A stretch of DNA of 64,000 nucleotides from Thamnidium elegans (taxonomy: Eukaryota; Mucoromycota; Mucoromycetes; Mucorales; Mucoraceae): assembly GCA_025201345.1 (NCBI GenBank), contig JAIXMG010000018.1:663234-727233 (forward strand), written 5' to 3'. Of this stretch, positions 1-64,000 are shown one piece after another. The notes beneath the pieces are model-generated. The model had not been told where the DNA came from. It made no database searches and saw only the letters and a program-made list of their open reading frames with translations. Position numbers and translations under genes: made by a program. How positions within the stretch are numbered: position 1 is the first letter of the stretch; every line of letters starts with the position of its first letter.

Positions 1-1135
1 TGTGTTGTATGTATAAGCAAATGTACCCTTTCCGAGGGAGGTACAAAGTAGTTCAGTATTGCTAATGTGTGTTCTTTAATAGAACACTATGACTAAATAC
101 CTTTAGTTTCTTTTTTTATGGTAATGTAATTAAACAACATACAACACCAAGGCTTTTTTAACCTAGTTTGCTCTCATCAGTTTTTTTTTAACAAAAACCC
201 CCCGTGGAAAAACTGGATCTGATGGGATAAAAAAAAAACGTTCTCACCATGTTTTAAAAGCATTGGTGTAACGCTCTTAAAATCATCAGCTTGAGCTTGT
301 AAGAGTTCTCTGTTACAGGTAGCTATCAGATATTGCTATTCACCGCGTTCAATGGTGGACCCTGTGTCTCCAAAATACCTTGGGTATTTTAAAAAGTATT
401 TTATTTTAAGCACTGAAAATTATAAAATACCTTTTTTGTCTCAAGCGGAGTTGGAGACACACTGTCCACAATGATTATGCATGTATCCTAACGCTCAGAA
501 AATAATAGACATAAAAAACAAAATAAACTTTTAAATAATGTCAATGGATAGTACTATCCCAAGTTTCTTCCACTTCAGTTGGACTTCCTGCAGTACCCCC
601 TACCAACCACTGAAATTCCGATACTAAAAGGCAATTAGATTATTTGACTTTGTTTACGCTCAATCATTTACATGTTATCAGTACTCTAATATTTGGTGCT
701 AGTGGAACCCAAAAACAAACTCAAAGTAATCATCCTGGATTCATCTATCAACTCCAAGATAGATAGAAAGAAAATGTTTAATTTAGAAGAATCAGATCGT
801 GAAATAAGAAACTTGGAGCGAGAAAGAAACACATTATCACATCAAAGGGCAACGCAATGTGATAGCGGCTGAGATTAAAATCATGAAACAAAGGCAGTGG
901 ATTACCTTCATTGGGTTTAGTAGGAGATCTATTAAATCATATTTGTATGTTCGTAACTTTTTTTTAATTTCCTCCGCATGTCATTGGACCATGATATTAT
1001 GCATAATCTCTCACACTAAAAAATAACAATAATAAATAATAATAAAAAAAAAAAAGGATTTAATAATATTTCGGAAAAAAAGGAAATACAGTTATAGTAG
1101 TATTATAAGCAAAAATAAAATAAAAAGAGCCAAGT
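1..1135. other. Intergenic DNA with decayed repeats
   Basis: No intact gene is visible. Two small inverted-repeat structures lie here. An 11-base arm at 2-12 recurs inverted at 137-147. A stronger pair at 355-373 and 451-469 is listed separately. At 774-872 a plus-strand reading of about 32 codons begins MFNLEESDREIRNLERE and then stops. It looks like a coiled-coil coding relic but cannot be assigned. The last 100 bases are A-rich and serve as the 3' flank of the minus-strand protease. Confidence 0.5.
355..469. repeat. MITE-like inverted-repeat element, 115 bp
   Basis: Two 19-base arms (355-373 and 451-469) are inverted copies with 17 of 19 positions identical; the shared core reads TGTGTCTCCAA. 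Inside, AAAATACC at 372-379 pairs perfectly with GGTATTTT at 383-390, and AAAATACC occurs again at 424-431. The compact size, terminal inverted repeats and lack of coding potential suggest a miniature DNA transposon or a solo terminus. No target-site duplication was recognised. Confidence 0.5.
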
Positions 1136-2431
1136 TTAATCGAAACCGTTATAGATCAAAAGATTGGGGGTATCCTTGGGAAGATCCTTGAAAACACCAC
1201 GAGTACTTAATTCAAGAATCTTATTCTTAACTTCCTTGGGCGAAAGTTCACCATCAGATAAGGATAAGAAATAAGCAGCTAAACCAGCAACGTGAGGTGA
1301 GGCCATAGATGTGCCAGAGATAGTGTTTGTGGCACGCTTGTTAGTATTCCAAATAGATTCAATGTTTAATCCAGGAGCAAATACGTCAACACATTTACCA
1401 AAGTTAGAAAAGTATGCTCTTTCATCAAAGATAGTAGAAGCACCAACAGTTATTGCCTTTTCAGCACGAGCAGGAGAGTAACCACAAGCATCCTTGTTAT
1501 CATTACCTGCAGCAACAGCAAATACAAGACCAGCATCAACAGCACCATTAACAGTAGCATCCAAAGAAGGGGATTTACCACCACCTAAACTCATGTTTGC
1601 TGCGGATCCTTTGAACTTTTTACCGGATTGAAGAACTGCCTTCTTTTCCTTAAGATATTCATTAGTAGCCCAATCAACACCTTTGACAACATCACTCATG
1701 GAACCTGAACCATTAGAAGCTAAAACCTTGACTGCAACAGGAATAGATTTCTTGGCAACACCATACTTCTTTCCACCAATGGTACCGGAACAATGAGAAC
1801 CGTGACCATTTCCATCAACATCTTCATCGTTCTTGGGAATAGTTTTACCCCAAATAGCGCGACCTTCCAAGTCAACATGTTCGACATTAATACCAGTATC
1901 AATAACATATACTTTAACACCTTCACCAGCAGCTTCAGCGTTGTAATTGTATTTATTAAAGTTACGAAGAGAGAGTCTATCACGAGTAGAGATACGAGCA
2001 AGTCCCCAAGGAGCTCCACGTTGTAACTCACTAGCATAAACCATAGAGTCTTCCTCAACATATGCAACTTCATCAGATTGGCGAATGGCATCTAAAAGCT
2101 TCTTGTCAAATTTACCGGAATAACCCTTAAAGCTTGGCATTTCATAGACGTGATTAATTCCTTGTTCATTGGTACCATCTAAATATTCACCACCGTTATT
2201 AAAAGAATAAGCAGCAGACATACTGTTGATCCATTCAGCGTGGTTTCCAACCTGTTGATTAGAAAGGTTATTCTTGAGAACGACAATATAAGAACCTCTA
2301 ACAGCTTCAGCTTCAACAGGAGCGTATAAAGGTGCTACGTAACCATCGGAAAATGAAGTAGGGTTAATCATAGGAACGGCTGCAGCATAACCAGCCATTA
2401 CTAAGGCACTTGACAAGATTGTGAACTTCAT
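1136..2431 (-). CDS. Secreted subtilisin-like serine protease (proteinase K family, S8A)
   Basis: Single-exon gene for a 431-residue preproprotease that would be secreted and cleave proteins extracellularly or in the vacuole. Residues 1-18 form a signal peptide (hydrophobic, ending YAAA). Residues about 46-133 match an I9 propeptide inhibitor (starts GSYIVVLKN, ends VAYVEEDSMV). The S8 catalytic domain follows: Asp178 in VIDTGIN, His210 in GNGHGSHCSGT, oxyanion Asn310 in AAGND, and Ser375 in GTSMASPHVAGL. Cysteines at 214, 316 and 347 could form disulfides as in proteinase K relatives. All catalytic residues are present, so the enzyme should be active. The ATG follows an AT-rich promoter with a TTTATTTAAATA box about 65 bp upstream. 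Family assignment is secure; the substrate is unknown. Confidence 0.95.
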   Translation of the reverse strand: MKFTILSSALVMAGYAAAVPMINPTSFSDGYVAPLYAPVEAEAVRGSYIVVLKNNLSNQQVGNHAEWINSMSAAYSFNNGGEYLDGTNEQGINHVYEMPSFKGYSGKFDKKLLDAIRQSDEVAYVEEDSMVYASELQRGAPWGLARISTRDRLSLRNFNKYNYNAEAAGEGVKVYVIDTGINVEHVDLEGRAIWGKTIPKNDEDVDGNGHGSHCSGTIGGKKYGVAKKSIPVAVKVLASNGSGSMSDVVKGVDWATNEYLKEKKAVLQSGKKFKGSAANMSLGGGKSPSLDATVNGAVDAGLVFAVAAGNDNKDACGYSPARAEKAITVGASTIFDERAYFSNFGKCVDVFAPGLNIESIWNTNKRATNTISGTSMASPHVAGLAAYFLSLSDGELSPKEVKNKILELSTRGVFKDLPKDTPNLLIYNGFD

Positions 2432-2881
2432 TGTTAGGAAAAAAAAAAAAAAAAAAAAAAAGAGATAAAGAGAAAAAAAGGAAATATAACAACATTTTAT
2501 TTAAATACTCCCACCCCTTCGAAAATGCTTATTAGGAACTTTTAACCAATAATATGAATGTGTTTCGAAAATTATATGAGAACGTCCTTATTTCGCCACA
2601 GAATAAAAAAAAATGATGTCAGTATTAAACTTAAGTATGATTGGTCCTGGTTTTTACCTTATTAAGGGCTATTAGTAAGAAAGTTAGTTAAATGAACGGA
2701 TAATAACGTAGATTTAAATATACTTACGTTCAAAGGTGAAATATTTCATCACGTTCGAACATTAGGGATACAACTTCAATGGGTAGACAAGTTGATATTT
2801 GCCTTATATAAAAAAAAATGTTGGTAAATCAAAATATGTATGATGATTTTAAAATAATTATGTACTTTACTTGGTTGTCTT
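2432..2881. other. AT-rich intergenic region, protease promoter
   Basis: This holds the presumed 5' flank of the protease (poly-T/A tract right at the start codon) and the 3' flank of the Fanzor-like remnant. Nothing else is recognisable. Confidence 0.5.
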
Positions 2882-3231
2882 TCAAAAACACTCGCTAGTA
2901 CGATCATCATCCTCTGAGCAGCATTTCAAGTAGTAACGCTTTTCAGGTCTTCCATTTTCCGGGCCAATAATATCTTTATGTTTTATTTTACTAAATATAT
3001 ATATGGTAAAATAGTTAGAGAAAGCCTAAACCAATAAAGGCATGAGACTTACCGATGATTACATTGTAACATGGGCTGACAGATAGCTGATAGATCAGGA
3101 TAGTATACGTTTTCCATTCTACTATGACAATGACAGCAACTAATGGATGTTCGGAACTCGTCTACTTGCAGAACAATAGCTTTTTTGGGAACGGTTTTCT
3201 TAGGACCACCTGGTACTCGATCCAAGACACC
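2882..3231 (-). pseudogene. Fanzor-like (TnpB-related) 3' remnant
   Basis: Two exons, 3053-3231 and 2882-2990, join in frame across a GTAAGT...TTTAG intron and encode the C-terminal end of a Fanzor-type nuclease. Seen: VLQVDEFRTSISCCHCHSRM, that is, the conserved DEFRTS strand carrying the alternative catalytic Glu, followed at once by CCHC of a zinc ribbon, then LQC and LKCC as the second half. The first exon is preceded by a plausible acceptor (ACATAG), but no earlier exon was found, so RuvC-I and most of the protein are missing. The expected RuvC-III motif (like WNRD..AA) does not follow the last CC; the frame ends 11 codons later. It is therefore a truncated, probably dead copy, distinct in sequence from the larger locus at 48970-51723. 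Confidence 0.55.
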
Positions 3232-3442
3232 CTATGTACACACCGCCGTAGTCCAAATGATCTGCCTAAGAAAACCGTTTATAATATCCAACGCGTCACT
3301 AATAAAACTTTAGGTAGTCATTTTTTTTTTTCGTTAAACCTTTTAATTGACAGTAATAGTAATACCATTCTATTATGATAATAACATTTATTTTTATTAT
3401 TCTATAAACGCTATCTTTATCTCTATCATTAAACACATGCAA

Positions 3443-4638
3443 TCATAACTCTTTCTTCTCGTCTTCTAGTTTTTTTCTCTTTGAATTCCACATTTGTTGA
3501 TGTAATCCTCTAATTCGTTTCATAGTTTCAGTTTCATCATTTGCCAAGGTACTATTTAGTAACACATTTTGTAATAATCTAGTTCTATTTTCGGTAACGT
3601 TTAGTGTCTCTTTCAAGTGTCTCTGAGTTGCTATCGTAGCTTGAGGTGTACAAAACGTTTCTTTTTTCGCTCGTTGATAATCCTCGGCTGTTCTCTCAAT
3701 TGATGATAATCCTGAATTTATGCATAAATCAATCTAATAATTTCTGGGTCAGAATTGTTCAATTATATTATGTTGTATGTTATTTTACCGCTTCATTTTT
3801 AATTCGTTGCACTCGAACTTCATGTAGTTCATCCAACATTCTATCATGTATTATTAGTGTACACACGCACACACGGATGTATTATTATATATTTACTTTA
3901 TAGCTCTTGCAAACTCCATACTCTCTTGTAAAAGATATCTATTAATCTTTTCATTTTCGACAAATACAAATGCTCCCAATTTCCGTAGCTTATCAAAAAT
4001 TAACGCAGCCTCAATATTTGTGTCATTCTTTATGGATTCGACGTAAAAGTTAAATAATAAATTCCATGTTTCTATACAAATATTTATCAAAAAAATTCTT
4101 CCTTCTTTTCTGTTTTTACTGCTTACCAGTTGATACTCTGATACGATTTTTGCCCCAAATAGCTGGCTGAGAAATATAAAGAAAGTATAATGCAAAAATT
4201 GTTCCACTCTTAAAAATAGGTGAAGGACTACGAAGAAAGTCTTTTTTTCATTTAACACGAAAATACTCGGGAATTTCTTTTTATATATATACCTAATACA
4301 CTAGAGTAAAAAGCATCCATAAAAGTTGCACGAAAGCTTCTTTTTACACAAACAAAGTGAACTAGACTAAAGTGAAGCTCATTCCATACATTGTCAAAAT
4401 CTTCAAATCGATGGTAAGGCTTCTAAATAAAATAAACGTCTTTCGTTTAGTTTTATATGACTAGGACCTTTATAAATATATTATTTTATCACGGTACACT
4501 TCTGAATTGAACCAATAAATATTCGACATCGTCGTCAATGGCATCTTTTAATATACCTGCTGCTTTTTCGACAGAGACTAGGTTAACTGCTTTTAAAGAC
4601 GTCTTTGGAAATCGACACCGAACTGCTTTTTCTCCCAT
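3443..4638 (-). CDS. SNAPC1/SNAP43-like snRNA-activating complex subunit
   Basis: Five exons (4498-4638, 4293-4422, 3897-4227, 3789-3840, 3443-3694) join without frame break into 301 residues. The N-terminal part resembles the SNAP43 family: DVEYLLVQF then YHRFEDFDNVWNELHF (residues about 38-65) mirrors the RFEDFTELW region of human SNAPC1. ETWNLLFNF and NIEAALIFDKLRKLGAF match its second conserved block. The C-terminal third is a charged helix (ENRTRLLQNVLLN, KRKKLEDEKKEL) likely to be a coiled coil. SNAPc binds the proximal sequence element and recruits RNA polymerase II/III to snRNA genes in animals and plants. Assignment rests on remembered family motifs. The fourth intron has two possible acceptors three bases apart in effect, and the start codon is the first in-frame ATG. 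Confidence 0.6.
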
Positions 4639-4858
4639 ATTTTTATGTTTAAGAAAAGGACTAACGTAATAAAATTATAGAAAAACTTTTTTATTTAGAA
4701 AAAACCAGTCATGTAACACAAAAGCAATATATAGACTAATTGCATGAAAGATAAAAAGTAGTTTAAAGACAAATTATTTTATTAGAGTAATTATTTTATA
4801 CATGTATTCAAAAGGGATAATTTACAGGTTTTCTTTTTATAAAAAAAAAAAGGGAAAT

Positions 4859-6415
4859 TTAGACAGCACGACCATGGGCAATATTTTCACCCTTAATAAT
4901 CTTTTCTTCGTTACCAGTGATCTTACCAGCAATCTTTTCGAGATTACCCTTGATCTTGTCACCTGCACTAGGCTTAATATCGGTAGTATCCTTAATATCA
5001 TTAGCCTTGTTGGTATCATTTAAATGTTCTCGATCGTAATCGTGAACTGGCGCAAGTCCTTCATGAAGGGGGACACCGGCATGACGAACACCTCTAGAAT
5101 CATGGACACCGGGTTCTTCACCTCCGAGCTTAAGATCGTCCTTGATACTGTTACGCTTCGTGTTAAGATTGTTATTAACATTAGGATCATGCTTGATATG
5201 GTTAGAGGCGCCGTGGTCACCCTTGACGGCGGAGATACCACCACCAACATGCTTGACGTTATTAGTTTCGTGATCGTGAACACCAGTACCAGTTGTAGAA
5301 TGGTTAACATCGCTAGGAAGACCAGGCTTGTTGATCTTGCTGTGTTCGTGAGCACCATGAGCACCATGAGCAGTAGTACCAGAAATACCAGTACCAGTAC
5401 GGTGATGATCATTGCTGGTAATATCATGCTTGTTATCACGAGGATCAAGACCAGAAGTACCAGCAGTGCTAGTAGGACCATGCTTGTTATCTTGAGTACC
5501 GAGACCAGTAGTATTTCCTGTATAACCAGAGCCAGGGACACCAGTACCAGTAGTATGATGATTGTTATGCTTGTTATGTTCACGAGCTCCAAGAGCAGTA
5601 GCGCCTGCACCAGCAGCGGCAGCACCTACACCATGATGATTGCTATGTCCATGAGATCCAGGAGTGTTAGATTGAAGAGCAGAGGCACCAGTTAAATCAG
5701 AACCAGTGCTAGTAGTATAAGGATCATTGCTACGACGAGCATCACTAGCTACAGAGTTTTGACCAGTAATACTGTGAGATCCGGCACCACCATGGTTTTT
5801 GTTGATAGTATGCTTGGTGATTTCATCAGCTCCCATAACACCAGCGGCGCCAGGAGAACGGCTATGATCGCGAGGGCGAGAAGAAGCAAGATCATCAATT
5901 TCGTTATGTGTCTTAGGCTGACCAGTGTGACCGAGATGATTAGCAGTACGAGATTGAGTATCGGGTTGACCAACGGCACCAAGAGTAGCATTAGTACCGG
6001 CAAAAGCAGTACCGGTGTTGTGAGTGTTGTTGTTCAAGTGATGGTTAGCATTAACTCCATGAGATGTAACAGGGACACCGGTCTTGTGATGATCTTGATA
6101 AAGAGGGTTGTTGGTGATACCGTTAGTTCCATGACCGTGGTCTAAAGTGTTATTGGTAATTCCGTTAGTTCCATGACCGTGGTCTAAAGAGTTATTGGTA
6201 ATTCCGTTAGTTCCAACGTTCTTGATGTCTTGAGCAGCACCAGAGAGACCACTTTGGTGTTGAGGTCCAGAAGAGTTGAAGCCATGTTGATTGTTAAGTC
6301 CAGTAGCAGTAATACCGTGGTTTTCATTTAATTGACCAGGCTGTTGGTTATGAAGACCGGTAGAGGTTGTATTGGGGTTTGTGTTAAAAGTAGTGTTATT
6401 GTTATAAGCAGACAT
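4859..6415 (-). CDS. His/Asn/Gly-rich repetitive protein with CsbD-like C-terminus
   Basis: Single-exon gene for 518 residues of low-complexity, hydrophilic sequence (N, H, G, T, D rich), with no signal peptide or membrane segment. Near residues 75-115 three 14-residue repeats occur (TNGITNNSLDHGHG and variants; direct DNA repeats around 6100-6230). Many later segments repeat the themes TGTGVPGSG and HEHNKHN. The last 40 residues (GDKIKGNLEKIAGKITGNEE, ending KGENIAHGRA) resemble the CsbD-like stress-protein domain and Hmp1-type fungal proteins. The composition suggests a hydrophilin-like, stress-induced, mostly disordered protein; this is inference. A TATTTATAT box lies about 60 bp upstream of the ATG. 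The several long readings on the other strand are by-products of codon bias. Confidence 0.8.
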   Translation of the reverse strand: MSAYNNNTTFNTNPNTTSTGLHNQQPGQLNENHGITATGLNNQHGFNSSGPQHQSGLSGAAQDIKNVGTNGITNNSLDHGHGTNGITNNTLDHGHGTNGITNNPLYQDHHKTGVPVTSHGVNANHHLNNNTHNTGTAFAGTNATLGAVGQPDTQSRTANHLGHTGQPKTHNEIDDLASSRPRDHSRSPGAAGVMGADEITKHTINKNHGGAGSHSITGQNSVASDARRSNDPYTTSTGSDLTGASALQSNTPGSHGHSNHHGVGAAAAGAGATALGAREHNKHNNHHTTGTGVPGSGYTGNTTGLGTQDNKHGPTSTAGTSGLDPRDNKHDITSNDHHRTGTGISGTTAHGAHGAHEHSKINKPGLPSDVNHSTTGTGVHDHETNNVKHVGGGISAVKGDHGASNHIKHDPNVNNNLNTKRNSIKDDLKLGGEEPGVHDSRGVRHAGVPLHEGLAPVHDYDREHLNDTNKANDIKDTTDIKPSAGDKIKGNLEKIAGKITGNEEKIIKGENIAHGRAV

Positions 6416-7192
6416 ATTATATTTGTATTCAGAGAAAAGAATAATATTTTTAACTTTCGGTATTAAAACCCTACTGTATTTATATCTTTTCGTTTTTGTG
6501 TAGATCCGTTTATTACGTCAGATTGTCCAAGTATTTTTTTTTTTTTTTTTTTTGCATAAATACTATGTAGAAAGGTCAAAATTGTTCATTATGACGTTAT
6601 GTTATTAAAAAATAAACTCCGCTTTTTTTCTTAGGTCGCTAATTGATCTGACGTTATGCACTTGGTCTCTGTTTTGTTCTTTTTTGACATCATTTTCATT
6701 TTTTAACTAAAGATATACTTAGGTCAAAGAAATAAGCTTTTTGTTTTCGTAGTTCCTGGTTAGAATCTATTACGCTAAAAAAAATGCCATCATATTTTAA
6801 ACGATAGTTAATAAAATGATTTAGACTAAGTTTGTGTAGACTTTATTCATTATGTATGTACATAACCGACAGTATATATACGTAGACTATTTCAAATAAT
6901 GCTATCAACAGTCATCAGAAAAAATGAAAACTATACTTTAATTCAGACATGGTTAGTTCCTTTTTGAACCAATTAAAACTAAAAATTACGTGCTCTCCTT
7001 ACCTCTTTTGGGCGAAAAAACATGTAAAAGTTTCAGCGATGTTTGGTTACAGTAGTAATAATACAAAAGAAATGAGACAAAGTTATGCTCTTTGCAAGTA
7101 AGTTTTAAAAAAAATGTGTATAATGTTATAAAAAACGAAAACTACTGGTCAAAACAGAAAATACAATCTCCTAGAAGTTTCAGGTAGCCACT
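6416..7192. other. Intergenic, promoter of the CsbD-like gene
   Basis: AT-rich sequence with a poly-T tract (6534-6553). It should contain the divergent upstream region of the gene ending at 6415. No further gene is visible. Confidence 0.5.
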
Positions 7193-8207
7193 GTGGACTT
7201 TCAAAGTGCTAATCAGTTTCCCTTGGATACTTTTTCACTTCAAAATTGCTTTATATACCAACAACGACAACTATCTATTCGCGGCAGAGCCACAATACTG
7301 AACACTTTAATTTTTTCTCGTCTATGGCACGTCATGCGCCTATTTATATTCACTAAAGCTCAATTTCTTACTCTACGTGGTATTGACGCTCAATTTATTA
7401 ATCATAATATTTTCCCTAGATTAGCTTTCGACACTACACAAACACGTCGTTCCAAAGGCGGCCTTGGTATCATTGATCCAGTTAAACAGCAAAATGTTCT
7501 TCAATGGCGATGGGTTCGACTTCTATTAGTCTCAGATCAATCACCGGTAACCCCCTCACGCTCTCTCACTAGTCTGTCTGTAATCCGGTATGATTTTCAT
7601 TTGTACTACTCCTCTTCTCAGTTCCCATAATATATCTTTCCACTGATATTTCTTCCTCCTTGGCAATCTTCTAAAGCTTTTAATCATAACTTCAAAATTT
7701 TAAACATTTTTAATAATTTCTTTCGCACTATGAACATGTTATCTCGTTCTTTTGGTCGTTGTCATGTTAATGCTTCTACCTGCCTCTCCCTCCCTTTTCT
7801 AGATATAATCACCCATTCTCTTCCGGAGTCTCATCCAGCTTTTATTACTTTTACTATGCCTCAACAACTGCTACAGAATTACCCAGGCGTTAATAAACTT
7901 CTCACGCCTGATATTTTTTTTATTCGATCTTGATCGACAAGCCCTTCGCGTACGATCTTTAGAGACAGAAATTATTCACTTTCGTACAATATCCCGTTTT
8001 GTGATCAAACAGAGTAAAATATTCTTTCATCCTTTCTTTGCGGCTCAGTGTCTTCTTTCTCCTGACATACCGCCCGAAACCTCAAATTCCAGAAACTTGG
8101 AACTATCATCTATCCCTTCTGCTCTTTTCACCAATCCTAATCCTACAACTAAATGGACCGTTACTTGTATAAATTATTACGAAGATCTCATCTCACCTCC
8201 TTCATAA
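7193..8207 (+). mobile_element. Degraded LINE (non-LTR retrotransposon) 3' coding relic
   Basis: The first segment (7193-7630) translates to the region behind the reverse-transcriptase fingers/palm of fungal LINE ORF2 proteins: QLSIRGRATILNTLIFSRLW, then RRSKGGLGIIDP and QQNVLQWRWVRL. Similar coding texture continues in other frames at 7730-7933 (HSLPESHPAF, LLQNYPGVNKLL) and 8001-8207 (HPFFAAQCLL, TTKWTVTCINYYEDLI), separated by stops and frame changes. The catalytic YxDD region and ORF1 are not in the window. The copy is 5'-truncated and inactive. Confidence 0.7.
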
Positions 8208-9849
8208 CTACCACTGATCATTAACTCCAGAAAATGGTTAGAGTTTTGACAACTCGAAATCCCTTTACCAGCTCGAACTATTTGGTACCTGGAAATTCGA
8301 TCAAGATTAAAAGGCATCATCATACAAATAGCATAGTAGCGCCATAAATCTTCATTAAATATAGTAGTTTTCCCCAACTTTTGTTAACGCGTAGTGTCTG
8401 ATATTGGAAATTAACTTTTCTAAATTTAAAACTTTTTTTTTCTGCATAATGTTTTCACAAAGTACCCTCACTTTTATTGAGATGATAAATATAATGTTCG
8501 AGTAAAAATGTTTGACGTACCGCATATGCACAAATAATTAAGAGCCCCAGATAGGCGCTTCGCGTACCATAGTTACATAAACTAATATATAGTGATATCT
8601 TTCTTTCAAACACTTGGGCGATTTTCGAAGGTTTTAAAGCCTCATTATCATACATATTAGGCTGTCCTTCTAAAGGAAGAACTATAAACATCATGCTGAT
8701 CTTCAAAGAATGTCTATAGTCATCTGCGATATAATAAGCGTCATTCGCAGTCGAAAAAGTAGTCGCTAAATCTTTAAGAGGTGGACTATCTATAGAAAAT
8801 AGTCTGAGCGAGTACATACAGCTTATAGCATTACATAAAATATGTGCCCATTAGCCCGGCTCTTCTATGGTATATTATTCCGCAGCTGAAGGATCTGTAG
8901 CTAAGGAAATAATAGCAGCTGAAATAGTAGCAGATGAAGTAGTAGCAGATGAAGTAATAGCAAATGAAGTAGTAGTAGATGAAGTAGCAATAGTTGAAGA
9001 TGTAGCAGCAGTTGAATAAGTAGCCGGCTACATGGTTAACTTCTCAAATATGTGGAAAAGGTCTGATCGTTTTTGCAAACTACTGAACAAACTTTTACTA
9101 GTTTTACTCAAAATATATCTCGCTCCTACAAGGGGACAACAGTATGAGAACTACATTGCAAGGAAAATCTAATGAAAGAAGTGTTTAAAGTCAATAATGT
9201 GTTTGAGGATACTACATTAATAACGATCCGATATAGCGCAAATCTTTGCCTTCAAAATACAATAGAGGTATATGAAGATGAAAGAATTATGAAACTAGAA
9301 GTTGTCAGCGAAACAGAACTGGGCGATATTGAAGATTTCAAAGATCTAGATGATGAACAATAACTGAGTAATGATACCGACCTGTCAAGAAGGTGTTTAT
9401 TCCATTTGAAGTCTATTCTTAGAGGCTTATTGTTGAGAAGCGACAAGAATTCTGTAACTTTAAAATATCTTAAATATGCTTCTGATGATCTCGAAGACAA
9501 GGGAGCACGTGTCTGTATGTTGATATTCAACTTGATTTCTCCATATATTCAAATATTTCGGGTAATTGGATACTTCAATTTTGTGGTAAAGCTATGTCCT
9601 ATCGTTAGACCAGGAAGTCTGTCTTTCCTTTGTATGGACGCAGCTGGCTTGTACAGCTTGCTTAGCTCACAGAAAGTAAAAGAAAAACCATCGAGGGTAT
9701 TCGATCACGATAATCAAGAGATCACTTCGAAGCAATGTAACAGAACAGAAATACGCCATGTTTGGGTCGTATTTCAATCTTCCCAAGGTCTTTCAAGTTT
9801 CAGTGAGTCATGGACACGGCTTCGGACATTACATGATATTCCTATCTAG
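8177..9849. other. Anonymous coding-like fragments
   Basis: Several medium-length readings without recognisable domains: 8177-8377 (-; NEDLWRYYAICMMMPFNLDR, RISRYQIVRAGKG), 8455-8817 (-; 120 codons), 9172-9363 (+; acidic end LGDIEDFKDLDDEQ) and 9406-9849 (+; VVKLCPIVRPGSLSF, 147 codons). None has a convincing start context or intron-joined extension. The segment around 9592-9618 has a diverged second copy at 11097-11122, so part of this is a decayed repeat family. I cannot assign functions. Confidence 0.35.
8914..9018 (+). repeat. 15-bp tandem repeat encoding a VVADE-like pentapeptide
   Basis: About six diverged copies of a GTAGTAGCAGATGAA unit. In one frame they read EIVADEVVADEVIANEVVVD and end at a TAA near 9018. 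The unit length is a multiple of three and changes are mostly conservative, which suggests a former coding repeat. Confidence 0.5.
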
Positions 9850-12800
9850 GTTAGAGACGATTCGATTAATAGGAGATATCAAAAAATTCCCACTATCCTA
9901 TACATGCAATGAAGTATAGGAACAACAGGAACAAGTTCCCACCACGATAAAAATACAATAAAAACAGAAGGTAGAAACGCAAGGAAAAGAAGAAAGGCTG
10001 AAGTTACTCATAAGATAACAGAATGATATGATAAAGCATTCAAAATTAGCGCTCGAAGAAAGAAAATAATTTATCATGCGTCAAGACTTGCGTCAACAGA
10101 TGAAACAACTCAAAGACTAATGGATAAAAGGTCAACGGATACACTCTAATCAAGTCTTGTTCAAAAAAAAAAGACGAGTTAGAAGAAAAACGAGACGTGC
10201 TTCATCAAAAAGTATTTGCTTTGAACAACAAGAAGAAGGAACTAGGAACAGAAATATTATATAAACAGAAGGTTATACACTTTTATTCATAAATTATCCA
10301 TCACTTGGAAAAAAAAATAGTCCATTGATTATTTAAAAAATAACAAAAGGGACAGACAGAACGAAGTGGTAGACACGAGCGATAACAAGATCGGAATAGT
10401 TGGTAATATAAGCGGCACAAGCAGTGTAAGGAGTGTAAATGGTGTAAGTGGTGTAAGTGGTGAAAGTATATATGCGTAGAAGTATGTCTAACTGTAAACA
10501 GCCAACAATACTTCTATGGTCTGCCTTAAAGTTTGATTTGTGTGTATAAGTATGAAAAATTAATAGAGTATCTTAAGTTACAGCAGTTATTATTGTATAC
10601 CTTTGCAGGCCATATGTGCATGTATACTTTTAATTTGGCCACCCGAAGTGATACTAGAAGGTCTTGCTGATGACTGAGCGAAGAATGAGAGGAAGGGGAC
10701 CAGTAACGTAGAAAGGAGCGTAAATGATTTAGATATCTAATTATAACAGAAAATATGTCTGTATTTATAAGAAAAAAAAAGGAGAAGAATAGTGCGGGTC
10801 TTTACATAGTCGGCGAATGTTGGACATTTTCTGATAAAGTATATGGAAAGAAACAGTTTTTTTCCTGTCATTATTTGTCATAAAACGTATTTCAGGAAAC
10901 ATTTACTAATGGTTATTTCTAGTATGTTTATACTTTGTATAAACAAACCGAAATAAAAAAATCTTTTAAATCGTTATTACCTCTCACATGCTATAAAATG
11001 TATTTTAGCAAAATGTTTATTTCTCAGATGTTACAAATATAAACAAGCCACAAAAAAAAAAAAATTCTTTCAGGATTTAATCGTGGTTATTCACAACTGT
11101 CCTATTATTAGACCTGGAAGATATAGATGTTCTCCAGGAGATACGTTGTCAGTCTCTAACTACGATAGATACCCACTAAATTTCTTATTATTTTATGTTG
11201 CTACGTGATAAGGTGATAGCATACAAATTAACCATACTTTCTTATTTTCCGTCAAATAGACAATAGATCTTTTTTTAGCTCCACCTTATACTTGTGTTTT
11301 TCTTGAAAACATTAAATATTGCATTAGAGTATAGACCTCAGTAGAGTTATTATTTCCATTTTGCTTCGTCAATCTCATACATATTATTTATCAGAAGAAA
11401 TTAAAAAATCACGCAAAATTTTGTTTTATCATGAACAGTTGTACAACTCTGTGTAAAAAGTAATCATTGGTTTTTATAAATAAATTACATCCTTCAAAAT
11501 TCGGATTTAAATACACTTGAAAGCCCTTGGTATATTCTAAGTAGAAAAATTGAAAAGAAAAGTAATACATGTACTAAGTGGGTACCCTTATCCAAGGAGA
11601 ATGGGAAATATTGGGCATGACATTTGTTTAAACTTTACAAGCAGTAGTTATGCCCGAAAGATGTACGGCTGTAAAAAAAACCAATAATGGCCATACCAAG
11701 TATTAAGACTTAAATAAAACTTAACACTCACTAATTGTATATTTCGGTAACTTATATCTAAAATTAAAAGTTATCTGGTTAAAGTTTTATTATCAAGTTT
11801 CTTCGAATATTACGAAGCATTAAATCCCATCACCAACATTAAATACCGCAGCACCGTCAGTAATGATAATACTCGTGTTGAAGATTCTTATAACCAAACC
11901 TGTATTGATGAAAAAAAGGACAAATTCCTTGAAAGCTCTCCTGAAGCAATTGGTTTACCTAAAACCACAGCGCTTCATAAAATAATGGCTTTACGGACAA
12001 GTAACTCTGGAAAGAAGAAAGTATTAATTCTTTTGTTAAAATGATGAAACAAGCCATCTCTGACAATTAACAGAATTATTTAAAACAAAAATAATACAGT
12101 TTCGTTGATGGACGAATTTTCTTCTGCGAGATCGTTATTTCAGTACCAAGTAAGACGTTGTTCCACGAAGGAATATTAGCATTATCATTAATAGGTAGAC
12201 TAAGCAGCATTTACGCTACGAAAGTAAAGGTTTTCAAACCAAAGCCTTATTAGTACAATTAAAAACAGAATAGTAACATTTTTAGTATATATTCCGACTT
12301 AGAGGCATTCAGACATTATCTAGCAGATGGTAACTTAACGAAACGTATCCGCTTACAATTTCTCCCTTCTTTTCCTTCTGAACGTTGGTTTTATCGGTAT
12401 TATCGAGGTCTTCCAGTCGTCAACAAGTTCTCCAAGTATGATTTTACAGTTAGTTGGCTAATTTAGCGCTTTAACCATGCTGTCAAAAAATACCAAACGA
12501 ACCTCATTTCAAATGGTCATTGTTAAATCTATTAAAAATTGTTCATATTTTAATAATCACCCTTTTTATTTTTAACAATAAAAAAATGTGTCATTTCTAT
12601 TTTTTATTTACATGTCCTATCACTTGTTACACATTCCAGTTTATATTTTTTCTCTTCTTCCGAAAGAGCACTTTACAGTCGATGTTACGTTAGAGAATAT
12701 GGGAACTTTTGGATAATTACATAGCTATCATATTTTTTTCTATTTTATTTTTTTATTTAAAGCTTTAAATAAAATAGTTAGATCAGCCCCTTTTTTTATG

Positions 12801-14600
12801 ACGATTAAGTAAATATATATATTGCTCTTCAATACATACAAATTTAGTTAGATAACACTCTTGTTATCCCCCTATCTTTTATCTCAAATTAAGTTTTTAG
12901 TAAACATATTGTGGCGATTTATATGACAGGACCATAAATCATCCTTTAGAGCTTTTCGAAAGGCATCAAGAACGGAATCAAATAATTGTAACTAGTTACT
13001 TAATGTTAATCCTATGAACACACTGGTAGTCTTTTATTTACGGGTGGTATGACATAGCAACTACGACAAACTAGGACTTTATCATTTATGTCAAGATATT
13101 TATACTTACAAAAGGATTTTTTGAAGTTAATCTTAACTATTACGCCGACCTTTTAAAAGACGAGTACTGGAACGATGAAAGAATAATACATGTGCTACTT
13201 ATATATTTATCGGGTTAAAATTACGCCAGCTGTCCAATTGCCGAAAAAAAATCTAATTGGTTTACAAGGTTTAATTTTGTTTCTGTAGCAAAAAAAAAAA
13301 GGTTGGCTTCATAGTCCCACAAAATAAAGTAAAAAAAAAAAGTGCTACACAAATAAAAGAGGGAATCATTTTTTTATTTAATCTCATTTTATTCGTATAA
13401 ACAAAACTACATTCATAAAATATGTAACTATAATCTCCATCTTACTTAATCGCGGAAAAAAGATAGGAGGAAGAAACCAAATAACCTATAAACGTGCTTC
13501 TATTATTAAATGTGTATTTGCTGCAATAATTAAATAATATCGTACGCTTAAAATAACATATTACAGGATAAAATAGGTATAGTATTGATCTATGAATAAA
13601 ATGAAATCCCCTTTTTATTTGTCGTAGCCTTTTTTTTCTTTTCATTAGCATTAAAACGAATAGTAAAAGGAGGCGTATACACACATTTGAAAATGATAGA
13701 ACTCACCTGACACACGTACATCACTTGCTCATAAAATTTTGCACATCTGTGATTAAGCAATATTACTCCCATAAAAAAAAGTCTAAAAAAGCCTAATAAA
13801 ACTGTTTCAAGCCCAATTCGAGGACTCTAAAACAATCATTGGATCAACCAATATCTGTTGTGTTCGTGACGTATTTTTAGAACGGGAAACAAATGTCAAG
13901 GTCCATTTCCAAACATGTACTTTTAATTCTTAATAAAGGTTCAAGTACTACACTTCGGCACCTTAAAATAAAATCAAGTTACAAGAGGAACAAAAAGATT
14001 AAGTTTTTTCTTACAACGAAAAGCGTATATGTTCATTTTAAGAAATGATGTGTATTTCAAGGTGGAACCACTACCGACAAATAATTTCACAGGCTCTTTT
14101 TTTTCAGGGCTTTCCTAATAACAAAATCGTCACCCCAGAATAAACTAGTTTATGTTGAAAGAAAAATTAGAAGAATTTATAAATAATAAACGTGTTAAGG
14201 TTGTCGAGAATCGTTATTTATATATGTGCTGTTTTCACGGGAAATCTAGACCCAATATAAATAATAATACAAGTACAAGTTTTTGATATAAATCTATCAG
14301 TGTGGCAAAAAGTAATCTAAGCGGGAAGATCACTTTTTTGTGCCAAAGAAAAAACTTTAAAAAGGATAGAATGATACACGAGTTTCCTAAAATGTACAGT
14401 TCAACTCCTACTGAACATTTTATTTAATTAGATTTGTGTAGCTTTAGCATCATTTCACAAAACTCAAGCGAGTCTGGTTTTTTTTATTTTAATAACTTAA
14501 AGGTCTGTCGGGCCCCTTTTCTTCCTCTCTTCCTCTTTGTATTATTTTAACCAAACTTTCCTTACTTTTTTCCGTTCATTAATCGAAAAATAAAAATAAA
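9850..14600. other. Gene-poor, repeat-decayed region
   Basis: About 4.7 kb of AT-rich DNA without a supportable gene. At 10419-10461 a short GTGTAAGTG-type tandem repeat occurs. At 11097-11122 a diverged copy of a sequence from 9592-9618 is present. At 11900-11995 a reading with SPEAIGLPKTTALHKIMAL resembles a helix-turn-helix transposase N-terminus but is short. At 12299-12466 a 55-codon open stretch is noted separately. The last 100 bases (pyrimidine-rich, then AAATAAAA) are the promoter of the DPBB gene. Confidence 0.4.
12299..12466 (+). other. Orphan coding-like segment
   Basis: Fifty-five codons without stop, with protein-like texture (RHYLADGNLTKRIRLQF, SERWFYRYYRGLPVVNKF), ending at TAG. 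No start codon and no flanking exon were found. It could be the tail of a decayed transposase, but the family is not recognised. Confidence 0.3.
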
Positions 14601-15231
14601 ATGAAGCTTCTTGCTTGTATCTCCCTTTGCGCACTTGTTATTGCATCTATCATCAATGTTGCTCAAGCCTTCGAACTTCAAGGACGCGGGTTAGCCACCA
14701 TGATGAATTTTAGCAATTCTACTGAAAGTCTCGAAAAGCGTGGAGGTCGTGGTACATGGTAAATACTTTAACCAATATATATATATATATATATATATAT
14801 TTTCTAACGTTCTAATAGGTACTCCGGAAATGATTTGAAAAACGCTGCCTGTTATGGCCGTAACGGTCTTCCTGGTTACTCTGCTTCAGTCAACAGTATG
14901 ATTGGTGCTATGGTAACGTTATGTTATAGATATGAGTATATCTTTTTTTTTGTGATCAATATTTAACAATCTTATTTTTTATCAGGCCATGAAGAAATTT
15001 GAAAACTGTTACAGATGTATGAAGATCACTAACAACAAGAACAAGAAGAAGTCTGTTGTTGTCAAGATTGTCGATAAGTGCGCAGGTTGTGTCGTCAACA
15101 AGGCAATTGATTTAACTCCTGCTGCCTTCAAGAAGCTTGCCACTCTTAACGATGGTGTTGTTGATATTTCTTGGAAGGTTGTTTCTTGTCCCAAGTCTAT
15201 TCAACCTAAGATGGGTCCCAAGAAGAAGTAA
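14601..15231 (+). CDS. Secreted RlpA-like double-psi beta-barrel (DPBB) protein
   Basis: Three exons (14601-14758, 14819-14912, 14986-15231) give 165 residues. Residues 1-23 are a signal peptide (MKLLACISLCALVIASI...AQA). A Kex2-type site LEKR ends at about residue 47, and the mature protein begins GGRGTWYSGND. The core shows the family marks: GTWY, NAACYGRNG, and VDKCAGCV, where the Asp of VDKC is the conserved acidic residue of barwin/expansin-like barrels. The tail is Lys-rich (PKMGPKKK). Such small secreted proteins are common in Mucorales and resemble plant kiwellin/barwin and bacterial RlpA domains. They are thought to act at cell walls, but the substrate here is unknown. Both introns are canonical; the first contains an (AT)n tract. 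Confidence 0.9.
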
Positions 15232-15736
15232 AAAGAGAAACCTAAACTCTGTTTTACTAACCAATTTGCATTCTTTTTCCCTCCCTCTTTTTTAATACCT
15301 TTTTCACCTGTAGTTTATTAAACACACTTTTTTTTTCTAAAAAAAAGGGCATATGTTCTCAATCCATTTGTACTTATTTTTTTTTTCATTTTATTAAAAA
15401 TGAAGTCTTAGATGAAATTAAAAAATATAAAGAAAAACACATTTCCTTTCTTTCGTTTTAAACATACATACATATATATTTTAAACATGTAACAAATAGG
15501 TCTTTTTTTTTGAATATATAAAACATAAAGCAAAACATGTCATTTCGATACAACCCCGCTATACCCATAAAAAAATATTTACAGAATTTCGCATATTTTT
15601 CTTTGTTACTTTTCACCTTTCTGCTACTCGTAAGAAACTTATCGAAAAAATACATTGATGTATTAGTTATTCGTTATACTGGCTATTTATTTTATATAAG
15701 TGAGAGTTTCTTTTTTTAAAAAAAAATTAAACTGTT
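15232..15736. other. Convergent 3' flanks
   Basis: AT-rich spacer between the convergent DPBB and Atp19 genes. It contains AATAAA-like A-rich stretches suitable for polyadenylation on both strands and no gene. Confidence 0.5.
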
Positions 15737-16062
15737 TTAGTTCTTCTTCTCGTCAGCTTCGGCCTTGGCAAGGAATTCACGAATGAAAGCTTCTTCATCA
15801 GAAGAGCTGGCTTGGATAGGAGGAGTGGCAGCTTGAGGAGCCTTAGGCTTCAAGATGGCAGCAGCACCAGCGGCAGCATAAGCACCAATGAAGAACATGG
15901 AGATCTATTCAGAAAAATAAATAATGTTAATGAAAGTTTTTTTATACATATTTTTTTAAATGCAACTTCGATTTAAACACTTTTTCTCGCCACTATATTG
16001 TTGTTCTATTTTACCTTGTAGTTGGGAATAACTTTACCGGCAATAGTGTATGATCCAGCCAT
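15737..16062 (-). CDS. ATP19: Mitochondrial F1Fo-ATP synthase subunit k (Atp19-like)
   Basis: Two exons (16015-16062 and 15737-15904) encode 71 residues. The N-terminus MAGSYTIAGKVIPNYK followed by a short hydrophobic segment (ISMFFIGAYAAAGAAIL) and an acidic-charged tail (DEEAFIREFLAKAEADEKK) matches yeast Atp19 in layout: YHFMGKAIP at the start, one membrane helix, and a DEEKFIENYLKK tail. Atp19 is a small inner-membrane subunit that supports dimerisation of the ATP synthase. The intron falls directly after the N-terminal motif. The small size explains why only spliced reading reveals it. Confidence 0.8.
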
Positions 16063-17381
16063 TTTGAATTATTTATTTTTTTGGTGAAAAAAGAAAAGTG
16101 GGGAAGCTTGAAAAAAATAAAATATAATGATAAAATCACCAGGGGAAAATTTTCGCCAAAAATTATCTGTACGTCATCAATTTTAGATTAATAACCAATT
16201 ATGATTGGCACATATTCAGTCTAAACATGGATCTCAGTTGTCTGGCAATAATGACCATTTGTTTACTTGTATGGCACATAAAATGGTGTAATAAAATGGA
16301 TGATGCTTTACCGAGAATTTATATGCACATACCAGGCCATGGGTTGTTATGTGACTACGCCAACTTAAGAAATAAAATAAAATAACTACTAGGGAACTCG
16401 TATAGTGGGATAACCTGTTGTGTATGAAACAAAAAGAGCCTAATAATAAAATATGGTAAAAATAATAACGAGTTGCATGTTTGAAGTTTCAGTAGCGTCT
16501 GCTCAGAATACATAGAGTTGATTAGCTACTTTTTATCTCGTTCAAGAACCTTTTTATTACCCGCGCGCAATTGACACCAATAAGGAAATATATAAGTGCT
16601 GTACTTAATTCTGGTAGTTACTAGGCAATCAAGTAGTCGCTAAGCTTAAAAGCTGTAGATAAAAAAATCTTTCCTGGCTGTTCCTTGTCAGCGATATAGA
16701 TGGATAGACATAATCAAGTGCTCGTTTATTTGGATTTTGGGTTTTGAAGAACATTAGCGTCTTGACAAATATGACTCAAATACAAATAAACAAAATGTAT
16801 ACTCGTCCGTAATACTACTTAAGATCAATAAGTTACTGCTGTATGTATAATTTCAAATTAGGGTGATTTATTTTCTTTAAAATCTGTATTAATTTATATT
16901 CTCATCCTTCTACTGATTGATATATAGCTCAATACCTAAGATATAATTCAAACAAAGTTCTCGCGAAAAATATATCTTGAAAAGGAATACGTATGTGCGA
17001 CCAAGTCATTATATGGAATACTTTTAGAGAAAAAAAAAAAGAACTGCTTTTTAAGCTAAAATACGAACGAATACTCTTTTTTTTCCTAAAAAAAAAAGAT
17101 ACCAAGTTATGAAATAAAAACGTTTCAATTTATACATACAAAAAGCTGTACTCAAAAACAAAATCATTAAATTCTTTTTCTACATCGATAGTGCACACGT
17201 AAAGATCCGTAAAAATGGTCACATATTTTTTAGCTGCGTTTTGGGGTTGTTTTAACCGACTTATCCTGGGTTTTCCAGCTAATAAAAAAAAATATTTTTT
17301 TATTTTATTTGCCTCTCTTTTTCCACTCTTCTCTTTTTTCCCCCTTTTTACACCTTCTGTATCAGAAATATTAGATAGACT
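16063..17381. other. Divergent intergenic region
   Basis: Upstream region shared by ATP19 (-) and the E2 gene (+). It has T-rich and A-rich tracts around 17030-17100 and a pyrimidine-rich stretch just before 17382. No gene or element was recognised. Confidence 0.5.
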
Positions 17382-19371
17382 ATGTCCGCTGCTATTAGAC
17401 GTCAAGTTATGAGAGGTATTACCTCCACTGCTCGTATCACAGCTGCTAGAACTACCCCTGTTCTTGCCAAGCACGCTTCTGTACGCACCTTCGCTTCCAC
17501 TTGGTAATAATAATAATAATAATAATATTCTCGAGATTCACAGTACAGATTCCCAAGTTAACTTCTCTTTTTTAATAAAAAAAATATTCATCTTAGTGCT
17601 CCCAAGTTTATTGCTCTCCGTACTTTAGCTAACCAAGTCTCTGCTAAGGACTCTAGACTTTATAGCTCTGCTGGTAAAGAAAAAAAAACAAACAAACTTA
17701 CCTGCACTCGTTTTAAAACTGTATTTCATAGCTTTCCCTACTCATAATGTCATTTCTATGCCTGCTTTATCTCCTACGTAAGTTGAATGGTTAATTACTA
17801 TGATTGCACTGGTTTCTTATATGTATTTTTTCTTAGTATGACTGCTGGTGGTATTGGTGTTTGGAATAAGAAGGTTGGTGATGAAATTCAACCTGGTGAT
17901 GTTTTAGTAGAAATTGAGACCGATAAGGCTCAAATGGATTTTGAATGTCAAGAGGAAGGTTTCCTTGCCAAGGTCTTAGTTGACAGTGGTGCTAAGGATA
18001 TCGCCGTTGGTCAGGTAAATATCAACTTTTTTTAAAAAAAAATACACTAAGACAAAAAAAAAAAAAAAAAGAGGCTGTCCGGATTAAAATGGGAATATAG
18101 CAAGATAGAAGGGAGAAAAAGCATACACAGTTTGTCTAACATTCTTTTTTTCGTTTTATTTAGCCCATTGCCATCTTTGTTGAAGATGCTGCTGATATTG
18201 CCGCTTTCGAAAACTTCTCTGCTGCTGATATTGCTGGTGATGCTCCTGCTCCTGTTGCTGCTGAGCCTGCAAAGGAAGAGACCAAGTCTGAGACTCCTAC
18301 TCCCGCTGTTGAATCTAAGTCCGAAGTTACTCCTTCTCACGGTGGTCGTGTCTTAGCCAGTCCTCTTGCCAGAGTAAGTTTAAAGTAAGAAGGGTTAAAT
18401 TCATGTATTAATTTAAAAATAGAAAATTGCCGATGAACGTGGTCTTGACATTTCTCTTGTTAAGGGTTCCGCTCACGGTGGTGTCATCACCAAGGATGAC
18501 GTTGAAAGCTACAAGGGTAAGCATATCTCATTTATAAGAAGACAAAAAAAAGAGAACTAAATCATAACTATTATTTATAGCTCCTGCTGCTCCTGCTGCT
18601 GCTGCTCCTTCCGCTGCCGCCGCTGCTGCTCCTGCTCAAATTCCCGCTGCTTATGCTCCCCAAGGTGTTTCTGGAGCTGCATACACTGATATCCCTACCA
18701 CCAGCATGAGAAAGATCATTGCTTCTCGTTTGACCGAGTCCAAGCAAACTGTTCCCCACTACTACTTGACCGTTGAGATCAACATGGATAAGACCAACAA
18801 GTTGCGTGAAGTTCTCAACAAGTCTGCCGAAGGAAAATATAAGCTCTCTGTTAATGATTTCGTTATCAAGGCCTCTGCTCTTTCTCTCAAGCAAGTTCCT
18901 GAAGTTAACGCTGCCTGGCAAGGAGATTTCATCAGACAATACAACTCTGCTGATATTTGTGTTGCTGTCGCTACACCTACTGGTTTGATTACACCCATTG
19001 TTACCTCTGCTGAAGGTAAGGGTTTGTCTACCATTTCTTCTCAAGTCAAGGATTTAGCTACTCGTGCTCGTGACGGTAAACTCTCTCCTGCTGAATACCA
19101 AGGTGGATCTTTCACTATCTCCAATTTGGGTATGTTTGGTATCAACAACTTCACTGCTATTATCAACCCTCCTCAATCTTGTATTTTGGCTGTTGGTGGA
19201 GCTCAACAAAAGGTTGTTCCTGATGAGACTACCGAGAGTGGTTTCGCTGTTCGCAATGTTATGGAAGTTACCTTGAGTGCTGATCACCGTGTTGTTGATG
19301 GTGCTGTTGGTGCTACTTGGTTGCAAGCCTTCAAGGGTTTCATGGAGAACCCTCTCAAGATGATGTTGTAA
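17382..19371 (+). CDS. LAT1: Pyruvate dehydrogenase E2, dihydrolipoyllysine acetyltransferase
   Basis: Seven exons (17382-17503, 17597-17673, 17732-17777, 17837-18014, 18164-18373, 18423-18516, 18581-19371) give 505 residues. The N-terminus ([20 protein letters not shown]) is an Arg/Ser-rich mitochondrial presequence. One lipoyl domain follows, starting at MPALSPTM with the lipoylated Lys in [11 protein letters not shown]. After an Ala/Pro/Glu linker comes the peripheral subunit-binding domain ([27 protein letters not shown]), then a second Ala/Pro linker and the catalytic domain. The catalytic domain contains [20 protein letters not shown] and ends with the active-site HRVVDG. It forms the core of the PDH complex, transferring acetyl groups to CoA. 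The single lipoyl domain is typical of fungal E2. All motifs are intact. Confidence 0.95.
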
Positions 19372-20538
19372 ATAGATATATATAAATTCCCATAAGGAAA
19401 AAGAAAGAGTGCATTAAAAAAAGAAGAAACATTTTAAAAGAAATAAAAATATTGTTAATATGCCACTCTTTTTTTATTATTTATATATAAAAGCAACACA
19501 TAATCATATGCACACCTATACACTCGCACCTCTATTCATTTCTTTATTTAATACTACATTTCCCTTTTTAATCATATAAAAAAATAAAGTTGAACTTGTT
19601 TATAATTCTTTCGAAGTTCTTTTTCTTTTCTTTTCTTTGGAGATTGAATTGAATAAACAACCATGCCTTTGAGGTCTGCTTCTGTTGTACTTAATCTGTT
19701 GTGTTCCTATTTGCAGTAGGTTTCCATGAGTGAAAGTTTATTCACCGCTCACGAGATGTTTATGAGCTTACTTATTGATATAAAAAAAAAGGATCGTCCA
19801 GTTTATTTCAAGACTATGTTAGTGCATCATGTAATTGACCCCGTTCAACGTCTATCGTCCCCTTATATTCGTATTTTCTGAATAAAAAATGTTGGTCCTG
19901 ATTCAATAAAAACCGCGTGGTTTTATTCATATGTTTTAAACCTTCAAGTATTTCTTAGATACATACGTTTTGAGGGTAAAATGTGAAAACTCAGGCTTTT
20001 TTACAGCATATCAGGAGAAATAATTGACATGCTCTCTGTATTAAAACAGTGGTATGGTTTACTTTGTAGTATAAATAATAATGGGAATACGATGCAGGAC
20101 AGCAAATTATTAGCTGTGTCATAAACACATAAATTAAACAATCTATCTGCTTATTGACGTAGAGACTATCCTTATTTTAATCTGATCTGTTTTTTTCACC
20201 TTACAAGCTAAACAGGTTTTTTTTTATATTCTTTTACGCAATCAGTTGCAGCGCCCCAGCAATCATCTAAGATGATCCATATAACAAACTGTACTCACAT
20301 AGTGCTGGATCTTAATTTTTCCGCCCATGATTTTATCAACCTTGTTTTATTCTTTTCTCTCTCTCTCTTTCTTCTCTTTTTTTCTTCTCTTTTTTTCTCA
20401 TTCTCATTTAACGATCTTTTTTTTTTTTTTACAGCTAGACTTAAGAATCAACATTATTCTCTAAGCCATCACTTGTAAAAAAAAAAAAGAAAGGAAAAAG
20501 AGAGGAAACAACACCAAAAAACAACAACAATAATAATA
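19372..20538. other. Intergenic region
   Basis: Holds the 3' flank of E2 and the promoter of the next plus-strand gene. A long CT-rich and poly-T tract (20350-20430) precedes the start, as often seen at fungal promoters. No other feature was recognised. Confidence 0.5.
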
Positions 20539-22088
20539 ATGAACATGAATTGCGATTCGCAACCACTTACGGATCTACCTTCCAAAGTAACCTTATCGGA
20601 AACTTCTACAATAGGGACTGGAGGTGGAGATGCGGTAAATATGCTATTAGCAAAATTAGATGAAGGAACTCAAACCATCATCAATTTACGCTCTATTTTA
20701 ACGTTAAAGACAGCCGAATTAAATGAATTATTGGCTCAATTGGAATTAACACATCAAGCCATTACGACGGTTGAATCAACCACGACCCAAATCGAAGGCA
20801 TGTTGAAAGAGTTTGGTTTATCCCCTGATAAAGAAAGCTTGCTTATGAATGCCGAGGCATCGCTTGATTCCGCCATCAAGTCTGCTACCAGTATTTATCC
20901 TTTACAATTGAAACAACCTTTAATTCGCAGACCTTCTTCCGCCAGTACTAATAGTGGAAGTGCCATTGAAAGTACGAACAGTGAAAAAAGACTTGTAAGT
21001 TTATTTTATCGATATACAAGGTTACCATGGTTCCTAAAATAAATAAATTATAGAGTAACGCCAGGTTATTTACTACCAGAATTCGATACAAGCCGGATAC
21101 GAAGCACATTTTAAGAAAGTTAAACGATCTACTTCGAGATTTGGGACTTGATTCTGGCAAGTTTTTCTCGGCTATTGGAACAACTGGTAAGATTGCATGA
21201 TCTATAAACATATTAGATTTGAAGCTAATAAAAAAAAAATCATCCAGATGATTTTGAAGTATTACAAAAAGCATATGTTGATTTAGATATTGCAAAAACT
21301 ATTTCGCTTTCAGCAAAGAGTAATATGAAGAGAAGAAACATCTTATTAAGAAGTGCTAGACGCAGAAATAAACTGGATGAAATTCAAACGGTTAGGCGTT
21401 GCATCATTATTTTAAACCTGTTGTTTAATCCTAACAACATTACCCTTTTTTTTTTACAATTGTATATATAGCTTGGTGATAAGATTCGTGAAGGTGTATT
21501 TTTGTGGATGAACTATACTAGAAATACTCCTTTATTAGTCAATGGAGAAGATATTATTACCGTTTTAGATCGTGAAGACGTGTTATTATCAAAGAATGTA
21601 AGCAAATAGTATAATATGTATACGTTCGTTTATTTAAACTTGTTTATCTAGCAACCTATCCCTTCGTCACGAGTTTCATATGATGGAAGAGTCAATAGTG
21701 GCACAGGTATAACATTGACGCCGTCTACTTCTTCTCAAACCAGATCAGCATCCGTAAGACACAGTTCATCACCATCAAATGAAAGCACTCCTACCTCTAT
21801 CAAACGATCTTCTCATAGTCGAACTCCATCTACTATCTCAATAGCAGATATTGTCACTCCACCTACTTCTACCACAAGAAGAATGTCGCATAGTCGAACT
21901 TCATCATCCGTCACAGCTGCTGATTCTTTTATTCCACCTGTCCCTCCTCTTCCTTTAACTTTACCTGTTATGCCAGTTTCACAAACTGCAGTTGCCAGTA
22001 AAAAGTTATACAGACAATCAGCTGGACCTCGTCTGACTCAAGTCAAAGCAAACATTGGTTTACCACGTGTGCGCACTACTTCTATTAC

Positions 22089-22151
<63 letters not shown>

Positions 22152-22548
22152 ACAGCAACAGCAACAGCAAAAAGCCTCTTCTACATCCCCTTACCAAGGT
22201 AGAGAATTGCCTAACTTGATCCATATGAAATCTACGCCCTCCGTTAATCACAGACAATCTATGCCACCTCCTTCAAGTAACAGCCGACAGACTGCTATTC
22301 CTTTACCTCCTTCACAACAAACATCGAACCAATCCATGTCCTCTAGTACTGCAGACGCAGCGACTTCGGCATCTGCTAATATGACGTCCCCTGATAGTAC
22401 CAAGAAGTCCTTATTAAAGACACCCGCGCAACGTGGTCCTGGTTCTACATTGAGATTAAGAAGTATGTTAGCAAAGAGAGGTCAACCCGTACCTCCTACG
22501 CCTACAAAGCCTTCTATGCCCTCAAGAAAAAACAGTAATGCAGATTAA
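20539..22548 (+). CDS. Coiled-coil protein with Ser/Pro-rich, polyQ C-terminus (KAR9-like?)
   Basis: Five exons (20539-20994, 21054-21186, 21248-21390, 21472-21597, 21652-22548) give 584 residues. The N-terminal 150 residues are helical and leucine-rich (MLLAKLDEGTQTIINLRSIL, AELNELLAQLELTHQAI), followed by a basic helical region (KRRNILLRSARRRNKLDE) and LDREDVLL. The C-terminal half is disordered: S/T/P-rich with repeated SHSRTPS/SHSRTSS, a polyglutamine run of about 27 residues (CAA/CAG at about 22090-22170), and a basic end (LKTPAQRGPGSTLRLRSML). The layout (helical N-terminus, basic Ser/Pro tail) recalls the microtubule-linked cortical protein KAR9, but I see no diagnostic motif. Gene structure is well supported; function is not. 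Confidence 0.75.
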
Positions 22549-22823
22549 AACTCTACAACTGATTATAAGCCCTACATCATATTATACGCTAAACTATTTT
22601 TTTTTCATATCTTTTAACTTCTTTTATAACCAACCATATTTTTTTTCTTTCTCTTTTTTAATCATACACTATTCTAATTTATTTCAATAAAAAAAAACAC
22701 TCTTATCACATATCATCCAAAACAAAAAGCTGTACATATATATATATATTAATCACACAGATATAGAAATAATTTTATTTATTTATAACTAAATAAAAGG
22801 ACTTGATCAAAAAGTTGGCAAAT

Positions 22824-23955
22824 TTATCTGCTAGCTTCGAAAATGGCCTTGGCATCGTTAATCTTAGCAAGTCTTTGCTTCTTGTTAAGAGCAATGAGAC
22901 GACGGTAAGGCTTAGCGGGCTTACCCTTCTTCTCGGCGAGCTTAGCAGAGGGATCAGCACGGATGGCTTCATGAGCCTCAGTGTACATATCCTCAACCTT
23001 GTCAGAGGTGATACCGTTCTTAATGAAGGTAGCGAATTGCTTCTTGTAACGTTCCTCATCTTCTTCTTCGAGGTATTCCATGTACTCAGCAACGTGAACA
23101 CCGTAGATGTAGTTACGGAGGAGTTCATCATCGTTAGTCTTGGTCTCCAAATCGAAACCGGGGAAACGGTTACCGTTATGGGGAACGAAGATACCACCAT
23201 CGGAGGCACCCTTCATGGCACCGAAGACACGGGCACCAGTAGAGGTACGAGCGAGACCGACATCGAGGAAAGCCTTGAAAGGACGGGGAGCATCCTCAGC
23301 GGCTTCGATCAATTGAACGGTACCATCGGGTTCAGAGAAGCCTTCATACTTATCGGCAAGACCGAGCTTGGCGAGAGTACGACGAGCAAGGAGGAGACCA
23401 GTAGCATATGCAGAGGCCCAGTTAGTCAAACCACCCTTAACACCGTAACGGGGAAGTTCGTGAGCGTAGGCAGCAGAGAGAACGAAATCACCTTGGAGCT
23501 TAGCATAGATGATTTGACAAACAATGTCCTTGTTGGTGAAACGGACAACAAGTCTGTACTTGGGAGAGTTGTACTTGTTCTTGGCTTGAACGACAAGTCT
23601 CTTACGAGCATAGTAATCGGTCTTACCCTCTACAGAAAGAAAATAAAATTAATAAAATAAAATCAGTGAAATTATTTTTGTTTATTTATTTTACCTCTTC
23701 TTCTACGATACTTGACTTGGTATCTCTTGAAGTAGGCCTTGTTCTTCTGTTGCTTAACGAAAGGCTAGGAAGAGGGAAGAAAGAAAAAAAAAAAGTAAAA
23801 TTAGAAATTGTCATTTCATAAAAATTTCCATCACTATGTAAAAAAAAACGCCCTTGTTTCATTCCATCGTATCCATCCATCCATTATATATTCGTCTTTG
23901 GGTAATGGATGGTGTTTCTATATATCCCACGAATTGATTTCTCTATGCTTACCAT
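22824..23955 (-). CDS. RPL5: 60S ribosomal protein uL18 (L5)
   Basis: Three exons: 23953-23955 (the ATG alone), 23695-23764 and 22824-23629, giving 292 residues. The protein begins [16 protein letters not shown] and continues with [62 protein letters not shown] and [14 protein letters not shown] [12 protein letters not shown], all typical of eukaryotic L5, which binds 5S rRNA with uL5 and the assembly factors Rpf2/Rrs1. The first exon consists only of the start codon, followed by GTAAGC; the 5' splice joins it to CCTTTCGTTAAG. Length agrees with the family (about 295). Codon use is strongly biased to C-ending codons, as expected for a highly expressed gene. Confidence 0.95.
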
Positions 23956-24165
23956 TGCGACTGACTGAAGTGATTAAAGGAAGGAACTCACCACGGCCTG
24001 GTGGCCACAGTGTATTTGTTACCTTCTCTGCGGTGGTGTGTGGCCCACACATTTGCTCGGAATTTCTAAGCCGAAAAAAGAAATCAAGTCACACACTAAG
24101 TTTTGCATAAATAAACCATCATGATTACGATTTTCTTTTAAAAAAGAACGCTTTTTTATTTAAAC

Positions 24166-24995
24166 TTATAATACAGAACAAGTCAACATTTCATCTTTAA
24201 GAGCATTTGAAGTCTACATAATAAAAGAGTTTAGTATATGTATATATGTGTAAAAGAAATAGGTAATACCCTGAGGTCCGTAAGGTGTTCAACAATAGTC
24301 AATGCGAATAAAAAGGTAGTTCCTGGGCCACGACTTGTAATTACGTTATCGTCTATAACGACGCGGTCTTCAGAGTAATCATAAACTAGGAAAAGAAAAT
24401 TAAACGTTAGACACTCAGATAATACAGTAATAGTAATAAATCCTGTACCATCAATCAATTGCTCTCTGACAGGACCAACATAAGAAGTGACTTTATGCGT
24501 ATGAGGGATACCTGCAGCCTTTGCAACAAGTGTTCCAGCACAAATAAAAGCAACAATCTTTTTGGCGTTGTAAAACTCCATGATGAGTGATTTTGCTTTT
24601 TCATTACCGCTCAATGTCTTTGCACTACCAGCACCCCCAGGGATAATAATAGCATCATAGTCTTGCTTTTTTTTACAGAAAAAAAAAGGGGGGGTTAGTA
24701 ACCTGTATTTATAGATAAATATGTACGTTAATAGTTTACAGCTTTGATTGAAGTATCTTCAAACTTGATATCAGGACAGATCTTTACACCACGACTGCAA
24801 GTGGCAAAGATGTTCGAAATTTCGACACCGAGAACAGTAACTTCTACTTTGGCGCGACGTAAAACGTCAACTGAATAAAAAACAAAGTTATTATACCGTC
24901 ATAAGAGGGTAAAGAAATATCTGCGTACCTGTGATAGTAAACTCCATTTCTTCAGCGCCTTCGGTTAAAAATACGATAGCCTTTTTTCCACTCAT
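24166..24995 (-). CDS. DJ-1/PARK7-like protein (glyoxalase III/deglycase family)
   Basis: Five exons (24929-24995, 24740-24870, 24449-24665, 24270-24385, 24166-24213) encode about 198 residues of a one-domain DJ-1/ThiJ protein. Seen: N-terminal KKAIVFLTEGAEEMEF with the conserved Glu of the active site, YDAIIIPGGAGSAKTL, the nucleophile elbow AFICAGTLV with the reactive Cys, and SRGPGTTFLFALTIVEHL near the end. DJ-1 proteins protect against oxidative and dicarbonyl stress; the exact enzymatic activity of family members is debated. Length (human 189) and all key residues fit. The gene is divergent from the PIMT gene, 194 bp apart. Confidence 0.9.
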
Positions 24996-25189
24996 GTTTT
25001 TACGTGTATTATATATATTTATTTGTATGGAACGAAAAAAAAAAAGAGCTTTGTTATTTTATATTTGAAAGATGAGCGGTAATTCATTTTTTTTACACGT
25101 CATATGCATCGATTTGAAACAGTGAGAATATACAAATTCGCATCAACTTTTTTCTTTTGTGAAACAACTGTATATTTTATATAAATATT

Positions 25190-26362
25190 ATGGCTTGGAG
25201 ATGCTCTGGTAAGAAGTAACTTGTGTGTTCATAAAGAGAAAGTTATTTATATAGTATACAGGAAATACCAACATTGAACTCATTGACAATTTAGTCAATG
25301 CTAGTATTATTTCGAACGAAAGAGTTATAGCTGCAATGAGGTCTATAGACAGGTACATTTAAACTAAATATCGTTTAAGTTGCTGTTTTTTAATCCATGA
25401 TATATACAGAAAACATTATTGTCCTCGTTTCTCCTATGAAGATAGTCCACAAACATTAGGTTATGGAGCTACAATATCAGCACCGTAAGACGTGATATTT
25501 TTTTATAAAAAAAAAGCAAGTAACCTTAGCGACCAATATTATCTATTTATGTTTAGCCATATGCATGGTTACGCTCTCGAAAACCTTGAGCCGTTCCTTC
25601 GACCTGGAATGAAAGGTAGTCTTGTATTATTTTTTTAGCGCACAAATACTAAAAAAAAAGTATTTTTTTAGCATTGGATGTGGGATCTGGATCTGGATAT
25701 TTGTCCGCTTGTATGGCAGAGATGGTGCGTGTGTAACTATTAAAAAGAAAGAAGCTTACCAAGTTTTTAATGATGTTTATTGTAGGTGGGAGAAACGGGT
25801 AAAATAGTGGGTATCGACCATATTAAAGAACTAGTACACTCTTCTATACGGAATGTAGAAAAGAGTCATAGAGAGTGGATAGAAAGAGAGCAGATAAAAA
25901 TTGTACTTGGCGATGGAAGATTGGGGTATGAACAAGAAGGTCCTTATGACTGCATGTGAGTAAATATACAAATTGTACCATTATTTATTATTGTTATTAA
26001 CTGCTTTGATGAAAAAGACATGTTGGGGCAGCGGCACCTACTACGCCAACAGAGCTGTTGAATCAATTAAAATCACCTGGAAGGTAAATTGATTAGTCAC
26101 TGTCTGGAACATATCGTATAACACTTTCTTTTGGGTTGATAGACTCTTTATTCCTGTTGGAAGAGATTCACAAATGATTCTAGTCTATGATAAAGATAAG
26201 GATGGTAATTTAAACAAAAAAGAATTGATGGGTGTCATGGTAAGTTATTTATAGTTATAGTAGTCTGAGTGACTATATTTAATGAACATGAGGTAATTAA
26301 CTGCAGTATTGTAGTACGTCCCATTGACTTCTGTAGAAAATCAAAAGAGCTTTTATGGATAA
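25190..26362 (+). CDS. PCMT: Protein-L-isoaspartate O-methyltransferase (PIMT)
   Basis: Nine exons (25190-25208, 25262-25352, 25410-25484, 25557-25615, 25672-25724, 25786-25955, 26018-26083, 26143-26239, 26315-26362) splice cleanly into 225 residues. Motifs: [17 protein letters not shown] at the start, [34 protein letters not shown] (substrate-binding region), the SAM-binding [30 protein letters not shown], and the C-terminal [13 protein letters not shown]. It methylates isoaspartyl residues in aged proteins and starts their repair. Length and motif order equal the animal PCMT1 type. The gene is unusually intron-dense (eight introns in 1.2 kb), as in other genes of this window. Confidence 0.95.
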
Positions 26363-26517
26363 ATTGTCGTCACTTTATTTACAGCGGACGATGGGTAATA
26401 TTTCTCCCCTCCTTATTTTTTTTATTTCAAAATAAATACAAAGTGGCTTGCATTTAAAATAAATCTTCTCTTTCCCGTTTTACTAAAGTTTATCCATTAA
26501 ATATACATAAAAAAAAA

Positions 26518-26933
26518 ATGTACGATATAAGATACGAACAAGCAAAACCAGATAATAAAAAGAGAGTGAGAGCTAGTCAAGCATGTGTTCATTGTAGAAA
26601 GAAGAAGGTACTTTATCGGTTAAAAATAGCAAAGGTAAATTCTTACAGTAACTTGATAGATAAAATGTGACGAGTCTAGACCTGATTGTAGACAGTGTCA
26701 AGACGCCAATATTTTATGTGAATACACAGAACCAAAGAAAAGAGGACCACGTAAAGGATACGTCCAATTATTAGAAGAAAGACTTGCACAAATGGAAAGA
26801 AAATTATTGGGAACATCCGCTGGAATGAAGAATCCAAAGAGAATTTTAAATGATGAAGATTCCAATAGTTTATCCTCAAGTTCGGTACATACACAATCAC
26901 CTATCCAATTATACGAAAACCCAGGTATATTGA

Positions 26934-26969
<36 letters not shown>

Positions 26970-29355
26970 TTTGTTTGTAGTAACACCTAAATAATTATTG
27001 CTTGCACTTTTTTTTTAAGAAAATTGCGCAGATCTTCCGCCATTAGATATAGTGATTCATCTTGTTGATTTGTTTTTTAAATACATCAATTCGTTATTCC
27101 CTTTTGTTCATCGTATTACACTCAAAAAATCAATTAAAGATGGAACTGTTTCGCGGCCTTTATTATACAGTGTATTAGCTATTAGTGCAAGGTAAGTAAA
27201 TTATGACAACCAAATTGAAAGTGGGGTTGAAACCCAGTCTAACTTGTTGTTTTCCCTTATTTTGTTAGATTCTCAGATAATCCATCGATTCGTACGGATC
27301 CACCATATTTAGCAGGGGAAAAGTACGCAGAAAAGGCATTATCTCTTGTTGATGCAGAATTACTTGAGCCGAATTTAGCTAATATTCAATTTTGGGGAAT
27401 TATGTCGTGTCTTGAATATGGACATGCGTCGGGATCCAAGTGAGTAGAGTTTTGTACAATCCGGACATTTATTCACCCATTCTGACTTTTGTTTTTTCTT
27501 GTAGATCTTGGATTTATGGTGGTTTGGCAGTAAGGTAAAAAAAAAAGGGGTAGAGGGGGGCTTACATCTGTCAAGTTTTATGTGCTGTATTTGTTATTAA
27601 TCCTCTATTAAAAATATAGGTTTTGTCAAGAATTAGGCTATTATAAAGAAGAAACTATGCGTGCTCCGATACTTGCCGAGGACGGATCCATTGATACTGT
27701 CGCCATGGCTTTACGTCGAAGAGTATTTTGGAGTTGTTTATCAATAGACAAGTAAGATTTTTTTTTTTAAAAAAAAAAAAGTATAATTGTTTTATTTAAT
27801 TAATTATACGGTATAGGTTATCCAGTGCCGGTACACATCGCCCACAGTGCATCGAAAGGTCTGACTGTGATACAGTACCACCAAATGTTTGTGAATGCTT
27901 AGTATTAAGAGATCCCACGTTTCATAAGAATATTGACGGTAAACCAATATCAGATGACTCTCTTATGAATATCGCAACACATTATATGAGGATTATTGAA
28001 TCATATGGTGAAGTAAACCGTTTTATGAATCGAGCCAAATCCAATTCGGCTTCCATTGTATGGCCGCCTATTGCTGAATTTAGGAACTTGGATATGCAAC
28101 TTCGTGCATGGCAAGAAAATTTACCAGACAAATTTCACTTTAACCAAAAAAATTTAGATCATCATCGTCAGTATGCTAGTGGTAATTATCTTAATATTTG
28201 GTTATCTGGTCATGCCATTTGGTGTTCGAGTATGATGATCCTTCATCGTGGTAGTTTGGCTTTTAGCGATATTAAATCTAGTAATAATCTTGCTGAGGAT
28301 TTATATAGAAGAATTCAGCAGAGTATTGATACATGTCGTATGTGCGTTGACGCTGCCACAGGTATATTTGGTGCAATTAAGGACTTTTGTGGTTTCAATA
28401 TATTGCCTTATATAGGTTATTCTGCATACATCTTTGCAACTGTTCTCATGACAACTACCTTCTCTGGTACACCTGAGTCATGCAAGAAAAGTAATCAAAA
28501 TCTTAAAATCTTGTATGATTTAATTGATGTAAGTAAATCCATATTTTGTGCATACAAAAAGAAAAGAGAAAATAAACTAGAGCAATCTAGGGACTTCGCC
28601 CTTACTGGCCAATGTGTGAAAGACTTGCGAATGCAACACATGAATTGTTAGTAGCTCATCAACGACTGTATGAAGAACGAGGTGTTGTCGAAAATAATGA
28701 AATGAGGTATCATACAGATGTTAAAGTAAATTATCCTACCAGTAGAGCATCTATGAAATCTCATTCTTCTAGCGAACATTCCTCACCCAATATTTCCATG
28801 TCGCCCATTACTATGAATAGATCTGAAGCGTTACCTTTATCTACGTTATTAGGAAATAGCTCATCGGATGACCCCTCTATTTTAACGCCTTATTCCCAAA
28901 CTTCACTTCAACAGAGACACTATAAGACAAATGAGTATTATATGCCACCTTCAAGTTCTGTTAATACCCTGTCGAATTCACAACATTCCATGTTTGGCCA
29001 GCAACAAAAGCAACCGGAACCTTCGGCACTTTCATCGACCTATTCTAATTGGAACAGGGGAAACGAAATTGATTTTAATAGTTTAGAGTTCTTGTATGAT
29101 ACTGGATTATTTGGTCAAGTTGTATTTGATGCAAATAATGAAGCTGCTTCCATGGGTACTGGTTACCCGCAACAGCAATCTACTTACGAAAGTATGATGC
29201 AACCTTCATCTCAGTCTTATATGACAACACCTATTCCCATCGGTTCTTCATCTAACCCTAATACCGTACCTACTTTTCAACCTATGATTGCTCAACAGCA
29301 ACAACAACAACAATCGCCTTCTACATATAATCCATCAAAATCTTTATGGAATTAA
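26518..29355 (+). CDS. Zn2Cys6 fungal transcription factor
   Basis: Eight exons (26518-26607, 26660-26924, 27020-27191, 27269-27439, 27505-27534, 27620-27751, 27817-28528, 28591-29355) yield 778 residues. The N-terminus holds the binuclear zinc cluster with six Cys spaced C-X2-C-X6-C-X6-C-X2-C-X6-C (ACVHCRKKK, KCDES, DCRQCQ, ILCEY), followed by a basic linker and a short dimerisation helix (LLEERLAQMERKLLG). The middle is a fungal-specific transcription factor domain (HLVDLFFKYINSLFPFVH, FWGIMSCLEYG, RVFWSCLSIDK). The tail is Ser/Gln/Asn-rich with a short polyQ, as in activation domains. The target is unknown. The gene lies 155 bp behind PIMT on the same strand and 1.2 kb upstream of DUR3. 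An intron holds a T30 tract. Confidence 0.92.
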
Positions 29356-30581
29356 AAAAAAAAAACTTTTTCGATATATATAGATCTTTTCTCTTTATTC
29401 TTTATCTCCTTTTTTTGTATAAAAGAAGATTGCATTCATTTTTCTTACAACTTACCATTTATCATAAATAGCTTTTCAGTTTTATAAACTATGTTAATAA
29501 AACAGCGCAATTGTTTTCCAAAGTACAAAAAACAAGGTTTAATTTTCTTTTTGGTTCTCAACATGATTTGCTTAAAGGGTATCTTATTCAAATAGCCAAA
29601 TATAGAAATAAAATGCTTCAAGTTTAAGAACGGACGATAAGGATTGGTGAAGATATTACAGAAATGAGTAAATATTGTCAAGACAGATGATATTAAATAG
29701 ATCTTCTTGACGTATATCGATTATTAATTAAAAACATCAGTTTTTTTTTTACAAAGAAAAAAGTCTCTGCAGTAACAGCTTGAAATGATAAATGATATTC
29801 ATGCTTTCAGTGTAATAACTAGTATCATTATTTATTTGGATCAGGAAAGGTAAAACTGTAATTGATTAAATTAATAAAATGACATATTTTTTCTTTCTGA
29901 CTTTTTCGCTATTATTTAAAATAAAATAGGATTATCTTATCGACGCTTACACCGATACTCTAATCTCCTGCTAGTTACACACGCACACAATAGAAGAGAA
30001 ATAGGAAAGGTCACACTGTATAGATAATCGATCCGAGGTAAAATAAAGCAATACAAAAAAAAAGGGGGGGGGGAATAAAAGTCATATATTATTTACTATC
30101 CCATCCGATATTTCTTTCTCACATGACAATATGCCAGTGGTGAAATTCACAGGTAATCTTATCTATCAAGCCAATATTTTTAACATGGAGACTTTCATTT
30201 TACTTATCATAACTACAAAACAAAAAAAATAGCATTTTTAGATCTTGTACTAAACTCTTATCTAACTACAATATAGTGTAACTTTTCATTACTGCTCTTG
30301 TTAGCATATCACACTCTCTTTTCTTAAAAATAAAATAATATCTGTTTAGATTTTTTTTTTCGATCTTCTCTTATCCGAGCTACAGATAACATTAGTTATC
30401 AGTAAACGCAAGCGGATCAATGATTGGTAGTAGGGAATAACTAAACTATTGACAGAACACGATAACCCTTTTTTTTTTTTTTTTTTTACATAAATATGCT
30501 ACCTTATATATATATATTTTTTTCTCCCATTCATATATTCTTACTTTTTTTCCACTTGTTTCTAAATAATCATTAAATAAA
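29356..30581. promoter_or_regulatory. DUR3 upstream region with clustered GATA motifs
   Basis: Between 29932 and 30465 I count ten GATAA/TTATC pentamers: 29932, 29937, 30023, 30059-type degenerate excluded, 30159, 30204, 30258, 30371, 30385, 30396 and 30461. With this base composition about two to three are expected. GATA factors of the AreA/Nit2/Gln3 type activate nitrogen-source transporter genes in fungi, and the cluster ends about 120 bp before the DUR3 start. A TATATATATA stretch lies at 30505-30515. The assignment as a nitrogen-control region is inference. Confidence 0.5.
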
Positions 30582-31593
30582 ATGGCTATTTTATCACAAG
30601 GAGTTGGCTACGGTGTAGTTTTAGGGTACATGCACCTCCAGATAAAAAAAAATAAAAAAAAAATAACATAAACTTACAATTTATTTAATTTAGACTTGGC
30701 GCCTTATTTGCTTTAATAATGACATTTATTACATTTCTTTGTAAGCGATACCTTCATGAAGTTCAAACATCAGAAATGTACATGACTGCACAACGTACAG
30801 TTAAAACAGGTTTAGTTGCAAGTGCTATCGTTTCCAGTTGGACATGGGCTGCTACACTTCTTACTAGTACAGAAGTTGCATACAAATATGGTGTTTCCGT
30901 AAGATAAGATTTGTAAATAAATAAAAAGAAAATAATTCTAATTGTGTATAAATAGGGACCTATTTGGTATGCTTCTGGAGCCGTTGTTCAAGTTTTATTA
31001 TTTGCAGTGCTTGCTATCGAATTAAAGAGACGCGCACCTAATGCACACACCTTTTTAGAAGTTGTTTTAGCTCGTTATGGTAAAGGGGCACACTCCGTTT
31101 ATCTTTTCTTTGCTACGGTTGCCAATATTGTAATGTCATTTTTATTAAAATATATTTATACTAATTTTTTTTTTATTTATTTAGCTTGTTACATCTATGT
31201 TGCTTCTTGGTGGTAGTGCAGTTGTTAACTACTTGACAGGTATGCACACTATCGCTGCTTGCTTTTTGCTTCCTGTTGGTGTAGTCGTTTATACTTTATT
31301 TGGTGGTATTAAAGCTACCTTTATGTCTGACTATGCGCAAGTTCTTTTAAACTAACAAAAAAAAAAAAGTACATATACTAATTATTTTTTTTAAAAAAAA
31401 ATAGTCATACAGTTATTATCTTTATTATTATCATTTCATTTGTATTTACTGTTTATGGTACTTCCCCGCAAATCGGATCCATTGGTACCATGTACGATTT
31501 ATTGGCTGCTGCATCTATAAGATCACCAATTGTCGATAACGAACAAGGGTCTCTTGTTACCATGTCTTCTCTTCAAGCTCTTTTCTTTGGGTA

Positions 31594-31631
<38 letters not shown>

Positions 31632-32975
31632 GAAAAAAAGAGAGAAGCTCATAGTAACTTAACATTTATTTTTATACATATAGTATTATTAATATCTGTG
31701 GTAACTTTGGAACTGTTTTTCTTGATAATGTAAGCAATATATATATGTAGAAACGCATAAAACTTACCTCGCATATATTTTTCTTTTATAAAAAAGGCTT
31801 ACTGGCAACGTGCTATTGCTGCTCATCCTCAATATGCTGTCAAGGCTTATTTAGTTGGCGGTCTCTCTTGGTTTGCTATTCCATTTACTTTAGCTACTAC
31901 TATGGGTTTAGCAGGTAGAGCCCTTGATATTCACCTTACACCATTTGCTATCAGTCAAGGTTTAGTATTACCTGATGTTGCGATTGCCCTGCTTGGTCAA
32001 GCAGGTGGTTTTGCATGTCTTATTCTTGTCTTTATGGCCGTTACCAGTGCAGCATCTGCTGAACTTATTGCCGTTTCTTCTGTAGTGACTTACGATGTGT
32101 ACCGTACATACATTCGACCAGATGCTAAAGGTAAAGAAGTAATTCGGTTCTCACATATCTGTGTTGTTACATTTGGAGTCTTGATGGGTGTACTTGCCGT
32201 CTTATTAAACTTGACTGGTATCAGCCTAGGTTACTTGTATACATTAATGGGTGTTCTTATTTCTTCAGCTGTTTTCCCTCTTGCCATGACACTATTATGG
32301 AGTAAACAATCCAAGATTGCAGTGATTGCATCACCCATCTTGGGATTTTTTTGTGCCGTAGGAACCTGGTTAGGTGTAACGTACGGCATGTACGGTCATT
32401 TTACAATCGAAACATCATCTCAAAACTTCCCTATGATGTCTGGTAATATCGTTGCACTTTTATCTCCCGTAATATTTACGGTTACTATCAGTTTAGTCAA
32501 ACCTGATAACTTTAATTTTGATGCTACGCGTCATATTCAACAGGTAGATGATTCCAACCAAGAACAAGTTGCGGGCGACTTTTCCGAACCAGTTGTTACA
32601 CCTGCACAAGAGATTACCAATACAACCGAGGAGTTGGAAAGTATGGCCAAATCATCTCGATTTGCAAAAATTTCAAGTGTGGTACTTTCTCTTGTATTAT
32701 TTTTGTTATGGCCTCTTCCCATGTTCTTTTCTCGATACGTGTTTTCAAAATCTTTCTTTACAGGATGGGTTGTGGTATCTATCATTTGGGTATTTATTAG
32801 TACTATTGCCGTTGGAATTTATCCTATTTATGAATCAAGAAAGACAATTGCTAGTGTGCTTCGTGAGATTTGGAGAGATATTACAGGAAAGCGAGTTCCT
32901 AACTTACCAACTACTAATAGTGCAATGATTTCGGAAGAAAACATTGTTGTTTATAATGCTGAAAAGAAGATTTAA
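30582..32975 (+). CDS. DUR3: Urea active transporter DUR3 (sodium:solute symporter family)
   Basis: Seven exons (30582-30625, 30694-30898, 30956-31129, 31185-31336, 31405-31590, 31684-31729, 31797-32975) give a 661-residue polytopic membrane protein. Typical DUR3 segments: [17 protein letters not shown] in the first helix, [57 protein letters not shown], and [15 protein letters not shown], with about 14 hydrophobic segments. It takes up urea (and polyamines in yeast) at the plasma membrane. The fourth intron must start with GCAAGT, a rare GC-AG intron; using GT three bases later breaks the frame. The C-terminal hydrophilic loop ([17 protein letters not shown]) precedes two last helices. The upstream GATA cluster fits nitrogen control. 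Confidence 0.93.
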
Positions 32976-33400
32976 TCTTTTCAAAGCAATACCCCGTTCT
33001 TCTTTTTTTCTCTTTCTATACATTTATAATTTAAAATAAATACAAATCATTGTATTCTTTCATTCTCTTTATACATGCACAAACAATCTGCGTAATTACT
33101 GTCGACTTGTTTGTATATATATATATATATATATTATTCCACGCCATACTACATTTCTTTTTTTCCTTTAAGAATATATACATCACATCGCATAAATTAA
33201 TCCAATTCTTCACCAATAAACAAACGCACACTTTTTCTATTATTATTTAATAAACATTTAGTTTTACCTATACATTGAAGGTGTTACAAGTACTTGGATT
33301 AGGAATAGTGACACGATACACTTAAAAAGTACGTCACGAAAAAAAAAACTTCGAAATTTTTCTGTGTGAAAAGCCCAGAAATATTCCCTTTCTTTTTTCC

Positions 33401-33436
<36 letters not shown>

Positions 33437-33531
33437 TTTGAAAGTATAACCCTCTCATCACAATAAAACTGTCTTGTATATACTCTTTATACATATATAA
33501 TAGTTTATAAGAAATAATAATAATAATAAAT
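32976..33531. other. Intergenic region
   Basis: 3' flank of DUR3, an (AT)n tract at about 33113-33133, a pyrimidine-rich stretch and an (ATT)n run (33411-33437), followed by the promoter of the NDK-like gene. No gene seen. Confidence 0.5.
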
Positions 33532-34094
33532 ATGTCGGCGCTCGAGATGAACGTTGAAACTGTAAGTAGAAAAAAAAGAAAAAGAAAAAAGAGTAACACT
33601 TCCCGGGACCTATTAAAAATGATTCAGTTGCATTTTTTTTTTTGACACGACTCTTTTTTTAAAAAAAAAATTGTAGACACAAAACGTTAACGCTACTAGT
33701 GTACCTGAACAAGGTAAATATTAATAATAAAAAAAAGTTCGATTTTTTAAATTTCTGATTGGATATGTTTCTTTTTCTTAGTTGCAGGAACCTCTTTTAA
33801 AGATGAAACAAAGGTAAAAGAAAAAACTCTCCAAAATAAAAAAATGTCTTTTTTTTTAAAAAAAATATATATACATGTATATAAACCTACAGCCAACAAG
33901 CAGAACTTTAGCTTTGATTAAGCCTGATGCTATGCAAGCAAACAACAAAGAAGCTATTATTAAACAAATCAAGCAGCATGATTTTATTATAGTTCAGGAA
34001 CGAGAGATTCATCTTTCAAAAGAAAACGCATGTTTATTTTATCGAGAGCATGAAGGAAAGTCATTTTATAATGATCTTACTAATTGGATGAGCA

Positions 34095-34130
<36 letters not shown>

Positions 34131-37100
34131 CGATTATATAAAGTGATGCAGGCTTCTGTGCTACGTTTTACACACAAAGAAAAAAAAAACTTATACTTTT
34201 TTATATATAAATAGTGCACCTATCTATGCCCTTATATTAGAAAAAGAAGATGCTATTCAATCTTGGAGAGTACTTATGGGACCTACAGATTCTAATAAAG
34301 CTAGACAAGTTGAACCAACTAGGTAAGATTTTTTAAAAAAAAAAATTGGTCATATATTTTCTTTGTACTCAATTTAATGTAGCATCCGAGCTATTTTTGG
34401 TACGGATGGATCTCACAACGCAACCCATGGAAGCGATTGTTTAACCAGTGCAGAACGAGAGATCGATTTAATTTTCAATCAAGTGCAAGTAACTCATGAC
34501 TTGGTCAAAGAAGTATTTACCGACGAAATCTGTAAACCAGATGTAACCGTAGAAGTCGAAACTACTCAGATTGTAAATCCTGACCCTACTACTACTGCTG
34601 CTTTACTTCAAACTGGTGACCATGTAACCTCGCAAGATGATATATCGTTGATCAAAAATGATACCCAAGATACCGACGACTTTTTAGATTCTATACCTAA
34701 ACAACAAACATCCGTAGAACATGATTTACAGGTCTGTCCTATCAAACCAGAGTTAGAATCTGAACAACAGCAACAACAACTCGCAGATGGTTTTGAACAC
34801 GTCTTACAGATCTGTCCTTCCAAGCCAGATACTGACGAGCCTCAACTTACAAAAGAAATCCTTTTAGTTGAAGAATCTACAGCTGAACCCGTGATTAAAC
34901 AAGTTCTTTTTGAACAACAAGTATCAGCTGATAAAAACCAACCTACAACTCAAGAAACACTTGTTGTGATTGAAGCATCTATTGAATCTTCTACCAGTGA
35001 AAATCTTATTGTACAAGAAGCCGTTACCGATAAATCTATTATTGTAGACGAAAGCATCTCTAGTACTGCTGCTGCTGAACAAGAAGTCTCTAACCTTGAT
35101 ACTAAAGAATCTTTGGTTGTTGTTGTAGACGAGGAAACTCTTGCTGCTAAGGATGATTCTGTTAAGGATATTGATTTAGTTAAGGTAGATCTCGTTATTG
35201 AAGAAATTCCTGTTGCCAAGAAAGAGTCTGTAACCAAGGAAGAACTTACTACTACGGAAGAACATGTTGTTAAGGACGAATCTGCCAAGGAAGAATCTAC
35301 TAAGGATGAAACTGTTAAAGATGAAACTGGGCCTAAGGAAGGTCTTATTAAGGAAACTCCTAATGTTGACGTAGCAGTTACTGTTAAGGAGGAACCTATT
35401 GCTGAAGTAGATGTTGCTGCTAAGGAAACACCTGTAACTAACGATGAGTCTATTGTCGATGTAGTCGTTGATGTTAAGGAAGGGCCTATTGTTGAGGAAA
35501 CCCCTATAGTTAAGGAAGAACCCATTGCTAAGGAAGATCCTATTATTGACGAGACTCCTGTAATTAAGGAAAATCCTATTGTTGAAGAAACACCCATTGC
35601 TAAGGAAGATCCTATTGTTGAGGAAACACCCGTTGTTAAAGAAGCCTCTATTGTCGAGGAAACACCCGTTGTTAAAGAAGAACCTATTGTCAAGGTATCA
35701 GTTTCTGTCGAAAAAACACCAGCTGTTGAAGAAACACCTGTTTCCAAGGAAGACCCCGTTACTAAGCATGATGCCGAGGGCGAGTCTATTGTTATTACTA
35801 AAGAGGAATCTGATAAGAAAGAACACGTTGCGGAGAACAAGTCCGATCAAAGCACCGCTGATAAGGAAGTAATCGAATCATCTGTGGTTGTTATTGAAGC
35901 ACCTGTTTCAATAAATAAAACAGTTGACGAAGCTACTCATGTTGAACCAATTGTCGAAAAGAAGCCTATTGTAGAACAAAAAAATGAACAAAAGTCAGAA
36001 CAGAAGATGCCATCTATCGCAGACAGAAAAAAACTTTTTACAGAAATAAAGAAACCGGAAGAAAAGAAACAAGCCAAATCGGTCAACGATTTAATAGCAG
36101 CACTTGGAGGACTTAAAAAGACGCCAGTACCGTCATCAGTTAATAAAGAAAAGAAGGTTGAGAAGAGAATCGAGGTAGTACAAGCCCCGGCTGTCATTGT
36201 AGATGTTGTTGAAGAGCCCGTTCCTGCTGCACTTAAACCGGAACCTATTACTACTACAGCTACGGATAACTGTCCTGAAATCCTTGAGCAGGTTATAATC
36301 GGAGTTGAGACAAAACAGGAAGAACGAATAGAACCCGAGTCAGCTGAACCTGTTGAACCTGCTGCTGCTGTTGTTGTTGTTAATGACAAGCTGTCAGAGG
36401 TTATTATTGAACCTACAAATGATCATCACGAGGAGAAAGTAGAGGATAAAGAGGAAGATAACGAAATTGTAAGTTTAACTTTAAGGGGTTAACAACGTAA
36501 TGTTTATTTACCTTTATATTTATTTTTAGCAAGAGGATCAATCTAGTAGCTCTTCTATTGGTCAACGCGTTACTACCAATGAATCTAACACAGCCTCGTC
36601 AGTTATTTCATCTGAAGGAGATTACGAAGATCATAGTAGTGCCACTAACAGCAGCACAGAAGAAAAAAAGTCTCAAAAACTATCATTACAGGAGGACGTA
36701 AAGAAGGTACCAAATAAGGTTTCTTCTTCTGTCAATAATAAAAGGGAACTTAAACCTAGAGCCCCTATTAATAAACAACATACTACGTTACGTAAGACAA
36801 GCCCTACAACTGAGCAAGATAAGAAAAAAGACCCGGTTCGTAGTAGACCACTAACAAAACCAGGTCTTAAAAAGCCAACAACACTTGTCAAGAAACCAGT
36901 TACTGAAGAACCTAAAAAGCCAGTTACAACAACAACGACTAAGCCTGTTCGTGTACCTAGAGTGGCTTTATTAACTAAAAAAGTCGCAGCTCCTTCTACT
37001 ACTTCTGCAGCAGCAGCAGAAAGTACGGAAGAAAAACCAAAGAAGGTAAGCTCAACGCGATCATTAGTTTCTAGATTGACAGCCCCTACTGCAGCCAGCG

Positions 37101-38066
37101 CAAGACGTAAGGAACCAGTTGCAAGAGAACCAATCCATAAGAAGACCAATACTGTATCACCACCTACGTCAACACCCGTCAAAAGGGTATCCAAGGCACC
37201 TACCACCACCACTACTCGTGCAAGCACTGCTACTAAACCTACGACGACAACTGTACGTCGTACTTCTCCTCCCACTTCTACACCCGTAACAAAAAAGGTA
37301 CTACATAAAAATAAAAAAAAAACCTCCTTAAAAAAATAATAACTTATATCAAATATTTAAGGTTACTACTGATACTACTAGCGGAATTAAGCAAAGAACA
37401 ACTATTAAATCTACAACTCGTGCATCCACTACAGTACCTGCCACCAAGAAACCCGAGCTTAAAAAGACATCTGGTACACCACGCAAGAAACTTGTCAAGA
37501 AGAAATCAGTTGAGGACAGCAGCAGCAGCAGCAGCAGCAACCACAATCATGCTATTCAAACTCAACCTCCCGCCATTGTAGATCACAAAGAGAATGAAGA
37601 TGTGGTACAAGAGGTAGTACATAAAGTAGAAGATGATCACAAAGACGAACCTGTTCAGGACGAGGGTAGTGTACAAGAGTCGGAACCAGAGAAGCAAGAT
37701 GAACGTGCATCAAGTATCAAAGTAGAAGAACACGAGGAAGCCAAAGTAGAATCAGCTATTGAAGAAGTTGCATTTATTGAAGAAGAAAAAAAAGACCAAG
37801 AAGAGTTAGCTAAAAATGAAGAAGAAGAAGAGGAGGAGGAGGAGGTTTCAGTTATTGTGTCACAAGTGCAAGAGACAAAGAAAGAAGATACTCATGATGC
37901 AGAGGTTGCAGCAATTACTCAACCTAACCTTAAACCTCAAATGGCATCACTTCGTAGTAGATTTGAAATGTTTAACAATTCAAATCAATTACATACTTCT
38001 AATTCAAAGGAACTCCGTTCTAAATCACCAAATCGTATTTCAGACATGATTCATCGTTTCCAATAG
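33532..38066 (+). CDS. NDK-like domain fused to a long repetitive, charged tail
   Basis: Eight exons (33532-33561, 33677-33713, 33782-33813, 33893-34095, 34215-34322, 34383-36468, 36530-37297, 37362-38066) join in frame to 1322 residues. Residues about 36-170 are a nucleoside-diphosphate-kinase domain: RTLALIKPDAM, YREHEGKSFYNDL, LMGPTDSNKAR, SIRAIFGTDGSHNATHGSD with the histidine (His152) that carries phosphate in NDKs. The pattern is nearer group II (NME5-like) than the metabolic NDKs. The remaining 1150 residues are disordered: first acidic with 12-residue repeats (KEDPIVEETPVV and variants, 35530-35697), then a basic Thr/Lys/Pro-rich part (KKPVTTTTTKP, SLVSRLTAP), then acidic again, ending in a short conserved-looking motif (SLRSRFEMF, SPNRISDMIHRF). 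Kinase activity and tail function are unknown; a scaffold or cytoskeletal link is a guess. Confidence 0.8.
35530..35697 (+). repeat. 36-bp coding tandem repeat (KEDPIVEETPVV type)
   Basis: Four to five consecutive diverged copies of a 12-codon unit inside the NDK-fusion gene; looser versions extend to about 35340 and 35770. Copies differ mainly at third positions and by conservative changes. Confidence 0.75.
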
Positions 38067-38168
38067 TAAAACCGGAGTACTAATAAAAAATATATACAGT
38101 ATGATTTTTTTTTTTTTTTCCTTTCTTTTTTTGTGAATTATTAATCAAGGGGTGTTATTAATAAATAA

Positions 38169-39179
38169 ATGAACACAAGAAAGTTAATTCATAGAGTATT
38201 ATTCAGTTCATTGTCTAGAACTCGAGTTATTTATAAGTCAAGTTTAGCACCTATTAAAACGAAACCTACTGGTATCAATAATAGTAGTAGTAGTAGTAGT
38301 AGTAGATTGTTTACAACAAGTAACAGATGGCAAAACATGATCAATGACAAAACTTGTTGGCAATGTCAATCTACAAATAAACCTTCTGCTTTATTTTGTG
38401 AAAATAAAGTATGTAGTGTTATTCAACCTATTCCTTCTCAATTAAACTTTTTTCATTTACTTCAAGTTGGTACTGGAGAAAACAAGTAAGTATAGTTATT
38501 GTTTGTTTATATTATTTATTTATAATCCTCCCTCCCCCCCCCCCTTTTTATTATTATTATTAGAGATAAACCAACTTTTAATATTGACTTGAAATCTATG
38601 AAGAGAAAGTTTTTATCACTTCAACAAAAAGCACATCCTGATAGTTATTCACAAGCACCAAAAGTAATATATAATTGTACTTGTATATATATATATATAT
38701 ATATAAAACCGTACTAACTAAAAATACTTTTTTTTTTTTTAAAAAAAAAAAGCGTGAACATGATTATGCTCAATTACAGTCTTCAGTTATTAATAAAGCG
38801 TATCATACACTCAAGAATCCATTAAGTCGAGCACAATATATTTTAGAACAGCACGGATATCAAGTGAATGAAGGTGACTCATTAAGCGATCCTGAACTAT
38901 TGATGGATGTTATGGAGTTTAGAGAGGAGCTTGAAGAAGTAATGAGTGAAGGAGAGTTAGAACCATTAAAGAAGAGAAATGACGGTAACTGTTTTTTAAT
39001 GAAAATAACGTGTTTTAAATATATTAACTAACTAAAAAAAAAAAGAAAAATATCAAGAAACAGTGAATAGATTAACTAGTGCATTTGAAAACGAGGATTA
39101 TAAATTAGCTAAAGAATTAGCAATTGAATTACAATATTGGCAAAGTATTCAAAGTGCAATCCATGAATGGCATCAATAA
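38169..39179 (+). CDS. JAC1: Mitochondrial J-protein co-chaperone HscB/Jac1
   Basis: Four exons (38169-38485, 38564-38663, 38753-38984, 39046-39179) give 260 residues. The N-terminus (RKLIHRVLFSSLSRTRVIY) is a mitochondrial targeting sequence and contains a Ser run. Next comes a zinc-binding pair, CWQC and C-X4-C, as in animal HSCB but absent from yeast Jac1. The J-domain shows KRKFLSLQQKAHPDSY with the HPD tripeptide and KAYHTLKNPLSRAQYIL. The C-terminal HSCB oligomerisation domain follows (LLMDVMEFREELEE, LAIELQYWQSIQSAIHEW), which binds the Isu scaffold. It delivers Isu-bound Fe-S clusters to the Hsp70 Ssq1/mortalin. The gene starts 102 bp behind the NDK fusion. Confidence 0.93.
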
Positions 39180-39523
39180 AAGAGATATTATTATTATTAT
39201 TATTATTACTTACGCGTGCGTCTTTGTTTTCTTGTTGTTGATAAACTATCCACAACAAGAAAAAATCATTGTTATTTTTGAACAATGCATTTTGTGCCAA
39301 CGCATAACTCACACATATATAAAGAATATTTTTTTTTTTTTTTTTTTTTTTTTTGGTGAAACAAGCCTGAGTTGTATATATAATATATATTTTCTTTCTC
39401 CCCCTGTTTTTTCTTTCTTTTTTAAACTTTTTTCTTTTTTCTTTCTCTCTTTCTCTCTTTTTCTTTTCTTTTTTTTTTTTTTTTTTTTTTTTTTCTTTCT
39501 TTCTTTCTTCTTTCTGTTACTGT
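39180..39523. other. Intergenic region with T and CT tracts
   Basis: Short spacer between JAC1 and CDC24: an (ATT)n run near 39187-39206, a T tract of about 25 at 39330-39354 and a CTTT-rich promoter stretch up to the CDC24 start. Confidence 0.5.
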
Positions 39524-42399
39524 ATGACTACACTTGCATTAAACCGAAGAAATCCTTCGGTTACAATGCTTACCATTGATTCAACACCACCACCACCACC
39601 ACCACCACAACAACAACAACAACAACCACCACCACCACCTTCTTTAAGACCAGTGAATACAACAACAACAACTTCATCATCATCGAATGTATCAACTACT
39701 ACACCAACTACAGCTGCTAGTTCAGGTTCTTTATACCATATTTGTCGTTCCGTCCTTGACAAATTATCACTTGTAGAGGGAATGGAAAATTATCTTGATT
39801 GTAGTACAACAGATCCTTTATCCAAATTAACTCTCATCTGTCGTCAAGGATTTCCATTATGTACTTTATATAATGCTTTAAATCCTGTCAAATCACTTAG
39901 TGTAGATACTGATCCAAACTTGAATGCTGTAAATTCTTGTAAAGCAAACGTATATCATTTTATTGTTGCTTGTAGACAAGATTTATTGTTTCCTGAAGAA
40001 GATATGTTTACTATATCTGATCTTTATCAAAATGATACCAATGGCTTTGTAAAGGTATACACGTATACACGTATTAAAAAAAATTATTTGTTTATTTACC
40101 TCTTTTTTTTTCTCTCTCTCTTTCTCTCTCCTTAAAAAAAAAGGTTGTTAATACGATTAATAAATTATTACAATTATTGGAAAATCGCGGAATCATTACC
40201 GTCCGGTCAACCAATAGAAACTCAGATCCAAATGCACCTAAAAATACGCGGGATAAAGTAGTTTTCGAGTTGTTGGAAACGGAAAGAAAATATGTTCGAG
40301 ATATGGAGACACTCCAAGTAAGGAAATTGATATTTAAATATAATTTTACGTACTAACTCACTTTAATAATAAAGAATTACATGCGTGAGTTACAAATTCA
40401 AAAAATTGTATCACCTGATACCATTCATTATTTATTTGGAAACTTAAACGCACTGGTTGATTTCCAACGACGATTTTTAATTCGATTAGAAGAAATAGTT
40501 GAAAAATCACCACAAGAACAAAGAATTGGTTTATTATTTATTGATATGGAAGAAGCATTTTCTGTTTATGAACCTTACTGTGCCAATTATTTCTCTGCAC
40601 AAGATTTAGTTGTACAAGAAACTCCTCGTCTTCAAAAATTGGCTGATATCTTAAACCCTATTTATCAATTACCTTCCATGTTGATTAAACCTGTACAACG
40701 TGTTTGTAAATATCCTCTTTTATTAAAAGAAATTTTAAAGAGTACAGATCAAAACTGGACTTATTATCAAGAAGCTCAAGATAGTGTAGATGCTATTAAA
40801 CGTGTTACTGAAAAAGTAAACGAAACTCAACGCCAACATGAAAATACTCAAGCTGTTCAAGAATTAAAGAAACGTTTAGATGATCCTAAAGATGCTGCTA
40901 TTGATCATTTTGGTACTCTCATGTTACAAGATAAATTATTAGTTACCACAAATGCCAATGACACCACTGAACGTGATCTTCATGTCTTCTTTTTTGAAAA
41001 AGCTCTTTTAATTTGTAAAGAATCCAAAGGAACCAATATCTTACAAAAGGGTAATACTTTATCCATCAACAAAAAGAAGCGTCGTGGTAGTCTTGTACCT
41101 AAAATCGTTACTCATCTATCACATATGACTGATCTTACTACGCGTTGTAAAAATGGTGTTTGGTCTTTAAATATCGATTTAACTCAAGATACCTTAAAAC
41201 AAATGTGTTTAAAATTCAGAAATGAAGAACAATTAAAACTTTGGAATTCTACTTTAACAAAAGCAATTCATAAAGCAACTGATATGGAAACAACTCAACT
41301 AGCATCTACTTCTTACAACGAAGAAGATGAAGAAGATGAAGAAGAACATGATTTTTATGATGATGAAGAAGATGAATTTACCTCTACCATTATTTCTTCC
41401 AATAGTAGATCTCGTAGTAGTTCATTTAATCAACATAATCATCATAATCATCATCATCACCATCATCATCAACCCATGATACGAAATATTCAACAAGAAC
41501 TAAAGTACAATAATGGTCGTCCTCATCATAATGTACCTGGTATGAATCTATCTCCTTTACCACGTTCTAGTTCTAGTTTAACAAGTAACAGTAGTGTATT
41601 ATCTACTTCTCCACCACCTCCACCACCAGTTATGAACTATAACTATTACCCTGCTTCACCACCTCCTTCTCATCCTTCTTCACCTACCAGTTCATCACGT
41701 ATTTCAAGTACAAGTACCAGTTCCACTACATGGCACCGTAATCATGAAGGTAACGCGTTAACTGATATTGCAAGTAACTTTTTACACGGAGAATATTCAT
41801 CTGAAGATTATCATCAACATTATATTCAACATGCTATGTCATCTACAGGCCGTTCGCAATCACAATCAGCCGCTATCGATTTAACACGTAACAATATTAC
41901 GCGACCTGCATTACCTATTAATCAAAATCGTCTTCGATCTCAAAGTAGTCCAAATATTATGAAGAATAATCAATTAATTATTGAATCATTACCACAAGTA
42001 CCAGTACGATCTATTAGTAGCAATAAACCACCACCACTTGACCTTACTCGATCCGAGAAGCCGACCATGATTCGTAATGTAGCTTCTACCCCACGTTTAA
42101 CTGATATTGCTTTATCACATGGTACCCCACCTTCGCCTGGGACCATCAAGATTAAATTGAATTTCAATGATGGTATCTACGTTATTGTCACCAATAATGA
42201 AGTAACATTTTTTGAATTAATGGAAAAAGTAGATAAAAAGATTCGACTTGTAGCAAATTTAAAAGTAAATGATTTGTTACGATTGAAATATCAAGATGAA
42301 GATTGTGATTTTATTACTATTAGTTCAAACGATGATGTTCAAATGGCTTTTGAAAGTAGAGGTGTTCATAATACTGTCAATTTATTTGTCAGTCTTTAA
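39524..42399 (+). CDS. CDC24: Cdc42 guanine nucleotide exchange factor CDC24
   Basis: Three exons (39524-40054, 40144-40317, 40375-42399) encode 909 residues. A Pro/Gln/Thr-rich N-terminus is followed by the CDC24 calponin-like domain (about 70-180; SLYHICRSVLDKLSL, NAVNSCKANVYHFI), a DH/RhoGEF domain (about 213-400; VVFELLETERKYVRDMETLQ, LIKPVQRVCKYPLLLKEIL), and a PH domain (about 405-530; RDLHVFFFEKALLICK). A long Ser/Pro/His-rich linker follows, then a C-terminal PB1 domain (about 825-909; IKIKLNFNDGIYVIV, YQDEDCDFITISSNDD). This is the full architecture of fungal Cdc24, which activates Cdc42 for polarity and binds Bem1 through PB1. Low-complexity runs (PPPP, QQQQ, DEEDEEE, HHHHH) are unusually frequent. 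Confidence 0.95.
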
Positions 42400-42418
42400 A
42401 TTTTTATTTATTTATTTG

Positions 42419-42463
<45 letters not shown>

Positions 42464-42917
42464 TTTCCCTTTACTATGCTCATGCCCTTTATTTTATTTC
42501 TGTATTCCCCCCCCCAACTCTCTTTTTTTTTTGTCTCTCTGTATAACTTTCCTTTTTAAAAAAAATAATCACACACACAAACCCTTCACAAAACATATTC
42601 TCTTTGTACATATCCTCTCGTTCTTCTTTCTTTTTTTCTTAACCCATCTAATACTCTCTTTTTCTTTTTAAAGAGACTTTTTTATTTCATTATCCCCCTT
42701 TTTTTCCCCAAAAATAAAATAAAATTTGTGTTTTTAGACGAACAACCAAAAAAAAAAAAATTGCCTTCCGACTTTTTTAATATGCCGTCACTAAAAAAAA
42801 AAAGGCTTTTACAGCTATTATCTTGGTATGAACCAGTTGACAGATACTTTTAATGGTCTAGACCCCCCTTTTTTTTATAAACAAAAAGTTACTAAAAAGT
42901 ATGACATATTTTTATTC

Positions 42918-42952
<35 letters not shown>

Positions 42953-43696
42953 TCGTGTGTAAGAAAAAAAAAGAGCCTAAACCAATGTATCCCCAAGCGC
43001 GTGGTATCAATAGCACTTCAAGTATTAGCGCGTGCGCACAAATGTACATCTTTAAAGTATATAGAGGGACAACTTAATTTTTCTTTTTACCGAAATCCGT
43101 TTTAAGATAGAAAGTTTAAATTGACAACTATTATTGTGTAGCGCAAGGTCCGTTACTAGAAACTCTTTTCTATACACTCACTTTTTTTTTTTTTTTTTTT
43201 TCGATCAGTTGTTTTCAGCTGATCGGTTTATGTAAGCACAGTCCACTTTATTTTTTTGCAAGTGATAAGGTGTCTTACTCGTCATTCAACCTATGCGTTT
43301 ATTAAGGTCATAGGATTGTAGTGATGCCCTGACATATCGTTAGCAAAGAAGCGATTTCCGATAGCATACTTAGCTCCTGAAATATATGTAAAGTATATTA
43401 TAGTTAAGTGCAATGTATACGTAAAGAATTATCTAATCAAATTGGAAACCGACGCTTGGTGGTTTGTTGTCAGAATGTTGAAAATATATAACATTGAGAG
43501 CAACAGTGACTCAAATACTCAAATTTGCGGAATGATAAATAAAAGGGGGAAAGTTTAAACTACACTCTAGATATAATATCAAAGAGGTGTAACTACTGGG
43601 AAAAAGATTCCCCTGCCCGAAAATTTATTTAGAGCCCAAAAAAAAAACATATTTTCTTCTTTTTCTCACTTTTTTTACTTCAAAAAAAAATTAGTA
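42400..43696. other. Intergenic region with microsatellite
   Basis: Contains a (CA)n microsatellite (42421-42461), several poly-T/A tracts (T31 at about 42919-42949) and a small perfect inverted repeat CGATCAG...CTGATCG at about 43202-43223. The last 100 bases are the MFS promoter. No gene was recognised. Confidence 0.5.
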
Positions 43697-43982
43697 ATGG
43701 AATCAGCTACTCGAATAGCTACAAACCAATCAAGAAAGAGTTATCTTGAAAGAGAAATTATTGTCTCTTTAGATAACGGATCAATGATTAGTCCAAGCTT
43801 AGAAATGATGGATACACATCATAAACATGATGATGATAATACTTCAATTAAACATAATTCTTTTAGTAAATGGAAACTTTGGAGGAAGCAATCTACTAAT
43901 AATAGCGATATCGATCCAAAAAATTTTCCTAGAATTAAAAAGAATACAATTCTTTTACTTGTTGCTATAGGCGGTGCAATGT

Positions 43983-44016
<34 letters not shown>

Positions 44017-45747
44017 AGAATGCAATGTACTTTGGCAGAAAACATCATTTTTTTAATTTAATTTTATTATATAGTTCCCCTGTTTCTACTACTATTTACG
44101 TAAGTTTTATTGTTCTTTTATTATTACCATTAACTAACTTTTTAATTTCTAGTATCCTGCTTTAATCACAATGCAAGAAGACTTCCAAACAACAGATACA
44201 ACTCTTAATGCATCATGTACGTCATATTATTTTCTAATTCCATAGCAACATAACTTATTTTATTTTTTTTATTATTTAGTATCTATCTTTACATTTTTTA
44301 CTGCGTTCTTTGTAAGATATTTTCAATTATTCTGTCTAGTTTATACCTAATATTCCCCCCTTGTTTTCTTTCTTTCGTAGCCTTTGGTATGGGCAACATT
44401 TGGCGACTTATTTGGAAGAAGACGTATTTACATCATTTCATTTTTTATTTCCGTCCTTGGAAGTGTATGCTGTGCATTATCCGTTAATGCCGAAATGTTT
44501 ATTGTTTTTAGAGCAGTAAGTGCAATAGGCTCTTCTTCGGTAAATATATCATTTCCTCCTTATTATCAATCTTGTACTTATTAATTTATATAATAGGCCA
44601 TGTCTATGGGAGCTGGTACAATTGCTGATATTTTTGAACCAGGTGAGCGAGGTAGAGCATTTGCATATTATACCTGTGGCCCTTTACTAGGTCCAGCCAT
44701 TGGTCCAATTATTGGTGGTTACTTAAACCAAGGCCTAGGTTGGAGAAGTAATTTTTGGTTCCTAGCCATATTTTGTTTTATTACTTGGCTTGGTATCGTT
44801 TTCTTTTTACCAGAGACTTGGAGAGCTCCTGTCATATCTGCTTCTGATGTTACCTTGAACGAAAAGTCTGGATCTCTTGGTAGTTCATCTACTTTAAATC
44901 AAGGGACTTCGAGCATAAAGACATCACCTGTCAAAAAAAAGAAACAGTTTGTCAACCCAATTGGTGCATTAAAATTACTCATGTTTCCTAATATCGCATT
45001 AGCCGTTACATTTGTTGGCGTTCTGTAAGTATTCTTAAAAATATAATAGCAGATAATATAATAATCTATTATAAAAGGTTTTTTGTTCTTTATTTAAATA
45101 GTACCAATTTTACTAGAACGTATACATTACAATACGGTATGAGTTCTGGTCTAGTAGGTATATGTTATCTTCCTTCTGCCGCTGGGTCCATGATTGGTGG
45201 TATTGTAGGCGGTCGCATGTCAGACAAGATCTATAACAAACGTGTAGCCAAAGTAAAAGAAACAAATCAACCCATTTATCCCGAGATGCGGCTAGGTGGT
45301 GTTATATTTTATTGTTCTATTATTTTACAACTGGTTTCTTTTACTGCTTATGGTTGGTGTGTTGAAAAAAATGTTCATTTTGCATATGGTCTAGTTTGTC
45401 AATTTTTCCGTAAGTTTTATATATATATATATCTTTTGCATACTTACTAACCCCCCCCCCGTAACGTAGTTGGTTTAGCCTTGATGTTACCTAATGTGAC
45501 ATTATCAGCCTACATGGTAGATTGCTTTCGAAAAAAGGGTGCTTCAGTTACAGCCTGTAACAATTTTGGTAGATACCTTATGGCTGGTATCGGGTCACTT
45601 ATTGCGTCCGATATCTTGAGAGTGTTAGGTAATGGTATATTATTTACGATCTGCGGTTGCTTTCTTTTACTTGCTTCCATTAATTTAATCATAATTAAAA
45701 AGTATACCAAGAAATGGGCATTACTTCGAAGCAAGGATACGTCATAG
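43697..45747 (+). CDS. MFS drug:H+ antiporter (DHA1 family)
   Basis: Eight exons (43697-43980, 44075-44099, 44153-44216, 44280-44311, 44381-44539, 44597-45024, 45102-45409, 45470-45747) splice into 525 residues with a 90-residue hydrophilic N-terminus and 12 membrane segments. Diagnostic motifs: FGDLFGRRRIYIIS (motif A between helices 2 and 3), FRAVSAIG, and GPLLGPAIGPIIGGYL (motif C of antiporters). The central loop is basic (SPVKKKKQF). The second half has GGIVGGRMSDK, the repeated motif A. This layout is that of QDR/DTR-type DHA1 exporters of fungi, which move drugs, polyamines or cell-wall precursors; the substrate cannot be read. The first intron carries a T30 tract. Confidence 0.9.
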
Positions 45748-46149
45748 TAGTCATACCCTCCAATTTTAATTATAGAATTTCATCATCTTCATATATATAT
45801 TTTACTTTTATACAATCATATTAATAAACATTTTCTTCTTTTTTCCTCGAATACCCGTCAATATGATCCGAACAATGTTGTGCATTAAGAACAGGTATAA
45901 AAACATGGACATTTACGTTCGCTTAGCATGAAAACCAATATACACACATGTACTTACTACCAATGCCGATATTCGTTTTACTGACAACTTATACAGAAAA
46001 TCACTCTCAAAATATACACACACAAATTATTTTAAAAGAAAAAGTAGAACTCGTTTTTTTATTTTATTTTTACAAATAGCTTCAAAAAGATAAAAAAAAA
46101 AATAGCATTCACTTCTTGAATTCTAAAACTCTAGTGAGTATCAGAAAAT
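45748..46149. other. Convergent 3' flanks
   Basis: Spacer between the convergent MFS and eL36 genes, with AATAAA at about 45820 and an AT-rich tail on both sides. No gene seen. Confidence 0.5.
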
Positions 46150-46656
46150 TTAAGCACGACGAGAAGAAGCGATAGCACCTTGGAGTTCTTCAATCTTCTT
46201 CTTGGCACGAAGGAATGTACCGAGCTATTAATTTAAAAATATTTAGGTTCACTCTTTCCTTTTTTTTTTTTTACATGTATATAATACACTGGATATGATT
46301 TCTTACCTTGGACTTACAGAGCTTTCTGGCACGCTTATCCTTGGAGTTCTTGATCAATTCCATAAGGCGACGTTCATAAGGAGCGAAACCGGCAACTTCA
46401 CGAATGATGTTCTTGACGAAGACGTTACGTTGAGAAGCAACCTATATATAATAAAACCATTTAGAACCCTGATATTTTTACACTTCAATTGTTAACAAAT
46501 GGATTTTTTTTTTTTAAAAAAAAAAATATTCCCCACAAAGTACAAACACACACACGCTGAAAAAAAAAAGCTTATATATATTCGCTATATAAAAGTTTCT
46601 TTGACATGTAATTCTAATTGATGGTTTTCGAATATAACTGTGTATGTGTGTGTGTG

Positions 46657-46711
<55 letters not shown>

Positions 46712-46873
46712 GTATATATAAGGTTTTTTTTTTTAAAAAAAAAAAAAATCCATCCATCGTATATCTAAAATACATACACCAATCTTGTTAGAGGGCTTAG
46801 CCTTGAGTTCACGACGAGTGGTGATGTGGCCCTTGTTGAGACCAACAGCGATTCCAGACTTGGATGCAACCAT
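46150..46873 (-). CDS. RPL36: 60S ribosomal protein eL36
   Basis: Three exons (46778-46873, 46307-46441, 46150-46224) give 101 residues. The order of motifs is that of L36: [14 protein letters not shown] at the N-terminus, [20 protein letters not shown] in the middle, KDKRARKL, and [14 protein letters not shown] ending ASSRRA. It is a component of the large subunit near the tRNA exit. The first intron (46442-46777) is long for this genome and contains a TG microsatellite of about 70 bases and several A/T hairpins. Confidence 0.93.
46639..46708. repeat. (TG)n microsatellite inside an RPL36 intron
   Basis: About 33 TG units with two interruptions (near 46645 and 46657) lie in the first intron of RPL36; on the transcribed strand it is CA-rich. 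Confidence 0.9.
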
Positions 46874-48969
46874 TGTATGTATGATGAAAGAGGGGGAGCA
46901 AATCCTGATAATCGCTTTCTTGCTTTCTTTACATCAAAGCAGAAAAAAACTGAAGCACGTGACTTTTCCGGGAATAAAAAAATTCAAGCGGGCCGGACAA
47001 TAAATGATTTTTTTTTTTTTTTTTACGTGGTAAGCCTCTCCACTTTTTGTAATAAATGGTATATTTAAACTCATAAAAATGATTTAGATCAAGAAATATT
47101 AATGAATTTTCTATCTTATCCTTTTGATAATGTTTTAGAGATTTTTTAGAGCAAATAATTGTAAATGTATAAACTACACAGAGAATACGGAATAAGTTAT
47201 CCACATATTTTTAGTCTCAGCCAAGGCATGCCACAAGCTAAAGCAACAAACAAGTATTAAGCTTTATATTACAGGAAGAGCTTCTCGTGATTTACGGCTT
47301 AAATGTCTATTTCAATAATATTTTCTTTCTTTTCAATTTATCCAGATATGGTGCACTAGCTTCTGTGATGAGTAGTTCTAAGTCATTATAAGTAGTAATC
47401 CCATATGCTTTGTAACAGAACTTTTTACCTGATCAATAATCATAGCCTCCAAATCGATTTCACCCGGGCAAAAATACGGTTAACTACGGATATATTATCA
47501 GATACAGCTTATAAAAAAGGGTGTAAAAAGGTACTGGTGTAGTACACTTCCTTTCAGCTCATGCCTGGTTTATTACGAAGAGTTTCGGTCCTAGATATAA
47601 AAATAATTAGAAAAGAGACATTGTTCATTAATACGAATACCCTCTTACTTTGACTAAAAAAAACTTTTAAAAATTCCGACAGTCAATCGCATCCCTTTTA
47701 TACGTTATGAGTGTTTTTAAGATCAATGTATATGAATGAATTTATTTTTAAATACTTAACTACTTCCTGTTCATCATCATTCTTATCATTATCGTCAGTC
47801 TCAAGTTTAGTAATATCTTTTAAGCAATCCAGGGGAATTTCTTAGTGCACGCTCTATTACACACTTAGAAAAGAAAGTATGGCGTATTGCTTTTTTACAT
47901 ACATTTATAAAGTGTTAAAAAAAAGTAGCTTGATAACTTTCGATATTATATTCGGGTAGATATCCAACTTCTTCATTTGATAAATTTAACTCCGTATCTT
48001 TCTCATCTTCTAAAGCAGAGTAATAATTGTGAAGCTTAAACTTAGGCACGAAGTACTTAATGCTGACTGGACCATTATCTGTTCCCAAAAACGTAAAATT
48101 CACCGAACCACATTTGAGCTCTCGTAACAAGTGCTCTTATACACGGCCGTTGCTTTGAACCGTATCCGTTTGTACGTACATAAAAGAAGATCAAAAAACT
48201 AAAAAAAAAAAAAAAAAAAAAGCAGAATAATCAATACGTATTAAGTCGATAAAATAAGCTCATGCGATCTATTTAATCATTTTTATATACATGTTTACAC
48301 TTGTTGTGCATATTAATGGGAGTATGCACAATGTGCTGGCTGGTGAATTTTCAAACAGAAAATTTGACCTATGGAAATTTACTTCGAATCGCTCGAAGAT
48401 ACTAAGATAATCGAAGGCTATTTTAGATCATATAGTTGATCAAGAATTTACCACAGGACACAAAACGCGAAAGTTATTGGCATTATACTTTCAAGTCAAC
48501 AGCTTAGATGGAGAGGTCAAAGCTACGAAACTTTGCTCTCCCGGCTTGTATACCGTACAACATATAGGTTCAGTAGATACTCTTAACCTTTTATTTATTT
48601 CTCTTACTTAATCAATAAAGTTTACGCTACAGTGCATCTATTTTAAAATCGAATTTGTTTATACAACGGTCATTTTTTGCGGGTTATATACTCTTACCTT
48701 TTTTTGGACAAAGTAAATAAATTTTTGGTCATTTCCAAATTAGATTGGGACAAGGTTACAAAATTGGGACACAGAAGGAAATATGAAATGCAGAAGGGAA
48801 TATGGGACAGCAATAGGAAAACAGAATACAGATTCAAAAATAGGGCATATTGAGTGTTAGTATATATCAAGTTTCTATTAGTCATGTATTTATACACTCT
48901 CTTACCTGTAGCAATCTTTAAGTTTTTTGTCCGAAGACGCGAAACAACCACGTTCTATGTGGCGCGTTG
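46874..48969. other. Gene-poor region downstream of the Fanzor gene
   Basis: No intact gene. At 47915-48130 (-) a 71-codon reading with protein-like texture (LKCGSVNFTFLGTDNGPVSI, KFKLHNYYSALEDE) is preceded by a stop and is probably a decayed gene fragment of unknown family. At 48747-48809 repeated GGGACA and CAGAAGG(A/G)AATAT motifs lie downstream of the Fanzor stop and are discussed as a finding. Confidence 0.4.
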
Positions 48970-51723
48970 TCAATTTTGACGTGTAAAAATTGTTGGTCGG
49001 TCCATACCAGCCCAGATCTGGCATGCGATGAACATCATATTTTTTGCAGCGAGGATATCTCTATTCCAAAATATATTACAATCGTTGCAGATCAATATAT
49101 TAAAGAAAGATTTGTCGTCAACTTTATGAGTTCTAAGCTTCATTTCTTTGCAATTTGGACAGACCTATTTTATAGAAGGATAATTAATTGACTTAATAAG
49201 CGCTTAATTGTATTGTAATAATTTACAGAAGAGGTCCGGAACTCATTTATATCAAGCAATAACACCTCCCCGAGGTTTTGTCTTCTTTTTAAATTCTTAT
49301 AGATGACATCAGAAACGCCAACTCGTCGTCCTTTGTACTTCACATGGCTACTCCCTTTTAAACCATCACCGAAAATCACCAAAGGCATCTTTGTTCTGTC
49401 CCCTTCAACGAAATGACTTTTGTGGTTAGTCCGTCTAAAATATAAATGGATGTTAGTAAGATGATCATATACTTGGAAAATATACTATTACTTTATTTCT
49501 ATTGGTAGATTGCGAGAATCGAGAGTTCGTCGGTTGACCATTTTTTTTCGTTTCCGTCTATTTGATTTTGTTTTCTTTCTTCGATTGGGGTTATATTTTT
49601 TCCCACCATTAATCAGAATATTGCAAGCTTCTTCGAGGGCACATTGCCTTCCATAATAATTGTTCCATTTAATTGAAGCTGTTCTGAAGTCATAAAAATT
49701 AAAAAAAACGCCTCAAATGAGTCAGTACATATGTTAGGTGGTTGATGTAAGAATCAACAGAAGAAGTTTTAGTCGTTGGGATTTGAGTCTCTAGATCCTT
49801 TATGCCTTGTTCGATTTTGAAGGTATCTTGTTTTCTTGCTCGATTTACAGATCCAGAAGAGCAATAGTATTCATTTACTGTCAGAGACCTGACCTGTTCA
49901 TTTCCATAATATGCCACATATGCATTCTTACGGCCAGGGTCTAGAAAACAAGGACGGAAAAAGTTTTCAATTTCGTCTGCGTTGAAATCTGCGATTTCAA
50001 GATTGACTTTATCTTCTTCAAGAGTTTCTGGGACACTCCTTGCAAAAGAAATTCTACAGGTATATCCATCAGTGTATATACTGTTCAAGAACATCCGTCT
50101 TTTCTGTCTTGGTAATTCTTGTAATTTTGTCAAGCTATTGTAATAAATATTAATAATGATCTTAATTGGGAGAGGGGGGGTTAAAAAAAACTTACTTTCT
50201 GATTTTCAGCTTGGTAAAATCGAAAGAATTGAAAAAGCAACGTGTAGCGAGTGCGAAATTTGTTTCGTTTTCTTCTCTTTGAAGCCGTGTATCAGGGAAA
50301 AGAGTTGACAAATTTTGACCATCAATCTTTATGAACCGCCATTTAAGACTAGGATTTGGAAAAAGAGAAAACAAGCGAGGCCTCTGGGGTTGTCGTATTC
50401 GTGTCTGAGGACGGACTAACTCAACCGTTTGAGCCGGCGGTTGCTCTGTTGTTTGTTCTAGTAGCTCTTCTGACTGTTCTGGCTGCGCATTTTCCTGAAG
50501 TTGTATATTGACCTGCTCATAGAATTCGATAATATAAGTCATTATCGATAGAACAATGAACGGGTTTTTGGTCACTTCTTCTCTTGAAAGTGGGAGCCGA
50601 GGTGCTCTGTTTCTAACTGGCTGAATGATATCGTTTAAAAATGCCTGTAGATTTGGGGCACTATTAAGACCATCTTGTGTAATAAAATCTTCTGGCATAT
50701 CTGACCTTGTGTCGTTCTTTAAGACTTCATCTAAGACATAATCATATACAATCTTTTTTACAAGTGGCATTTTAATATTCTTATAAATAAAGTTCATGAG
50801 TATAATAGTTATGTAAACTAGTATTTTTGTTAATACTTACAGTATACTCCTGCTTTAGTCTGTATATAAAATAGTTTCCAATATACGTTTCATAATTTTC
50901 CACGTAGAAGTTATTATAGGCAGTAGCTACAGTATCACAAGCAGACAAAACAATTTGGCCATACCCCACTAGACCTTCTCTTTCAACTAAAAGATTGACA
51001 TTTTCTAACGCTTGTAAATGGTTATAGGCTTCTTGAATGCCAGGAAGTCTTGGATAAAAGTTTTGTAGTTCTTGAATGGTGATTTTCCCATAAATTAATC
51101 TACAAACTCTGTACCAGAAGTTTTTTTCAAATATATCATTTGAGAGATACTCAACATTGTTGTTTGCATTATTTAAAATATAATAATTAACTAAAAGCTG
51201 TGCTTTATAAACAACCTCTCGTAAAAATGAAGACTGTGTAATTATTCTCTTGATATTCTAATAGTTTGTTCGGATTCCCTTCATCTTGCCTGATGAATGA
51301 TTTAAGCGTTATAGAAACGGTATACAATTGATAAGAAGTAGGGAAATCCATTGCTAATCTTTCTTTGATAGTATATTCATGGTTGGGGCATAAACGAGAA
51401 GCAGAAGTAGTATGACCAGGTTGGCTACAGGACTTGCAAACAGGTCCAGAAGATGAAGAATCCTGTTCTATTCTTCTTCTTTTTCTTGCATCCGCCTTGG
51501 CTTTTTTCTCCTCTGGTGTGTCTTTTTTTCTTTTATCTGAGTCAATATAGCAGTTAGATAAAGTTATCAATATAATCAATAAAATTCACAGAAACTGTTA
51601 TAGTTCAATGTTACCTCTTCTTCTATTGCTAGATTGCCTTTCCTCTCCAACACGTACCTGAAACTTCTGTTGCTTTTTATTTCGAATTAGTTCTTCTGTT
51701 TCAGGATAGATAATAGGACGCAT
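48970..51723 (-). pseudogene. Fanzor RNA-guided nuclease (TnpB homologue), two frame breaks
   Basis: Six exons (51615-51723, 50841-51536, 50196-50779, 49492-50134, 49227-49434, 48970-49164) give about 810 residues if two single-base frame breaks are set aside. One break is near 51240 (after NKLLEY), the other is at the A8 run 49702-49709 (T8 on the coding strand). Seen: an N-terminal basic region, a zinc knuckle C-X2-C-X4-H-X7-C (CKSCSQPGH...C), helical regions (FLREVVYKAQLLVNYYI), then RuvC-I CFLDPGRKNAYVAYYG with its Asp, and a basic stretch KKYNPNRRKKTKSNRRKRKK. The RuvC-II strand LVIFGDG lacks the usual Glu. An alternative Glu is in LLDINEFRTS about 42 residues later, as described for Fanzor proteins. 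A zinc ribbon (VCPNC, ICNDC) and RuvC-III WNRDILAAKNM with Asp complete it. Introns are canonical. Family: Fanzor, guided by an omega-like RNA. Whether this copy is dead or the breaks are sequencing errors is open. Confidence 0.82.
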
Positions 51724-51774
51724 TAAGATATTTAGGTAAAAAAAAAAAAAGAAAGAGAAAAACATAACGTGCAT

Positions 51775-52263
51775 CTACTTTATAATAAACTTTTTGGAAT
51801 TACAATTCCGACTCCTAATATGGATATTGGCATTTAAAACTGCCTTTTGAAGCTTTGAGAACTCTTTTACGAGAGAAAATGCCTCAGCAACATCTTTTTC
51901 GTTACTGTAAGCTTCAATGTACCGGAAGCTTTTGTTGAAGTAACGACGGATTTGCAAAGGGATCTCTCCAGGTTGGTTCACGCTATCAAGAAAACTATTG
52001 ATGTTGTTATCGAGAGAGCGGAAATTGTAGTTACAATTCCGTCTCGCTATTTTTTTGCTGGCTCTCCAGAAACGTTCAATGGGGTTACATTCACAATGAT
52101 GCCGAGGGTAAAGTTCGAAAATATGACCTGCTTTTTCAATAGCTTCAGCCAAGATTGATTTTTGCTCTATGAAATCAGGCTGACTGCCAAGCAAATGAAC
52201 CGCACAACATTCATGGTTGGCAGCTTCTACATTGTTGCAATATCTGTTTTGACTACCGAACAA
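51775..52263 (-). pseudogene. 5'-truncated DDE transposase
   Basis: A 162-codon reading, ending at a stop 51 bp before the Fanzor start codon and on the same strand, matches the C-terminal half of a DDE transposase family common in fungi: CCAVHLLGSQPDF, KAGHIFELYPRHHCECNPIE with the third catalytic acid (Glu), ERFWRASKKIAR, then a Tyr/Ser-rich helical end. In-frame coding texture extends upstream to about 52283 (GIKEILTQRN), preceded by an acceptor-like TTTCATAG. The parts with the first two catalytic Asp were not found. The superfamily was not determined (Tc1/mariner-IS630-like or another DDE type). It may be the donor element that once carried the Fanzor gene, or an unrelated insertion. Confidence 0.65.
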
Positions 52264-52283
52264 ATTTCTTTGTGTTAATATTT

Positions 52284-55200
52284 CTTTAATACCTATGAAA
52301 TATGTTTTTATCTCATTATTCTATTTTTTAAATAAATCAAACGAGTTAAACGAAAATTTCTATATATATATAATTTGAAATCTAAGAATGGATAATTATA
52401 AACTTACGGGATGAACGTTTTTCATAATTGCATCAAATTTCACAACTTTATCAGCCCTGGAAATTTTGCTAAATCTAAGCTTTTGTAGCTCGGGGGTAGT
52501 TGAAATTTCTTTCAACGTAAAAACTTTGACGTTTCTCTACACTTAAATGTTTATGTTGCGTAGATAAATTTATTACTGTATATTTAAACGCAGGTATGTG
52601 ATATTATTGGGCCGTAATACTAATTTGGGGAGGTCATTTGTAGACTTCTCTGCCTAAAGAGCCAAACTTCAAATCGATATTTTTCACGAAAAAAACCACA
52701 AAGACAAAAAAACACTTCGGCATATCTCTTTGTGATCTTATTTATAATGTTAAACTGCAATTAATTTATGTTAAAAGTGTTTTGCCGTCGAGTATTATAG
52801 AAAATAAAAAAATACGAAAAATCGGAGTTAGTAGAGTTTATTATAAAGTAGATGCACGCTAATTCAAAATAGTAATTATAATAATAACAATAAGTCACAA
52901 GATTATATATGTAGAGTGAAATAAACACAGGGCATCTTTAACTGACTCTCAAAGATATTTTCATATACTTCTATTTCATTCTAGCGTGCTTTCACAATTA
53001 AGTTACAAGCAAGCTATTTATATATATATATTTAAACCGTTGATATTAGGTAGTGTTTATAGCTGCGGTACGTAACTGAAGCGTTAACAGAGGTTTCTCA
53101 TTTAAATACAAGACATATTTTTGTATGAATCCCATTTTCTTTACAAAAACAATATACTCCTTATATACTGCTCTGTAGTTTCATTTATTACCACTTGCAG
53201 TCTCTAGACTTATTAAATTCTCGAGTAAATTAATTATTTCATAATGCATGAAAACTAGGTCTAGTAGCTGCAACTTAACCAAAGTTGTATCAAAAAGGCC
53301 ATACTTACGCAAACCTAGAAATGCTCCAGTTACAAGTACTTCCTGGTCTTGTGTCACCATTAGGTCAGTCTGCATCACAGGCTCATGCGTTCTTGAAAGC
53401 TTAGACCATTCTTAAGCAACCTGATCAGATCAATACAGTGATTCTACTGCCAATTTAAGAATTTGATAATAATAATAAAAAAAAATGAGGAGTATAAAGA
53501 ACTATTTTTGTGCTTTTAATGAAAAAATGTAGCTTGAAATTCGAACTTAAATTCGCAGACTCTTACAAAATAAAATTGCTTATAATTATAATGAATCTCA
53601 AAGGGCTTTGTTTTTATCACGGATAATGTTAAAAGTCTGGACAAAACTAGCTACCGCATACGATATTCCTGCTAAGCATCTTCTGGGTCCGATACAATGA
53701 AGCTGACAACAATAATGGTAATATAAATAAACTGAAAAAAAAATGTTGTCCCCTTTTTTTCTTTTTTTCTTTTTCTTTACGCATTATTATTTATAATTAT
53801 ATAATGGTAATAATACATAACATATTATACTTTAACTAATAGTCTTAATATTAATACATTCATGGTAGATCGTATGATGGTCTCTCTTCTAATATTGATG
53901 GCTATTTATGTGTGAATGACTTCTTGGTTGCACTTCCGTATTAAAAGGTTACTTTATACTGACTACTGTTACGCTTCTACTGCTGAATTTTGGGCCGAGT
54001 GATGGTATACTTGAACTAAGGACTGGCCCTTAATAATTCTGTCCTTGCTGTTAAATGTTTTTTCTTGCTTGTAAATATCATCACTTGTTGGTAATGTTCT
54101 CTGATTATTTTTGAAAAAAGGTTGTCACTTTCCCTTTCTTTCATTAATCATTTATTTTGATTTATAATAGGTATGTATGCATTTGATTACTTAAGCTACT
54201 TTAAATAGTTTTTGTTTATTGCAGATGCGTGGTTCTGCTCATATTAAGAAAGGAAATCAAAAGTAAGTGTCGCATGTACAAGGCGTCGCAAAAAGTTAAC
54301 ATTTCCTTCTACTTTTGTACGGTTATTCAAGATCACCAAGGCGTCTCTTGTTACTATTAACGTGCTCAAAAAATGTGACGGTGGGCCTTTTCACGGCTGA
54401 TGTGCTTCTTAAGACTGGTATTTATTCAAGACCTACAAGGTTCCCCCCTCCTATCACTCTTTGGAAAAGGTTTAATTAAGTCTGTGGTTCATTTATGGTT
54501 TAACTTGCTGTGTTTCTTCAAGGCTAATGTTCATCACTATTCACAAAAATATTTCCCCTCTCATTGGTTCAAGACTGGTGTCGTACTCAAGACCTCTGGT
54601 GTTTCTATCCCTCCCCCCCCCCTCAAGGCTGGGGCATTTAAATAACATTCTGTTAGCTCGCACTGAACTAAACACAATTTATATCGCTTGCTTTAAGGTG
54701 CTTCTCTTTGGAATGCTTTATGAACGCGTAAGTGATTTTTCATCCTGATATGTCTAACATATTTTAATATATGTATCATTGGAGTTACCAAATGATCGCA
54801 TACGATGTATTTGTAACTGGTTACAAACTGATTTTTTTTAGTAGTATTCTGTTTATCTTACAGGCTGGTTGGTGCAAATGTCTTCAAAACAATAAAGTAC
54901 TGCTTACGCTGGACCTCTGGCTAGGATACGGATGCTTCTAAAGAAAGTGACGCTGAAGTTATTTTAATCATCGTACCAAACACGGTTTCCTCTGCCGAGG
55001 ATTTATTTTATTACAGGTAAAAAAAGGAGTTGGGAGAGAGTGAGGAACATTTAAAAACTTTAAATTGCTTTTTTTTCTAAAAATAAATTAAAAAAAATCG
55101 TATGAGAATATTAAATGAACTGTCAATATCCCTTGTGTACTGTGTAGCAAAGCCGTCATTTTTCGTTAAAATGGTAACACCTTAATATACGTATTAAAAT

Positions 55201-56549
55201 ACCTCCAAGTGATAGTGAACTTTTACGAGTTCGATACTTTGACTTAAGCATGCATGGAGGGATAGTCTTTGTCATTGTACAAGTTATTAGTATCGTTGGT
55301 AATAAAATCTAGTGGATTAGTGGACATCACTTTTGGTCTCATTATCTATGTTTGGTAATAGGATCTAGTAATATATGCTACACATAATATAGGAAGAAAG
55401 ATGTTATACAGTGACGGGTTCAAATGGTTCATAAGATATATAGGTCGTTTGAGCCGAGTTTTGTAATGATCCTCACTGAGAATAACTGTATACTCAAAAT
55501 ACATTACAAGTTTATATATGTATATACTTAATAAATATATATATATATATATATTTATACTACATATCTTAATACCAATAAATTTTATCTAGTTTTTTTT
55601 TTGGTAGATTTAACACTTTATCTGAAAATAAAAACGACGTTTCACGAAATCTGGAATAACTACAGGCACCACAACACAGTAATGTACATCACAAAAGAAG
55701 TTGCGGATTTAATTATCCTTCTCTTGACGTACTAACCAACACAATTTATTTATAAAAAAAAAATTCGTCGCCTAACAGAAACTGTTTTTTTTTTGGTTTT
55801 AGCGTGATTAGTTAATATTTTCATAATCAAACTCCCAAAGCTCTTTATACCTTTGGAAAGAGAACTTAATTCTTCGAAAAAAGTTACATATAGTAAAAAC
55901 CTCTTCTCCCCCCAAAAAGCTGTAACTGTTATCGCTCACTAGATCGACCATTTTTTTGGTAACTTTCTTTAAAAATCGAAAAAATCGAATCTGATAGTAC
56001 CTTAAATGATTCTGCACCTTTTTTTTTTTTTTTTTTCATAAATCGGTGATAATAGCCTAGTTTTATAATGATCCACGGAGAAATAAACCGTAATACAAAA
56101 GTAGATATAAAAAAAAAGTGTAAATTAACATTTTCAAAAGAATTATTTACAGAACAAGAGTTCTTTTTGTTCGCACCCCCCTATCAAAGGTTTTTAAAGT
56201 TTTTATCTGACATTTAAGTATGACTGTCACTTCTATGACACTTTATCTTGGGAAAAAAAGTAGTTATCAATTGATATGCCAATATAATAATTTTCTTGTA
56301 TAACCATGGGAGAAAATTATGGTAATCTAATCACGTTGAATAAAAATTGTTTTTGGAACTTTCGGTGAACATTGTCCTTTTGAAATAGATCAAATTTGTA
56401 TATAATTTGTTATTATCAATTTAGTTTTTGATCGTTATCGCAAAAGCATCTTAATTAACAATAAACGCGAGTATTATGTAATAACATTAAATTCAGCAAA
56501 AAATAATAAATTTTTTCTCTTGTCGCGTGCTCCTTTTCTTTAGAAAACC

Positions 56550-56593
<44 letters not shown>

Positions 56594-57491
56594 TATATTT
56601 TCTGATTTAATCTACTAAATGATTCTGGTGTAATATCCCTTATCAAATGATGTAATCTGTTTGATTACTCTAGTTTTGTGCCCATGAGAAATCCGAGAGC
56701 TTTTTCCAAGAGACCTTTATTTGCATGATCGAAAGTAAACATTGATAAAAAAACACGTAATGTCAAACTTTACTTGTCTTTTTTAGGTTAAAAAAAGACA
56801 AGACAAAAATCATACGGGGCTAAAATAAAAATCACGTTAATAAAATCATATATTTATATCCAAAACCTACATTCGTTTAATTCCCTCCCCCAAAAGGCCA
56901 CGTTTATTCGGGCTTTTTTTTTTTTCTTTTATCGGATTAAAAAAAACACTATCGGATATGATCTCTTACCCTTAATTTTTTTCATAATTGAGCGGACTCA
57001 CGGAGTTTTGATTTACTTTTTTTTTAAAAAAAAAAGTTTTTTTTCTTGTACAGCAAAAAATAATAATTGCATTATAAGAATTATTAAATAAGAAAAGAGA
57101 GTAATACGTTTAGTTTTGAAACTGGGATCAATCGTTATATAAGTGTGCGGGGGGAGAATAAGAATTTTTTTTATGCCCACAAAAAAATTACCCATTTTTA
57201 CCATAATTTTCCCACCAAACTGTAGTACAATCAACCAAGTAAATTTGGCGATACACAAGAAAAAAGAGAGGAAAAAGATAACTTTAGATTGACTTTTTAG
57301 ACGCGCTCATGATAATAAAAATGATCAATTGGAGATTGAATTGATGTAAAACCCCTGTGGAATACGATAAGATGTCTTGCGGATTATATAATTTTTTTGT
57401 TTTTATTATATATATAACCACAAAAAAAAAAAAAAAACTTTCCTATTTCTTCTTTTCTTGTTTTTTTTAATTATAATTATAATAAAAAAAA
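52284..57491. other. 5.2 kb accessory DNA without an intact gene
   Basis: AT-rich, with scattered coding-like pieces that do not assemble: 53181-53378 (-; VLVTGAFLGLRKYGLFDTTL), about 53548-53699 (+; SQRALFLSRIMLKVWTKLAT), 54222-54262 (+; MRGSAHIKKGNQK between splice-like sites) and 55808-56017 (-). At 54400-54640 degenerate repeats of the type TTCAAGACTGGTGT with C-runs occur. A T40 tract lies at 56553-56592. A TATATATATAACC box at about 57406-57418 and a T-rich leader precede pyruvate kinase. Confidence 0.4.
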
Positions 57492-59100
57492 ATGTTCACC
57501 GACAATAAGATTGCTCAGCCTCCAATTCAATTCCCCATGCAATGGGTCGCCAACATGGATGTTGATATTCAACCCAAGGCAGCTCGTAAAACATCTATTA
57601 TCTGTACTATTGGTCCCAAAACCAACAATGTCGATAAGCTTACTGAATTAATTGATGCCGGTATGAACATTGTTCGTATGAACTTTTCTCATGGTGATTA
57701 TGGTTACCACAAGTCTGTTCTTGATAACGCTCGTGCTGCTGCTTCCAGTAAGTATAAAAAAAAAAAAATGAAATAATAATTTTTTTTTAACAAATAAATT
57801 TTTTTTTTTCATAGATCGTCCCGATAAGGTCATTGCTATTGCCCTCGATACTAAGGGTCCCGAGATTCGTACTGGTATGATGGCCAACGATGTTGAAGTA
57901 TCTATTCCCAAGGGTCATGAAATGAACATTACCACTGACGAAAAGTACGCCAATGCTTGTGATGGTGAAAACATGTATGTTGATTATAAGAACTTACCCA
58001 AGGTTATTGAAGTTGGTAAGAATATTTTTGTTGATGATGGTGTTCTTTCCTTCAAGGTTATTTCCAAGGGAGAAGATTATGTTCGTGTACAAGCCGAGAA
58101 CAACGGTAAGCTCTGTTCCAAGAAGGGTGTTAACCTTCCCAAGACTGCTGTTGATCTTCCTGCTCTTTCCGAAAAGGATAAGAATGATCTTAGATTTGGT
58201 GTTGAAAACGGTGTTGATATGATTTTTGCATCATTCATTCGTCGTGCACAAGATGTTAAGGATATTCGTCGTGTTCTTGGTGATAAGGGAAAGAACGTCA
58301 AGATTATTAGTAAGATTGAGAACCATCAAGGTATTGTTAACTTTGATGAAATTCTTGCTGAAACTGACGGTGTTATGATTGCTCGTGGTGATATGGGTAT
58401 TGAAATTCCTTGTGAACGTGTATTTGTTGCTCAAAAGATGATGATCGCCAAGTGTAACTTGGTTGGTAAGCCCGTTGCTTGTGCCACTCAAATGCTCGAA
58501 TCTATGACTTTCAACCCTCGTCCTACTCGTGCTGAAGTTTCTGATGTTGCTAACGCTGTTCTTGATGGTGCTGATCTTGTTATGCTTTCTGGTGAGACTG
58601 CTAAAGGTTCTTATCCTCTTGAAGCAGTTAACACTATGGCTACCACATGTGAACTTGCTGAATCTGTCATTTGTTATGCTCCCCTCTTTAACCAACTTCG
58701 TGGTTTAACCTCTTGGCCTACTGATACAACTGAGACTGTTGCTTGTGCTGCTGTCTCTGCTGCTGCTGAACAAAATGCAGGTGCCATTATTGTACTTTCC
58801 AAATCTGGTCATTCTGCTCGTCTTGCATCCAAGTATAGACCTGCTCAACCTATTATCCTTGTTACCCGTGAAGAACAAACTGCTCGTCAATCTCATCTTC
58901 ATCGTGGTGTTTTTCCCTTTGTATACTCTGGTGATGTTGCATCCAAGTGGGATGAAGATGTTGAATCTCGTATCAAGTGGGGTATTCAACAAGGTAAGAA
59001 GTCTGGTCTTATCAAATCTAATGATCCTGTTGTCATCGTTCAAGGTTGGAAGGGTGGTCTTGGTAACACAAACACTGTCCGTGTTTTGATTGCCCCATAA
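57492..59100 (+). CDS. PYK1: Pyruvate kinase
   Basis: Two exons (57492-57747 and 57815-59100) encode 513 residues. Conserved blocks: [87 protein letters not shown] with the catalytic Lys, [41 protein letters not shown], and [12 protein letters not shown]. It catalyses the last step of glycolysis, PEP plus ADP to pyruvate plus ATP, in the cytosol. Codon use is strongly biased, as expected for high expression. The only intron follows AAAS in the N-terminal domain. The start codon follows an A-rich leader and a TATA box about 75 bp upstream. Confidence 0.97.
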
Positions 59101-60017
59101 ATTACTTTCCTAAATTATATATAGCTCATTTTCAAAAAAAAAAAAAAAAAAAAAGCATTTATTTTATCCTTTTTTTCTTTTTTTCCCCACATCTCATTTA
59201 CATAAGTATATTTTTTTATATATATTTGTTTTTAATAAATTTTTTATCTCATCATTTTCATATATATAATTTTTTTTTTTTTTTTTCCAATGAGAATTTT
59301 TTTTTCTCTTTTCTGTTTATATTGTATACAGTCTTGTTTATTTACCAAATACAGCTTAGACTTCATTTTTGGGTTCGTGCATTTTAGCTCACGGTTTTAC
59401 TTGAAACTCGACAAATAGGTTTTTTCTTTTAATAAATGCAAGGTTTGAGTGTGGCCACCAATGAAAGTTGAACCTACATTTTTTTCTTTTTTAACAATTG
59501 ATAACTATACTAGTTATGAATAAAAAGGAGTTTTTTTTCTTAGCACTACATTTTGTAAATTAGATATGCAGTTGATAGGCGGTTACACGAGTTAAGGTAT
59601 GCCTCATTTTTAAAAAAAAAAGAAACTTGGCGTATCCATGGAAATGCAATATACAAGTTTCTGGGAGAGCCCTTTTCTTTATATATATATTGGCTTTTAG
59701 CTGCATATACTGTACATATATAGTTCAATGAATTAACAAGTACTACTATCACTCGTAATATAAAGTTGTATTGTATCCGTGTTTGGGCTTTCATGACGAT
59801 TGTGACGGTCTGGTCACACGATACGACCTTAAAAAGTAATGTGAAAAAAAAGCTGCAAGCCATCAAAAAAAAAAAAAAAAGTATTTAATCATGTCCATAA
59901 ACTAAAGAGTTTCGGACAATCTTTTTTTTTTTTTTTCCTTTTTCCTTTTTTTTATTTTTTTTCCTTTTATTTCTTGACATAGATACATAGTAAGAAGTGA
60001 GATTAAATAAATAAATA
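59101..60017. other. Intergenic region
   Basis: 3' flank of pyruvate kinase followed by T-rich stretches (59925-59970). No gene was recognised; short readings on both strands look random. Confidence 0.5.
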
Positions 60018-60841
60018 TAATGGGTACAACGACAAGTAGAGAAAACAATTTCTACTCGGTTAAAGTATCGACGTAAATTACCTTCACTAAGATCATCACG
60101 GCGTAAAGACTCAACATCAACCGATTCTAACTGTGCTAGTCCAACACTCACGATAGAACCTAAACGTAACGTACGTCAACCTATTCCAGTTAAATTGATT
60201 AAACACCAAGTTGTACTCTCTGATCATGTTCCACCAATGTCTTCACTTTCAGCTGTAACTTCTATACCAGTACGTCGTTCATCATGGATAAAAAGTCTCA
60301 ACTCAACTGCAACCAGAACTATTACAGATAACACAAGTTATACATCTTCTTCTTCCTTTTATGACGATGATGACGATGAACTTGTATCTTCACCTCGAAC
60401 CTCTTTAGGTTCACAAGATCATGGATTTTTAAAAGAAGAATATAAAAAAAAGAAAAAATCTTCGTCATTTTATCCATTTATTTCTAAAAGTAATCATCAA
60501 TATAATAATAAAAACGAAAAGTGATATTATTTTTGAATCAAGGTATGTTAGTTCACCAAGTTTAACTTCAAAAGAAACTATTCCGATACTACTAAAAGGT
60601 CCACGAAGACCTTTTTGGTACATAATAATAACGATGAAAAAGAATACGATAGGTATATATACACATACACATATATACACAGTTAAAAATAATAAAAATT
60701 AAAACCTTTTACTACTTGTAATCATATAGACAATTACGACAGGTAAATAACATATTTATAAAAACACACGTGAAATTCGTTTATAACTTTGCATTACCAT
60801 TACCATTACCATTACCATTACCATTACCATTACCATTACCA

Positions 60842-60913
<72 letters not shown>

Positions 60914-61827
60914 CAAAATAGCATTATGTATTAAAGCATATTTTAGACGGGAACATCCATGTGCCTGTGGCAATGGATAAGCCAATTACAGTATTAGATG
61001 CAGCGTGCGGCGCAGGGTTTTGGACACTCGATATAGCGCACACGTTTCCTAATGCTAAAGTAATTGGGTTAGACGCATTTCCGGTGGATGATAAGCGTAT
61101 GAAAGGTCATTCAAATACCATTTCAGCACCTAATATTGTATACAAGTACGGCGATCTTACTACTCATTTACCATTACCTGATAACTATTTGGATCATTTA
61201 TCAACGTGATACTACTTCTATCATGCCACATGAAAGATGGCCATTTTTATTAGATGAGTTAATGAGAGTGGCTAAACCAGGAGGTTATATAGAATTAGTA
61301 GAATATAGTAAATAGTCAATATGCACACTTTTAATATTTTTTTTTTCTTTCTAATGTATTTTCTTTTTTAGGCTTTGTTATTAACAATCCTGGGCCAGTG
61401 TTGGCTCTAGTGAAACGAGTGGTACAAGATTGTCACAACATCGATTGGTGTAGACCCTAAAGAAGCAAAGCATTTAAAACATATGATGATTACGGCTGGG
61501 TTTCAAGATGTTGACAAAAAAGTTATCACTGTTCCAATTGGTGAATGGCCAGAAGATGAAGGTTTGTTTTTTTATAATTTTTTTTTTACTAAACTATCTT
61601 ATATTATTTATTTATTATTTTAGATGAGAGAGAAAAGGGCTTTTTTATATAAACAAGTGATTAAAGCGCTGTTTAAATCGATGAAGTCGTGGTGGATATC
61701 TGAACTAGCTATATCTGCACAAGAATACGATAAAGTTGTAACTGATGCAATGGATGAATTTGATGAACAGTGTTGTTCATTAGATTGGGTAATATATACC
61801 GCTAGAAAACCATTTACATCATTCTAG
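60018..61827 (+). pseudogene. SAM-dependent methyltransferase (UMTA-like), several frame breaks
   Basis: Exon-like pieces keep the order of a Mucorales UMTA/LaeA-like methyltransferase. They are a Ser-rich N-terminus (60090-60524; SSWIKSLNSTATRT), 60535-60652 (ending in an EKEYDR codon series), a 13-nt exon 60730-60742 (RQLRQ), 60922-61307, 61372-61561 and 61624-61827. Motif I is intact (ITVLDAACGAGFWTLDIA), as are LPLPDNY, MRVAKPGGYIELVEY, GEWPED and WWISELAISAQEYDK. The frame breaks near 60055, 60515, 60620, 61200 (two bases missing), 61410 (one-base change) and in the T6 run near 61643. Splice sites remain good, so the decay is recent, or the sequence carries base-calling indels. The substrate is unknown. 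Confidence 0.7.
60792..60913. repeat. (CATTAC)9 followed by T68
   Basis: Nine perfect hexamers CATTAC at 60792-60845 are followed directly by 68 T (60846-60913), all inside an intron of the broken methyltransferase gene. The acceptor CAAAATAG lies 8 bp beyond. Confidence 0.95.
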
Positions 61828-61993
61828 TTTTTATTTTTATTTTTTTTACGTGTAATATATTCGCTGGTTCGAAATACTTTTATATATACTGCATATATGC
61901 CTATTTTTTTTCGCACTAAAAATACCCTTTATTTTAATTTTTATACACACATATATATATTAAAGAAAAAATATATTAATAATAACAATCTAT

Positions 61994-63210
61994 CTATCGC
62001 CGTAAAAGAGGAGGAGGTACAAACACATTCACCTTTTCATCCCATGCGCAAGTTGCCACTTGACCTTCTACGTAAAGATTAAAATCAAGACCAAGCACAA
62101 ATTCAGTATGTGCATCGTGTACATGAATTAAATTTTGTCCAAGGGGAGCAGCTGTATCCCAAAAACGAACACTCATGTCATAGGCAGCACTTGCCAAAAT
62201 GTTGGGTCTGTGAGGAGACCATTTTACACGACGTACAGCAAATTCATGTCCAGGTAAACAAATCACTTCTCGATCAGGGCGGCGTAAATCCCATACTTTA
62301 ATCGTTTTATCAACTGAGCCTGTAACTAGCATATTTCTTGATACTTGTTCCAATCAAGTGATAGAATTTCGTTATTATGAGCACGAATGGTTTGTGCTGA
62401 TCTAGGGCTGTTGGTATCCCAAATCTTTACTGTTTGATCTCCAGATGCAGAAGCAAGACGTGTAGGACTATAAGGTGACCAAGCTGTACTATAAACACAG
62501 TGTGTATGTTCAGTATATGTTTGTAAAGATCTTGGTGATTGAGGATTCCACTAACAAACGAAAAAAAAATCAGATTTTATATATTCGTCCCTTTTTTATT
62601 TCTTTCACTACTTACAATCTTTACTGTATGATCCCAAGAACCACTAGAGAATACATTTTTAGAAACCAAGTTCCAATCAACAGAAAATACTTCACGTTGG
62701 TGTTCTTGCCAATTTTGAATAGGATGATCCTATACACACATATATAAAAAAAGTTGCTTAATTATCAGTAATTTTTTCTACACACTCTCTTACTTGAATT
62801 CCATGCTTACAGCTAAAGTTGTATCCCACATTTTAATCGAACCGTCACCACTAGATACAATAAGTTGGTTCTCATTAACTTCACTCCATGCAACATCGTA
62901 TAAACCATCTTGAGTGTCATAACTAAGGTATTTACAAGTACGAAAATAAATAAATAATAATAATAATAAAAAAACGACAACAGAAATTTTACGCTCTTTC
63001 AATAGCCATTCCTTCTCCTTGAGCAGCCATAATAAATAATCTACCATTACCAACTAGACCGAAGTTAGAAGCCGTTGCAACCGCAAGTTTGTTTTCAAAA
63101 AAGGGACTCCACTTGGTCTATTTATTTCTATTAGTTTATGTACTTGCTAATTTTTATATACACTTACAGAGTATCCGTTAAAAACCCTCGGTACGAAATT
63201 GTGTAAACAT
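61994..63210 (-). CDS. PEX7: Peroxisomal PTS2 receptor PEX7 (WD40), two homopolymer frame breaks
   Basis: Five exons (63168-63210, 62993-63117, 62811-62922, 62616-62729, 61994-62550) correspond to about 316 residues of WD repeats. Typical PEX7 text: [99 protein letters not shown] and a final [15 protein letters not shown]7 binds the PTS2 signal of matrix proteins in the cytosol and brings them to the peroxisome. Two single-base frame breaks occur in homopolymers: one surplus base in the T5 run near 63180 (A run on the plus strand), and one missing base near 62338 in GAAATATG. Exon borders are otherwise intact. Because PEX7 is usually single-copy and conserved, sequencing error is at least as likely as gene loss. 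Confidence 0.88.
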
Positions 63211-63986
63211 GTTAAAAATAAGAAAAAGGTAAAGGTAAGAAAGAAAGAGACTGAGAGGGGGCCAAAATAAAAAAGGAAAAATAAATAAGGTTCCTTGATG
63301 TTTTGGTATTCAAGCTGACTACTCTTTTTTTCATCACACTTGGGTGAGAGAGAATTTAAACTGACCAGCATTTATCTTTTTCGCCATTTTAATTTAGCTG
63401 TTGACAGATGAATAGCAAGCTATTTAAACAATCATATCTGCTATAAAAAAAAAGTATTCTTTTAACGTATTTGTATCGATTATTGCGTATAAAAAGATAT
63501 ACACTCACACACACACACACATATATATATATATGTACGTGACATCAAATACTTTAGTTTGATATTTATTCCAACTTAATTTTCACATGTGAAGCTCCTT
63601 TTCCCCACAGATAATAGTCAATTGTTTGAATTTGGAGCAAAAATTCAAAACTATGCAAAGAAATAGTCGTTATAGTACAAGAGTACCTTATCACCAGGGT
63701 AACAAATATATATATATATAAAAGAGTATTTATTTTGCTGCTAGAAAGTACTTTTTTTTTTTTTTTTTTTTTTTTCTAGTAAATCCTTCTATTAGCAATT
63801 AACTAGAATTCGGTTCGAGATATCTGCTTGTCATATAATGTCATCTTCATAAAAAAAAAAGGCGGGTATGTATTTAAGCATCACAAGTTTCGTTTTCCTC
63901 ACGTGTTGCGGGATTTTTATTATAATTATTTAACAGTGGTTTCTCCCCTTTCTCTTTTTTTTTCTTATAAATAATAATAATACAAA
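63211..63986. other. Divergent promoter region
   Basis: Upstream of PEX7 (-) and of the gene starting at 63987 (+). Holds (CA)n and (TA)n runs (63505-63534, 63706-63720), a T26 tract around 63750-63776, and a pyrimidine-rich stretch before 63987. Confidence 0.5.
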
Positions 63987-64000
63987 ATGGGTAAAAAAAA
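63987..64000 (+). CDS. Start of a gene cut by the window end
   Basis: ATGGGTAAAAAAAA follows a pyrimidine-rich tract and an AATAATAATAATAC leader, the same context as other starts here. MGKK is common for ribosomal proteins, but G|GTAAAA could also be a donor site after a very short first exon. Identity cannot be decided. Confidence 0.4.

Follow-up and report, generated by a model that had tools for sequence, protein, structure and literature searches.

Thamnidium elegans is a saprobe mould of the Mucorales, and a 64,000-nt window of its genome (the whole stretch of DNA analyzed here, located on a contig which we call C10) contains a spliced gene apparently coding for a Fanzor, a eukaryotic RNA-guided nuclease. 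The locus raises the question of what carries this gene from one genomic site to another, and whether the nuclease has had any part in the persistence of its carrier. The role of Fanzors for the transposons that carry them is discussed as unanswered in PMC10432273. The gene belongs to a family of many copies in which a transposase, defined ends and deletion derivatives occur together with a flank bias on one side only, a combination which makes such a role testable: the flank bias predicts the TAM (TTA) and the 3′ end predicts the scaffold (the last ~94 nt), both ahead of experiment.

Structure and identity of the Fanzor gene

The gene occupies positions 51723 to 48970 on the minus strand, and is composed of six exons separated by five GT-AG introns of 78, 61, 61, 57 and 62 nt. 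Exon 1 (51615-51723) begins with the start codon at 51723, exon 2 (50841-51536) encodes a zinc knuckle (CKSCSQPGH...C), and exon 3 spans positions 50196-50779; exon 4 (49492-50134) carries the RuvC-I motif FLDPGRK with D528 and a basic block, GKKYNPNRRKK, exon 5 (49227-49434) includes VIFGDG and the alternative catalytic Glu in DINEFRTS (E740), and exon 6 (48970-49164) supplies the C4 zinc ribbon, the RuvC-III WNRD (D781) and the stop codon TGA. Piecewise translation, with an X at both frame breaks, yields a spliced protein of 809 residues, in line with the six canonically spliced exons and about 810 residues given in an earlier note made from the letters of this DNA. In this protein, FLDPGRK is found at position 526, VIFGDG at 695, DINEFRTS at 737, CPNC at 747, CNDC at 771 and WNRDILAAKNM at 778. 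The two frame breaks reported in the same note were also recovered, one frame change falling within exon 2 (~51240-51265) and the other within exon 4 (~49700-49730); each may represent either a mutation or a consensus error, and they should not be regarded as proven mutations.

The proposed Fanzor identity was borne out by profile comparison. The spliced protein matches Pfam PF07282 (TNB zinc ribbon) with 30.0 bits against a curated cut-off of 26.3; exon 6 alone scores only 22.2 bits because an intron splits the domain, and for the same reason the window's gene is absent from the 21 places in the genome (19 of them over the cut-off) at which PF07282 is matched without splicing. The SpuFz1 chain 8gkh in PDB is matched with an E value of 4.7e-6 by the single sequence and of 1.1e-18 by a profile including seven relatives. 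D528, E740 and D781 align to 8gkh chain positions 777, 935 and 1000, which a constant offset of 394 (our own arithmetic, set on D383, with the other two residues in agreement) converts into D383, E541 and D606, the residues described as catalytic in SpuFz1 (PMC10432273, PMC11423790), so that all three acids listed as kept in the earlier note do align with those of a characterized Fanzor. The Fanzor1 motif of Bao and Jurka, D-X(125,275)-[TS][TS]-X-X-C4 zinc finger-X(5,50)-RD (PMC3627910), is represented by D528, TSSVC at 743-747, the cysteines C747, C750, C771 and C774, a spacer of five residues, and R780-D781. Two further Fanzor signatures in RuvC, DPG and the alternative Glu (PMC10711439), correspond to FLDPGRK and to DINEFRTS, in which E740 is aligned with SpuFz1 E541. 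By these scores the Fanzor match is far beyond chance. The large size of the protein (809 residues) and the nature of the carrier, which appears to be not of the IS607 type but a TA-flanked element in which the transposase adjoining the Fanzor gene is DDE-like, agree with Fanzor1, and, as judged from its sequence, the gene at 51723-48970 is a Fanzor1. A Fanzor2 of an IS607-type element would instead be a compact TnpB-like protein next to a serine recombinase.

A search of 5.8 billion proteins (4950 candidates) returned 24 relatives at E values up to 0.001, and the 23 with an organism name belong to genera of the Mucorales. Two of them, P0001 and P0002, are proteins from T. elegans itself, and the relatives outside Thamnidium are 27-55% identical to the window's protein. 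The Fanzors of Mucor, Gilbertella, Rhizopus, Benjaminiella and Helicostylum (among P0003-P0024) are similar to it in architecture, although several of these gene models are truncated, and E740 is absent from the P0013 model. Neither D528 nor D781 varies across the 8 rows of our alignment A4, and the zinc knuckle pattern CxxCxxxGH occurs in 10 of the 11 rows, including that of the window, which keep this stretch in the 15-row alignment A1 (the stretch is absent from the other four). The zinc knuckle and the basic block, singled out in the earlier note as extra features, are therefore present, but are a property of the Mucorales clade and not peculiar to this copy. A domain of the PpFz1 FRI type was not found by sequence among the matches to SpuFz1 and other PDB chains, either with the single sequence or with the profile. 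As for the argument that the introns attest to residence in a fungus, it gains indirect support: a second Fanzor family of this genome (L047) carries inserts resembling introns at two of the same positions, and in the public T. elegans models P0001 and P0002 the splicing of introns 2 and 3 follows our prediction.

A composite element with a nested transposase unit

The earlier note stopped at the gene, which proved to be only a part of a more extensive element, flanked by TA and present in many copies, including broken ones. Copies showing 97-99% identity start and stop at the boundaries of a 4,230-bp composite on the minus strand (48630-52859), consisting of the Fanzor unit, which we designate A, and a nested transposase unit, B. 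They were sought in the genome with window positions 47500-53500, and only the best candidates were scored, so that all copy numbers are lower bounds. The TA of a presumed target-site duplication is found at 48628-48629 on the right, or Fanzor 3′, side and at 52860-52861 on the left, or transposase, side; it is present at both ends in all 15 copies with both ends read, and at 17/17 right ends it is followed by variable bases. The genome contains at least 17 right ends (17 of the 19 pattern hits were counted), and reversed-pattern controls gave no hits for either end pattern. The two hits that were dropped, at C12:1208763 and C26:426358 (2 and 3 mismatches, respectively), are not ends, as the same sequence runs on past the supposed boundary.

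The left boundary of the element is the end of the nested DDE-like transposase unit B, and the right boundary is a B-like end joined to unit A. Unit A comprises the Fanzor gene and its 3′ region and terminates in this diverged B-like end, with no left-hand inverted end of its own. In the window, unit B has a length of 1,093 bp (51767-52859, minus strand) and is surrounded by TA at 51765-51766 and 52860-52861; its inner terminal inverted repeat lies at 51767-51791 on the plus strand, and the outer one, which also serves as the left end of the whole element, at 52835-52859 on the minus strand, with 51765-51791 being 96% complementary to 52835-52861. The right terminal inverted repeat, CAGTGCATCTATTTTAAAATC... 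(48630-48660, minus strand), is a divergent copy of the end of the transposase unit, and a subterminal ACGGTCATTTTT is common to both. Terminal inverted repeats as in Tc1/mariner transposons are thus represented by a 27-nt pair, 96% complementary, in B, and by its diverged copy at the right end of A. The B end begins 13 of the 15 copies with a readable left end.

The coding capacity of B in the window is reduced to a remnant (HHCECNPIERFW, 51775-52320, minus strand) with a weak similarity to DDE_3, at 16.7 bits and below the cut-off of 28.6. This short form of B is shared with seven other copies; five copies contain a long B, with additional sequence at ~52541, longer open frames and more of the transposase. 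The relatives of one long-B piece (best 120 of 155) include PF13358 (DDE_3) and a DDE protein with a Tc1-like name. When three transposase pieces from long-B copies were compared with Pfam, no DDE family was matched at E values up to 0.5, the only Pfam match to DDE_3 being the one, below its cut-off, from the window's piece.

Several copies bear on the behavior of B as a mobile unit. L044 is a solo B end, and the B of L040 has the opposite orientation with respect to A. In two others, L035 and L037, the place of B is taken by TTA-GT-TATG, that is, by GT between two TAs. We infer that both mark excisions of B with two bases left behind, and two separate excisions are likely, because the flanks of L035 and L037 differ and neither is the closest copy of the other (they are not sisters in the copy tree, with 22.2 mismatches per 1000). 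Unit A would move only together with B.

State of the copies

No open spliced frame was found in any of the 13 gene-bearing copies, the window included, in the present assembly, which weighs against present Fanzor activity in them; 11 of the 13 retain all five GT-AG introns. The set includes two copies with large deletions (L038 and L040) and one with a large insertion (L039), and leaves out the partial copies L041, L042 and L045. Distinct substitutions in 12 copies compared with the window are distributed over codon positions 1, 2 and 3 as 75, 68 and 77, and a dN/dS-like value of 0.7 was set aside as a sign of selection in view of this evenness. In the copy tree the inner branches are short and most copies are 1-2.5% apart, one pair of deleted copies reaching 3.6%. 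Together, the short inner branches, the low divergence and the even codon positions indicate that the copies in the assembly are probably relics of one burst, which have since been decaying neutrally. In two partial copies at different sites, L041 and L042, most of the Fanzor gene is missing through one and the same deletion, and a third, L043, consists only of the last ~70 bp of A; all three keep the right end.

Whether the gene family is fully dead, with every frame break a true mutation, depends on how much of the damage is real. The lack of any open copy and the even codon positions speak for it. Against it, 12 of the 27 distinct small indels in exons are located no more than 8 nt from a homopolymer of at least 5, compared with 10% of exon sites, and two contigs compared below, C10 and C11, differ by indels where substitutions are absent, which points to consensus noise; for both reasons, consensus error may account for some of the frame breaks. 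We regard a fully dead family as a serious possibility, if somewhat short of an even chance.

The window locus itself calls for caution. Its flank is 99.95% identical to contig C11 over 2 kb (a rounded 100% over 7 kb), and the near-identity runs from inside the element to at least position 60000. Over the element's first ~1.25 kb, five indel events but no substitutions separate C10 from C11, after which divergence rises to 1-2%. Contigs C19 and C21 have a right flank in common in the same pattern, and both C10 and C21 stop 7-11 kb past the element (~11 kb for C10). Such a picture would be produced by an assembly chimera, in which C10 was run through the repeat into C11 sequence and the combination of this gene with this flank does not exist in the fungus; the balance tips slightly toward this explanation, given the near-identical flank, the element part with indels but without substitutions followed by 1-2% divergence, the nearby contig end, and the recurrence of the pattern in C19 and C21. 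The same picture would, however, result from a genuine recent event (duplication, translocation or conversion) running through the element, and both the body of the Fanzor gene and the left flank in the window belong to C10 itself. Between an assembler join through the repeat and a recent real duplication, we find the join a little more likely.

Shared 3′ blocks and a guide RNA candidate

Downstream of the gene, three noncoding blocks on the minus strand are common, in whole or in part, to distant Fanzor families of the same genome (L004, L046, L047, L052, L053 and the low end of L038), with not every block present in every family. Block 1, TAG-AACGTGGTTGTT (48943-48957), lies just 3′ of the stop codon and is found whole or in part in L046, L052, L053 and the second family inside L038; block 2, TTAAAGATTGCTACAGGTAAG (48901-48921), is also present in L052, L004 and the second family inside L038; block 3, TTTATTTACTTTGTCC-A7-GGTA (48695-48721), is placed ~85 nt before the right end in the window family and in L047 alike. 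The readable right ends of L046, L047 and L053 differ from those of the window family.

Fanzor1 guide RNAs of 75, 90 and 150 nt have been described (PMC11423790), and the predicted Fanzor1 scaffold includes the TIR and the TSD (PMC10711439). A candidate for the minimal guide RNA scaffold is the stretch from 48721, where block 3 starts, to 48628 (~94 nt), with the guide being provided by the flank below 48628. Single-sequence folding of six 3′ stretches was no better than that of shuffles (z from -0.70 to 1.05), the pairing in a block-3 hairpin, read by eye, is not kept in family 2, and a search of the window with Rfam at gathering thresholds gave no hits. The block-3 pattern alone is unspecific, with 29 hits as opposed to 11 in the reversed control.

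One-sided flank bias and the predicted TAM

A T precedes the left TA (52862, minus strand) at 13 of the 14 distinct insertion sites, and the sole exception, an A, occurs in L040, in which B is inverted; where B is in its standard orientation or excised, T is found in 13/13 distinct sites. As background, T precedes 34% of TA dinucleotides in the window (n=5981), which gives a binomial probability of 7.8e-6, or ~2e-4 when corrected for 24 positions (our own arithmetic). The mirror base after the right TA is A in only 2 of 16 distinct flanks (left versus right, Fisher 2.2e-5), and a comparable bias is seen at no other of the 12 positions per side. In the left flank statistics, L029 was dropped since it has the window's flank, and L039, L044 and L045 lack a usable left end; on the right, L033 was dropped for having the same flank as L031, and L044 has no right end.

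Tc1/mariner transposases normally read a target site which is symmetric about the TA, and a T confined to one side was therefore unexpected. In the TnpB and Fanzor systems it is the TAM side on which this T sits, and the known Fanzor1 TAMs are CATA, TTAA and ATN (PMC10432273, PMC11423790); for these reasons we predict, by analogy, that the TAM of the window's Fanzor is 5′-TTA, with the T at 52862 as its first base. The bias is a hint that cutting by the Fanzor influenced the choice of insertions that survived. Empty sites were sought with three of the 15 joined flanks that were built, and all three returned the occupied locus only; both the T and the 2-bp duplication are therefore to be taken as predictions.

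We consider it quite probable that a Fanzor1 gene was captured by a Tc1/mariner-type DNA transposon that operates as follows. A B-type transposase would cut at the left end of B and the right end of A and paste the composite into a TA. A guide RNA would be transcribed out of the 3′ noncoding region, across the right end and the TA, and into the flank, and the Fanzor so guided would cleave an unoccupied allele carrying 5′-TTA beside the same flank. Repair from the occupied chromosome would keep or copy the element. Cleavage of the empty allele followed by repair corresponds to the model proposed for TnpB and its insertion sequences. That the insertion sites bear the imprint of natural Fanzor activity, so that only 5′-TTA insertions persisted or spread, and that RNA-guided cutting of the empty allele by the Fanzor aided the retention or copying of a cut-and-paste DDE transposon, is advanced here tentatively, as a rather unlikely outcome.

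The strongest rival is that the one-sided T reflects the target choice of a transposase working with two dissimilar ends, the Fanzor being a mere passenger that affects neither the site nor the persistence of the element. All gene copies examined are broken in the assembly (0/13 open), with even codon positions, and derivatives without an intact Fanzor did move, as seen from the single deletion which L041 and L042 carry at two sites; such deletion derivatives, however, could have used Fanzor in trans, and a normally symmetric Tc1/mariner target is difficult to reconcile with a left T in 13/14 sites against a mirror right A in 2/16. A passenger Fanzor thus remains a real contender, to which we would give a little less than an even chance. 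Another account, in which the T is part of the element end and carries no TAM imprint, would explain its constancy in the 13/13 distinct sites with B in standard orientation or excised. We find this improbable, because in the B-type ends of L044, L048 and L049, which are the only three Fanzor-free controls, the base outside the TA reads A, A and T. Moreover, the inner B ends adjoining unit A carry A outside the TA, as does L040 with its inverted B, and the right end has no matching base. The one-sided T may be regarded as a new lead, given that Fanzor1 genes within mariner elements have been known since 2013.

Comparison with known Fanzor elements

PGv-1, PUl-1 and PUl-4, reported in 2013, unite a Fanzor1 with the transposase or the TIRs of a Mariner and with TA duplications (PMC3627910), and the Thamnidium element resembles them in its Fanzor1, its probable Mariner-type transposase or TIRs and its putative TA target-site duplications. 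With the comparison confined to the published description of these three elements, it differs in that a transposase unit with its own inverted ends forms the left edge and the Fanzor unit provides the right end, and in its GT footprints and deletion derivatives. Our literature search, covering mostly sources other than subscription papers and bioRxiv preprints, yielded no report in which Fanzor and Thamnidium appear together.

With SpuFz1 and its Spu-1 elements from Spizellomyces punctatus (PMC10432273), the window's Fanzor shares the aligned catalytic D-E-D, and by analogy its left flank would be on the TAM side and its right flank on the guide side. The 809-residue length, the zinc knuckle and the basic RuvC insertion set it apart from SpuFz1. 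No transposase was found within the ends of the Spu-1 elements, and their TAM is CATA (PMC10432273), whereas the Thamnidium element has a transposase and a predicted TTA. PpFz1 from Parasitella parasitica is a Fanzor1 likewise belonging to Mucorales (PMC11423790), and no chain named for Parasitella was present among the PDB sequence matches at E values up to 1. The GtFz1 TAM, TTAA, starts with the predicted TTA (PMC11423790). One sentence of that paper swaps the TAMs of SpuFz1 and GtFz1; its later text assigns TTAA to GtFz1, and PMC10432273 gives CATA for SpuFz1. Finally, the SpuFz1 ghost loci keep the right end (PMC10432273), and the three deletion derivatives L041, L042 and L043 resemble them in this respect.

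Deletion derivatives and rearranged copies

One identical deletion, which removed most of the Fanzor gene but left the right end (the Fanzor 3′ side) in place, is present at different sites on contig C1 in two other copies of the composite element, L041 and L042; these copies represent a non-autonomous derivative that has moved. The right flank of L042 starts like that of another copy, L038 (TA-GAACCGTT...), and both flank starts are similar to the element's own subterminal stretch; each copy may perhaps have inserted next to a related end. A further copy, L040 (C56:900400-908700), lacks the T before the TA in its left flank and has its transposase unit inverted with respect to the Fanzor unit.

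The 3′ region and other Fanzor-like genes

Several Mucor and Rhizopus relatives of the Fanzor carry the motif ATSNVV close to the C-terminus. The equivalent stretch in the window (48943-48960) reads A-T-stop-N-V-V-V and lies downstream of an earlier stop codon, which suggests that the nucleotide sequence, not the protein tail, is under constraint. The copy on contig C11 (L029) contains, between noncoding blocks 2 and 3 of its 3′ region, a minisatellite of approximately 19 nt (CATCTCATATTCCCTTCTG), expanded in comparison with the window copy.

Many other Fanzor-like TNB domains lie in the T. elegans genome, as seen in a profile search that placed PF07282 at 21 locations and in loci L001-L008, L046 and L047. 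The latter two form a second, more distant Fanzor family, which shares 3′ noncoding blocks with the window's family and differs from it in the right end; two intron positions are common to L047 and the window's Fanzor gene.

Surrounding sequence

The end of contig C10 (window 51500-64000) is near-identical to C11:624000-632463, as compared up to window position 60000, and probably reflects a join made by the assembler via the Fanzor element; the alternative is that the stretch was recently duplicated. The duplicated stretch includes an open frame (57772-59100), named by eye as pyruvate kinase-like. The segment at 53434-55025, with many partial copies (65-89% identical) spread over the genome, is a separate repeat family adjoining the element. 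At 60792-60913, nine perfect CATTAC units precede a stretch of 68 T.
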